From Pseudobdellovibrionaceae bacterium (GTDB lineage: Bacteria; Bdellovibrionota; Bdellovibrionia; Bdellovibrionales; UBA1609): a DNA stretch of 39,968 bases. How positions within the stretch are numbered: the stretch's first letter is position 1; each line of letters begins with the position of its first letter. Positions 1 to 39,968 of this stretch are shown one piece after another. The notes beneath the pieces were generated by a model. The model had not been told where the DNA came from, did not search any database, and saw nothing but the letters and a program-made list of their open reading frames with translations. The stretch is taken from contig JABJQG010000038.1 of NCBI GenBank assembly GCA_018663505.1, positions 1 through 39,968 of the forward strand, in the 5' to 3' direction. The position numbers were made by a program, and so were the translations under genes.

Positions 1-507
1 GGAATGTAGATCTGTGGTCTCATGCTGTGGCTCCTTGATGATTTAGTGTCGTAACCAAATCAAACCAAGAACTTCAGATCTTGGGGCCATTTTTATTTTT
101 TCGACTCGGTGCTTTCCCACAAATATGCACCTGAACCCAGTTATCAACTTTAGATGTGTTAGAAAAATGAGTTGAGTTTAAGGTGGAACAAATTATTCAC
201 ATCTAACAATATTCAGCTTCCTGAATGTTGTGTTATCACACCAGCATTTTAGTTTAATGAAATTATTAACTGGCCAATTTATTCACCCCAAAGTTCATTT
301 TGTCTCTGGGTTTTATAATTTTTGGAGCTATGGTACTTGTTCGGCGTTCAGTCAACTGACTAATATGCACAGGTACAATAACTGAGGCCATCTTAACGAG
401 GGGACTTGTATCTCGGAAATGGGTGCTCAGGCTTGTGCTCAATTAGGTGGTGGTGTACATATACTTTTCAATATTATTAGTTATAATAGTACAACAGGAG
501 CCTACTC
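1..507. other. Gene-free left edge
   Basis: No convincing gene lies here. A short frame open at the left edge stops near position 38 and could be the tail of an upstream plus-strand gene, but it is too short to identify. The only structure I see is the hairpin plus T-run at 65-101. The right end should hold the promoter of the permease gene at 508, but no clear -35/-10 pair stands out. Confidence 0.4.
65..101 (+). terminator. Possible weak intrinsic terminator
   Basis: CCAAGA (65-70) can pair with TCTTGG (79-84) across an 8-nt loop. A T-rich run with one A follows at 91-101. The stem is short and the T-run starts 6 nt after it, so this is a weak candidate. It would fit termination of a plus-strand gene ending at the left edge. 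Confidence 0.25.
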
Positions 508-1296
508 ATGTTCATTTTAGGTTATGCATCAGCGGTTATAATGGGTGGAGTTTTGGGCTTACTTGGTGGTGGAGGTTCAATCTTAACCATTCCAATACTG
601 GTATACATATTTGGTATTACCCCGTCCACAGCTACCGGATACTCTTTGTTTATTGTGGGCTTATCAGCGGCTTTTGGTGCCGTACACTATGCTAAGAAAA
701 AACAAATAGACTACAAAGTTGGTGTTATTTTTACTATTCCGGCTTTTATCGGAGTGTATATTGCCAGAAGTGTTGTGGTGCCAAATATACCACCAGAAGT
801 ATTTACTGTAACGGATTTTGTACTGACAAAAGACACACTGATCTTAGTGGTGTTTGCTACAATGATGATACTCGCCTCCATTTCTATGATTAAGGGCCGC
901 AAGGAATCGAAGGCTATAAGTGTTGTCTGGGATACAAAAAAAATTATTTTAATTTCAGTTGAGGGCTTGGCTGTAGGTGGACTCACGGGGTTTGTGGGTG
1001 CAGGTGGTGGGTTTTTAATAATTCCTGCTCTTGTAGTACTTGCGGGTCTTGAAATGAAAGTGGCCGTAGGAACATCCTTAGTTATAATTTCGATTAAATC
1101 GTTAATCGGTTTCTTAGGAGATGTGCAACATAACCCAAATATAGACTGGAATTTCTTACTCGTTTTCTGTTCATTTTCAATAATTGGAATTTTTATAGGT
1201 GGCTATTTATCAAAACATATTTCAAGTAAAAAACTTAAGCCTATTTTTGGTTGGTTTGTTCTCATCATGGGAATCATAGTCTTAATTAAAAGATAA
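508..1296 (+). CDS. TauE/SafE family membrane permease
   Basis: A 262-residue polytopic inner-membrane protein of the TauE/SafE (former DUF81) family, whose members export or take up sulfite, sulfoacetate and other small anions. The two family half-repeats are visible: an N-terminal glycine-rich helix containing GLLGGGGSILTIP, and a second copy near residue 160 containing GFVGAGGGFLIIP. Each is followed by hydrophobic helices, about eight in all. The ATG at 508 has an AGGAG box 8 nt upstream (acaacaggagcctactc). The gene converges on the secreted-protein gene at 1314 with only 17 bp between stops. The substrate cannot be told from sequence, because the family assignment is strong but functionally broad. 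Confidence 0.85.
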   Translation: MFILGYASAVIMGGVLGLLGGGGSILTIPILVYIFGITPSTATGYSLFIVGLSAAFGAVHYAKKKQIDYKVGVIFTIPAFIGVYIARSVVVPNIPPEVFTVTDFVLTKDTLILVVFATMMILASISMIKGRKESKAISVVWDTKKIILISVEGLAVGGLTGFVGAGGGFLIIPALVVLAGLEMKVAVGTSLVIISIKSLIGFLGDVQHNPNIDWNFLLVFCSFSIIGIFIGGYLSKHISSKKLKPIFGWFVLIMGIIVLIKR

Positions 1297-1313
1297 ATTG
1301 GGCGATAAAAAAA

Positions 1314-2456
1314 TCAATTCGCGCCAGGGTGAGTTTCAGTATTTCGAGTATCCAGATGGATTTGTTTCTTTAGTTTTTCGTCCACCTTATAGTAGGCGCG
1401 GTTTTCCATCTCATTGGAAAAGTGTTGAATAATGGTCTGACATTGTGTTTTTACTGTTGGACCAAATTTTTTTTGAGCATTTTTAACGAACCTTATTAAT
1501 TTCTCTCTTTCCTTTTCAATAATGGTTTTGTATTCTTTTTTCTGTTGTTTATTTAATGCGTAGTATTTACTCTTGGTTAATGCTGAAAATTCATGTGGGT
1601 TAATTTGGTAATTGCAGATCTCCTCAATAGGAAATGACCAGTCTGTAGAATTGTTTAAGCACTTAATTTTGTTTTCAAAAAAAATATCTGTAGCCTTTAA
1701 ACAGCCAACTCTTTGTGTAGACCCATGATTTAAGCAGTGTGCTCTTAAAGTAAACTTTTGTTTACCAGTGCCGCCAATCTTTAAATAGTGTTGAATATCA
1801 GCAAAATATATTTGTTTATCATCTATTTTAGCAATTTTTTTAAAAAGTTTCGTTTTTTTATTGGAAAGACTCTTGTTCTTATGAGTTCCTGGGCATTGAT
1901 AGGTTTCGTTACTCATTTCTTTCTTTTTTTGGTTATAAGATTTTAAGAGCTTTTTTTGTAAAGGACTTAGCTCAAGAACAACCTTGCTGCCACCTTTTGT
2001 ATAGGTTTTGTTATTTGCTAATAAGCCAAAGTAACAGCTTAATGCAGATTTGTTTGCGAATTTTTGAGCTTCTGCAAGATCAAATTCACCAAAAACATAA
2101 TCTTTGGAAGCCGGATCATCGTCGTTGTCATCCTCATATATATTTTTAACAAGAGAGGTGTCCAGTAATTTGATGGAGTATTCTTCTCGTCTATTTTCCC
2201 TACCAGCAACTTTTGGTTTTTTGCTAATAACCTTTGTGTTTCTACTCATGGTTTTATTAATTTTAAAGGCTTTATCTTCCTCATCATTTATAATTTCAAA
2301 AAGTTCACTGAAGGTTAATGTTGAACAGGCATAATCTTGCCAGTTATCAGGGTGCATATCCGGCCGTTGAAGAAAAAGGCGATTAGGCTCCTTTACCCTG
2401 AACTGTTCAGCCCAAAGACTGGGTGTAAAAAAAATAAGTATCATAATATATTTCAC
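1314..2456 (-). CDS. Secreted Cys-rich protein, unknown function
   Basis: I do not recognise this family. The product (380 residues) begins with a short hydrophobic stretch ending in a plausible signal-peptidase site (PSLWAEQ), so it is probably periplasmic or secreted. The mature part is Lys-rich and carries about nine cysteines spread along its length, which suggests disulfides. The frame opens with a GTG at 2456; an ATG four codons later (2444) would still leave a signal peptide, and neither has a good ribosome binding site. The gene follows cti on the same strand after a 349-bp gap, so it probably has its own promoter. Confidence 0.6.
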   Translation of the reverse strand: MKYIMILIFFTPSLWAEQFRVKEPNRLFLQRPDMHPDNWQDYACSTLTFSELFEIINDEEDKAFKINKTMSRNTKVISKKPKVAGRENRREEYSIKLLDTSLVKNIYEDDNDDDPASKDYVFGEFDLAEAQKFANKSALSCYFGLLANNKTYTKGGSKVVLELSPLQKKLLKSYNQKKKEMSNETYQCPGTHKNKSLSNKKTKLFKKIAKIDDKQIYFADIQHYLKIGGTGKQKFTLRAHCLNHGSTQRVGCLKATDIFFENKIKCLNNSTDWSFPIEEICNYQINPHEFSALTKSKYYALNKQQKKEYKTIIEKEREKLIRFVKNAQKKFGPTVKTQCQTIIQHFSNEMENRAYYKVDEKLKKQIHLDTRNTETHPGAN

Positions 2457-2805
2457 ACATTCTAATCGGTATATTGGTTTTATAATTGAGTTAAATTATG
2501 GCTTATTAAGGTGGGCATGAGGATGGCTGGTGCTTAGAAAACAATCTCAGTCTTCATGTTTATTATTAATAAATTTTCCTGCCTAAAGGTATGGGTTTAT
2601 TTATGGGTAGTGGTATGTAACTGCAATTTTTAATGGCAGCAGAACTGAATTGAAATACATAAGCTAAATAGAATTACGTTGCCTTGCAAGAGCAATATAT
2701 ATTTCAGGTCTAAATATCCCAAGGATTTACGATTAAACCCAATATTGTTTGATCACAGGTTTGCTCTACTAAAGCTCATACGAAGAACTTTTCCATTAGC
2801 TCTTC
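2457..2805. other. Intergenic gap between two minus-strand genes
   Basis: This 349-bp stretch lies between the stop of cti and the start of the Cys-rich secreted protein. It has no credible reading frame and no strong hairpin. It presumably holds the 3' end of the cti transcript and the promoter of the downstream gene, but I cannot point to either. Confidence 0.4.
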
Positions 2806-5439
2806 TTAATCATTAGCTTCATAACGAATTAAGTCTAAAATGCCATATTCTATAGGGTCTTGAGCTTTGAACTGAGCATCTAATGCGTCGTAAGTTGACC
2901 AAAACTTGTCATATGACTCGGCAAGCTTTTCATCAGTTAACTCTAGGTCATTCGGTTTTTCGTAAGGTGCACCGAATCTTCCAAAGAATCGTTTAAACTT
3001 CATACGGTCCGTGGCTCTACGAGCTATAGCTTTTTCTTCGGTTTCTCCTTTTATTCTCTTTTCGGTGGAGTGTTCGTGAAGATCGGAGATGAAATCATTA
3101 GCCTGATTTATGTCGAGCTCTATAATATAGTTCGGGTAGGAACCAATCACTTGATCACTTACAATAAGGTGATCATTATCATAATCACGATAGTATTTTT
3201 CATTTAAAATAGAGCTAAATTGATTGTCTACTTTGTAATGGGCATTAGTTTTCATAATGGAATATAGGTGATTTTGTTTTTTTGTTTTAAGCAAAACTAA
3301 TGTGACAGAAGGGAAGAATTCCACATAAGCTGTATTTATTTTTTTCCTTAAGGATATGGATTTTAATGCCTCATAGAAATCTTTTTGATTATTGATTTTT
3401 CTATTATCCCAAGCTTCAAATTTTTGATTTAAGAAGGATTCGCTTTCTGAAAGGCTATTGTAAGCAGTATCTAAACTTTTGTTTGAATTTAGGTTATCTA
3501 AGACCTTTTTTTGCATTTGTATAGCCAATTGGTTTTTTCTTTCAAGGTATGGTTTTGCTATAGCAAATTTTTGCTGTTTCACTTTTGTAGAATCGTTTCT
3601 ATGTTTTTTTGGATCACGGTACCAGTATTTTGAAATTTCATATTGTTCAGCACTGGGGAGAAAACTGAGAAAATTATCTTCGGCCTCCTCTTTTAGATAA
3701 GTCATATAAACACGTGAAAGGAGTTGGTGTTTTGCGCTGCCGAATACGTCATATCCAGCGACAAGGGAATAATAAAGCCTTTCTAGAATTGAATAATCAA
3801 TAACAAAAATTGTTTTTGACGGTGGTCCTATGAGGCCAATTGTGGCAGAGGCACTGTCTTCATGACGAAAAATAGTCTGTCGAGCCTGATTGTTTTTATT
3901 ATTCATATAGTGTTCGCCATTTGTGGAAAAACTATCTTCTCCTGTCCACAGTTGATCAATATTAAGAAGCGCACCTGATTTATCTTTAGGGCTGTAATAG
4001 TTTTTTACCATGTTTCGTCGAAGCTCTCTGTAATCTGTATTACGATCATTGAGCTTCATGGCGTTTAAAAAATATGTAAATAAAATGTAACCACTGCCAC
4101 TGTAGGCCGGTAACATTAGGTTATCTTTAGCTAAGTCATAAAATTTTGGATCTGTTACCATTGGGTCGGCATCGGGTTTTAGAAAAAATGCCCAAAAACG
4201 GTCATCAATAGAATTAAGTGCCTGAGAGCCTTTGCATACGGGTCCACGAATAAATGTACGTATATGGTAGTTAGCATTGTCCAATAAGAACTGGTACCTA
4301 GATTTGGCTGATATAGCTTTAAAAACTATAAAAGGGTTTGAGGCGACTTTATCAGTTCTTTTAGGCAGTTTTTTAATGTTTTCAACTTTAGAGTCAGCAA
4401 AGAGTGTTTGAATTCTATCGAGTTTTTCCCCACTCATGTCATATGTTAAATGATTTTTGTGTGTAATTGATTCTGTATATTTTTTGAAACAGTAAAAAAT
4501 TTGATCCTCTTTAAAGGTATCACCATAATGGTGTACAGGTATTTTAGCTACATCACCCCACTGATTTTCAACAACTTCTTCTTTTCTAACTCTTTGTTCC
4601 TTATTATCCCAAGGTCGTCTTGTGATAAGTTCATTGATTCCATTTTTACACTGTGTTGTGGAACGGACAAGCCTGTAAAAACCTGGAGTCTGGTTTTTTT
4701 CAGGTTTTTCAAAGTAAGTATGCGCTAAAAATAAATGCTCAAAGATGTATCTTGAAACGAGTTGTCTTTTTAAGGTTCTAATATTTAAGAAGGACTCCCA
4801 TTGATTTATTTTTTCTTTAACTGGGGCTGGTACCCAATTGAGTTGTTTGTACTCATCATCGGTAGGTCCCTTGGACCCAGCCATGATCCATTTTTTTAAG
4901 ACTTTGTATTCTTCACTATCTTCTTCTAAGGCGGGAAGTCCGAATGGCATTCCCATATTTTGATTACTATTAATGTGCGCCTGTAATTCTTCAATATCAG
5001 AGGGACAGGATTTAGCTTCTTCTGAAGCTTTAAATACATAGGAATTATTGGTCTGTCTTAAGTTTAACAATTGCCAAATGTATGATCCCATTAAGGCATC
5101 ATTACCACGTGCATGTTTGTCATATACGGGAGTAAAGCCTATACTTTTATATTCATAGGCTGGACGAGTTAGGGCGGGATCAGTGAAAAACCCCTGAAAT
5201 ACTCGAGAAGCATTATATAGTATGTGCTTGGAATTTAGGCCACGGTTAAAGCCTTTGTATGAAGTGAGCTTAAGTTGGCAGGGGGCATTGTAACAGCCAT
5301 GACACTGAACACAGCGCTTATTAAAAATGGGTTGGATATCTTTAACATAGGAAATTTTATCAGCGCTTATTACTTCGTTAGCAGAATAAAGGTTGGGTAA
5401 TTGAAGGAAAAAAAGTAACCCTATAAACAGTTTTATCAT
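2806..5439 (-). CDS. cti: Periplasmic fatty acid cis/trans isomerase (haem c type)
   Basis: Cti converts cis-unsaturated acyl chains of membrane phospholipids to trans, which rapidly stiffens the membrane against solvents, heat or other stress. The product (877 residues) has a signal peptide (MIKLFIGLLFFLQLPNLYSA). It is followed by the family's N-terminal haem-binding region: DIQPIFNKRC begins it, the CVQCH motif binds haem c, and the family-typical HGCYNAPCQLKL follows. The family (about 760-800 residues in pseudomonads) is known to act in the periplasm. I chose the ATG at 5439 because AAGGA sits 6 nt upstream; the frame opens two codons earlier with a TTG that abuts the AAGGA. Export and haem attachment need a cytochrome c maturation system elsewhere. 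Confidence 0.85.
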   Translation of the reverse strand: MIKLFIGLLFFLQLPNLYSANEVISADKISYVKDIQPIFNKRCVQCHGCYNAPCQLKLTSYKGFNRGLNSKHILYNASRVFQGFFTDPALTRPAYEYKSIGFTPVYDKHARGNDALMGSYIWQLLNLRQTNNSYVFKASEEAKSCPSDIEELQAHINSNQNMGMPFGLPALEEDSEEYKVLKKWIMAGSKGPTDDEYKQLNWVPAPVKEKINQWESFLNIRTLKRQLVSRYIFEHLFLAHTYFEKPEKNQTPGFYRLVRSTTQCKNGINELITRRPWDNKEQRVRKEEVVENQWGDVAKIPVHHYGDTFKEDQIFYCFKKYTESITHKNHLTYDMSGEKLDRIQTLFADSKVENIKKLPKRTDKVASNPFIVFKAISAKSRYQFLLDNANYHIRTFIRGPVCKGSQALNSIDDRFWAFFLKPDADPMVTDPKFYDLAKDNLMLPAYSGSGYILFTYFLNAMKLNDRNTDYRELRRNMVKNYYSPKDKSGALLNIDQLWTGEDSFSTNGEHYMNNKNNQARQTIFRHEDSASATIGLIGPPSKTIFVIDYSILERLYYSLVAGYDVFGSAKHQLLSRVYMTYLKEEAEDNFLSFLPSAEQYEISKYWYRDPKKHRNDSTKVKQQKFAIAKPYLERKNQLAIQMQKKVLDNLNSNKSLDTAYNSLSESESFLNQKFEAWDNRKINNQKDFYEALKSISLRKKINTAYVEFFPSVTLVLLKTKKQNHLYSIMKTNAHYKVDNQFSSILNEKYYRDYDNDHLIVSDQVIGSYPNYIIELDINQANDFISDLHEHSTEKRIKGETEEKAIARRATDRMKFKRFFGRFGAPYEKPNDLELTDEKLAESYDKFWSTYDALDAQFKAQDPIEYGILDLIRYEAND

Positions 5440-5693
5440 AAACAATCCTTATTAATATTTTTTTTGAAACTACCATAAATAGCTACTCGCATGTGTGAGT
5501 CGCTCATATTAAAGGCAGTTTTGAAATTTTTTTACGGAGACAAAGAACTTTGTATCATTAACACAATGTGTTTTTCTTACAAATGGGATTTCTGAGGAGG
5601 CTATTTTTGGAAAATGTCTATTAATGCAGTGCATTTGGGATGTGTGATTCTTGTGAGCTCTAGCCTTAATGGTTTATATGTATGCAGTCTTAT

Positions 5694-5722
5694 TTAACAT
5701 TTTAATAATAAATTATTATAAT
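5694..5722 (+). promoter_or_regulatory. Candidate sigma-70 promoter of hppA
   Basis: TTAACA (5694-5699) and a perfect TATAAT (5717-5722) are separated by exactly 17 bp. Transcription would start near 5729, leaving only about 14 nt before the ATG but still including the AAAGGAG box. The region is very AT-rich, so a chance match is possible. The rest of the 5440-5742 gap must also hold the divergent cti promoter, which I cannot place. It also has a small palindrome, AATGCA-G-TGCATT (5623-5635), that could be an operator. Confidence 0.4.
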
Positions 5723-5742
5723 TCATCAAAGGAGAATTGTCG

Positions 5743-7752
5743 ATGATAGAAATTGGAATATTAGCGCCGGCCGCTGGTTTAGTGGGATTAGTTGTTGCCC
5801 TCATTATATATATGCAAATGGTTAAGCAATCAGAGGGAACAGACAAGATGAAGAGCATCGGCGAAGAAATTCATTTAGGAGCAATGACCTTCCTTAAGGC
5901 AGAGTATTCTAAACTTGTAATTTTTGTAATTGTTGTTGCTGCTCTTTTAATGTGGAAATTTAATTTAGAAACCTCAATGGCTTTTGTTTTAGGGGCTTTT
6001 GTATCTGGCCTTGCTGGTTTTATTGGGATGAAATCTGCAACTAAAGGTAACGTAAGAACCGCTGCTGCTGCAAAAGACAGTGGTGTTGGCGCAGCTCTTC
6101 TGGTTGCTTTCAACTCTGGTTCTGTAATGGGACTCAGTGTAGCTTGTCTAGGGTTGATTGGCTTAGGGACACTTTACTATTTCTTTGGTAATCAGGAGCA
6201 AGTGGCTGTGATTACTGGTTTTTCAATGGGAGCTTCTTCTATAGCTCTTTTTGCTAGAATTGGTGGCGGTATATTCACTAAAGCTGCTGATGTTGGGTCA
6301 GATTTAGTTGGAAAAATTGAAGCTGGAATTCCAGAAGATGACCCAAGAAACCCTGGTGTGATTGCTGATAACGTTGGTGACAACGTTGGTGATGTTGCCG
6401 GTATGGGCGCGGATATTTTCGAATCTTACGTAGGTGCAATGGTTGCCTCTATTACTATTGCTGCAACAATGTCTTCTGAAGTTGTTGCTAGCCTAGGATC
6501 TTCCGCTACTAACCTATCTTTGATGAGTCTTCCTCTCACACTTTCTGTGATTGGTCTTGTGGCTTCATTGATCGGTATATTTGGAATGAATGTATTTAAA
6601 AAAATGGACCCAGCTAAAGCTTTAAATGGTTCAGAATACACTGCTGCCCTATTATTTATGATTGCTGCTTTCTTGTTTATTAAAACTCAAGGTTTCTCTA
6701 CTGGGATTTTTTGGGCGATTTTTGCAGGTTCGATGGCAGGTCTACTGATTGGTAAGGCTACTGAGTTTTACACTTCAGCCAGTCCTGTAGCAAAAATTGT
6801 GGAGGCTTCAAAGACTGGTCCAGCAACAAATATTATTGCTGGTATTGCAGTTGGTTTAGAGTCTTGCGCAATTCCATTATTTTTAATTGTTGTTGCCATC
6901 TTTTCATCTCATTATTTTGCCGGTTTATATGGAATAGCCATGGCAGCTGTGGGAATGCTTGCAACTGTTGGTGTGACTATGACTATTGATGCTTACGGTC
7001 CTGTGGCTGATAATGCTGGTGGTATTTCTCAAATGGCTGATTTAGGCCCTGAGGTTCGTGAAATCACAGATGGGTTGGATGCCATTGGTAATACAACAGC
7101 AGCAATTGGTAAAGGTTTTGCCATTGGTTCTGCAGCCCTAACTTCTTTAGCATTATTTGTTTCGTACAAACAGCAAGTTGGAGAAAGCATTAAGATGGAC
7201 ATCACAGATCCTAGGGTTGTGATGGGTCTTTTCTTAGGTGGAATGGTTGTTTTAATCGCAGCGGCAATGACAATGACATCCGTGGGTAAAGCAGCTTCAG
7301 AAATGGTTGATGAAATTCGCCGTCAGTTTCGTGAAATTCCTGGTCTTTTACAGGGTACAGGTAAACCAGATACTGCCAGCTGCGTTGAGATTTCTACAAA
7401 TGCGGCTTTAAAAGAAATGGTTTTACCAGGTGTTGTAGCTGTAATTTCTCCTGTTCTTGTTGGTTTTATCCTAGGCCCAGCAGCACTGGGTGGAATGCTT
7501 GCCGGTTCTCTTTTAGTAGGTGTTGTTTTCGCACTATTCATGTCCAATGCCGGTGGTGCTTGGGATAATGCAAAAAAATTCATTGAAAAAGGGGACATAG
7601 ATGGGGAATCCAAAGGCTCTGAAGCTCATAAAGCCACTGTTATTGGTGATACAGTGGGTGACCCGTTTAAAGATACAACTGGTCCTGCCATGAATATTTT
7701 AATTAAATTAATGTCAATTGTTGCGCTAGTTATTGCACCATTGATTGTTTAA
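5743..7752 (+). CDS. hppA: Membrane pyrophosphatase, K+-dependent type
   Basis: An ion-pumping membrane pyrophosphatase that couples PPi hydrolysis to export of H+ and/or Na+. The 669-residue length and about 16 membrane helices fit the family. The PPi/Mg site motifs are intact: [20 protein letters not shown] from about residue 198, GADIFESY just after it, and [14 protein letters not shown] near the C terminus. At the known K+-dependence positions the sequence reads [10 protein letters not shown] (449-458), with Ala453 and Gly456. K+-independent enzymes have Lys at the first of these, so a K+-dependent enzyme is predicted. Whether it pumps Na+ or H+ cannot be decided here. The ATG at 5743 has AAAGGAG 8 nt upstream; an in-frame TTG at 5737 is less likely. 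A strong terminator follows. Confidence 0.95.
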
Positions 7753-7779
7753 TTTCTAATTAAAAAATTACATAAACTT

Positions 7780-7809
7780 AAAAAGGTCAGCACAGTAGCT
7801 GGCCTTTTT
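7780..7809 (+). terminator. Strong terminator after hppA
   Basis: A 12-bp stem (7780-7791 with 7798-7809, one G-T wobble) has a 6-nt loop ACAGTA. It is preceded by five A and ends in five T, so it can work on either strand. It lies 28 bp past the hppA stop. Confidence 0.85.
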
Positions 7810-7836
7810 ACATTTAAAAGGTTTACCCAAGTGTTA

Positions 7837-7985
7837 TCATATAAATGCCATTATATATTTTTTAATTTGAGGTCTTTAGCGCCAAAAGCGAGTTCGGATC
7901 GCAGCCCGCAGGGCGAGAACCGCATGTCTGAGCCTTTTGGTGTTAAAGACCTCAAATTAAAAAATGTATAATGGCATTTATATGA
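7837..7985 (+). repeat. 52-bp inverted repeat with structured 45-nt loop
   Basis: Left arm 7837-7888 and right arm 7934-7985 are inverted copies matching at 49 of 52 positions. All three differences (left-arm positions 7856, 7879, 7881) become G-U pairs in plus-strand RNA but A-C mismatches in minus-strand RNA. The 45-nt loop is GC-richer than its surroundings and can fold further: GTTC with GAAC, and GCCC-GCA-GGGC at its tip. The element sits in a convergent gap, beyond the hppA terminator and before the kinase stop. It is too long for an ordinary terminator and lacks a trailing T-run. It could be a MITE-like insertion, a structured RNA or a cruciform site. It contains no gene. Confidence 0.85.
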
Positions 7986-7998
7986 GGGCGATGTTCAA

Positions 7999-8018
7999 TA
8001 TTTTGAAAAATCAAAATA
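7999..8018 (-). other. Small hairpin near the kinase stop
   Basis: TATTTTGA (7999-8006) and TCAAAATA (8011-8018) form a perfect 8-bp stem with an AAAA loop, 22 bp past the kinase stop. No U-tract follows on the minus strand, so it may only protect the 3' end of the transcript. Confidence 0.35.
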
Positions 8019-8040
8019 CGGCCTAAAATTTGTAATTATA

Positions 8041-10254
8041 TTACTTGAGTCTTAAAATAACATTTTGGCGATCATTCTTTTTAAGTTTCACTGTTCGTAC
8101 ATCCACTGAGTTATTATATGGATTCACAGCTTTAATAACAATTCTAGTTCCAGCGGGAACTTTGTAACTTCTGATCGGTAGGCGAGCTTCTATGAGAGCC
8201 TTTCCGTTGATATAAACCCGTGCATTTCTTGAGGGTATAACATCAATTCCCAAATAGGCCACATGATCTTCAAACAAAGTCGCGTTAATTTTATTTTTTA
8301 GCAGTTCATTGCGAGTAACACCTTTTCGCTCATAACTTATAAAGCCATTTCTTTTTAATGTAACATTAAAAAATTCACTTTCTGGAACTAATATTTTGGC
8401 TGGAGTAATATAACCAGAGTTTTGACCATTTATATAAATTTCGGCACCTGATGGGAAAGACTGAATTACCACGCCTCCAAATTCTTTGGCTAATTTTTTA
8501 TCTAGCATGGACTTTAAGATATCAGCGCTGTCCTTTGGCTTATCTTTATTTTTTTCAAAAATTTCATCAAGTTCTTCACTTTTTTTACTCACGTTCATTT
8601 CGGGATCTTTAGAGGTGGATTGTTTTGCTCCTTCAATGGGGCTTACTTGATTTATTATATTTGAGGCGAGCTCTTCAATGGGCATGAGCTCTTGAGAAAA
8701 ATCTTCTCTGAAGTATAAATAAGTACTGAATGCCATAAGTAAAAAAATGGCAAATCTTACAAAATTTCTTTTTAGATTACTTTTCTTATATGTTTCTAAA
8801 GGAGGGCCGTTGTAGCTAGACGTAGAGTAACTTTGCTGACTTTGTTCCATTGAATCAGTCTGTATGTTACGAGAAGGAGTTTCATCTTCAAATTCTTCTT
8901 GAACATAAAATGAATTGTTTTTTTGAGTGATCATACCCGAGTCTTCAAGGCTCTCTGTTTTATTTACTTGTGGAGTTGAATTATCCATTTGCTCATCAAA
9001 TTCATTAATATATGATGGTAATTGGTCATCAGCAGAAGATTTATGTTCCCCTTCCTTAGTTAATGGATTTTTATGGCTACCTGTGATTTGGGTTTTTTCA
9101 TCAAGAATATTTTTGTTAGTTCTTTTTCTTTTTTTCTTATTTGCATTAGACTTGACCGCACTTTTGGGTACAAAGGAGTTATCATTATCAAAACCAAAAT
9201 CATCACTAGTTAGATCAATGGTCTTTTTTGGCTTTGGAGGAGGGATAGCATCTGTCTTTTGTTCATCTCTTTGCATTTTAGAAAACTCAATAAGTTTATT
9301 TCTAAAAGCTTGTATCTCATCACCATAAACAGACCTCATATATTCAGAGAAACTATTTGGTATAAACTCTGGGTAATGCTTATTCATAAACAGAGTTAAG
9401 TCTTTACTAAAAGCACCTGCAGTTTGGTAACGAAGGTTTCTGTCCTTATGTAGCACTTTAGCAATAATTTTTTCGAGTTCTGGGGGGATATTAGGGTTAA
9501 ATTTATTTAGACTAGGGACCTGGCAAGCTCTAATTTTTTTCAGGGTATTGATTTCGTTATTAGCTATAAATAACCGTTCATTTGCTAACATTTCCCATAA
9601 CATAATTCCTACAGAAAAAATATCTGTCCTCAAATCTACAATTTGGCCTTCTGCTTGTTCAGGGCTCATATAACCAAATTTGCCTTTAAGTGTACCAGCT
9701 TTTGTGGCCTCCATTTGGCTCTCAGCTTTGGCGATTCCAAAATCAATAATTTTAATTTCACCATTATAGCTAATCATAATATTTTGTGGGCTAATATCTC
9801 TATGGATGATATTCAATGGTTTGCCGGTGCTTCCATCTAGGCACCTATGTGCATGATCAAGCCCAATGGAAAGTTGGTTGATGATGTGTAAAACATACTC
9901 AACTTTAAGATGCTGGTTTTCTTTTGAAAGTTTATTTAAGACTTGTCGTAGGTTTTTACCTTCAACTAGATCCATAACAAGAAACAGCTGATCATTCTCA
10001 ATTCCAAATTCAAAAATAGAAACAATATTGCTATGAGTGAGGTTTAAAGCAATTTTTGCCTCATCTTTGAACATGCGTATAAATTCTGTGTTATTTGAAA
10101 ATTGAGGAAGAATACGTTTCATTGCACTAAATTTTCCAGCCACACCTACACCCGGAGCGCGACAAAGAAATACCTCGGCCATTCCACCGGCGGCAAATTT
10201 TTCATGCAAAATATATTTACCAAAATACTCTGGTTTTTCGGGTTCTTTTGACAC
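8041..10254 (-). CDS. Membrane Ser/Thr protein kinase with PEGA domains
   Basis: A eukaryotic-type Ser/Thr kinase of 737 residues. The kinase domain (about 10-290) is complete: glycine-rich loop FAAGGMAEVF (20-29), ATP lysine K46, helix-C glutamate near 65, HRDISPQN with catalytic D153 and N158, DFG at 171-173, and the SPE segment at 197-199. A low-complexity linker (about 330-495) contains basic and Ser-rich stretches. One membrane helix follows (about 499-515). Two PEGA-type beta domains form the C terminus (about 593-640 and 665-737; YINGQNSG, VYINGKA), placed outside the membrane. The GTG start at 10254 has an AGGAAGGA box about 9 nt upstream. It is divergent from coaE. Substrates are unknown; PEGA domains suggest envelope or surface sensing. 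Confidence 0.93.
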   Translation of the reverse strand: MSKEPEKPEYFGKYILHEKFAAGGMAEVFLCRAPGVGVAGKFSAMKRILPQFSNNTEFIRMFKDEAKIALNLTHSNIVSIFEFGIENDQLFLVMDLVEGKNLRQVLNKLSKENQHLKVEYVLHIINQLSIGLDHAHRCLDGSTGKPLNIIHRDISPQNIMISYNGEIKIIDFGIAKAESQMEATKAGTLKGKFGYMSPEQAEGQIVDLRTDIFSVGIMLWEMLANERLFIANNEINTLKKIRACQVPSLNKFNPNIPPELEKIIAKVLHKDRNLRYQTAGAFSKDLTLFMNKHYPEFIPNSFSEYMRSVYGDEIQAFRNKLIEFSKMQRDEQKTDAIPPPKPKKTIDLTSDDFGFDNDNSFVPKSAVKSNANKKKRKRTNKNILDEKTQITGSHKNPLTKEGEHKSSADDQLPSYINEFDEQMDNSTPQVNKTESLEDSGMITQKNNSFYVQEEFEDETPSRNIQTDSMEQSQQSYSTSSYNGPPLETYKKSNLKRNFVRFAIFLLMAFSTYLYFREDFSQELMPIEELASNIINQVSPIEGAKQSTSKDPEMNVSKKSEELDEIFEKNKDKPKDSADILKSMLDKKLAKEFGGVVIQSFPSGAEIYINGQNSGYITPAKILVPESEFFNVTLKRNGFISYERKGVTRNELLKNKINATLFEDHVAYLGIDVIPSRNARVYINGKALIEARLPIRSYKVPAGTRIVIKAVNPYNNSVDVRTVKLKKNDRQNVILRLK

Positions 10255-10338
10255 TAAATTATTTCCTTCCTATAGAAATATCGGTGCTTTATACTAAATT
10301 AGTTAATCTGGAAAATTGATTTAGAAAAAGGTCTAGGT

Positions 10339-10923
10339 ATGATTTGGGTAGGACTTACAGGGGGAATTGCCACAGGCAAATCTACTGTTGCTAAAACATT
10401 AGCAAAAATGGGGTTTACTGTTTTAAATGCAGATGAGTTGGTACATCGATTGTTACTAAAGGGGAGTGAGGCCTATACAGAGGTCCTGGATGCATTTGGG
10501 TTAGATATTCTGGGACCTGGCCAGCAGGTGGATCGAAAAAAATTAGGTGAAATTGTTTTCAAAGACAAATCTAAGTTAGAATTATTAGAATCAATAATTC
10601 ATCCAAAAATCAGAAAATGTATGAAAACTAAGCGAGAAGATCTCACTTCAAAAGGGGAGGACATTGCGTTTTACGACGTCCCTCTTTTATTTGAAAAAAA
10701 AATGGAAACTCAGTTCGATCAGATAGTTGTAGTTAGCTGTAGTGAAGACCTTCAAGTTAAAAGATTAATGGCTCGGGAAAAATTAAATAAAGGACAAGCC
10801 TTATCCAGAATAGCACTTCAGCTTCCTATGAAGGAGAAAGAGAAAAAAGCAAACCTTGTGATCATGAATAACGAGGGGTTATTGGAGTTAGAGCAAAAAG
10901 TAAGATCTATATATGCTCAGTAA
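10339..10923 (+). CDS. coaE: Dephospho-CoA kinase
   Basis: Catalyses the last step of coenzyme A synthesis, ATP-dependent phosphorylation of the ribose 3'-OH of dephospho-CoA, in the cytoplasm. The product (194 residues) has the usual length and begins with the P-loop GLTGGIATGKST (5-16). It has the family's NADELVH segment near residue 30 and the DVPLLFE motif near 118. A loosely matching AAAAGG box precedes the ATG at 10339. It is divergent from the kinase gene (84-bp gap) and converges with the next gene, with only 11 bp between stops. Confidence 0.95.
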   Translation: MIWVGLTGGIATGKSTVAKTLAKMGFTVLNADELVHRLLLKGSEAYTEVLDAFGLDILGPGQQVDRKKLGEIVFKDKSKLELLESIIHPKIRKCMKTKREDLTSKGEDIAFYDVPLLFEKKMETQFDQIVVVSCSEDLQVKRLMAREKLNKGQALSRIALQLPMKEKEKKANLVIMNNEGLLELEQKVRSIYAQ

Positions 10924-10934
10924 TGGAACAGAGC

Positions 10935-11561
10935 TTACCAGCCCCAGGAGTATCCAAAAGATATTAGTAGATATGAGGAGTTTAATGAAATCACTGTCTC
11001 TAAGTCCAGCCTGAGGCTCATGGGGTGCCTCAGAAGATCTTCTAGACCAATGCCAGCTCTAAAACCATAATTTTTTACATTTAAAAAAGTAGCGAGTTTC
11101 TCTTGAGGCATAATACTAAGATTTAGCCCATATTTGTAATAGGGTCGAAAATAATCTCTTTCATTAATTATAAAACGTTTTGATAGGTGAATGCTGCCAT
11201 TTCCACTACCGGTTAAGTCTGCTCCAGCTTCCCATTGAGGGGACTTAAAGCGTGGAATGAGATAAAGTAGTCCATAAACAGCCTCAGTATCTTTAACGTC
11301 CTGAGCGTTGATTTTAAAACTAATCCTTGGAGACATGGATTGTATATAAGGGTAGAATTCCACTTGATTTTCTTTTTGAAGCTCCTCCTTTGAAGGTTTA
11401 GGCAAAGTGCTAATAACAAAGTCTTTATTTTCTAAGCTAGTAGATGTTGACGAGTTGGTTTTTTTCTTTTTGTGGTCTTCAGAAAATTCGTGAGGGGCTG
11501 CATTCAGAATAAACGTCGGGGCGACTAAGGTCAAAAAAAACAAGGAGAGTTTCTGTTTCAT
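10935..11561 (-). CDS. Exported protein, possible outer-membrane barrel
   Basis: Family not recognised. From the ATG at 11561 the product is 208 residues, with a clear signal peptide (MKQKLSLFFLTLVAPTFI, cut near NAA). The frame extends upstream to a TTG at 11615, but that would bury the signal peptide behind 18 extra residues, so I prefer 11561. After a charged Ser/Lys-rich stretch come alternating hydrophobic/polar strands, and the chain ends in aromatics (FGYSWGW). Both are typical of an outer-membrane beta-barrel. A TATACT box sits about 30 nt upstream on the minus strand. It is divergent from the next envelope gene. Confidence 0.6.
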   Translation of the reverse strand: MKQKLSLFFLTLVAPTFILNAAPHEFSEDHKKKKTNSSTSTSLENKDFVISTLPKPSKEELQKENQVEFYPYIQSMSPRISFKINAQDVKDTEAVYGLLYLIPRFKSPQWEAGADLTGSGNGSIHLSKRFIINERDYFRPYYKYGLNLSIMPQEKLATFLNVKNYGFRAGIGLEDLLRHPMSLRLDLETVISLNSSYLLISFGYSWGW

Positions 11562-11647
11562 AGAATTAGTATACCCAATAATTCTATATTGAGTATAAAA
11601 TAATCTAACAAACAATTTGAATTTTTAAAATATGGACTGGAGAAAGC

Positions 11648-12820
11648 ATGAATAAGTTTCTTAGGGTGTTTACGGGTGGGATTTCCGTATTTCTATTTAC
11701 CCAATTATCAGCAGAAGTAAAAACAACTTTAGATGCTAGTATTCATCAAGACTACGTGAGCGTAAGGGCTCTTGGTATGGGTAATGCTTTTTCTGCTGTT
11801 GTGGATGACCATAGTGCATTGTTTTACAATCCTGCGGCATTAGCTTTAAGAAAAAGTGGTGTTATTAGAGGTTACCTGAGGGGTGGTGCTTCCCAAAACT
11901 GGAGTTCTTTCTTGTCGGGATTAGATGAAAACTCTAACAGTGCTGAGGGAACAAACCCCATGGCTACTTTTTTAGAAAGTAAATATGGAGAGTCTTATAA
12001 TCTAAGTGTTCCAATGATAGGGCTACATTGGGTAAGGCCAAACTGGGGCATGGCTTTTATTCCTTTAAATCCCTCTATAGACCTAAGTATTCACAAAGCA
12101 GGAGCTCCATCTATTTCTATGAATGCATATGTTGATACAGTTTTAGCATATGGTTATGGAGCTAAGTGGAAAAAAGCACAAAGTAAGCTTGGAGGAAATG
12201 TTTCATGGGGAATGACATGGAAACTGATTCACCGCATTTTAGCCAGCGAGTCACTATCTCTTGCTGACCTTGCTGCTGATGGTGGAAGTGGAATTAATAA
12301 TGACTCAGCAGGAGAGGGCCTAACAGTTGATGCTGACTTTGGATTACTATGGTCGCCTAAGATTACAAAAAAAGGTTGGTTACGATTTTCCAAACCTACA
12401 TTTTCTTTGGTTATGAGAAACGCTTTGGATTACGGATACATTACAAATTTACATGTGGTTAGCGAGAATTCACCAGAGCCATCAAAGTTGCAGCGTAGAG
12501 TGGATATGGGTTCTAAATGGGATCTGCCAAATTTTTGGGTTTTTGACCCTCACTTTGCCTTTGAAGTTAGGGATCTTTTACACGAAAATTGGTCTTTAAA
12601 AAAAGGGATCCATATGGGTGCAGAGCTGGATTGGGAAATGTTTAGCTGGTGGAAGGGAAACTGGAATTTAGGTATTAACCAAGGTTACCCTACAATGGGT
12701 CTTGGCGCACGGTTTGCCTTTTTTAATTTAGATTTGGCTTATTATGCCGAAGAGCTAGGTACAGACGATTTCCCATCAAAAAGTGAACGTCTGGTTATGG
12801 AAATGAGTTTAGAATTTTAA
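11648..12820 (+). CDS. Outer-membrane beta-barrel protein, PorV/FadL-like
   Basis: A 390-residue envelope protein with an N-terminal signal peptide ending near LSAEV. The early motif RALGMGNAFSAVVDDHSALF, followed by YNPAALA, is the hallmark of FadL/OmpP1- and PorV/UPF0164-like barrels. In these the segment forms the first strands or the plug. The rest is strand-rich with many aromatics, and the chain ends MEMSLEF with a C-terminal Phe, as barrel-assembly signals do. The ATG at 11648 has a GGAGAAAG box. The lipoprotein gene follows after 36 bp, so the two are probably cotranscribed. Its cargo or channel function cannot be inferred. Confidence 0.75.
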   Translation: MNKFLRVFTGGISVFLFTQLSAEVKTTLDASIHQDYVSVRALGMGNAFSAVVDDHSALFYNPAALALRKSGVIRGYLRGGASQNWSSFLSGLDENSNSAEGTNPMATFLESKYGESYNLSVPMIGLHWVRPNWGMAFIPLNPSIDLSIHKAGAPSISMNAYVDTVLAYGYGAKWKKAQSKLGGNVSWGMTWKLIHRILASESLSLADLAADGGSGINNDSAGEGLTVDADFGLLWSPKITKKGWLRFSKPTFSLVMRNALDYGYITNLHVVSENSPEPSKLQRRVDMGSKWDLPNFWVFDPHFAFEVRDLLHENWSLKKGIHMGAELDWEMFSWWKGNWNLGINQGYPTMGLGARFAFFNLDLAYYAEELGTDDFPSKSERLVMEMSLEF

Positions 12821-12856
12821 TGTATGGTTATGAGATAAAAGTAAATAGGGGAAAAA

Positions 12857-13582
12857 ATGAAAATTATATTTTTGATTATTAGTTTGGTTGCTATAGGAAC
12901 ACTGACTTCATGTGGGGCTAGTGACGCCACAAAGATTTTTGAAGCTCAACATTGTATCGACACATTAGATGAGTCGGTTTCAAATGCGCGACTCATCACA
13001 TCTTCTGAAAATTGTGAGGCAAAAATAAATGGAGTTAATTCTTCGCAGGCAGACATTATTCGTTGCTCAGCTCGATTTATAGGTGGTGGAGTAACTACCG
13101 AAAGAATTACAGGAGCTTTTGATAATAATGATAGTCAGGGGGCCGCAAGTCAGTCCAATTTAATTTCGTTGTTGACGTTTATTACCTATGACACAGGAGC
13201 TGAGAATGTAGCAAAAGCGAAAGCAGCTGCCAGTGTTTGTGAATCTTCGGGGCAGAAAGGTTTAATTTTTCTGGCGAGTTTAAGTAAAATTGGCACTTTG
13301 GTTACAATGTCATCTGGATTACCAACCTGTGCAACAACCGGTGATAATATTTGTGATGCAGATGAATTGGCCACAGATGGGGGAGGTGGCTTAACAGCTT
13401 GTCAAACTGACTCATCTAACTGTGACCCAGCTGAGGTTGGTAATACAGCTATATTACTAAGTGAAACTTATTGTATTGCAGATAATACTGACGATCCTTT
13501 TTGCCAGCAAGTACAAGCGGCTGTAGCTGCTGGTGGTGATAGCTCAACAATTGGTGATGCTCTTTTGGATGGAATGAACTAA
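12857..13582 (+). CDS. Predicted lipoprotein
   Basis: A 241-residue protein with a lipoprotein signal peptide: the hydrophobic stretch ends in the lipobox LTSC with Cys19 as the acylated residue. Gly rather than Asp follows, so outer-membrane sorting is expected. The mature part has many paired cysteines and an acidic segment around residues 160-195 with Asp/Gly runs (TGDNICDADELATDGGGG), which resembles calcium-binding loops, though I cannot confirm that. It has an AGGGGA ribosome site and lies between the barrel gene (36 bp) and the DUF523 gene (9 bp), probably as one operon. Function unknown. Confidence 0.7.
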   Translation: MKIIFLIISLVAIGTLTSCGASDATKIFEAQHCIDTLDESVSNARLITSSENCEAKINGVNSSQADIIRCSARFIGGGVTTERITGAFDNNDSQGAASQSNLISLLTFITYDTGAENVAKAKAAASVCESSGQKGLIFLASLSKIGTLVTMSSGLPTCATTGDNICDADELATDGGGGLTACQTDSSNCDPAEVGNTAILLSETYCIADNTDDPFCQQVQAAVAAGGDSSTIGDALLDGMN

Positions 13583-13591
13583 TCTAAAAGT

Positions 13592-14110
13592 ATGAGTGAG
13601 CCCAAAATCTATATTGGTATGAGCGCCTGTCTTTTAGGAGATCTTGTGCGCTATGACGGTGGCCACAAAAAAAATATATTCATTATTAATGCCTTTCAAG
13701 GAAACTATGAATTTGTAAAGTTTTGTCCTGAGGTAGGAATTGGCCTAGGCGTGCCTAGGGAGACTATTCACTTGAGAGAAATGAAAGGTATTGTCCAAAC
13801 TGTAAATACTCAGGACGTAAACAAAAATTATACCAATGCCCTAAGAGGATATGTACAACAAGAAGCTGAGACTCTTGGCCAGCTCAGTGGTCTCATTTTA
13901 AAATCACGGTCGCCATCATGCGGATTTAAAAGTACTCCTGTGTTTGATGCTTCGGGGAACAGTATTCCTAATCAGTTTTCTAGTGGGGGATTTACCCAAG
14001 CAGTTCATGAGTTATTTCCAAATTTGCCTATTGTAGAAGAGTCACAATTGTTGAATGAGGCATCTATCGAGGAGTTTAAAAGTCGATTGTTGGTAGTAAG
14101 TAAAAATTAA
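13592..14110 (+). CDS. DUF523 (YbbK-like) family protein
   Basis: A 172-residue cytoplasmic protein of the DUF523 family. Recognisable segments are the N-terminal MSACLLGDLVRYDGGHK, FCPEVGIGLGVPRETI in the first half, and LKSRSPSCG near residue 107, with the conserved cysteines. The biochemical role of the family is not established as far as I know. The start lies 9 bp after the lipoprotein stop with only a weak ribosome site, so it may depend on translation of the upstream gene. It is followed by the hairpin cluster at 14138-14293. Confidence 0.85.
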   Translation: MSEPKIYIGMSACLLGDLVRYDGGHKKNIFIINAFQGNYEFVKFCPEVGIGLGVPRETIHLREMKGIVQTVNTQDVNKNYTNALRGYVQQEAETLGQLSGLILKSRSPSCGFKSTPVFDASGNSIPNQFSSGGFTQAVHELFPNLPIVEESQLLNEASIEEFKSRLLVVSKN

Positions 14111-14137
14111 TTTTCCATTAGGATTTTTCCATCCATG

Positions 14138-14293
14138 GGAGATCGGGCTTAAGGCAGCCCGAACCCACCAAATCCCCCACGTCGTGTGGGGGATTCTAAA
14201 AAAAGAAACTCAGTTCGTCACAAATATTAGAATTTTCATAGATCTAATGGCACGATGCCATTAGATAGCGGAGCTCGAGGCGGCCAGCCTCGA
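14138..14293. repeat. Cluster of four GC-rich hairpins (REP-like?)
   Basis: Four palindromes lie within about 156 bp of a convergent gap: TCGGGCT/AGCCCGA (14143-14162); a 10-bp stem AATCCCCCAC/GTGGGGGATT (14171-14195); an 11-bp stem ATCTAATGGCA/TGCCATTAGAT with a 3-nt loop (14242-14266); and TCGAGGC/GCCTCGA (14275-14293). The first and last are each preceded by GGAG (14138-14141, 14270-14273), as in REP elements mobilised by RAYT transposases. ATTCTAA (14193-14199) can alternatively pair with TTAGAAT (14227-14233). None has a trailing T-run, so they are not simple terminators. The block is visibly GC-richer than its surroundings. Confidence 0.75.
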
Positions 14294-14345
14294 TTGTCAG
14301 GACGCTCAGAATACAGGGGAGAAAAATACAACAAAATATCAGCCC

Positions 14346-15761
14346 TTAAAAAGCATAAACAAAATAAAACAATGTAGATAAAATCAAAGCAGTACCAATA
14401 TTTATAAGCACTCCATTTTTAACCATTTCAGAAACCTTAACAAGCCCAGTAGAATGAGCAATGGCAGATGGTGGTGTACCTATGGGAATCATAAAATCCA
14501 AAGAAACACCCACAGCAATAAGGGTAGCGGCTAGTGTAGGGCTAAAACCCAGTGGCTTGGCTAGCGGTAAAATAAGAGGAATGAGTATAGCAGCAGCAGC
14601 AGTGTTACTCACAGTCATTGTTAATAAAATACTGGAAATCACAAAACCAAAAATTGTAATAAACTGCGGGGTGTTCACTAAGTACTGTTGCACCCAAATA
14701 ACAATCCACTCACCTATTCCCGCTTGTGTAAGTGCATTGCCAAGGCTGAGGCCACCGCCAAAGAGTAATATGGTGGACCAAGAAATTTTAGAAAGGTCAG
14801 CCTCATCTAATACTTGAAAAATAAATAATAAAATTATGGGAACCAAAGCAACGGTGGATGAGGATAATCCAGAAAGAGAGGTGGTTAGCCAGCCCACAAC
14901 AGTGATTAAAAAGATCAGCAAAGTGAGTTTGTGATTTTTATTAATAGCGATATATTTTTTGCTAAAAGCAATTTTTTTGATCTCTGGTGGGTTGATCCAC
15001 AGTAATGTTTGCCAGATAAAAATTAAAGCTAAAACGAGAAAAGGAATGGTTTTTATCATCCAGTCTAGAAAACTCAGTGCAATGCCTTGTTTTTCTAGAT
15101 AGCTCACAGCAATAGCATTTGGTGGGCTTCCCACAAGGGAACCTACGCCTCCTATGGTGGCAGCATAAGCGACACCAAGAATCATGGTAGTGGCAAAGCG
15201 ACTCTTAACGTGTATTTGGATAAGGTTGTTTTCTTTTAATATTATAATAGCTAAGGGAATCATAATGGCTGCAGAAGCTGTGTTGGAAACCCAAAGTGAT
15301 AAAAAGGCAGTGAAAAACATTAGGGCTAGAAGAAAATAGGAAGGTTTGTTGCTCACTTTACTTAGAATATATTGGGCACTGATAAAATCCATTTGATGTT
15401 TTTGAATGGCTCTTGCTAGTAAAAATCCGCCAAGAAATAAGATGATAACAGGATCGAAATAAGGAGCAAAAATCGCTCTAGGTGTAAAATTAGTGAAAAT
15501 AATGAGAAAAAAAGAGGACATAATTGCAGTGACAAATAGGGGAATGACTTCTGTAATCCAAAGTGTCATGGCGCAAATCAAAATGGAGAGAACAATGCTT
15601 TGTTGCCCCTGGTGGGTCCATAAAAAATGTGAGTCTAGGCCATAAAATCCTAAACCTAAGAGGAAGGATAGAAGGATATAAAAGTACCTTTTCATAATGT
15701 TCAAAATACTCTGTTCTTCGCTGGTTGACCAGTAATAGCAATAATTTAAAAAAGATGACAT
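14346..15761 (-). CDS. DASS/SLC13 family anion symporter
   Basis: A 471-residue inner-membrane transporter of the divalent anion:Na+ symporter family, which takes up dicarboxylates, citrate or sulfate. Two inverted repeats carry the family's SNT motifs: SNTASAAIMIP and SNTAAAAILIPL. Each is paired with a substrate-side loop: GSLVGSPPNAIAVSY and IPIGTPPSAIAHSTG. The Pro-Pro-Asn variant in the first loop and Pro-Pro-Ser in the second are normal for the family. The start at 15761 has AGGA 6 nt upstream. An internal ATG 22 codons later would also leave a complete transporter but has no ribosome site. It is divergent from the macrodomain gene. Confidence 0.88.
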   Translation of the reverse strand: MSSFLNYCYYWSTSEEQSILNIMKRYFYILLSFLLGLGFYGLDSHFLWTHQGQQSIVLSILICAMTLWITEVIPLFVTAIMSSFFLIIFTNFTPRAIFAPYFDPVIILFLGGFLLARAIQKHQMDFISAQYILSKVSNKPSYFLLALMFFTAFLSLWVSNTASAAIMIPLAIIILKENNLIQIHVKSRFATTMILGVAYAATIGGVGSLVGSPPNAIAVSYLEKQGIALSFLDWMIKTIPFLVLALIFIWQTLLWINPPEIKKIAFSKKYIAINKNHKLTLLIFLITVVGWLTTSLSGLSSSTVALVPIILLFIFQVLDEADLSKISWSTILLFGGGLSLGNALTQAGIGEWIVIWVQQYLVNTPQFITIFGFVISSILLTMTVSNTAAAAILIPLILPLAKPLGFSPTLAATLIAVGVSLDFMIPIGTPPSAIAHSTGLVKVSEMVKNGVLINIGTALILSTLFYFVYAF

Positions 15762-15889
15762 ATCTCATCCTAATGTAGCTCCTTCATCACCACAATTTTG
15801 ACAAAAAAGAGGTAGTCTTTGGATGAATTGGAAGCTAGAGTGGCAACCAAGCTTATTAGAAACTTTAAATAAAGGAATTGGAGGATTAT

Positions 15890-16375
15890 ATGATTAAGTA
15901 TGTAAAGGGTGATATTTTACTTTCTCAGTCACAAGCTGTGGCTCACGGAGTGGCACCTAATGATGATTTTAAACAAGGTTTAGCTTTGTCATTAAGAGAG
16001 CAATGGCCCTCTTTGTATAACGATTTTCGTCATTTTTGTAAAACAACGCACCCTAAAGAAGGTGGGCTGTGGAGCTGGAAAGGGGCAGGTGGTCCTTTAA
16101 TCTATAACTTATTTACCCAGCAACACCCAAAGACCCAAGGATCTCATCCTGGGAAAGCCTCAGAGAAGTATGTGAACCAAAGTTTAAAGAATTTAGCTAA
16201 AGAACTTGAGAAAGAAGATATTAAGTCCGTAGCCATTACAAAAGTGGCCACAGGAGTTGGTGGGTTAGACTGGGAAGATGTGAAACCCTTAATTGAAAAG
16301 CATCTTGGTGAAGTGAAATCTACTGTTTATGTATATGAAAACTTTGTAAAAGGTGAGTCTGCCACAGAGCAATAG
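15890..16375 (+). CDS. Macrodomain protein, TARG1/OARD1-like
   Basis: A single-domain cytoplasmic macrodomain (161 residues). Such proteins bind ADP-ribose, and many remove ADP-ribose from proteins or hydrolyse O-acetyl-ADP-ribose. Visible elements are VKGDIL at the N terminus, the substrate-side segment AVAHGVAPNDDFKQGLA, and the C-terminal loop KVATGVGGLDWEDV, matching the IGxGxxGLDW motif of the group. I chose the ATG at 15890 because GGAGG sits 5 nt upstream; the frame opens earlier with a TTG at 15878 that would include the ribosome site. The CBS gene follows after 15 bp, probably in one operon. Catalytic activity is inferred from the family only. Confidence 0.85.
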   Translation: MIKYVKGDILLSQSQAVAHGVAPNDDFKQGLALSLREQWPSLYNDFRHFCKTTHPKEGGLWSWKGAGGPLIYNLFTQQHPKTQGSHPGKASEKYVNQSLKNLAKELEKEDIKSVAITKVATGVGGLDWEDVKPLIEKHLGEVKSTVYVYENFVKGESATEQ

Positions 16376-16390
16376 ATATAGGGAGAAGTT

Positions 16391-16771
16391 ATGCAAGAAA
16401 AAATCAAAGAATTGATGACACATATGCCTCATACCATTGGAAGCGGCGTAAGTTTAAATAAAGCAAAAGAGAAAATGTTAGAGCATCACTGCCACCACCT
16501 TCCCGTTTTAGATGGAGGAAAGCTTGTGGGAGTGATCAGCGATAAAGACTTAGATTATGTTTATAATTTTGATAATCATGAAGATACAATTGTGGAAGAT
16601 ATTATGAATGATGATCTAGTCATTGTTAACCCTGAAGATGAGCTTAAGGGGGTTTTAGAAACTATGCTGGATCAAAGAATTAACAGCGTTATAGTAAGTG
16701 CTGGCCAAGGAGAAACTTGGGGTATTTTTACAACAACTGACCTCATTCGTCTCTACATAAAAAAACACTAA
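16391..16771 (+). CDS. CBS-pair domain protein
   Basis: A small cytoplasmic protein (126 residues) made only of two CBS motifs in tandem. CBS pairs bind adenosine nucleotides and act as energy or redox sensors. The repeats are recognisable by LPVLDGGKLVGVISDKDLDY (about 37-56) and by SVIVSAGQGETWGIFTTTDL near the C terminus, with the paired VEDIMNDDLVIVNPEDEL opening the second repeat. The GGGAGAAG box precedes the ATG. It follows the macrodomain gene by 15 bp, and pairing with an ADP-ribose-binding protein suggests nucleotide signalling. A terminator follows 30 bp downstream. Confidence 0.88.
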   Translation: MQEKIKELMTHMPHTIGSGVSLNKAKEKMLEHHCHHLPVLDGGKLVGVISDKDLDYVYNFDNHEDTIVEDIMNDDLVIVNPEDELKGVLETMLDQRINSVIVSAGQGETWGIFTTTDLIRLYIKKH

Positions 16772-16800
16772 TATAGATTTTTAATTTTAAAAGTGTTTAG

Positions 16801-16834
16801 AAGAGGGTTCTACTTAACGAGAGCCCTCTTTTTT
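16801..16834 (+). terminator. Terminator of macrodomain-CBS operon
   Basis: An 11-bp stem (16801-16811 with 16820-16830, one G-U wobble) has an 8-nt loop and is followed by T to 16834. It is a classic intrinsic terminator on the plus strand, between convergent genes. Confidence 0.85.
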
Positions 16835-16868
16835 GCCTACAAATCACTAATTGTTATACTTAGAAGAA

Positions 16869-17870
16869 CTACATTTTTTGAATTTCAATTTGGATTTTCT
16901 GAATAAAATCGTTGATGACATAACGAGGGATTTGGTGACTATAGTCGTCTACTTTTAAATCAATATTTACAGAATGCTTTTTAAGCCAAGAAACTACATC
17001 TCTGGCGCTTTCCACACTTAAGATTGAGTCTTGAGTTCCATGGTAGGCAAATACGGGGGCTGTTGAGTATCCCTCTGGTTCCTTGAATCTTAAGTTTGGC
17101 TTTAATACTCCCGACAGTGGGAATAAGGCTGAGAACTTGTCTCGGTGATAGGCTGCAAAATAATAAGTAAGTTCTGCTCCTCTAGAAAAGCCAAGAACCA
17201 TGGGCTTCCCTTTTAAAGGATATTTATCGCCTAAGTGGTCAATATTATTTGCCAGTCCCTCGGCAACACTTTTTAGGATAATAAAGTTCTTTTTTTGTAT
17301 TTCCTCATTTGTTTTTCCGTATGCGTAAGACCATCTATAACCAAATCCTTTTTTTATAGGAGCTTGATAAGATATCACTCGTAAATCAAAAGCAACTTTT
17401 TTAAAAAGATCTAGAAGGTCATTTTCATTAGCGCCAGATCCATGAAGTACTACGATGAGTGGTCGTGGGGCATCATTAGGTGAGGGGCCGTAAACTCTTT
17501 CGACATATCGATAATTAAAATTTAAGTATTCTTCAAGTTCATTTCCTTCTGCTAAGAGTTCAGGTGCATTCACAGAATCTAGGCTGAAGTAGTGCTTTAC
17601 GCCAAAGTAGGCAACTAAAGCAAATACAACAAAAATAATTGGACGAGGAATTTTGTTAACAAATTCTAATAAATTAAACTCACTTTCTGATATGATTTGA
17701 ATGTTATTAACGGGAATTGCATTTAATTTTGGTTGATTTGATTCAAGCGATGCTCTCTCTTCAACACCTTTACTCTCTTGTGAATTTTGCAGTTTTGAAA
17801 AGATGACTCCGCAGGAGGGACACTCTATATTGTTGTTATTAATTTCGGTATGACATTTAGGACAAACCAC
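16869..17870 (-). CDS. Zinc-ribbon membrane protein with alpha/beta-hydrolase domain
   Basis: A three-part protein of 333 residues. It starts with a zinc ribbon (CPKC at 3-6, CPSC at 17-20). A linker and one membrane helix follow (about 65-85, within IIFVVFALVAYFGVKHYF). The last 230 residues form an alpha/beta-hydrolase of the phospholipase/carboxylesterase type: oxyanion segment LHGSGANENDLL, nucleophile elbow GFSRG, acid in HGTQDS and histidine in DDYSHQIP. The ribbon would be cytoplasmic and the esterase periplasmic. I chose the GTG at 17870 because AAGGA lies 7 nt upstream and it puts the ribbon at the N terminus; the frame opens at a TTG at 17900. The substrate is unknown. Confidence 0.75.
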   Translation of the reverse strand: MVCPKCHTEINNNNIECPSCGVIFSKLQNSQESKGVEERASLESNQPKLNAIPVNNIQIISESEFNLLEFVNKIPRPIIFVVFALVAYFGVKHYFSLDSVNAPELLAEGNELEEYLNFNYRYVERVYGPSPNDAPRPLIVVLHGSGANENDLLDLFKKVAFDLRVISYQAPIKKGFGYRWSYAYGKTNEEIQKKNFIILKSVAEGLANNIDHLGDKYPLKGKPMVLGFSRGAELTYYFAAYHRDKFSALFPLSGVLKPNLRFKEPEGYSTAPVFAYHGTQDSILSVESARDVVSWLKKHSVNIDLKVDDYSHQIPRYVINDFIQKIQIEIQKM

Positions 17871-17953
17871 CACATGATCCTTGGTAAGTAGTATTAACAA
17901 TTTATATATAAATTTTATGCTGATAACTGGATAATGATCAATAACTTATTTAT

Positions 17954-17971
17954 TATAATTATAATTATAAT
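17954..17971. repeat. Three tandem TATAAT hexamers
   Basis: Three exact head-to-tail copies of TATAAT lie in the 135-bp divergent gap between the hydrolase and rhomboid genes. Because of the repeat, TATAAT also reads on the minus strand. It may serve as the -10 region of either gene, but no good -35 box is placed 17 bp from any copy. Confidence 0.45.
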
Positions 17972-18005
17972 ATACACATTAATAAAATTGAATTAGTTTA
18001 GTAAT

Positions 18006-18668
18006 ATGGATGAATTTTTGGAAGAAGAGGAAATTGAGAGAGAACCTCGTCTAATAAAAACATGGCTGTCAAAGAAGCCAAGAGCAGGCAGCTTTATAGT
18101 GGTAATGGTAACGTTCTCTATAATGTCAGTGATTTCTCAAATTTATTGGACGAATTTTTTTGGTTTATCACAGTACTTATTTGCAAGTTACGAAACGGTT
18201 TTTGAAAATTACGAGTTATGGCGTTTATTTACAGCTATTTTTATTCATGCTGATTTAGAACACTTTTTATCTAATATGTATATGCTAGTGATTTTCAGTT
18301 ATTTTATCTATGGCTACTCTGACGTAATGACCTATCCCATAATGAGTTTCCTATTAGCGGCAATAGTTAATGCCGTGTCTATTTATACATATGGACCAGG
18401 GATAAAACTGATCGGGGCATCAGGATTAGTGTATTTATTAGCAGGAACTTGGTTCTGTTTTTTTTTCTTGATACAGAGGCAATACAGTATTTTTAAGCGC
18501 ACATTGAGGATGATTGGAATCGGCCTAGTGATTTTGTTTCCCACAACTTTTTCTCCAACCACCAGTTATAGAACCCACTTCATCGGGTTAATTTTTGGAA
18601 TATTGTTGGGCCTCATTTATTTTTACAAGAATAAAAATAAAATTAGATCTATTGAATATTATAAGTAG
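18006..18668 (+). CDS. Rhomboid family intramembrane serine protease
   Basis: A 220-residue polytopic membrane protease that cuts transmembrane substrates within the bilayer. After an acidic N-terminal tail, the rhomboid core is visible: the WR segment (ELWRLFTAIFIHA, L1 loop), HFLSNMY with His86 and Asn90, catalytic Ser139 in GASGL, and catalytic His191 in HFIGLIFGILLG. All active-site residues are present, so the enzyme should be active. The ATG at 18006 has no clear ribosome site and lies just after an AT-only promoter-like stretch. It is divergent from the zinc-ribbon hydrolase. Natural substrates cannot be predicted. Confidence 0.88.
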   Translation: MDEFLEEEEIEREPRLIKTWLSKKPRAGSFIVVMVTFSIMSVISQIYWTNFFGLSQYLFASYETVFENYELWRLFTAIFIHADLEHFLSNMYMLVIFSYFIYGYSDVMTYPIMSFLLAAIVNAVSIYTYGPGIKLIGASGLVYLLAGTWFCFFFLIQRQYSIFKRTLRMIGIGLVILFPTTFSPTTSYRTHFIGLIFGILLGLIYFYKNKNKIRSIEYYK

Positions 18669-18736
18669 TTTTATTAGTGCAGAGGTAGCCTTAGGGCTGG
18701 TGAAACTAGATTGCTTTTGCATATTTCCGTATATTA

Positions 18737-18765
18737 CGATGTGATGCAGGTTACATCGCTGGAGG
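18737..18765 (+). promoter_or_regulatory. Hairpin just upstream of the carboxypeptidase ribosome site
   Basis: CGATGTGA (18737-18744) pairs with TTACATCG (18751-18758), 8 bp with one G-U wobble and a 6-nt loop. The GGAGG ribosome site starts 3 nt later (18761-18765). It could stabilise the mRNA 5' end or be a protein-binding palindrome. Confidence 0.35.
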
Positions 18766-18769
18766 TAAT

Positions 18770-20251
18770 ATGAGTTTAAAAAAATATTATGTAATTTTTA
18801 TGGCCTTAGGCTATTTTTCTTTTTTACAGTTTGGCTATAATAGCGAAGCAATGGCTGGAAATCCTTCTCTTACAGAGACCTCTTTACAAAGCTATCACAT
18901 TTCCTTTAAAACTAAGTCTTGGGACAAGGTGAGAAAAAGTTTAGGTTGGTTTAATAAAAATGGATTTGATGTAGCGGGTGTAAATCGGCATAAATTTGTG
19001 GTTGAGCTAATTGTAAATAAAAAGGAAATTGAAAAACTAAAAAAAAATGGATATGAAGGAAGGATTGTTAGTATAAGCAAAAGTGGACCTGGTATAAAAT
19101 CCTTAGACCCACAGTATCTAAATCCTGATAAATTAGAGGCGCGTTTAAAAGAATTATCGTTGTTAGCCCCTGAATATACTAAGTTAGAAGTTATAGGTAG
19201 GTCTCATGAAGGTAGAGCAATATATGCACTTTTAGTTTCAGATTCTATAGACCTTACCAGTGATGCATATTTAGCAAAACCCACAGTGTTATTCGATGGA
19301 ATGCACCATGCACGAGAAATAATGACTTCTGAAATAGTACTGGATGTTGCCGAGCATTTGGTTGAAAAATTAAAGATAGCTGATGGTGAGTCACTAAGGC
19401 TGGTAAAAAAATGGAATTTTTGGGTTGTACCCATGCTAAATGTAGATGGAAATAATATTGTCTGGAAGAAAAATAGTATGTGGCGAAAAAATGCATACAA
19501 AAAACTAGGAAAAGTCGTTGGTGTTGATCCAAATAGAAATTACTCTTATAGATGGAATGACTGTGGAGGATCTTCGGGTTATGAGAAATCACAAACCTAC
19601 CGTGGACCTGAGGCGGCAAGTGAACCTGAGGTTCAAGCCTTAATTGGCCTTGGAGATAGAGTACATCCTGCTCTTTCTGTATCCTACCATTCTTATAGTG
19701 AGCTTATATTATACCCTTACAGTTGTCGTGGTGCTTACTCCGGTGAGAATATTATGATGAAGAAGCTTGCTTCAGAGATGTCTAGGCAGTTGCCCACCGA
19801 TAAAGGTCGTGGTTATAATAAACCTGGAACACCGTGGGAAATTTTATATTCCGTGGATGGGGATTCTATGAGCTATATTCACGCGGCTTATGGTGCCTTA
19901 GCTTTTACTCTTGAGGTAAATAATCAATTTCAGCCACCCTACTCTCTGAGAAACCCAACAGTAAAAAAACATAGATTAGCTTGGAAGTGGTTAATGAATA
20001 GGGTAGCTAAAAATGTTCTAACGGTACGTGTTTTAAATAGTGAAGGCATACCAGTTAAATCTAAAGTGTCTATTAGTACAATTAAACATGTAGAAGGGGA
20101 GCTGCCTTTTCAGACGAATAAGGCTGGGTATTTTTTTAGAATTTTAGATCCGGGAAGCTACGAAGTAACAATAATAACTGAAAATAAAAAGAAATTAAAA
20201 GTGAGTGTTGAAATGAAGGGAAGCCGAAAATTGGACCTAGTTGTCCCCTAG
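18770..20251 (+). CDS. Secreted M14 zinc carboxypeptidase
   Basis: A 493-residue exported metallocarboxypeptidase. It has a signal peptide (about 1-29), a pro-segment-like region with a Lys-rich helix (to about 105), and the M14 catalytic domain (about 115-410). Zinc ligands are HARE (His180, Glu183) and His307 in SYHSYSE. The substrate carboxylate is bound by DPNRNYSY (Asn255-Arg256), and the catalytic base is Glu382 in FTLEVNN. A C-terminal carboxypeptidase-regulatory-like beta domain follows. The GGAGG box 4 nt before the ATG is strong. The gene overlaps the convergent cupin-like gene by 15 bp at its 3' end. It probably digests extracellular peptides; it lacks the amidated-muropeptide features I would need to call it a peptidoglycan enzyme. 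Confidence 0.92.
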   Translation: MSLKKYYVIFMALGYFSFLQFGYNSEAMAGNPSLTETSLQSYHISFKTKSWDKVRKSLGWFNKNGFDVAGVNRHKFVVELIVNKKEIEKLKKNGYEGRIVSISKSGPGIKSLDPQYLNPDKLEARLKELSLLAPEYTKLEVIGRSHEGRAIYALLVSDSIDLTSDAYLAKPTVLFDGMHHAREIMTSEIVLDVAEHLVEKLKIADGESLRLVKKWNFWVVPMLNVDGNNIVWKKNSMWRKNAYKKLGKVVGVDPNRNYSYRWNDCGGSSGYEKSQTYRGPEAASEPEVQALIGLGDRVHPALSVSYHSYSELILYPYSCRGAYSGENIMMKKLASEMSRQLPTDKGRGYNKPGTPWEILYSVDGDSMSYIHAAYGALAFTLEVNNQFQPPYSLRNPTVKKHRLAWKWLMNRVAKNVLTVRVLNSEGIPVKSKVSISTIKHVEGELPFQTNKAGYFFRILDPGSYEVTIITENKKKLKVSVEMKGSRKLDLVVP

Positions 20252-21304
20252 TTTGTACATAAAACCGTTAATTTTCTGAACTTGGTCACCATAATATTCA
20301 TCGTTGAAAATGGTTTGTTCCTCAAGAAGTTTTGAAGTAAGTTGTTGCAGCTCTTGATTTTCAGTGTAACCGAGAAGATTTTTTATACTTTCAGCAGAAA
20401 AATTAAAATTTAATCCATGGGCAAGTAGTTTAAGGTCCCCCGAGGAGGCATTAAATTCCATGAGATGATACGCAAGATCGTCATAATGGTTAATAAACTT
20501 TTGAAACCACAATTCCTCATGACATAGGTTATTTATGTGCTCAATAATGATATCAGACACAACTGGGTCAAGTCCGAATTCATTGGCAAAAACACTTTCA
20601 TAGAGACTCAAGGTAGCTGAAGCTTCCATTCTTGTTAAAAGTTCATTTAAATATTTCAGAGCTGTTAGAGAATTTGAATGATACATGTACTGGAAGTACA
20701 GAATTTGTTTAACATTAACTTCTTTTAAATTATATTTAGTATAGCTAAGACCTGAAGAAAGATGGTGCCATTGATTGAGTTGGGTATCTTCAACAGTTCT
20801 AATACAAAGTGTGAGAGTTGGGTTTTCTAAGTGAACCACTCTGTGTGTGAGCTCCATGCCTGGAAGTATTCTTTGGCTATCACCGGCTGTCAAAATTTGA
20901 GTAGATAAGCAGGTGAGTTTTGAATTGAGCATATCACTTTTAAATTTTTCTAATGTTTCAACATGGAAGACTTCATGTAGAGACTTTCCATAAATGACCT
21001 TAAATGCTCCTCTAAATGCATGGGAATGTATGTTGGTGTCATTTTTTCGCCAGAAGTAAACATCTACGGCAAATTTTCCGTTATGAAAAAATGTTATAGG
21101 TGGCTCACCAAAGGTATTGTACAAATTGATTTGTTTTGGCAGTTTTAGAACATTAAGTGTCCATTGGGCCACTTGTTCTTCGAATGTTTCTAATGAACAT
21201 GTGACTTTAAAGTTGTTGAGGGCCTTGAGCGCTTGTTGAGGAAAGCTTTCACGATCCCAGCTGGGCTCTAAATCTTTACCTAGTTTTATTAAGGAGTCTA
21301 CCAT
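20237..21304 (-). CDS. Cupin-like protein, unknown function
   Basis: I do not recognise the family of this 355-residue cytoplasmic protein. Its middle part has cupin-style metal-site spacing: NIHSHAFRGAF (His93, His95), then a second motif with LPGMELTHRVVHLENP (His154, His158) about 55 residues on. This resembles cysteine-dioxygenase-like folds, but that is only pattern similarity. The C-terminal half is helical and acidic. No signal peptide or membrane helix is visible. The ATG at 21304 lacks a good ribosome site. Its 3' end overlaps the carboxypeptidase gene tail by 15 bp, so the transcripts are antisense there. Confidence 0.6.
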   Translation of the reverse strand: MVDSLIKLGKDLEPSWDRESFPQQALKALNNFKVTCSLETFEEQVAQWTLNVLKLPKQINLYNTFGEPPITFFHNGKFAVDVYFWRKNDTNIHSHAFRGAFKVIYGKSLHEVFHVETLEKFKSDMLNSKLTCLSTQILTAGDSQRILPGMELTHRVVHLENPTLTLCIRTVEDTQLNQWHHLSSGLSYTKYNLKEVNVKQILYFQYMYHSNSLTALKYLNELLTRMEASATLSLYESVFANEFGLDPVVSDIIIEHINNLCHEELWFQKFINHYDDLAYHLMEFNASSGDLKLLAHGLNFNFSAESIKNLLGYTENQELQQLTSKLLEEQTIFNDEYYGDQVQKINGFMYKLGDN

Positions 21305-21378
21305 TGGATTATACTATCACTAATTTTGTGGACATGACATGGGAAATTTGAGTACACTGTTCTGGATTTTATATGCTA

Positions 21379-21408
21379 TTGAAAACAGTTGCCATAAGAT
21401 TTTAAAAT
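21379..21408 (+). promoter_or_regulatory. Candidate promoter of the DUF3365 gene
   Basis: TTGAAA (21379-21384) and TAAAAT (21403-21408) are 18 bp apart, each one mismatch from consensus. Transcription would start near 21415, which supports the ATG at 21447 over the ATG at 21411. Confidence 0.45.
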
Positions 21409-21446
21409 AAATGGGATTTATCAAACATTATCCAAAGGGTAAAACA

Positions 21447-21965
21447 ATGAAATCTAGATTATTAGCCATTCAGTTTGTTTTTATGATAACAAGCTTTGCT
21501 CATGCGGACTCGTCTATGCAAAACATGGTTCAAGCAGTAGAATCGGTGAATGACATGCGGGAAAGTCTTGTGTCTGGGGTGAAGGGTAACGTCACCCCAA
21601 CGACCTTTAAAGCGGTGTGTAAGCCTGTTGGTAAGAGAGCTAAGATGATAGCAAAAAAAAATGGATGGATCTTTAGGCAGGTGAGTTATAAAAACCGTAA
21701 TTCTAATAGCACACCTAATGAGTTAGAGGCGAAGGCCATAGTTAAGTTTGAGCAGAATAAAAAACTGGTTTCATATTTCGAACAAGAGAGTGATAGGATA
21801 CATTATTATCGACGTATTTCCGTTCAATCTTCGTGCTTAAATTGTCATGGAAATAAAGAGTCTCGTCCACATTTTATTCAGAAAAAGTACCCTCATGATA
21901 AAGCTTTTGGATTTAAAACAGGTGATCTAAGAGCGATTTACTCTGTTATCAAGGTGAAGCAATAG
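21447..21965 (+). CDS. DUF3365 (Tll0287-like) periplasmic monohaem protein
   Basis: A 172-residue periplasmic protein with a signal peptide (MKSRLLAIQFVFMITSFAHA) and one haem c motif, CLNCHG at 130-135. Next comes the family's C-terminal signature with YPHDKAFGFKTGDLRAIYSV. The DUF3365 fold is related to PAS-type haem sensor domains, and free-standing members are thought to bind haem c, possibly as redox sensors or electron carriers. The ATG at 21447 has AAAGGG 7 nt upstream and begins the signal peptide; the frame opens 12 codons earlier at 21411 without a ribosome site. It appears to be monocistronic. Physiological partners are unknown. Confidence 0.82.
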   Translation: MKSRLLAIQFVFMITSFAHADSSMQNMVQAVESVNDMRESLVSGVKGNVTPTTFKAVCKPVGKRAKMIAKKNGWIFRQVSYKNRNSNSTPNELEAKAIVKFEQNKKLVSYFEQESDRIHYYRRISVQSSCLNCHGNKESRPHFIQKKYPHDKAFGFKTGDLRAIYSVIKVKQ

Positions 21966-22321
21966 GGCAATTAGAAATGAGAAGCAAATAAATTACTGTT
22001 TAAACATTAGCTTAGTTGTGAAATTTTAAAGATTCAAACACCTAAAATATTGGTGAGCATCTTCTTTTTATGGTCCCCCTCCTACAAGTTTCCAGTACAT
22101 ATTTTGTAGCAAAAATAAATTTAAATAATTAGTACATAATTAAAATTAATAAAATTTTTACATGGTCCTAAGGAAAGCTTATGGCTCAAATAATGGCCCA
22201 GTTAGTTAGGGTGGCTAACCACTTCATATTTCTCAAATAAACATACTCAGCTCCTTCTAGATTTGATTTGACGAAATATTCACTTTTTTATTTAAGCTAA
22301 GGTTAATTTACTCCGAAAGTT
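21966..22321. other. Gene-free gap before the efflux operon
   Basis: No reading frame or strong terminator is visible in this AT-rich stretch. A TTGACG box (22268-22273) with an AT-rich candidate -10 around 22289-22296 (15-17 bp spacing) may be the efflux-operon promoter, but the -10 match is poor. A minor hairpin GTGG-CTAA-CCAC lies in its middle part. Confidence 0.4.
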
Positions 22322-22355
22322 AAACAAACGTTTGAATTAAACAGACGTATGAACC
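22322..22355. promoter_or_regulatory. Two tandem palindromes, likely TetR-family operator
   Basis: The first 17-nt unit (22322-22338) contains the perfect 10-bp palindrome CAAACGTTTG. The second (22339-22355) repeats it imperfectly as CAGACGTATG. A degenerate third unit beginning AAACAG (22356-22372) runs into the start codon. The 17-nt period and the position 15 bp before the tolC-like ATG fit binding of the TetR regulator encoded at the end of the same operon. Confidence 0.65.
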
Positions 22356-22369
22356 AAACAGGTGTATCT

Positions 22370-23821
22370 ATGAAGTTCTATATTATTGTAATTATGAGTG
22401 TATTTGCCTTTTCTGGCATTATAAGTGGTAAGGAAAAAGTAGTTTTGTCAGAGGAATTTATTAAAAAATCCATAGAAAATGAACCTCCAGGTGTGCAACA
22501 GATACAAGGGAGTTTTTTAGCTGTTAAAAATGAATTACAGAATAAGAATGATCGCTTTGGTTATCAGTTAAATATTGAGGGAAAAAGTTTTAATTCTGAT
22601 GAGCGCTTGCTGAGTAATTTTGATGGTGGAGTGGTTAAGAGTTCTAGTGCCTATTTAGTGGGATTACAAAAACCAACTCAGTACGGTGTAGACATAGGGT
22701 TAAAGGCATTTTCTAATAAGTCTACAAACGCCTTTATTAACGATGCTGCCACAACAGGAGTTTCCTTTAGCTTAGCCGTAGATCTTTATCAAAATTTTTT
22801 AGGTAGAAGTACAAGCAATGATTTTAAAAAATCAGAACTGAGCTTGAAGCGTGCGGAATTGGAGAAAAAAACTCAACTAAAAGGGTTCGAGTCTAATGTT
22901 AGAAAGCTGTACTGGGCATTAGTGGCAAACAATGAGCAAAAAGTACTGTTGTCCTCGCTGGTTAAAATGGCTGAAAAGCAATATCAAGAGGTGCTAAAGA
23001 GAAATAAGCAAGGGGTGGCAGATATTGGTGAGGTGGCACGTTATCGTTCGGAGTGGACAACCAGAAAAGCCAACCTTTTATCCATAGGATACCAAAGAAG
23101 CACATTGCTCAAAGCTATAAAAGAACTGCTACCTGGACTGAGTGATAAAGAAATTCAATTGGCACAATTGGATATAAAATTAGCTAAAGCCACAGTACTG
23201 GCTTGTACCGCAAAAATTAGTTCCTATAAGGACTCGCCTTTAGAGTTTACGAACTATGATGACATCATTAATTTTTTAAATAAAGAGGAGCAGCTAGAAA
23301 GTAAAATTGTAGATACATATGGTAATACAAAAATTAAATTAGTGGGTGAGTACTCCAGTGTGGGGCGTGATTATGGTTATGAGGCTTCAAATAGTAATTT
23401 TAGTTCAGACTCTCAACCGCGAAAAAGTTTGGGTTTACAAATATCAATTCCTTTAGGATCTCGTACTGGTAAAAATAGAGATGTAAAAAAACTAATGGTG
23501 AAAAAACGTTATAAAGCACAAAAGGTAAGTCAACTTTTAAAAGTAAAAGCCTATCATGAACAAACTGTAGAAATGATTACAATATTGCAAGAGGTACTGC
23601 GCTCTCAGAGAGACACAAATTTATCATTGGATAAAAGTTTAAAAATAAGTCGAATAAAATATAAACAAGCACGCATTAGCTTACAAGAATTAATTAGTGA
23701 ACAAGATTTTCATCTGAGGTCCCGTTTAGGTGAAATAGAAACAAATTTAACAATTATTAACGCTCTTATGGATTACTTCAGTGTTTATACTGATATTCCC
23801 TGTGAATTTAATAGGATTTAA
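22370..23821 (+). CDS. TolC-family outer-membrane efflux protein
   Basis: The outer-membrane exit duct of a tripartite-type efflux system, 483 residues, close to the family's usual length. A signal peptide (MKFYIIVIMSVFAFSGIISG) is followed by two helical-hairpin halves rich in Lys/Glu/Gln, as in TolC. The second half contains the conserved strand region with LGLQISIPLG. I chose the ATG at 22370, which has AGGTG 5 nt upstream and starts the signal peptide; an ATG seven codons earlier (22349) lies inside the second operator palindrome. It is the first gene of the operon, 2 bp before the RND pump gene. Cargo is unknown. Confidence 0.85.
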   Translation: MKFYIIVIMSVFAFSGIISGKEKVVLSEEFIKKSIENEPPGVQQIQGSFLAVKNELQNKNDRFGYQLNIEGKSFNSDERLLSNFDGGVVKSSSAYLVGLQKPTQYGVDIGLKAFSNKSTNAFINDAATTGVSFSLAVDLYQNFLGRSTSNDFKKSELSLKRAELEKKTQLKGFESNVRKLYWALVANNEQKVLLSSLVKMAEKQYQEVLKRNKQGVADIGEVARYRSEWTTRKANLLSIGYQRSTLLKAIKELLPGLSDKEIQLAQLDIKLAKATVLACTAKISSYKDSPLEFTNYDDIINFLNKEEQLESKIVDTYGNTKIKLVGEYSSVGRDYGYEASNSNFSSDSQPRKSLGLQISIPLGSRTGKNRDVKKLMVKKRYKAQKVSQLLKVKAYHEQTVEMITILQEVLRSQRDTNLSLDKSLKISRIKYKQARISLQELISEQDFHLRSRLGEIETNLTIINALMDYFSVYTDIPCEFNRI

Positions 23822-23823
23822 AA

Positions 23824-26800
23824 ATGACAAAAATTACTACTTTTTTTATTGAGAACTCTAAGCTGACCATAGTTTTATCACTTGGATTATTCTTCTTTGG
23901 TGTTCAGGCTTTAAGAAATATGAACGCAGAAAGTTTTCCAGCTGTTTCTTTTGCCACAGCAACAATTATTACAAATTATGATGGGGCAACAGCATCTGAC
24001 GTTGAAACTAAAATTACCAAACCAATTGAAGATGAGATTCGGGGAGTGAATGGCTTAAAAGATGTTAAATCCACATCACAAGCTGGGTTGTCGAGTATTA
24101 CAGTTCGTGTTGATATGGATGATCCAAAAATTAATGTAGCCGAAACCATTGATGAAGTACAAAAGGCAGTGGATAGAGTATCAGATCTTCCAAATGACTT
24201 AAAGGATCCACCCAAGTTTACAGAATTAAAAAGTGAAGAGTTTCCTGTAATAGAGATTGCTATTACAGGAAAAAATGTAAACCGTTCAAGGGATCTGTTA
24301 GCTGACCATTTAAAAGAAGACTTAGAAGATAACCGTTCGGTAAAAGAAGTGCGCCTTGTGGGTTTTAAAAAACGGACCTTTGATATTTTTATTGATTTAG
24401 ATAAAATTAAAGATAGTCATGTGTCTATTTTAGAAGTCATGGCAAAAATTCAAAGTAGAAATTCAAATACTCCAGGTGGGGCATTGAAAACATCTATAGA
24501 CCAAAATCTTGTTCGGGTTGAGGGTAAGGTTCGCAGTGTAAAAGAGTTAGAGGATGTACTCATTCGTTCTAATTTTAGTGGTAAAACTATTTTATTAAAA
24601 GACATCGCCCAAGTAAGGGACTCCTCTGAAGAGATTAAAGTGTTAACTCGTTATAACTCACAAGATAGTACCTTACTTATAGTTAACAAAAAGGCAGGTG
24701 CTGATACTATTAATATGGTGAATCAGTTAGACGAGATCATTGAAGGTTACAAGGAACGTAATAAAGACTTTGATTTTAATATATACAATTCTGAGGGTAT
24801 AAAAGTTAAAAACAGAGTGGAAGTGTTAGTGAGCAATGCTTTGTCTGGTTTACTGTTAGTAATAATATTCTTATTCTTATTTTTACCTGGAAAAATTGGT
24901 GTTGCAGCTTCTTTGTCATTGCCATTAGCTATGCTTGGAGCCATGGGGTTTATGCCCATATTTGGAATGAATATTGATGCTGTTACTGTTTTAGCATTGG
25001 TAATAGCGCTTGGCATGATGGTGGATAATTCTGTTGTGATTAGTGAAAACTTCACTCGTTTGCGGCTAAATGGTGAGCTTCCCTTAGATGCCGCACAACA
25101 GTCAATTAAGAGTTTGTGGCTGCCTATTACGGCTACGGCTTTTACTACGATAGCTGCCTTTTTGCCAATGTTAGTTACCAAAGGTATTATGGGGCAATTT
25201 ATTAGGTGGATTCCTATTGTTGTTACATTGACCCTATTATTGTCCCTTTTTGAATCCTTTTTGTTTTTACCTATGCGTTTAGTATGGGCTGGTAAAAATG
25301 TAAAAAATAGCAGCGGAGCGGGACATGCAGATTGGTTTTCAAAGTTTGAAAAAAAATTCGAGAACTTTATGACAAAAGTAGTAGGTCACAGATATGTGGT
25401 CATGGGAATTTTTACTGTGCTTTTAACATTTTCAATTTTTATGATGGTGGGAGCTAATAAATTTATTTTGTTTCCAGCTGATCAAACTGAAGTTTATGTG
25501 GCTCGACTAGAAATGCCTATTGGAACAAGGTTAGAAGTGACCCATAAAAAGTTACAAGATATTTCAGATCAAGTTAAAGCCGCCTTGAAAACAGATGTTA
25601 ATCATATAGTGGCTCGATCAGGTGTCTCTCAAATGGGCCCTAATGATCCAAAAGGCCAAGAGGGTAATAATATTGGTATGCTTACTATTTACGTAAGTGA
25701 TAACGCAAAATATAATCGTCCATATACTGAAGTCCTAAGAGACTTAAAGGTTATAAAACCAGATTACGTAAAAAGTTTAAGTTTTGAAGAAATGGTTAAT
25801 GGACCACCAGTTGGAGCAGCAATAGAGGCCACCTTTCGTTCTAATTCTGAGTCAGATATCAACAAAATGATTGAGGTGATTAAGTTAGAGCTAGCTAAAA
25901 AATCTGGAATAGAAAATTTAAAAGTAAATGATATCCTAGGCGATGATGAAGTTTTTGTAGACATTGATTATAAGCAATTAGCTAGATTAGGTATTGATGT
26001 GAGCCAGGTGGGTTCAGTGATAAGAACAGCTGTATCAGGTAAAAGGATATCCAATGTTACTCTAGAAAATAAAAAAGTAGAATTAGTTCTAAGGTTAAAG
26101 GGTGGTTATAGAAAAAATGTTGAAGACTTAAAGAGTATAATCATTGGAGATCAAAGAGGAAATTTAGTTTCTTTGGGAAGTGTAGCAAGCTTTCGTAAAG
26201 TGCGAGGGACACCACAAATAAAACGCTTTGATTTTAAACGCTCTAAAACTTTAACAGGAGATGTGGATATTGAGCAAATAACTTCTCTACAGGCTAACTC
26301 TGTGGTTATGGCTGCCTTTGAGAAAAATAAGAAAAAAATATCGGGAGTGAGTTTAGTATTTGGTGGAGCCCAAGAATCCACAAACGAGTCTATGAGTTCA
26401 TTAGCTTCAGCTTTAAACCTCAGCCTTATTGGAATTTTTGCTCTTCTTGTGTTTTTATTCAATTCCTACTTAAGGCCACTGATTATAATGACCACAATTC
26501 CATTAGGTTTACTTGGGTTTTCCGTAGCTTTCTATTTACATGATCGACCCATTTCATTTTTAGCTTTGATTGGGATCATTGGTTTAGGTGGGATTATTGT
26601 AAATTCAGGAATAGTTTTAATTAGCTTTATTGAAGAAATGAGAGACGAGGGGAAAATGGCTTTAGATCAAATCTTGATCAAAGCTTCTGGGATGCGTTTG
26701 CGAGCCGTATTTGTGACAAGTTTAACCACAATTAGTGGGCTGTTACCTACAGCTTATGGAATAGGGGGTAATGATGCTATGTTAGTGCCCATGACATTAG

Positions 26801-26952
26801 CCATGGCCTGGGGGCTAACTTCTGGGACCATACTTACTCTTGTTTGGGTTCCTGCTGCATATGCTATATTAGAGGACTATAATTTGTGGACAAAAAAAGT
26901 GTGGCAAAAAATTAGCAATGGAAAAACTAGCCAGGTGAGGGCGAAGTTATGA
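23824..26952 (+). CDS. RND-family efflux pump, inner-membrane subunit
   Basis: A 1042-residue proton-driven exporter of the resistance-nodulation-division superfamily, with 12 membrane helices and two large periplasmic loops (about 30-335 and 550-855). Helix 4 reads ALGMMVDNSVVISENF with Asp401 and Asn402. That is the single-Asp VDN form of the many HAE-like pumps outside the classical AcrB group, which has two Asp. The RND N-terminal turn (LRNMNAESFPAV) and the C-terminal helix-10 GGIIVNSGIVL segment are present. An AGGA box precedes the ATG 2 bp after the TolC gene. No membrane-fusion (adaptor) gene is in the operon. Substrates cannot be read from sequence; drugs, solvents or lipids are all possible. 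Confidence 0.92.
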   Translation: MTKITTFFIENSKLTIVLSLGLFFFGVQALRNMNAESFPAVSFATATIITNYDGATASDVETKITKPIEDEIRGVNGLKDVKSTSQAGLSSITVRVDMDDPKINVAETIDEVQKAVDRVSDLPNDLKDPPKFTELKSEEFPVIEIAITGKNVNRSRDLLADHLKEDLEDNRSVKEVRLVGFKKRTFDIFIDLDKIKDSHVSILEVMAKIQSRNSNTPGGALKTSIDQNLVRVEGKVRSVKELEDVLIRSNFSGKTILLKDIAQVRDSSEEIKVLTRYNSQDSTLLIVNKKAGADTINMVNQLDEIIEGYKERNKDFDFNIYNSEGIKVKNRVEVLVSNALSGLLLVIIFLFLFLPGKIGVAASLSLPLAMLGAMGFMPIFGMNIDAVTVLALVIALGMMVDNSVVISENFTRLRLNGELPLDAAQQSIKSLWLPITATAFTTIAAFLPMLVTKGIMGQFIRWIPIVVTLTLLLSLFESFLFLPMRLVWAGKNVKNSSGAGHADWFSKFEKKFENFMTKVVGHRYVVMGIFTVLLTFSIFMMVGANKFILFPADQTEVYVARLEMPIGTRLEVTHKKLQDISDQVKAALKTDVNHIVARSGVSQMGPNDPKGQEGNNIGMLTIYVSDNAKYNRPYTEVLRDLKVIKPDYVKSLSFEEMVNGPPVGAAIEATFRSNSESDINKMIEVIKLELAKKSGIENLKVNDILGDDEVFVDIDYKQLARLGIDVSQVGSVIRTAVSGKRISNVTLENKKVELVLRLKGGYRKNVEDLKSIIIGDQRGNLVSLGSVASFRKVRGTPQIKRFDFKRSKTLTGDVDIEQITSLQANSVVMAAFEKNKKKISGVSLVFGGAQESTNESMSSLASALNLSLIGIFALLVFLFNSYLRPLIIMTTIPLGLLGFSVAFYLHDRPISFLALIGIIGLGGIIVNSGIVLISFIEEMRDEGKMALDQILIKASGMRLRAVFVTSLTTISGLLPTAYGIGGNDAMLVPMTLAMAWGLTSGTILTLVWVPAAYAILEDYNLWTKKVWQKISNGKTSQVRAKL

Positions 26953-27587
26953 CAAAAAAAGAAGCTAATAAAAACACAAAAGAAAAAATACTAGAAGAAG
27001 CCAGTGGCTTGTTTGCAAAGCATGGTTTTGCTGCAACATCGGTAAGAGAAATCGCCGGGAAAGCTAATGTTAACTTAGCATCCATAAATTATCATTTTAA
27101 AAATAAAGAGAATTTATATCAAGAGGTTTTCGAATACAATTATGAATTTATTAAGCAAGCTGTTCATCAATGTGGAAAAAAAACTAATACCACCGAAGAG
27201 CTAACAGTTGCTGTATTTCAGCTATTTTTATCAAAAGAAGCTGCTGTGATGAATACATTCAAAATGTTTCTTTCTGATAACGTTCCAGATGAAGGTAATG
27301 AGTATAACTTTGAAAAGGAGGATCAAATTGGCCCTCCGGGTTCCTCGGAATTTATTGAAAAAATTAATAACGATTTGGATGGGGAATATAGTGAAGAATC
27401 TAAATTGTGGGCAGTGAAGATGATTTTTTCTTTGTTAATACATTTTGGCGTAGTATTAAACACGGCTTTAATGAAGAGGAGATGTAAAGCCTCTAAGGAT
27501 ATATCTCCAGAAAAAGTTGAACAACACTTGAGGCACACAGTACGGTCATATTTAATGTATATAAAAGAAACTTCAGAATTTTATTAG
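26949..27587 (+). CDS. TetR-family transcriptional repressor
   Basis: A 212-residue regulator with an N-terminal TetR DNA-binding domain: the helix-turn-helix segment is SVREIAGKANVNLASINYHF, followed by KNKENLYQEVF. The C-terminal helical part (about 70-205) is the ligand-binding and dimer domain and has no obvious family-specific motif. The start codon overlaps the RND stop as ATGA, so translation is coupled. As the last gene of the operon it most likely represses its own promoter through the palindromes at 22322-22355. The ligand is probably a pump substrate, by inference from similar operons. Confidence 0.9.
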   Translation: MTKKEANKNTKEKILEEASGLFAKHGFAATSVREIAGKANVNLASINYHFKNKENLYQEVFEYNYEFIKQAVHQCGKKTNTTEELTVAVFQLFLSKEAAVMNTFKMFLSDNVPDEGNEYNFEKEDQIGPPGSSEFIEKINNDLDGEYSEESKLWAVKMIFSLLIHFGVVLNTALMKRRCKASKDISPEKVEQHLRHTVRSYLMYIKETSEFY

Positions 27588-27613
27588 AATTAATTCAGTG
27601 GTCAGGAAAAAAA

Positions 27614-28963
27614 CTACTCGCTAAATAGTTCTCTGAGAGCTTTGAACGCTACTGGATCCAAGGTATCTGATTTTAACTCCTCCATTAACTGAATCGCTTT
27701 AGCTCCAGGAACTGGAGGGCTGTGGTGACCATTTAAAGCATAGTTACAAAACTCATTTGCCACAGACACTATTTTTGCCATAGGGTGAATATCTTGTTTT
27801 GACAACTGTTGTGGGTAACCGTGTCCTATGATATTTTCATGATGTTGATAGGCAATAGCCACAACTTCTGAAGGGGCTGACTTTAAAGATTCAAGAATTG
27901 CTTTGCCACGGATTGCATGGGATTCAATAATTTGTCTTTCTTTATAACTAAGTTGGGCTCTAGCTTTTTCAAGTAATTCTGGATCAATCTCTTTTTTTCC
28001 AACGTCATGTAATAGTCCTCCAAAAGACAATTTGAATAAGTTTGCTGCGGATGTCCAGCCCATTTGTCTTCCAATCATACCTGAGTAAATACTGACTCCT
28101 AAGCAATGTGCATATAATAAATCAGAATGGCCATTAAGTACGTCTAAAAGCTCGAGAGTTTGCTCCTCTTCGGTTAATAAATCCATAGTAACCATTAAAA
28201 AGTCTTTGGCATTGTCAAAGGACTCTTTATTGACACCAGCTGAAAATGTTTGTTCCAGAATGACTTCACCGGTGTGGGTAAGAAATCTATTCTTTTTCTC
28301 ACGTGGAACATTAGTATTTGCGACTACTAACTTACTTAATTTAACATTGAAATCTATAATTTTAGCAAAATCTTCTTTTTTAATATATAATTGTGTCACT
28401 CCTTTCTCTTTGTATTTTCTAATTTGGTCCTCGGGGAGCTTCCCTCCTTTATGAGCAATTTTTATATATTTTTCTTTGGAAAGGCGGATGAAAATATCTA
28501 AGTCAATATCTTTGTCAGAAACAAAATCCTCTATGGATACTTTGCAATAGACAGGTTTTTCTAGTTCTTTCTTTTTTGCCGGATCTTCTGTTTCATTTGG
28601 ACTTTTAAGAAGACTATTGATTTTTTCTAATAATTCATCATCTTCAAATGGTTTTGTTAGAAACTCGTTGGCTCCAAGTTCAAAAGCAGTTTTAGTTTCA
28701 ACTATATGTGCGAAACCTGTCATGAGAACAAAGGGGAGAGAGCTAAAGCGTTCCTGTTCTCTAACCCATTCGAGTAATTCCACACCATTCAGGTAAGGCA
28801 TTTGAATATCAGATAGAATTAATGAAAATGAGCCACCTTTTATAATATCTTTAGCGACTTTTCCATTTGGAGCTTCAGAAACGTCAAAGTCGCTTGCGGA
28901 TAAGACATTATTTAAGGCCGTTCTTAAAAACTCATCATCTTCAACAATTAAAACTTTTTTCAT
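27614..28963 (-). CDS. Response regulator with HD-GYP domain
   Basis: A 449-residue two-component output protein. The receiver domain (1-120) has the acidic pair at 9-10, phospho-acceptor Asp52, Thr82 and Lys104. A middle region (about 135-250) lacks clear motifs. The C-terminal HD-GYP domain carries HD at 319-320 (LLHDVGKKEI), HHE at 374-376 and GYP at 382-384. HD-GYP enzymes hydrolyse cyclic di-GMP; the residues seen support activity, though the usual Asp in HHExxDGxGYP is replaced by Ile (HHENIIGHGYP). AAAGGGA precedes the ATG. It lies 37 bp after the sensor kinase gene, its likely partner, and converges with the TetR gene. Confidence 0.9.
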   Translation of the reverse strand: MKKVLIVEDDEFLRTALNNVLSASDFDVSEAPNGKVAKDIIKGGSFSLILSDIQMPYLNGVELLEWVREQERFSSLPFVLMTGFAHIVETKTAFELGANEFLTKPFEDDELLEKINSLLKSPNETEDPAKKKELEKPVYCKVSIEDFVSDKDIDLDIFIRLSKEKYIKIAHKGGKLPEDQIRKYKEKGVTQLYIKKEDFAKIIDFNVKLSKLVVANTNVPREKKNRFLTHTGEVILEQTFSAGVNKESFDNAKDFLMVTMDLLTEEEQTLELLDVLNGHSDLLYAHCLGVSIYSGMIGRQMGWTSAANLFKLSFGGLLHDVGKKEIDPELLEKARAQLSYKERQIIESHAIRGKAILESLKSAPSEVVAIAYQHHENIIGHGYPQQLSKQDIHPMAKIVSVANEFCNYALNGHHSPPVPGAKAIQLMEELKSDTLDPVAFKALRELFSE

Positions 28964-29000
28964 TTAAAAATCCCTTTATAAAAACATCTACGCATTTTGA

Positions 29001-31157
29001 TTATACATCTGGTATGTTAAAAATAAAAGTGGTATTTTTAACGTCGCTAACTAGGTATATTTCACCGCCATGCCTTTTGATTATTTGGGAAGAAAGAGCT
29101 AGCCCTAAGCCAGTTCCATCACTTAAGGATTTTGTGGTGAACCTAGGATCAAAAATCTTATTTCTAATTTTTTCTGAAATCCCTTTACCAGAATCTGATA
29201 ATTTAAAACATATGTAGTTGTCTATTTTTGAAATATTTAATTTAACCCATTTTTGAGGATCATCGATTTCCTTTGCTGCATCTATAGCATTATTGATTAA
29301 GTTCATTATAACTTGGCTGATTTCTGAAGGGGAGCAATTGATTGTTTGCTCCTCATCTGTTTCAAGATTAAGAGTAAATTCAATGTTATTTCGATGAAAA
29401 CTATTTTCACATAACAACATAGTATCTTCGATTATAGAAGACAGATTCACTTTTGATAGCTCCTCTTCATTTGCCCCGCTAGACAATTTTCTTACAGAAG
29501 AAATAATTTTTGCAAGTTTTTTGCAAACTTTTAAAACTAAGTTGAGCTGATTTTTGTATAATTCTTTAGAGAACTCCTCTTTTTCTATTCTTTTTAGCAA
29601 AGAGCTTGCAGCTAGAGTGATTGCAGTTAGTGGAGTATTCATTTCATGTGCAATTTGACCTGATAACTCACCAATTGAAGCAAGTCGAGCTGTGTGTATG
29701 GCGCGTATTTGGTCTTCATTACTTTCTTGTTCTAACCTTTTTTTCTCAGTGATATCTAATGAGAATCCCCCTATGGCCCACACATCGCCATCTTTATCGT
29801 GATAGGGAAACTTAAAGGAATGGTAAGTTCTTTGCTGACCACTTGAATCCAAAGCCACTTCTTCGCTTTCAATTAGTTTCCCATTAGAAATAACATCTTG
29901 ATCATTTTTTCTAAACTGATCAGCAATATTTTTAGGAAAAAGGTCATAATCAGTTTTATTTACTATTTCTTTCTCATTTAATTGAAAAATATCTTTGTAA
30001 AATTTATTTACTGTAATGTATAATCCATCTGTGTTTTTTGCATAAAATACAGCCGGCATTATGTCCATGGTCTCTTTTAAAAATCGTTGCTGTTGATCAA
30101 CTTGATCTTCAGACTTGGTGAGGCGAGTTTTTAGCAATATAAATAAGGATGTGATCATTAAGATAAGTAGAAAAGTAATTCCCCAAATGTATTTACCAAA
30201 CCTTTCTGGGAATTCATAGGCTTCTTCATAGTCTATTTCAGATGTTATACCCAAATTTAATTTTTCACTCCAAATCCAGTAACCGATGACATTAGTGCCT
30301 CGATAGTCTTGATAACCTAGAATATTATAAGCCTCCTCTTGATTTTGAAGAGACTGAGCCATTTTAGTTAAATCTCCAGCTGGAGTCTTAACCTTTATAG
30401 CTAGTATTTCCTTATTTTTGCCAGTGATTAATTGCTTTGATAACAGAGTGTCTTGAAACCGACTATGACTAAGAAGGTTTCCTTTTCTGTCAATGGCGTA
30501 GCTTTCACCAGACGTCCCTGTTCGTGCCATTTTTAAAATTTCCCACATGAGTGCATGAGGGTTTATCCTGAAAGCTAAGATAGCAGTTATCTTTTCTTTT
30601 GAGTCGATTATAGGAGATAATAGAAATACTGTAGCACGACCTGGCGTAAGTTTACTCTCCAGGTCATAAAGTGGTACTTCAGAAGGCATGAGGCGAGTAA
30701 GTACTGATTTCCCATTAAGGGCTTTTTGCCAGGATTGCTCGTCCTGCAGAACAACACTTTTCTTTCCTAAATTTACATTACGAGTAGAAGCTAAGTTTAT
30801 GCCAGACTTAGAAATAATAAAGTATCCTTCAAGTTGAAGAGAAGATCTAACTGGATCTAAATATGAGAAAACTACCTGATTGATTTGCTTCAGCTTTTTG
30901 AAGTTTTTTTCATTTGAGTTGAGTCTTTTTATAATTGTAGAAATAGTCTTTGAGTTAGCATAATAATTGGCTTGGGATTTGTAGAACTCATAAGATTTTT
31001 CAATGGACCGTAATGTTGTGCTTGTTAAAGTTTGAAGAGAGTTTTTATAATGAGCACCATTTATAGAGTGCAGATGGTTATTTAAGTAAAAAGTTCCGAA
31101 TAGAATAAGTACATTAAGTGTTACTAAAATGATGTAATATTTAGTTAGTTTGCTCAA
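29001..31157 (-). CDS. Membrane sensor histidine kinase with Cache and PAS domains
   Basis: A 718-residue sensor kinase. An N-terminal membrane helix (about 8-24) and a second near 325-345 bracket a periplasmic region of dCache type (small-ligand sensing). A cytoplasmic PAS domain follows (about 365-480). The HisKA domain has AHEMNTPLT with phospho-acceptor His504, and the HATPase domain has MNLINNAIDAA, DSGKGIS and GTGLGL. The frame starts with TTG at 31157, preceded by a weak GGA box 6 nt away; I see no better start. It is cotranscribed with the HD-GYP regulator 37 bp downstream, suggesting a ligand-to-c-di-GMP signalling pair. Confidence 0.9.
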   Translation of the reverse strand: MSKLTKYYIILVTLNVLILFGTFYLNNHLHSINGAHYKNSLQTLTSTTLRSIEKSYEFYKSQANYYANSKTISTIIKRLNSNEKNFKKLKQINQVVFSYLDPVRSSLQLEGYFIISKSGINLASTRNVNLGKKSVVLQDEQSWQKALNGKSVLTRLMPSEVPLYDLESKLTPGRATVFLLSPIIDSKEKITAILAFRINPHALMWEILKMARTGTSGESYAIDRKGNLLSHSRFQDTLLSKQLITGKNKEILAIKVKTPAGDLTKMAQSLQNQEEAYNILGYQDYRGTNVIGYWIWSEKLNLGITSEIDYEEAYEFPERFGKYIWGITFLLILMITSLFILLKTRLTKSEDQVDQQQRFLKETMDIMPAVFYAKNTDGLYITVNKFYKDIFQLNEKEIVNKTDYDLFPKNIADQFRKNDQDVISNGKLIESEEVALDSSGQQRTYHSFKFPYHDKDGDVWAIGGFSLDITEKKRLEQESNEDQIRAIHTARLASIGELSGQIAHEMNTPLTAITLAASSLLKRIEKEEFSKELYKNQLNLVLKVCKKLAKIISSVRKLSSGANEEELSKVNLSSIIEDTMLLCENSFHRNNIEFTLNLETDEEQTINCSPSEISQVIMNLINNAIDAAKEIDDPQKWVKLNISKIDNYICFKLSDSGKGISEKIRNKIFDPRFTTKSLSDGTGLGLALSSQIIKRHGGEIYLVSDVKNTTFIFNIPDV

Positions 31158-31498
31158 AAGGTATCCATTCGTTTTTCGGTTAGATTAATTATCTCTCCTT
31201 GTCGGTGATAAGCTAGAAAATTTTTAACATTTATGTTTTAAACTGATAGATAATTAGCAAGAATCAATAAACTAGTCTTTGTTCTCACTGTGAATCAATT
31301 GGAGTTTAATGAATTGACGGATTGGATGATTTAGAAGCATGGGAATTAATGTTTTTGATTAAAATCTCCTGAAGATAAGTGGGTAGACCCTCGTCTCCTA
31401 ATAAGAAGCTTATCTTCTGCATAATTCGTAGCATTTAAATTTAAATATTGGACTGCTCAGTACTTTGGTTAAAGTGTAACCTTGGTTAAGACAATAAT
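31158..31498. other. Divergent intergenic region with one hairpin
   Basis: No credible gene. It separates the sensor-kinase start from the rsgA promoter. The visible structure is GAAGATAAG (31371-31379) pairing with CTTATCTTC (31409-31417), enclosing a small GGG/CCC hairpin at 31381-31390. The sensor-kinase promoter should be near its left end, but no good boxes are visible. Confidence 0.4.
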
Positions 31499-31527
31499 TT
31501 GTTATTAGGAAGGTTATAGGGTATACT
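31499..31527 (+). promoter_or_regulatory. Strong sigma-70-like promoter upstream of rsgA leader
   Basis: TTGTTA (31499-31504) and TATACT (31522-31527) are separated by exactly 17 bp. Transcription would begin near 31534, 27 nt before the leader ORF start and about 148 nt before the rsgA start. A weak hairpin, TAACCTT/AAGGTTA (31477-31483 with 31510-31516), overlaps the promoter and could be an operator. Confidence 0.6.
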
Positions 31528-31560
31528 GTACTAAAGTTATTTGCCCATAAGGAGGTCATT

Positions 31561-31599
31561 ATGGATTTTTTAATTTCCCGAATTTGGCCTTGTCTGTAA
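31561..31599 (+). CDS. Candidate 12-residue leader peptide upstream of rsgA
   Basis: A 12-codon ORF (MDFLISRIWPCL, TAA stop) is preceded by AAGGAGGT (31549-31556), a complete match to the anti-Shine-Dalgarno sequence, ending 4 nt before the ATG. It lies 27 nt past the predicted transcription start and ends 82 bp before the rsgA GTG. No classical attenuator hairpin follows. It could couple rsgA expression to ribosome state, or be an unrelated small protein. No homology is claimed. Confidence 0.5.
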   Translation: MDFLISRIWPCL

Positions 31600-31681
31600 T
31601 TATTCAATTCTACAACAGTTCAAGCCATATTCTATTTTCAATCGTATGTTTGTTAATATGTATTTTTTAGGAGATTTGACT

Positions 31682-32749
31682 GTGAATTTAAAAAAAATTG
31701 GTTGGTCCCCATCTGGGGCTGAGAAAAAAATTGAAGTAGATACTGTGGCACGAATAATTAGTGTACATAGGGGGTTTTGTAGAGGTATTACTCAAGATGG
31801 AGATGTAAATGTTTATCTTACAGGTAAGTTTCAGGTCCAACCTAAATCTAGTGCTAATAAACCTGCTGTGGGTGATTTTGTTAGAATTAGCCCAATATTT
31901 ATAGATGAACAAAACTCTCATGCAGCTGCTTTAGAAGAAATTTTAACAAGAAAAACTAAGGTTTCTAGAATCGCCTCAGGGAGAGAAGTAGTTGAGCAAG
32001 TTCTTGCTACAAATGTTGAGTTTGCATTTATAGTTACTTCCGCAAACCAGGATTTCAATATTAATCGATTGCAACGCTATATTCTTCTAGCAAAAGAAGG
32101 AAATGTGACACCTGTAATTATCTTATCAAAAATTGACCTAGTTGATGGGGCAGAACCATTTGTTTCTGAAATAAGAGATCATATTGGCGATTTAGAAGTG
32201 ATTCCGGTAAGCTCTATTACTGATGTAGGGCTGGCATTAATAAGAAAGAAATTAGATCAAGGTGTTACTTCTGTATTTCTAGGATCTTCTGGGGTTGGTA
32301 AGTCAACAATTGTTAACAAGCTTCTAGGTGAGAAAATTCAGGTGACTAAAGACATTCGTGAAGATGACTCCAAGGGGCGTCATGCAACAACTTCACGGGA
32401 ATTATTTTTTGTTCCAAATGGTGGAATGATAATAGATACAGCTGGGTTGAGGGAGGTACAGGTTATTGCTAGTAAAGAAGCTGTGGATTCTACCTTTAAA
32501 AACATATCTGAGTTGGCCCAAACATGTCGGTTTTCTGATTGTGCGCACGAAAAGGAACCCCATTGTGCTATCAATGCAGCTCTCGAAGATGGTACTTTAA
32601 GTGAGAAGGAATATGGTAATTACTTAAAGCTACTTAAAGAGGCTGCCTTTGCAGAAAAAAAAACGAGCAATGCTAAGTCAAATACAAAAGAAAGATGGAA
32701 AACTATTAACAAAAACTATAAAGCTCGGCGCAAATTTGAAGGTAAGTAA
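31682..32749 (+). CDS. rsgA: Ribosome small-subunit biogenesis GTPase RsgA
   Basis: RsgA checks and matures the 30S subunit in the cytoplasm. The product (355 residues) shows the circularly permuted layout: an N-terminal OB fold, then the G domain with its G4 motif LSKIDLVD ahead of the P-loop GSSGVGKSTI and the G3 motif DTAGLRE, and a C-terminal zinc site (CRFSDCAHEKEPHC). I chose the GTG at 31682, which has AGGAG 8 nt upstream; the frame opens at an ATG (31646) whose extra 12 residues lack support. It sits behind the leader ORF and its promoter. The K+ channel gene follows after 102 bp. Confidence 0.93.
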   Translation: MNLKKIGWSPSGAEKKIEVDTVARIISVHRGFCRGITQDGDVNVYLTGKFQVQPKSSANKPAVGDFVRISPIFIDEQNSHAAALEEILTRKTKVSRIASGREVVEQVLATNVEFAFIVTSANQDFNINRLQRYILLAKEGNVTPVIILSKIDLVDGAEPFVSEIRDHIGDLEVIPVSSITDVGLALIRKKLDQGVTSVFLGSSGVGKSTIVNKLLGEKIQVTKDIREDDSKGRHATTSRELFFVPNGGMIIDTAGLREVQVIASKEAVDSTFKNISELAQTCRFSDCAHEKEPHCAINAALEDGTLSEKEYGNYLKLLKEAAFAEKKTSNAKSNTKERWKTINKNYKARRKFEGK

Positions 32750-32851
32750 ATGTTAATAATAGTTTGGTAGTGTCCCTATACTTAGATCTAGATTCATAAA
32801 ATACTTGAATTTATTCAATAATTTATAGTTTGTTATTCCGATAAAAGAGTA

Positions 32852-33850
32852 ATGAAAATTAGTAAAAGTTCACTTCTATTGTTAACTTTGATCTCTGCCA
32901 TTTTTGTTTTTGGCGTGGTTGGCTATTCAGTTATTGAAGGATGGAGCCTTATTGATTCTGTATATATGACTATGATCACCATAACGACAACGGGTTATCA
33001 AGAAGTACAGCCACTATCGCCAGAGGGACGTATGTTTACCATGCTTCTTTTGGTGTGTGGAGTTGGAACAGTTGCTTATTCAGCTAGTTTTTTTATGAAA
33101 GATTTATTTTCTATGGATTTTACTACTAGGCGGAGGATTAAAATGCTTAAGCAAATTCACGAACAAAAAAATCATATTATTATATGTGGATATGGTCGCA
33201 TGGGTAGAGTTATATGCAACGAACTTACTCAATTTAAAGAAAACTTTATCATTATTGAAAGTAATCCTGATGCTGTAAAGGAATTAGAAAACTCAGATTA
33301 TCTTTGGCTAGAAGGTGATGCAACTAATGATAAGACTCTAATTACAGCTGGCATCGATCGTGCAAAAACTTTGGTCTCAATGGTGGATAATGATTCTGAT
33401 AGTCTCTATATTTCCTTGGCTGGAAGATCACTGAATGACAACCTGTATATTGTTTCGCGAGCTTCGGATGAAGATGCAAAGTTGAAAATACTTAGGGCAG
33501 GTGCTGATAAAGTGATTCTCCCAGTTTTAGTTTCTGGGTTAAAGGCGGCTCAGAGTATTATCACTCCTGAAGTGGATGATCTTTTAGATATTGATGGATT
33601 AAACCTAAATGAAAGTAATCGAGTTCAAGTTGCTGAAATTCCTGTAACTTTGAGTAGCAAGTTGTATGATAGTTCGCTTCGAGATTGTGGCATTAAACTA
33701 GGTAAAGTCATTGTTATTGGGATTCGTCATAAAGATGAGTCTTTTACTTTTGTGCCAGAATCTGATTATAAATTTAAAAATGGTGACACCCTAATAACTT
33801 TAAGTACGGCTGATTCTTTCAACGATGTTAAGGAGAAACATGCTTCTTGA
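32852..33850 (+). CDS. Two-helix K+ channel with RCK (TrkA-N/TrkA-C) domains
   Basis: A 332-residue channel subunit: helix 1 (about 7-26), pore loop, helix 2 (about 61-82), then a cytoplasmic RCK region. The Rossmann motif GYGRMG (113-118) ends TrkA-N's first strand, and a TrkA-C domain lies at about 240-325. The pore signature is TITTTGYQEV (43-52), where Gln50 occupies the place of the second glycine of the usual TVGYG filter, so selectivity may differ. The ATG at 32852 has an AAGAG box. Its last 11 bp overlap the antiporter gene, so the two are translationally coupled and probably jointly control K+/Na+ balance. Confidence 0.88.
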   Translation: MKISKSSLLLLTLISAIFVFGVVGYSVIEGWSLIDSVYMTMITITTTGYQEVQPLSPEGRMFTMLLLVCGVGTVAYSASFFMKDLFSMDFTTRRRIKMLKQIHEQKNHIIICGYGRMGRVICNELTQFKENFIIIESNPDAVKELENSDYLWLEGDATNDKTLITAGIDRAKTLVSMVDNDSDSLYISLAGRSLNDNLYIVSRASDEDAKLKILRAGADKVILPVLVSGLKAAQSIITPEVDDLLDIDGLNLNESNRVQVAEIPVTLSSKLYDSSLRDCGIKLGKVIVIGIRHKDESFTFVPESDYKFKNGDTLITLSTADSFNDVKEKHAS

Positions 33851-35732
33851 TAGTACTCACCTTGTGGCAAATCTAGTATTAATTATTATGTCTAGCTTAT
33901 TACTGGGCTTTGTGGGAACACGTGTTGCAAAAATATTACGTCTACCACACTCAGTTTTTTTAGTTCTCATCGGACTTGGTTTAGGGGGCATCCTTCAATA
34001 TTCAGGGCTTTATATTCAAGAAGAATTTACTAAATCGTTTGCTGATATAATGTTGTTTGTATTGCTTCCACCTTTAATATTTGAATCAGCTTATTGTTTT
34101 GAATTTAAACAACTTAAGAAATACATTTTTTCTATTGTAAGTTTGGCTTTTCCCGGAGTAGTGATCTCAACCCTTATTATAGGTTTCGGGCTTCATAGTA
34201 TCTTTAGTTTTGACCTTGTTCCGTCCTTAGTTTTTGGCGTTCTTATTTCAGCTACAGATCCTGTGGCAGTGGTTGCTCTTTTTAAAGAAGTTGGTGCACC
34301 AAAAAAACTTTTAAAACTTGTGGAGGGAGAAAGCCTATTTAACGATGGTACGGCAATAGTGCTTTACAAAATATTGATTGCTTCTGTTGCAGCCACTTCC
34401 TTTGGTCCTGGATTTTATGTTAACACGTTAATTCAAATAACTTTTGTTGTAGGTGGGGGGCTTCTTGTTGGAATAATAGCTTCCATTGCTGCATCGTTAC
34501 TAATTAAACTAACTTCTGAAACTAGCTCTGCACAAATTGGTATTTCTATTACTACGGCCTACCTAGCTTTTATTGTAGCCGATCACTTTCTTCATGTGAG
34601 TGGAATTTTTGCCACCTTAGTTGTAGGTATCTATTTAGGTCATTTTGCCCGAATGCAGTTTAATAAGGAGTCTTATCACAGTATGCATTCTATATGGTCC
34701 TTTATAGCGTTGGCAGCTAATTCTGTGGTCTTTTTACTTGTAGGGCTTTTTGTAGATTATAGTGCTGTCTGGAATGTGTTAATCTATGCACCCTATGTAT
34801 TAGGTATAGTCTATGTTGCTCGCTTAATTGCGGTTCCAATAGCTCTTTTACCAAATAATATATTATTTAAAAATAAGAAAGTATCCTTACCCTTTCAATC
34901 CGTTTTATGTTGGGGGGGGCTAAGGGGAGGTCTCGCCATGGCCTTAGTTGTTTTATTACCAGCGGACTTTCCACATAAAAAAGAGTTTGTTGCCCTAACC
35001 ACTATAATTGTTTTAGCCACATTGCTTATAAATGCTGTGACAATAAGTAAGCTTATGAAGTTTTTTAAGTTAGATATTCTGGATGAAAATAATAATAAGA
35101 TTTTTAAACAAGCTGTTAATTTAATATATTCAAGATTTATAAATAGTTTTAAGAGGTCAGCAGAAGAAGGGATTTTATCACCCTTAGTTGTAGATAACTC
35201 TTGTAAAGTTGTATTGGATAGTTCAAATCTAAGTGAAGATAGAGATAAAGATTCAGTTTTTGAATATCGACAGACATTGTTGCTAGAAAAGTCTTTTTAT
35301 AACCACGTTTTGGAAGATCGAGAAATTTCTGTTACAGCCTATAAAACTATTCTTAATGATATAGGTAGAAGGTTAAGTGAAGTTAAGCATAAGCCTCAAA
35401 ATGAAATAAATAATTTTATGCCTTCCTTTCTCCAAAAAGAAAATACTTATTCGATTTTATTAGGCCTGTTGTCAAATAATCTCCATCGAAAACACCGGTT
35501 TAATCGTTTAGTTTTAGATTTGGAAGTATTAATATTTAATGTTTTTGTTTTAGAAAAAACAGTGAAGCAAATTGGCGAAGATAGTGAGATGAAAGCTATA
35601 TTAGACAAATGGACAGATCAAACTAAGGTACAACTCCATGATCTTTTTATGCACTATCCGCACTGGGCAAAGGGGATTCAAAATTCATTTATGGCTAAAG
35701 TTTTAAGCCATAGTTCTTTAAGTTTTGTTTAA
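33840..35732 (+). CDS. CPA1-family Na+/H+ antiporter
   Basis: A 630-residue inner-membrane cation/proton antiporter of the NhaP/CPA1 group. Twelve or so hydrophobic helices span residues 10-410. The ion-site segments are ISATDPVAVVALFKEVGAP and VEGESLFNDGTAIVLY, and the SOS1/NhaP-type WGGLRGGLAMALVVLLP lies near helix 10. About 220 cytoplasmic residues follow. I chose the ATG at 33840, just after AAGGAG; an earlier ATG (33825) would swallow that box. The start overlaps the channel gene by 11 bp, and the stop overlaps the cNBD-like gene by 8 bp. Ion preference cannot be fixed, since CPA1 members move Na+, Li+ or K+. Confidence 0.9.
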   Translation: MLLDSTHLVANLVLIIMSSLLLGFVGTRVAKILRLPHSVFLVLIGLGLGGILQYSGLYIQEEFTKSFADIMLFVLLPPLIFESAYCFEFKQLKKYIFSIVSLAFPGVVISTLIIGFGLHSIFSFDLVPSLVFGVLISATDPVAVVALFKEVGAPKKLLKLVEGESLFNDGTAIVLYKILIASVAATSFGPGFYVNTLIQITFVVGGGLLVGIIASIAASLLIKLTSETSSAQIGISITTAYLAFIVADHFLHVSGIFATLVVGIYLGHFARMQFNKESYHSMHSIWSFIALAANSVVFLLVGLFVDYSAVWNVLIYAPYVLGIVYVARLIAVPIALLPNNILFKNKKVSLPFQSVLCWGGLRGGLAMALVVLLPADFPHKKEFVALTTIIVLATLLINAVTISKLMKFFKLDILDENNNKIFKQAVNLIYSRFINSFKRSAEEGILSPLVVDNSCKVVLDSSNLSEDRDKDSVFEYRQTLLLEKSFYNHVLEDREISVTAYKTILNDIGRRLSEVKHKPQNEINNFMPSFLQKENTYSILLGLLSNNLHRKHRFNRLVLDLEVLIFNVFVLEKTVKQIGEDSEMKAILDKWTDQTKVQLHDLFMHYPHWAKGIQNSFMAKVLSHSSLSFV

Positions 35733-36249
35733 GGAATATTTAAATGAATCTATAATTGGAGAATCTGTATATTTAAAAGCAAAAGAAATGACCAATTCTA
35801 TAGAAAATGAGCTTCTGAAAGGCAGTGAAGATTATCTAAAAATTAATACTCATTTTTTGTTAATGAATGTACAGCTATTAAAAAATAAATCACAAAAAGA
35901 ACTCAGTGAGTTAGAAAATATATCCACAATTAAATTTGAGAGTCATGGTCAAATGATATCTGGAGATAATTTTGAAAAAAATAAACTATATTTAGTAATA
36001 GGTGGAAAAGTAATTATGTCAGGCCCATTTTTAAATGATGAAAAAGTAACCATTGAACTCTATCCAAATGATTCTTTTATTATTCTAAAAAGTAGTGATT
36101 TAAAGGGATATGTTTGTTCAATTGAAAACTCGGGTAATGTTGTTTACCAGACATTGAAAGATATTAATATCAATATCGCTTTTGATACTGAATTTTATGA
36201 AGTTCCCATTTCAGAACAATATTTGTTATCACCTGATAAAGCCGCTTAA
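35725..36249 (+). CDS. cNBD-like regulatory protein, possibly split from antiporter
   Basis: A 174-residue cytoplasmic protein. Residues about 65-160 look like a cyclic-nucleotide-binding-type beta-roll: KNKLYLVIGGKVIMSGPF followed by IELYPNDSFIILKSSDL. The N-terminal 60 residues are helical. The only usable early start is a TTG at 35725 that has no ribosome site and lies in the +1 frame relative to the antiporter. An in-frame stop sits 3 nt upstream of that TTG, so the frames overlap for only 11 nt. Plant SOS1 and related antiporters carry such a domain fused at their C terminus; here it may be a natural split, a frameshift or a reinitiated gene. Confidence 0.6.
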   Translation: MFKEYLNESIIGESVYLKAKEMTNSIENELLKGSEDYLKINTHFLLMNVQLLKNKSQKELSELENISTIKFESHGQMISGDNFEKNKLYLVIGGKVIMSGPFLNDEKVTIELYPNDSFIILKSSDLKGYVCSIENSGNVVYQTLKDININIAFDTEFYEVPISEQYLLSPDKAA

Positions 36250-36335
36250 GTATGGAGCTTATTTCTGAATACAAGAATGTGAATGAATTTTAATTTACAT
36301 AAATTGAGATTAGTGTAAAAATATAAGGGGACAGA

Positions 36336-37190
36336 ATGAAAAAAATAATATTTATTGTCATGGTTATACCGCAAATGTTGATTGCTAAGAATATTTCTAT
36401 ACATGGACACCGTGGCGCACGAGCAGCAAGGCCAGAAAATACTATGGCTGCGTTTAAGTATGCTTTAGAGGTAGGAGTGGACGTTTTAGAGTTCGATCTA
36501 TCTGTAACCAAGGATAATGTTTTGGTTATTTCCCATGATCCATATATTAATCCAACTATTTGTCAGCATCAAAATGGACAAGAATTAAAAGCTAAAACTA
36601 TTATAAGAGACTTAACGTTAAAACAAGTTCAAATGTTTGACTGTGGATCCATAAGAAATCCTAGATTTCCAAAGCAAATACTGAGTCCTGGTGAAAAAAT
36701 ACCAACTCTAGATGAATTGTTTTTATACATTTCCAAAAACAACAAAAAAGTTGAATTTAATATAGAGACGAAAATTATTCCTGGTCAGCCAGAACTCACT
36801 GTTTCACCAGAAAAATTTTCTCAATTGTTAATTAAAATAATTAAAATAATTAAAAAATTTAAAATGGAAAAAAGAACCATTGTTCAGTCCTTTGACTATC
36901 GTACTTTAAAATGGATCAAAAAATTATACCCACAGGTAAGAACCTCTCAACTTATCTATGGAGGAATGGTAGATTTAGTGGCGGCTGCAAAGGCAATTAA
37001 TGCAGATATAGTTTCTCCACACTACAGCTGGATAAATAAAGATGAAGTTCAGCGATTACAAAATAATGGAATTCAAGTAGCACCATGGACAGCAAATGAT
37101 AAACAGGTCTGGGATAAGCTCATAAAAATGGGAGTTGATGCAATTATAACTGATGACCCAGCTGTATTAAAAAAGTATTTAAATTATTAA
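36336..37190 (+). CDS. Secreted glycerophosphodiester phosphodiesterase
   Basis: A 284-residue GDPD (GlpQ-type) enzyme that hydrolyses glycerophosphodiesters to glycerol-3-phosphate and an alcohol, exported by a short signal peptide (MKKIIFIVMVIPQMLIA). The catalytic set is present: HGHRGAR (His25, Arg26), PENT (33-36), metal-binding Glu52 and Asp54 in LEFDLSVTKD, and SHDP with His67. GDPD-type repeats such as FDYRTLKWIKKLYP, and WTAND with the GVDAIITDDP ending, complete the barrel. AAGGGGA precedes the ATG. Standing 86 bp after the cNBD-like gene, it has no obvious operon partner. It probably salvages phospholipid head groups in the periplasm. Confidence 0.9.
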   Translation: MKKIIFIVMVIPQMLIAKNISIHGHRGARAARPENTMAAFKYALEVGVDVLEFDLSVTKDNVLVISHDPYINPTICQHQNGQELKAKTIIRDLTLKQVQMFDCGSIRNPRFPKQILSPGEKIPTLDELFLYISKNNKKVEFNIETKIIPGQPELTVSPEKFSQLLIKIIKIIKKFKMEKRTIVQSFDYRTLKWIKKLYPQVRTSQLIYGGMVDLVAAAKAINADIVSPHYSWINKDEVQRLQNNGIQVAPWTANDKQVWDKLIKMGVDAIITDDPAVLKKYLNY

Positions 37191-37367
37191 GCAATTGAAC
37201 TAGACTTGAAATTGAATGGAAAAAATTCTGTGTTTCTCTTAAAATGTGTAATGTAAAAATTAGAAATCATTATTTGTTAGGATCTGTTAATTATTGAATT
37301 TTTAACAAGAATGAAATCAAGATGTATAGACCTTGAAAATTCTATTTTTATGCTAGTGCGGTTTGCT

Positions 37368-38081
37368 TTAAAAGTTCATTGTAAATTTAGCCATAGTTAA
37401 ATCATCAGAATTTTCAACCGGTTTATATTCTACAGAGAAAATCCAGGACTGTTCGCCAAAGCCAAGTGTAGCTATTGTGGCATCGGCACTCACTGTACCC
37501 AATTTAACAATGGTATGAACAAAACCCGCAAAAAAAATGCCGCCATTAAAACCGAGGCCAAGGCTCATTTTGCTATAATCGGAAATGCTGCTATCTACAC
37601 CATAATCTAGATCAATAGTCACAGCAGACATATCATAGGCCATGCCAATGGTACTGATGTCCGAGTCTGAGTTGCCAGTTAAGCCTATTCTGAAATTATC
37701 ACTAAAACTAAAAAGGAATCCATAATCACTATCATCATTGACCCCTAGAGTAAAATTTGTGGTTCCACCTGCTACAGAAAAGTCAGTTGTGTCAGCGGTA
37801 GTGTCTTCAGGGTCTATGCTATAAAAACTGCCTAAGATGCCAAAATTTTCATTACCATAGTGGCCATGAAGTCCCGTGGTTGTAGTGCTGCCAACGGGAT
37901 AATAGGTAACTGTGAGGCCACCTCCTGAGTTAAATCGAACACCAGTTGGGCTGTAAGCTCCTAAGTAGTTGGGGCTAGCAACACCGAGTCCCATTCTGTG
38001 TACACCAGGGCCTTGTCCTTTGCCAATAGCGTTTAAGCTAACCAAAAATGATAAAAGTATAAAAGCCCATAATGTTTTCAT
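37368..38081 (-). CDS. Putative outer-membrane beta-barrel protein
   Basis: Family not recognised. The 237-residue product has a signal peptide (MKTLWAFILLSFLVSLNAIG). It is then almost entirely short alternating strands rich in Gly, Asp, Thr and Ser, with turns such as GNENFG and DDSDYG, ending in the C-terminal Phe of KFTMNF. This layout is typical of small outer-membrane barrels of eight to ten strands, though no family motif confirms it. The GGAG box 6 nt before the ATG is good. It lies downstream of the ATP-grasp gene on the same strand, with a terminator candidate between them. Confidence 0.65.
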   Translation of the reverse strand: MKTLWAFILLSFLVSLNAIGKGQGPGVHRMGLGVASPNYLGAYSPTGVRFNSGGGLTVTYYPVGSTTTTGLHGHYGNENFGILGSFYSIDPEDTTADTTDFSVAGGTTNFTLGVNDDSDYGFLFSFSDNFRIGLTGNSDSDISTIGMAYDMSAVTIDLDYGVDSSISDYSKMSLGLGFNGGIFFAGFVHTIVKLGTVSADATIATLGFGEQSWIFSVEYKPVENSDDLTMAKFTMNF

Positions 38082-38139
38082 GTGTTACTCCGTTGTTTAG
38101 ATACAAATAGATACATCTTTAATTCTGGTTATAAATTAA

Positions 38140-38186
38140 AGCAGTACTCTCATGAAGGAAAAATAACTCTCTAGTGGAGCACTGCT
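38140..38186 (-). terminator. Candidate terminator of the ATP-grasp gene
   Basis: On the minus strand AGCAGTGCTC (38186 to 38177) pairs with GAGTACTGCT (38149 to 38140), 10 bp. The single difference is a G-U pair only in minus-strand RNA. The loop is long (27 nt) and the following tract TTTAATTT is only moderately U-rich. Confidence 0.5.
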
Positions 38187-38197
38187 GTTAATCACTT

Positions 38198-39499
38198 TTA
38201 AATGTCCCAATAACTAGGGTATTCACTGTTTTCTTGTGGTTTACGGTAGATCTTAGCACGAACTTCATGTTCTTTACGAATAACATCTTCACGAGTATCA
38301 CCAACGATCCACATTTGTTGAAGCATAACACCCGCAGCAGTCATATCTTTTTCAGTAAGCACATCATCTCGCTGCTTTGTATGGCGAATAAGTATGCCTT
38401 CGGTTTTTTCTAAGTGCTCTACATAATCATAATCCAGAATATCGGAAACCTTACCTGTATCATTTCCTGTGATTAGCACTATGAGTGTATACTTGTAATC
38501 ATCGTTGCGTTGCCACTTTTTCCAAGGTGTGTCTGCCTCAGGCTCCAGTCCCGCAGCAAGCTTGAAATTATCCCCGTAAAGCGAGTTTCCAAAAGAATAC
38601 TCATAATTGTAATGGTAGGAATGTGCAGCCCGTGGATTGATTTCAGTAAGAGCAATACTATTATCAGGTAGAACCCAAAATTCTAAATTGAAAAATTGTC
38701 CTCGATATCCTAATTCTGAAAATTTACCCATATAATCATTAACCCAAGTTTCAACTTTATCAGCCATCTTGCTGTCAATTGAGATGGGTGGAGTAACATA
38801 ACCTAGTGCCTGATGATTGGAAAAGTAAACTTCCTCGGTCAGGGCATAATGTACAACCTCGCCTTCAGCAGTAATATATCCTTCATAACAATACTCAATA
38901 GCCTCATTCATATTCACTAAGTGTTCGGCAATAAAAGGTGGTGCAACCTCAGGTACTTGATCTGTTGGGACACCCTTAAGGTAACTTTTATATTGAGATG
39001 CAATTAAACTTTGAAGCTCAGTATCTTTACGATAATCAGCCAGGGTGGCTTTTAAATCTTCTTCATCCTTAATTTTAAAAATTCCACGCCCAAGAGAAAG
39101 AGATGTGTTCTTAAGCATAAATGGCCATTCTTTTATTTTAGAAATAATTTGGTCATCAGTTTCATTAAGAGGGTCTATGGCGTCAAAATAGAAAGCATTG
39201 CTCTCTAAAGTTCTCATAAGATATTTATTCATGCAGTAAAAAAATGCTAATTTTGAAGGTACTACATTGCCTAACTTTTCGTTGATAAGAATATGATGAA
39301 AAGCGTCCTTTTGTGCAAATCCTCCAACGGACTTAATGCCCTTATCCTTACAAACAGAAACTATGTTGTCGATTTCTTTATCATCCCAAGTTTCTGGTGT
39401 AAGAACTTCCACCGTCATATTTTTTTCCATGTCTTTAATAGCTTGTTTCATATATGGTTGCGGATTTAAAAATCCATAAATTGAATCATTTTTACTCAT
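38198..39499 (-). CDS. ATP-grasp domain enzyme
   Basis: A 433-residue cytoplasmic protein with a C-terminal ATP-grasp fold, ligating a carboxylate to an amine or thiol through an acyl-phosphate. Recognisable pieces are the lysine strand FMLKNTSLSLGRGIFKI, the nucleotide-side EHLVNMNEAIEYCYEGYI segment, and the metal-binding block LEFWVLPDNSIALTEINPRA containing the E-x-N motif. A short N-terminal domain comes before it. AGGAG lies 6 nt before the ATG. Members include amino-acid and peptide ligases and biotin-carboxylase-like enzymes, and nothing visible fixes the substrate. No neighbouring biosynthetic genes help. Confidence 0.78.
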   Translation of the reverse strand: MSKNDSIYGFLNPQPYMKQAIKDMEKNMTVEVLTPETWDDKEIDNIVSVCKDKGIKSVGGFAQKDAFHHILINEKLGNVVPSKLAFFYCMNKYLMRTLESNAFYFDAIDPLNETDDQIISKIKEWPFMLKNTSLSLGRGIFKIKDEEDLKATLADYRKDTELQSLIASQYKSYLKGVPTDQVPEVAPPFIAEHLVNMNEAIEYCYEGYITAEGEVVHYALTEEVYFSNHQALGYVTPPISIDSKMADKVETWVNDYMGKFSELGYRGQFFNLEFWVLPDNSIALTEINPRAAHSYHYNYEYSFGNSLYGDNFKLAAGLEPEADTPWKKWQRNDDYKYTLIVLITGNDTGKVSDILDYDYVEHLEKTEGILIRHTKQRDDVLTEKDMTAAGVMLQQMWIVGDTREDVIRKEHEVRAKIYRKPQENSEYPSYWDI

Positions 39500-39865
39500 T
39501 GAAAGCTCCTGCGTTCGAATTGATTTTATTACTAATATTATTGTGCCATTTTAGGATCAAAGCAAAATAATAATTATTTTTATGACGTGATATTATTTGA
39601 GGTCAGTTGTGTACAAAGCTAAGAGATTATTTTAGTTGATTTTTATCAACAATTGCTTTTGTTATTGAAGTTCCAGGGGAGCTATGGAGTGGGATCTATG
39701 ATTGGCGAGCTTAATTGAATGGTGCTAACTAATTAATCGAATCAAGTTTGGATTATATTTCATTTTACCCTTTTTTTTATAATACAAAAAGTAGTTAAGA
39801 ATAGTCTGTTTAAAATATGAAAATCAAAGTTTTATTCTATGAGTAATACGGGAACATCGATGACA
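39500..39865. other. Gene-free gap upstream of the ATP-grasp gene
   Basis: No reading frame is credible here. It holds the promoter of the ATP-grasp gene (minus strand) at its left end, with no clear boxes. One small perfect hairpin is present: GTTGAT-TTTT-ATCAAC (39635-39650). Confidence 0.4.
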
Positions 39866-39968
39866 CTAGCTCGCCTTTTTATCCACCCAGTCTAGATATT
39901 GGCAGTATCGGTCCTTGTATGACTTTCTTTTAGCTTTTTTAGGCCCTGCAATCATTTCTATTCTTGCC
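39866..39968 (-). CDS. Possible C-terminal fragment of a gene running off the window
   Basis: An open minus-strand frame enters from the right edge and ends at a TAG (39866-39868), giving 33 residues that include IEMIAGPKKAKRKSYKDRYC and end QYLDWVDKKAS. It is Lys-rich and has no gaps, but is too short to assign to a family. It may be a chance frame. Confidence 0.35.
   Translation of the reverse strand, partial: ARIEMIAGPKKAKRKSYKDRYCQYLDWVDKKAS

Follow-up and report, generated by a model that had tools for sequence, protein, structure and literature searches.

An inverted repeat in a 39,968-nt stretch of DNA from a Pseudobdellovibrionaceae bacterium (hereafter, the window) probably belongs to a family of non-autonomous mobile palindromes, each about 150 nt long and present in many copies, which are recognized by their structure and whose two arms are kept alike by fold-back copying; we assign this reading a probability of roughly 0.6. 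Copy number, the core and its loop, the paired but variable stems, insertion as a whole unit, nesting, and placement and orientation are taken from comparisons among copies and genomes, most of the genomes being MAGs, and from these we infer structure recognition by an enzyme and fold-back copying of the arms. The window copy lies between the stop codons of a membrane H+-pyrophosphatase gene (7752) and a convergent kinase gene (8041), and its parts and neighbours are as follows.

5737–7752, + strand: flanking membrane H+-pyrophosphatase gene (PF03030, E = 6e-255)
~7780–7809, + strand: terminator-like hairpin that belongs to the upstream gene and lies outside the element, read directly
7837–7985, + strand: whole palindromic element, 149 nt, one copy of the family
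7837–7874, + strand: left outer arm, private to the window copy; a genome search found no third copy
7875–7887, + strand: inner part of the left arm, TTTAGCGCCAAAA, common to many type-1 copies and elsewhere changing together with its partner
7888–7933, + strand: conserved 46-nt core, GCGAGTTCGGATCGCAGCCCGCAGGGCGAGAACCGCATGTCTGAGC, from the alignment of copies
7890–7894, + strand: 5′ side of the internal loop, invariant GAGTT, the same in 69 of 69 copies, the search pattern having demanded most of the motif
7895–7922, + strand: inner stem CGG...CCG and apical hairpin GCCC-GCA-GGGC, from the alignment of copies
7923–7932, + strand: 3′ side of the internal loop, conserved CATGTYTGAG, from the alignment of copies
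7934–7985, + strand: right arm; 55 nt separate its outer end from the stop of the − strand gene
8041–10254, − strand: convergent Ser/Thr protein kinase gene with a PEGA domain (PF00069, PF08308), its stop facing the right arm

An inverted-repeat search returned the arms described in an earlier note on this DNA, at 7837–7888 and 7934–7985: each is 52 nt long, they lie 45 nt apart and they match at 49 of 52 positions (94% complementary). As that note had stated, all three mismatches are G–T on the + strand and the 45-nt centre folds further. It had also proposed folding both strands as a check, and both fold far better than shuffled sequences: −90.9 kcal/mol for the + strand RNA (z = −13.5; 0 of 200 shuffles as stable) and −77.1 kcal/mol for the less stable − strand (z = −11.6). 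On inspection, the arms are A+T-rich and a T-run is absent on both sides, so that the repeat does not resemble an intrinsic terminator; the separate terminator upstream to which the note had pointed is visible as the terminator-like hairpin listed above.

A repeat unique in its genome, absent from relatives and untranscribed would, according to the same note, be an isolated chance palindrome or an assembly artefact; the element is neither unique nor absent from relatives. A genome search with the central part of the element gave 41 matches in the genome that contains the window (G000; 3.78 Mb, 72 contigs), and copies occur elsewhere. A strict core pattern occurs 41 times in G000; across the order, 13 of 141 genomes have it (the reversed control pattern is found almost nowhere), G134 being a fourteenth carrier with at least 10 copies of a one-base core variant. 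Most G000 copies are single and dispersed, and G131 carries 18 copies. The relatives with copies are Bdellovibrionales MAGs, to which a scan of named genomes adds further Bdellovibrionaceae/Bdellovibrionales MAGs (CAR1_bin_21, RHO3_bin_33, RHO3_bin_17, ALOHA_A2.5_10, HKST-UBA12 and UBA1609) and one Clostridiales MAG, UBA1234, with three similar copies. Many further hits of that scan are in unrelated genomes and lack palindromic arms; these look like chance matches. The viral contigs searched gave no match.

Three zones can be told apart in the aligned copies: an asymmetric internal loop, an inner stem with its apical hairpin, and an outer stem. The loop, GAGTT / CATGTYTGAG, is the part that is invariant across phyla, and it is flanked by two stems that vary yet stay paired. 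As the search patterns demanded most of its letters, pattern hits were in part bound to agree in the loop; G000 copies found by nhmmer show the same loop without that requirement. Pairs of the inner stem covary across subtypes and species (CGG/CCG, CAG/CTG, CTG/CAG), and in G131 this stem occurs in the paired variants GCGAC/GTCGC, GCATC/GATGC and GCACC/GGTGC. The stem next to the core also varies in a paired fashion (TTTA, TCTA, CCTA, GGCA, CATC, AGCC). The 46-nt core hardly varies among 26 type-1 copies, and its variants differ from species to species, with CCGTATGT in the listed G134 copies and CCGCATGT in G133.

The element is very probably mobile. Two convergent genes of G133 (L234) are separated by a 152-nt palindrome and a short A-rich stretch, whereas in G134, of the same genus, the stops of the same genes overlap (L231), leaving an empty site. 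G019 likewise has nothing inserted at this site, which in G031 holds about 57 extra nt and no palindrome-sized insert. This is the one cleanly resolved empty site and carries much of the argument for arm insertion; at a second locus the element is present in G133 and absent from G134, G031 and G019. The hypF gene of G000 (L039:2738–5287, G000:C20) contains an in-frame copy: about 58 residues that homologs lack, between DDSLVK and LRRGRG, match the 163-nt palindrome, also in size. Judged from sequence, the empty site and the in-frame insertion indicate that the inserted DNA was the whole palindrome, including both arms. In three composite copies one element sits within the apical stem of another with its own private arms, and in a fourth nested case the element lies in the loop of a different hairpin. 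Nested palindromes at L040, L041 (two copies) and L035:5740–6150 measure about 300 nt in all. With about 41 dispersed copies, an empty site in relatives, the insertion in hypF and nested copies, the proposal of the earlier note that the repeat is mobile rather than a terminator is borne out.

In G131 (L154–L169), copies gather at the ends of contigs and form incomplete tandem units in which the left arm and core are repeated; arrays probably break the assembly there. G134 has arrays of right-half elements at L225:1515–1835 and L233:1491–1867, with a conserved GGCGGGT-containing spacer between them. In G007 (L057–L059, L113), some copies form divergent pairs about 100–260 nt apart, CGG or GCGG follows most right arms and GAG precedes most left arms, possibly as a terminal motif of that species.

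That unique arms surround a constant centre resembles what an unremoved hairpin adapter would leave, and one copy of a second hairpin family (described below) is apparently split between two contig ends. Adapter read-through, an amplification chimera or a chance palindrome is nevertheless hardly credible as an explanation, given that the same loop recurs with changed stems in unrelated MAGs from several genera and from Clostridiales, and that covariation, the in-frame hypF insertion, the fixed orientation and the 40 copies make chance impossible.

Copies lie just downstream of stop codons in a fixed orientation. Among those that have a gene stop no more than 75 nt away on a single side (n = 37; genes taken as mechanical ORFs of at least 80 codons), 33 have an opposite-strand gene ending at the right arm and 4 show the mirror arrangement (P = 1 × 10−6); the split is 19:2 in G000 and 14:2 in the other genomes together. 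In 33 of the 37 one-sided cases the core thus runs antisense to its neighbour. Strict placement after stops, together with a loop conserved between phyla, implies a recognizing protein, and we consider it likely that the element is recognized by its structure. The same fixed side and orientation (33:4) would be expected of a functional 3′-UTR element, a long hairpin that ends transcription or protects mRNA. We regard that as improbable, because the T-run is absent, the same genes lack the element in related genomes, its occurrence in the order is sporadic (13 of 141 genomes) and a copy also lies within hypF.

No mobilizing enzyme was found. No excess of direct repeats of 3–9 nt, as a target-site duplication would leave, was found beside 40 palindromes. 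The distribution of RAYT/Y1 transposases (PF01797) does not follow that of the element: three carriers, the incomplete MAGs G131, G013 and G001, give no match, and most genomes with PF01797 lack the repeat. RAYT was therefore rejected as the mobilizing enzyme, its presence being uncorrelated with that of the element.

The outer arms behave differently from the core. In the 40 G000 copies, the core lies at the centre of arms of 39–71 bp (median 55 bp) that are private to each copy yet about 98–99% self-complementary. The outer stem is partly common in sequence near the core and private farther out. At arm positions 12–30, 92–100% of 50–69 copies have Watson–Crick pairs, all four pair types being common; about one third would be expected by chance. 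Privacy has degrees: the arms of L022, L024, L028 and L023 are recognizably related along their length, some arms of different copies, and even of different core subtypes, align above shuffled controls, and related arms in G131 differ by paired changes. A weak outer motif, CAATTnCAnTAAATAAtTCCyTT, is common to some copies only, and no shared arm consensus was found among type-2 copies. Two other roles for arm sequence were rejected: as a repeated target site, because occurrences of the arm motif in the genome are essentially confined to these arms, and as ribosome-binding sites or start codons of the neighbours, because the real starts lie elsewhere, although type-1 arms have a weak SD-ATG-like consensus. 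At L052:2441–2499 and L053:1691–1751, G000 also has coreless palindromes, each about 60 nt long, near-perfect and closed by a loop of 1 nt.

Mismatches separate two parts of the stem. Among 1678 outer arm pairs in the 40 G000 copies there are 20 mismatches (7 G–T, 4 A–C and 9 others), with no wobble excess; a second count of the outer arms gave 6 G–T and 5 A–C, again without polarity. In the 12 core-adjacent pairs of G000 copies, the one-strand G–U pattern that the earlier note had seen in the window extends across the family, with 59 G–T and 0 A–C mismatches, largely inherited, many from one ancestor, and not independent. This polarity marks the + strand as the folding strand, whether as RNA or as DNA. 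A transcribed palindrome with a helix kept by compensatory mutations would accord with that 59:0 ratio, with the very stable + strand fold (−90.9 kcal/mol) and with covariation of the inner stem. Against it, selected RNA pairing should make G–U pairs common in the outer arms, and these lack such traces of RNA-level compensation. Moreover, with an antisense core in 33 of 37 cases, read-through transcripts from the adjacent gene would carry the other strand, with A–C mismatches, and an Rfam search at gathering and relaxed thresholds matched no family. We therefore think a structured RNA, the other possibility raised in the earlier note, quite unlikely; the mismatch pattern and the antisense core suggest a DNA hairpin no less than an RNA.

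Two arrays in G134 bear on how arms stay alike. In L225, the left arm matches the right arm across its own core at 33 of 33 positions and the other right arm at 26 of 34. In L233, it matches its own proximal right arm at 31 of 31 positions and other right-arm units at 23 of 34 and 30 of 32, the latter (unit 3) also being close. Arm identity in both arrays is thus to the partner across the same hairpin, above that to other homologous arms. Outer arms without common G–U pairs, together with array arms closest to their own partners, make fold-back synthesis the simplest reading, and arm identity is more probably kept by such DNA copying than by selection on RNA. In E. coli and in yeast, template switching homogenizes the arms of inverted repeats (PMC7202029, PMC8604942). 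Against fold-back copying, the core-adjacent G–T wobbles persist, and correction should erase them unless they are selected or young. Arms also differ far more than cores, and type-2 arms lack a consensus, so arms might be made anew rather than maintained.

If made anew at each insertion, the arms would arise as a small core moves and a polymerase folds back, copying flanking host DNA, so that one arm is native and the other copied. Arms that are private around nearly identical cores, species-specific core variants suggestive of recent bursts, and the left gene's stop codon lying inside the left arm in three G000 copies (L028, L035_3914 and L054) would all fit. The clean empty site, however, has room for neither arm, the hypF insert matches the entire palindrome, some arms align lengthwise above shuffled controls between copies and subtypes, and three tested arms have no third genomic copy. 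We consider this unlikely as the whole explanation, although arm synthesis at insertion may still form part of the process. Because the empty site lacks arms, the arms do not come from the target, and a native-arm model, once favoured, was dropped because that site holds neither arm. Copying from a third locus was also rejected: no third genomic copy was found for the arms of the window element, of L035_5910 or of family B. The stop codons inside the three left arms suggest that palindromes also grow outward.

Under our preferred reading of a structure-recognized palindrome with fold-back copying, a putative enzyme would recognize the folded + strand via the GAGTT / CATGTYTGAG loop and move the element; arm sequence would be free provided that pairing holds, because recognition is by structure. 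During or after insertion, DNA synthesis may fold back across the hairpin and copy one arm onto the other, by quasipalindrome template switching. Arms made in this way would drift rapidly in sequence, keep near-perfect palindromy and possibly grow outward into host DNA. A more far-reaching version, which we put forward tentatively, places the identity of the family in the asymmetric internal loop and the fold alone, with arms written anew or continuously rewritten by fold-back synthesis, so that each copy is a different palindrome. G000 also has a second hairpin, family B, at about eight places (L023:2556–2738, G000:C36; L176–L182), with a core of about AGGGCACAGCTCCTGCTTTGCTGGCATCACCCTTCGGGTGAGCGCTTCCAGCTTGCCAGAGCCC that is unrelated to that of the present family (family A) and long, private, near-perfect arms. 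Family B shares the same habit, which hints at a general process; under this version, at least two such families in one genome would suggest that the host or an enzyme builds palindromes around hairpins. Repeat finders seek common sequence; as members of this family have no more than about 46 nt and a fold in common, most of each copy looks unique and the element escapes annotation. If its arms are rewritten by fold-back copying, the palindromes would document template switching as it happens in the wild, each genome contributing many independent events, and strain comparisons would allow its rate and direction to be measured.

As an intergenic, palindromic mobile repeat the element is of a known kind; what we did not find described is a conserved loop within private near-perfect arms, and searches of open-licence literature, by topic and by sequence string, returned no description of the family. 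Quasipalindrome template-switch correction in E. coli and yeast similarly makes inverted-repeat arms identical (PMC7202029, PMC8604942), but it is known from mutation at individual sites, and we did not find it described as a driver of arm evolution across a mobile family. Bacterial MITEs and small mobile repeats (RUP, BOX, RU and Correia) are likewise non-autonomous, intergenic and multi-copy, with terminal inverted repeats, and the present element was inserted as a unit at a site empty in relatives (L234 versus L231 and G019); it differs in having no target-site duplication, and at its ends at most a weak motif recurs in some copies. Rickettsia palindromic elements are also mobile palindromic units able to sit in frame inside a protein, as in hypF here, but the present element otherwise lies outside coding regions, and its core and loop are not known to be related to theirs. 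REP/BIME sequences with RAYT (Y1) transposases are short, multi-copy, non-coding intergenic palindromes too, and they probably move as folded single strands with the help of a protein whose gene lies elsewhere. REP stems, 20–40 nt long, have a conserved sequence and carry a GTAG/CGTC tag (PMC3733652). In contrast, the outer stem of the present element is private to each copy and reaches 71 bp, and RAYT presence does not track it. Integron attC sites are recognized as a folded strand, and their stem sequence varies around a constant fold and a few constant unpaired bases. On inspection, the GTTRRRY / RYYYAAC boxes of attC are absent from the element core, most element copies are dispersed without cassettes, and the arms are far longer and near-perfect; as in attC, the stems vary while the fold and the internal loop stay.
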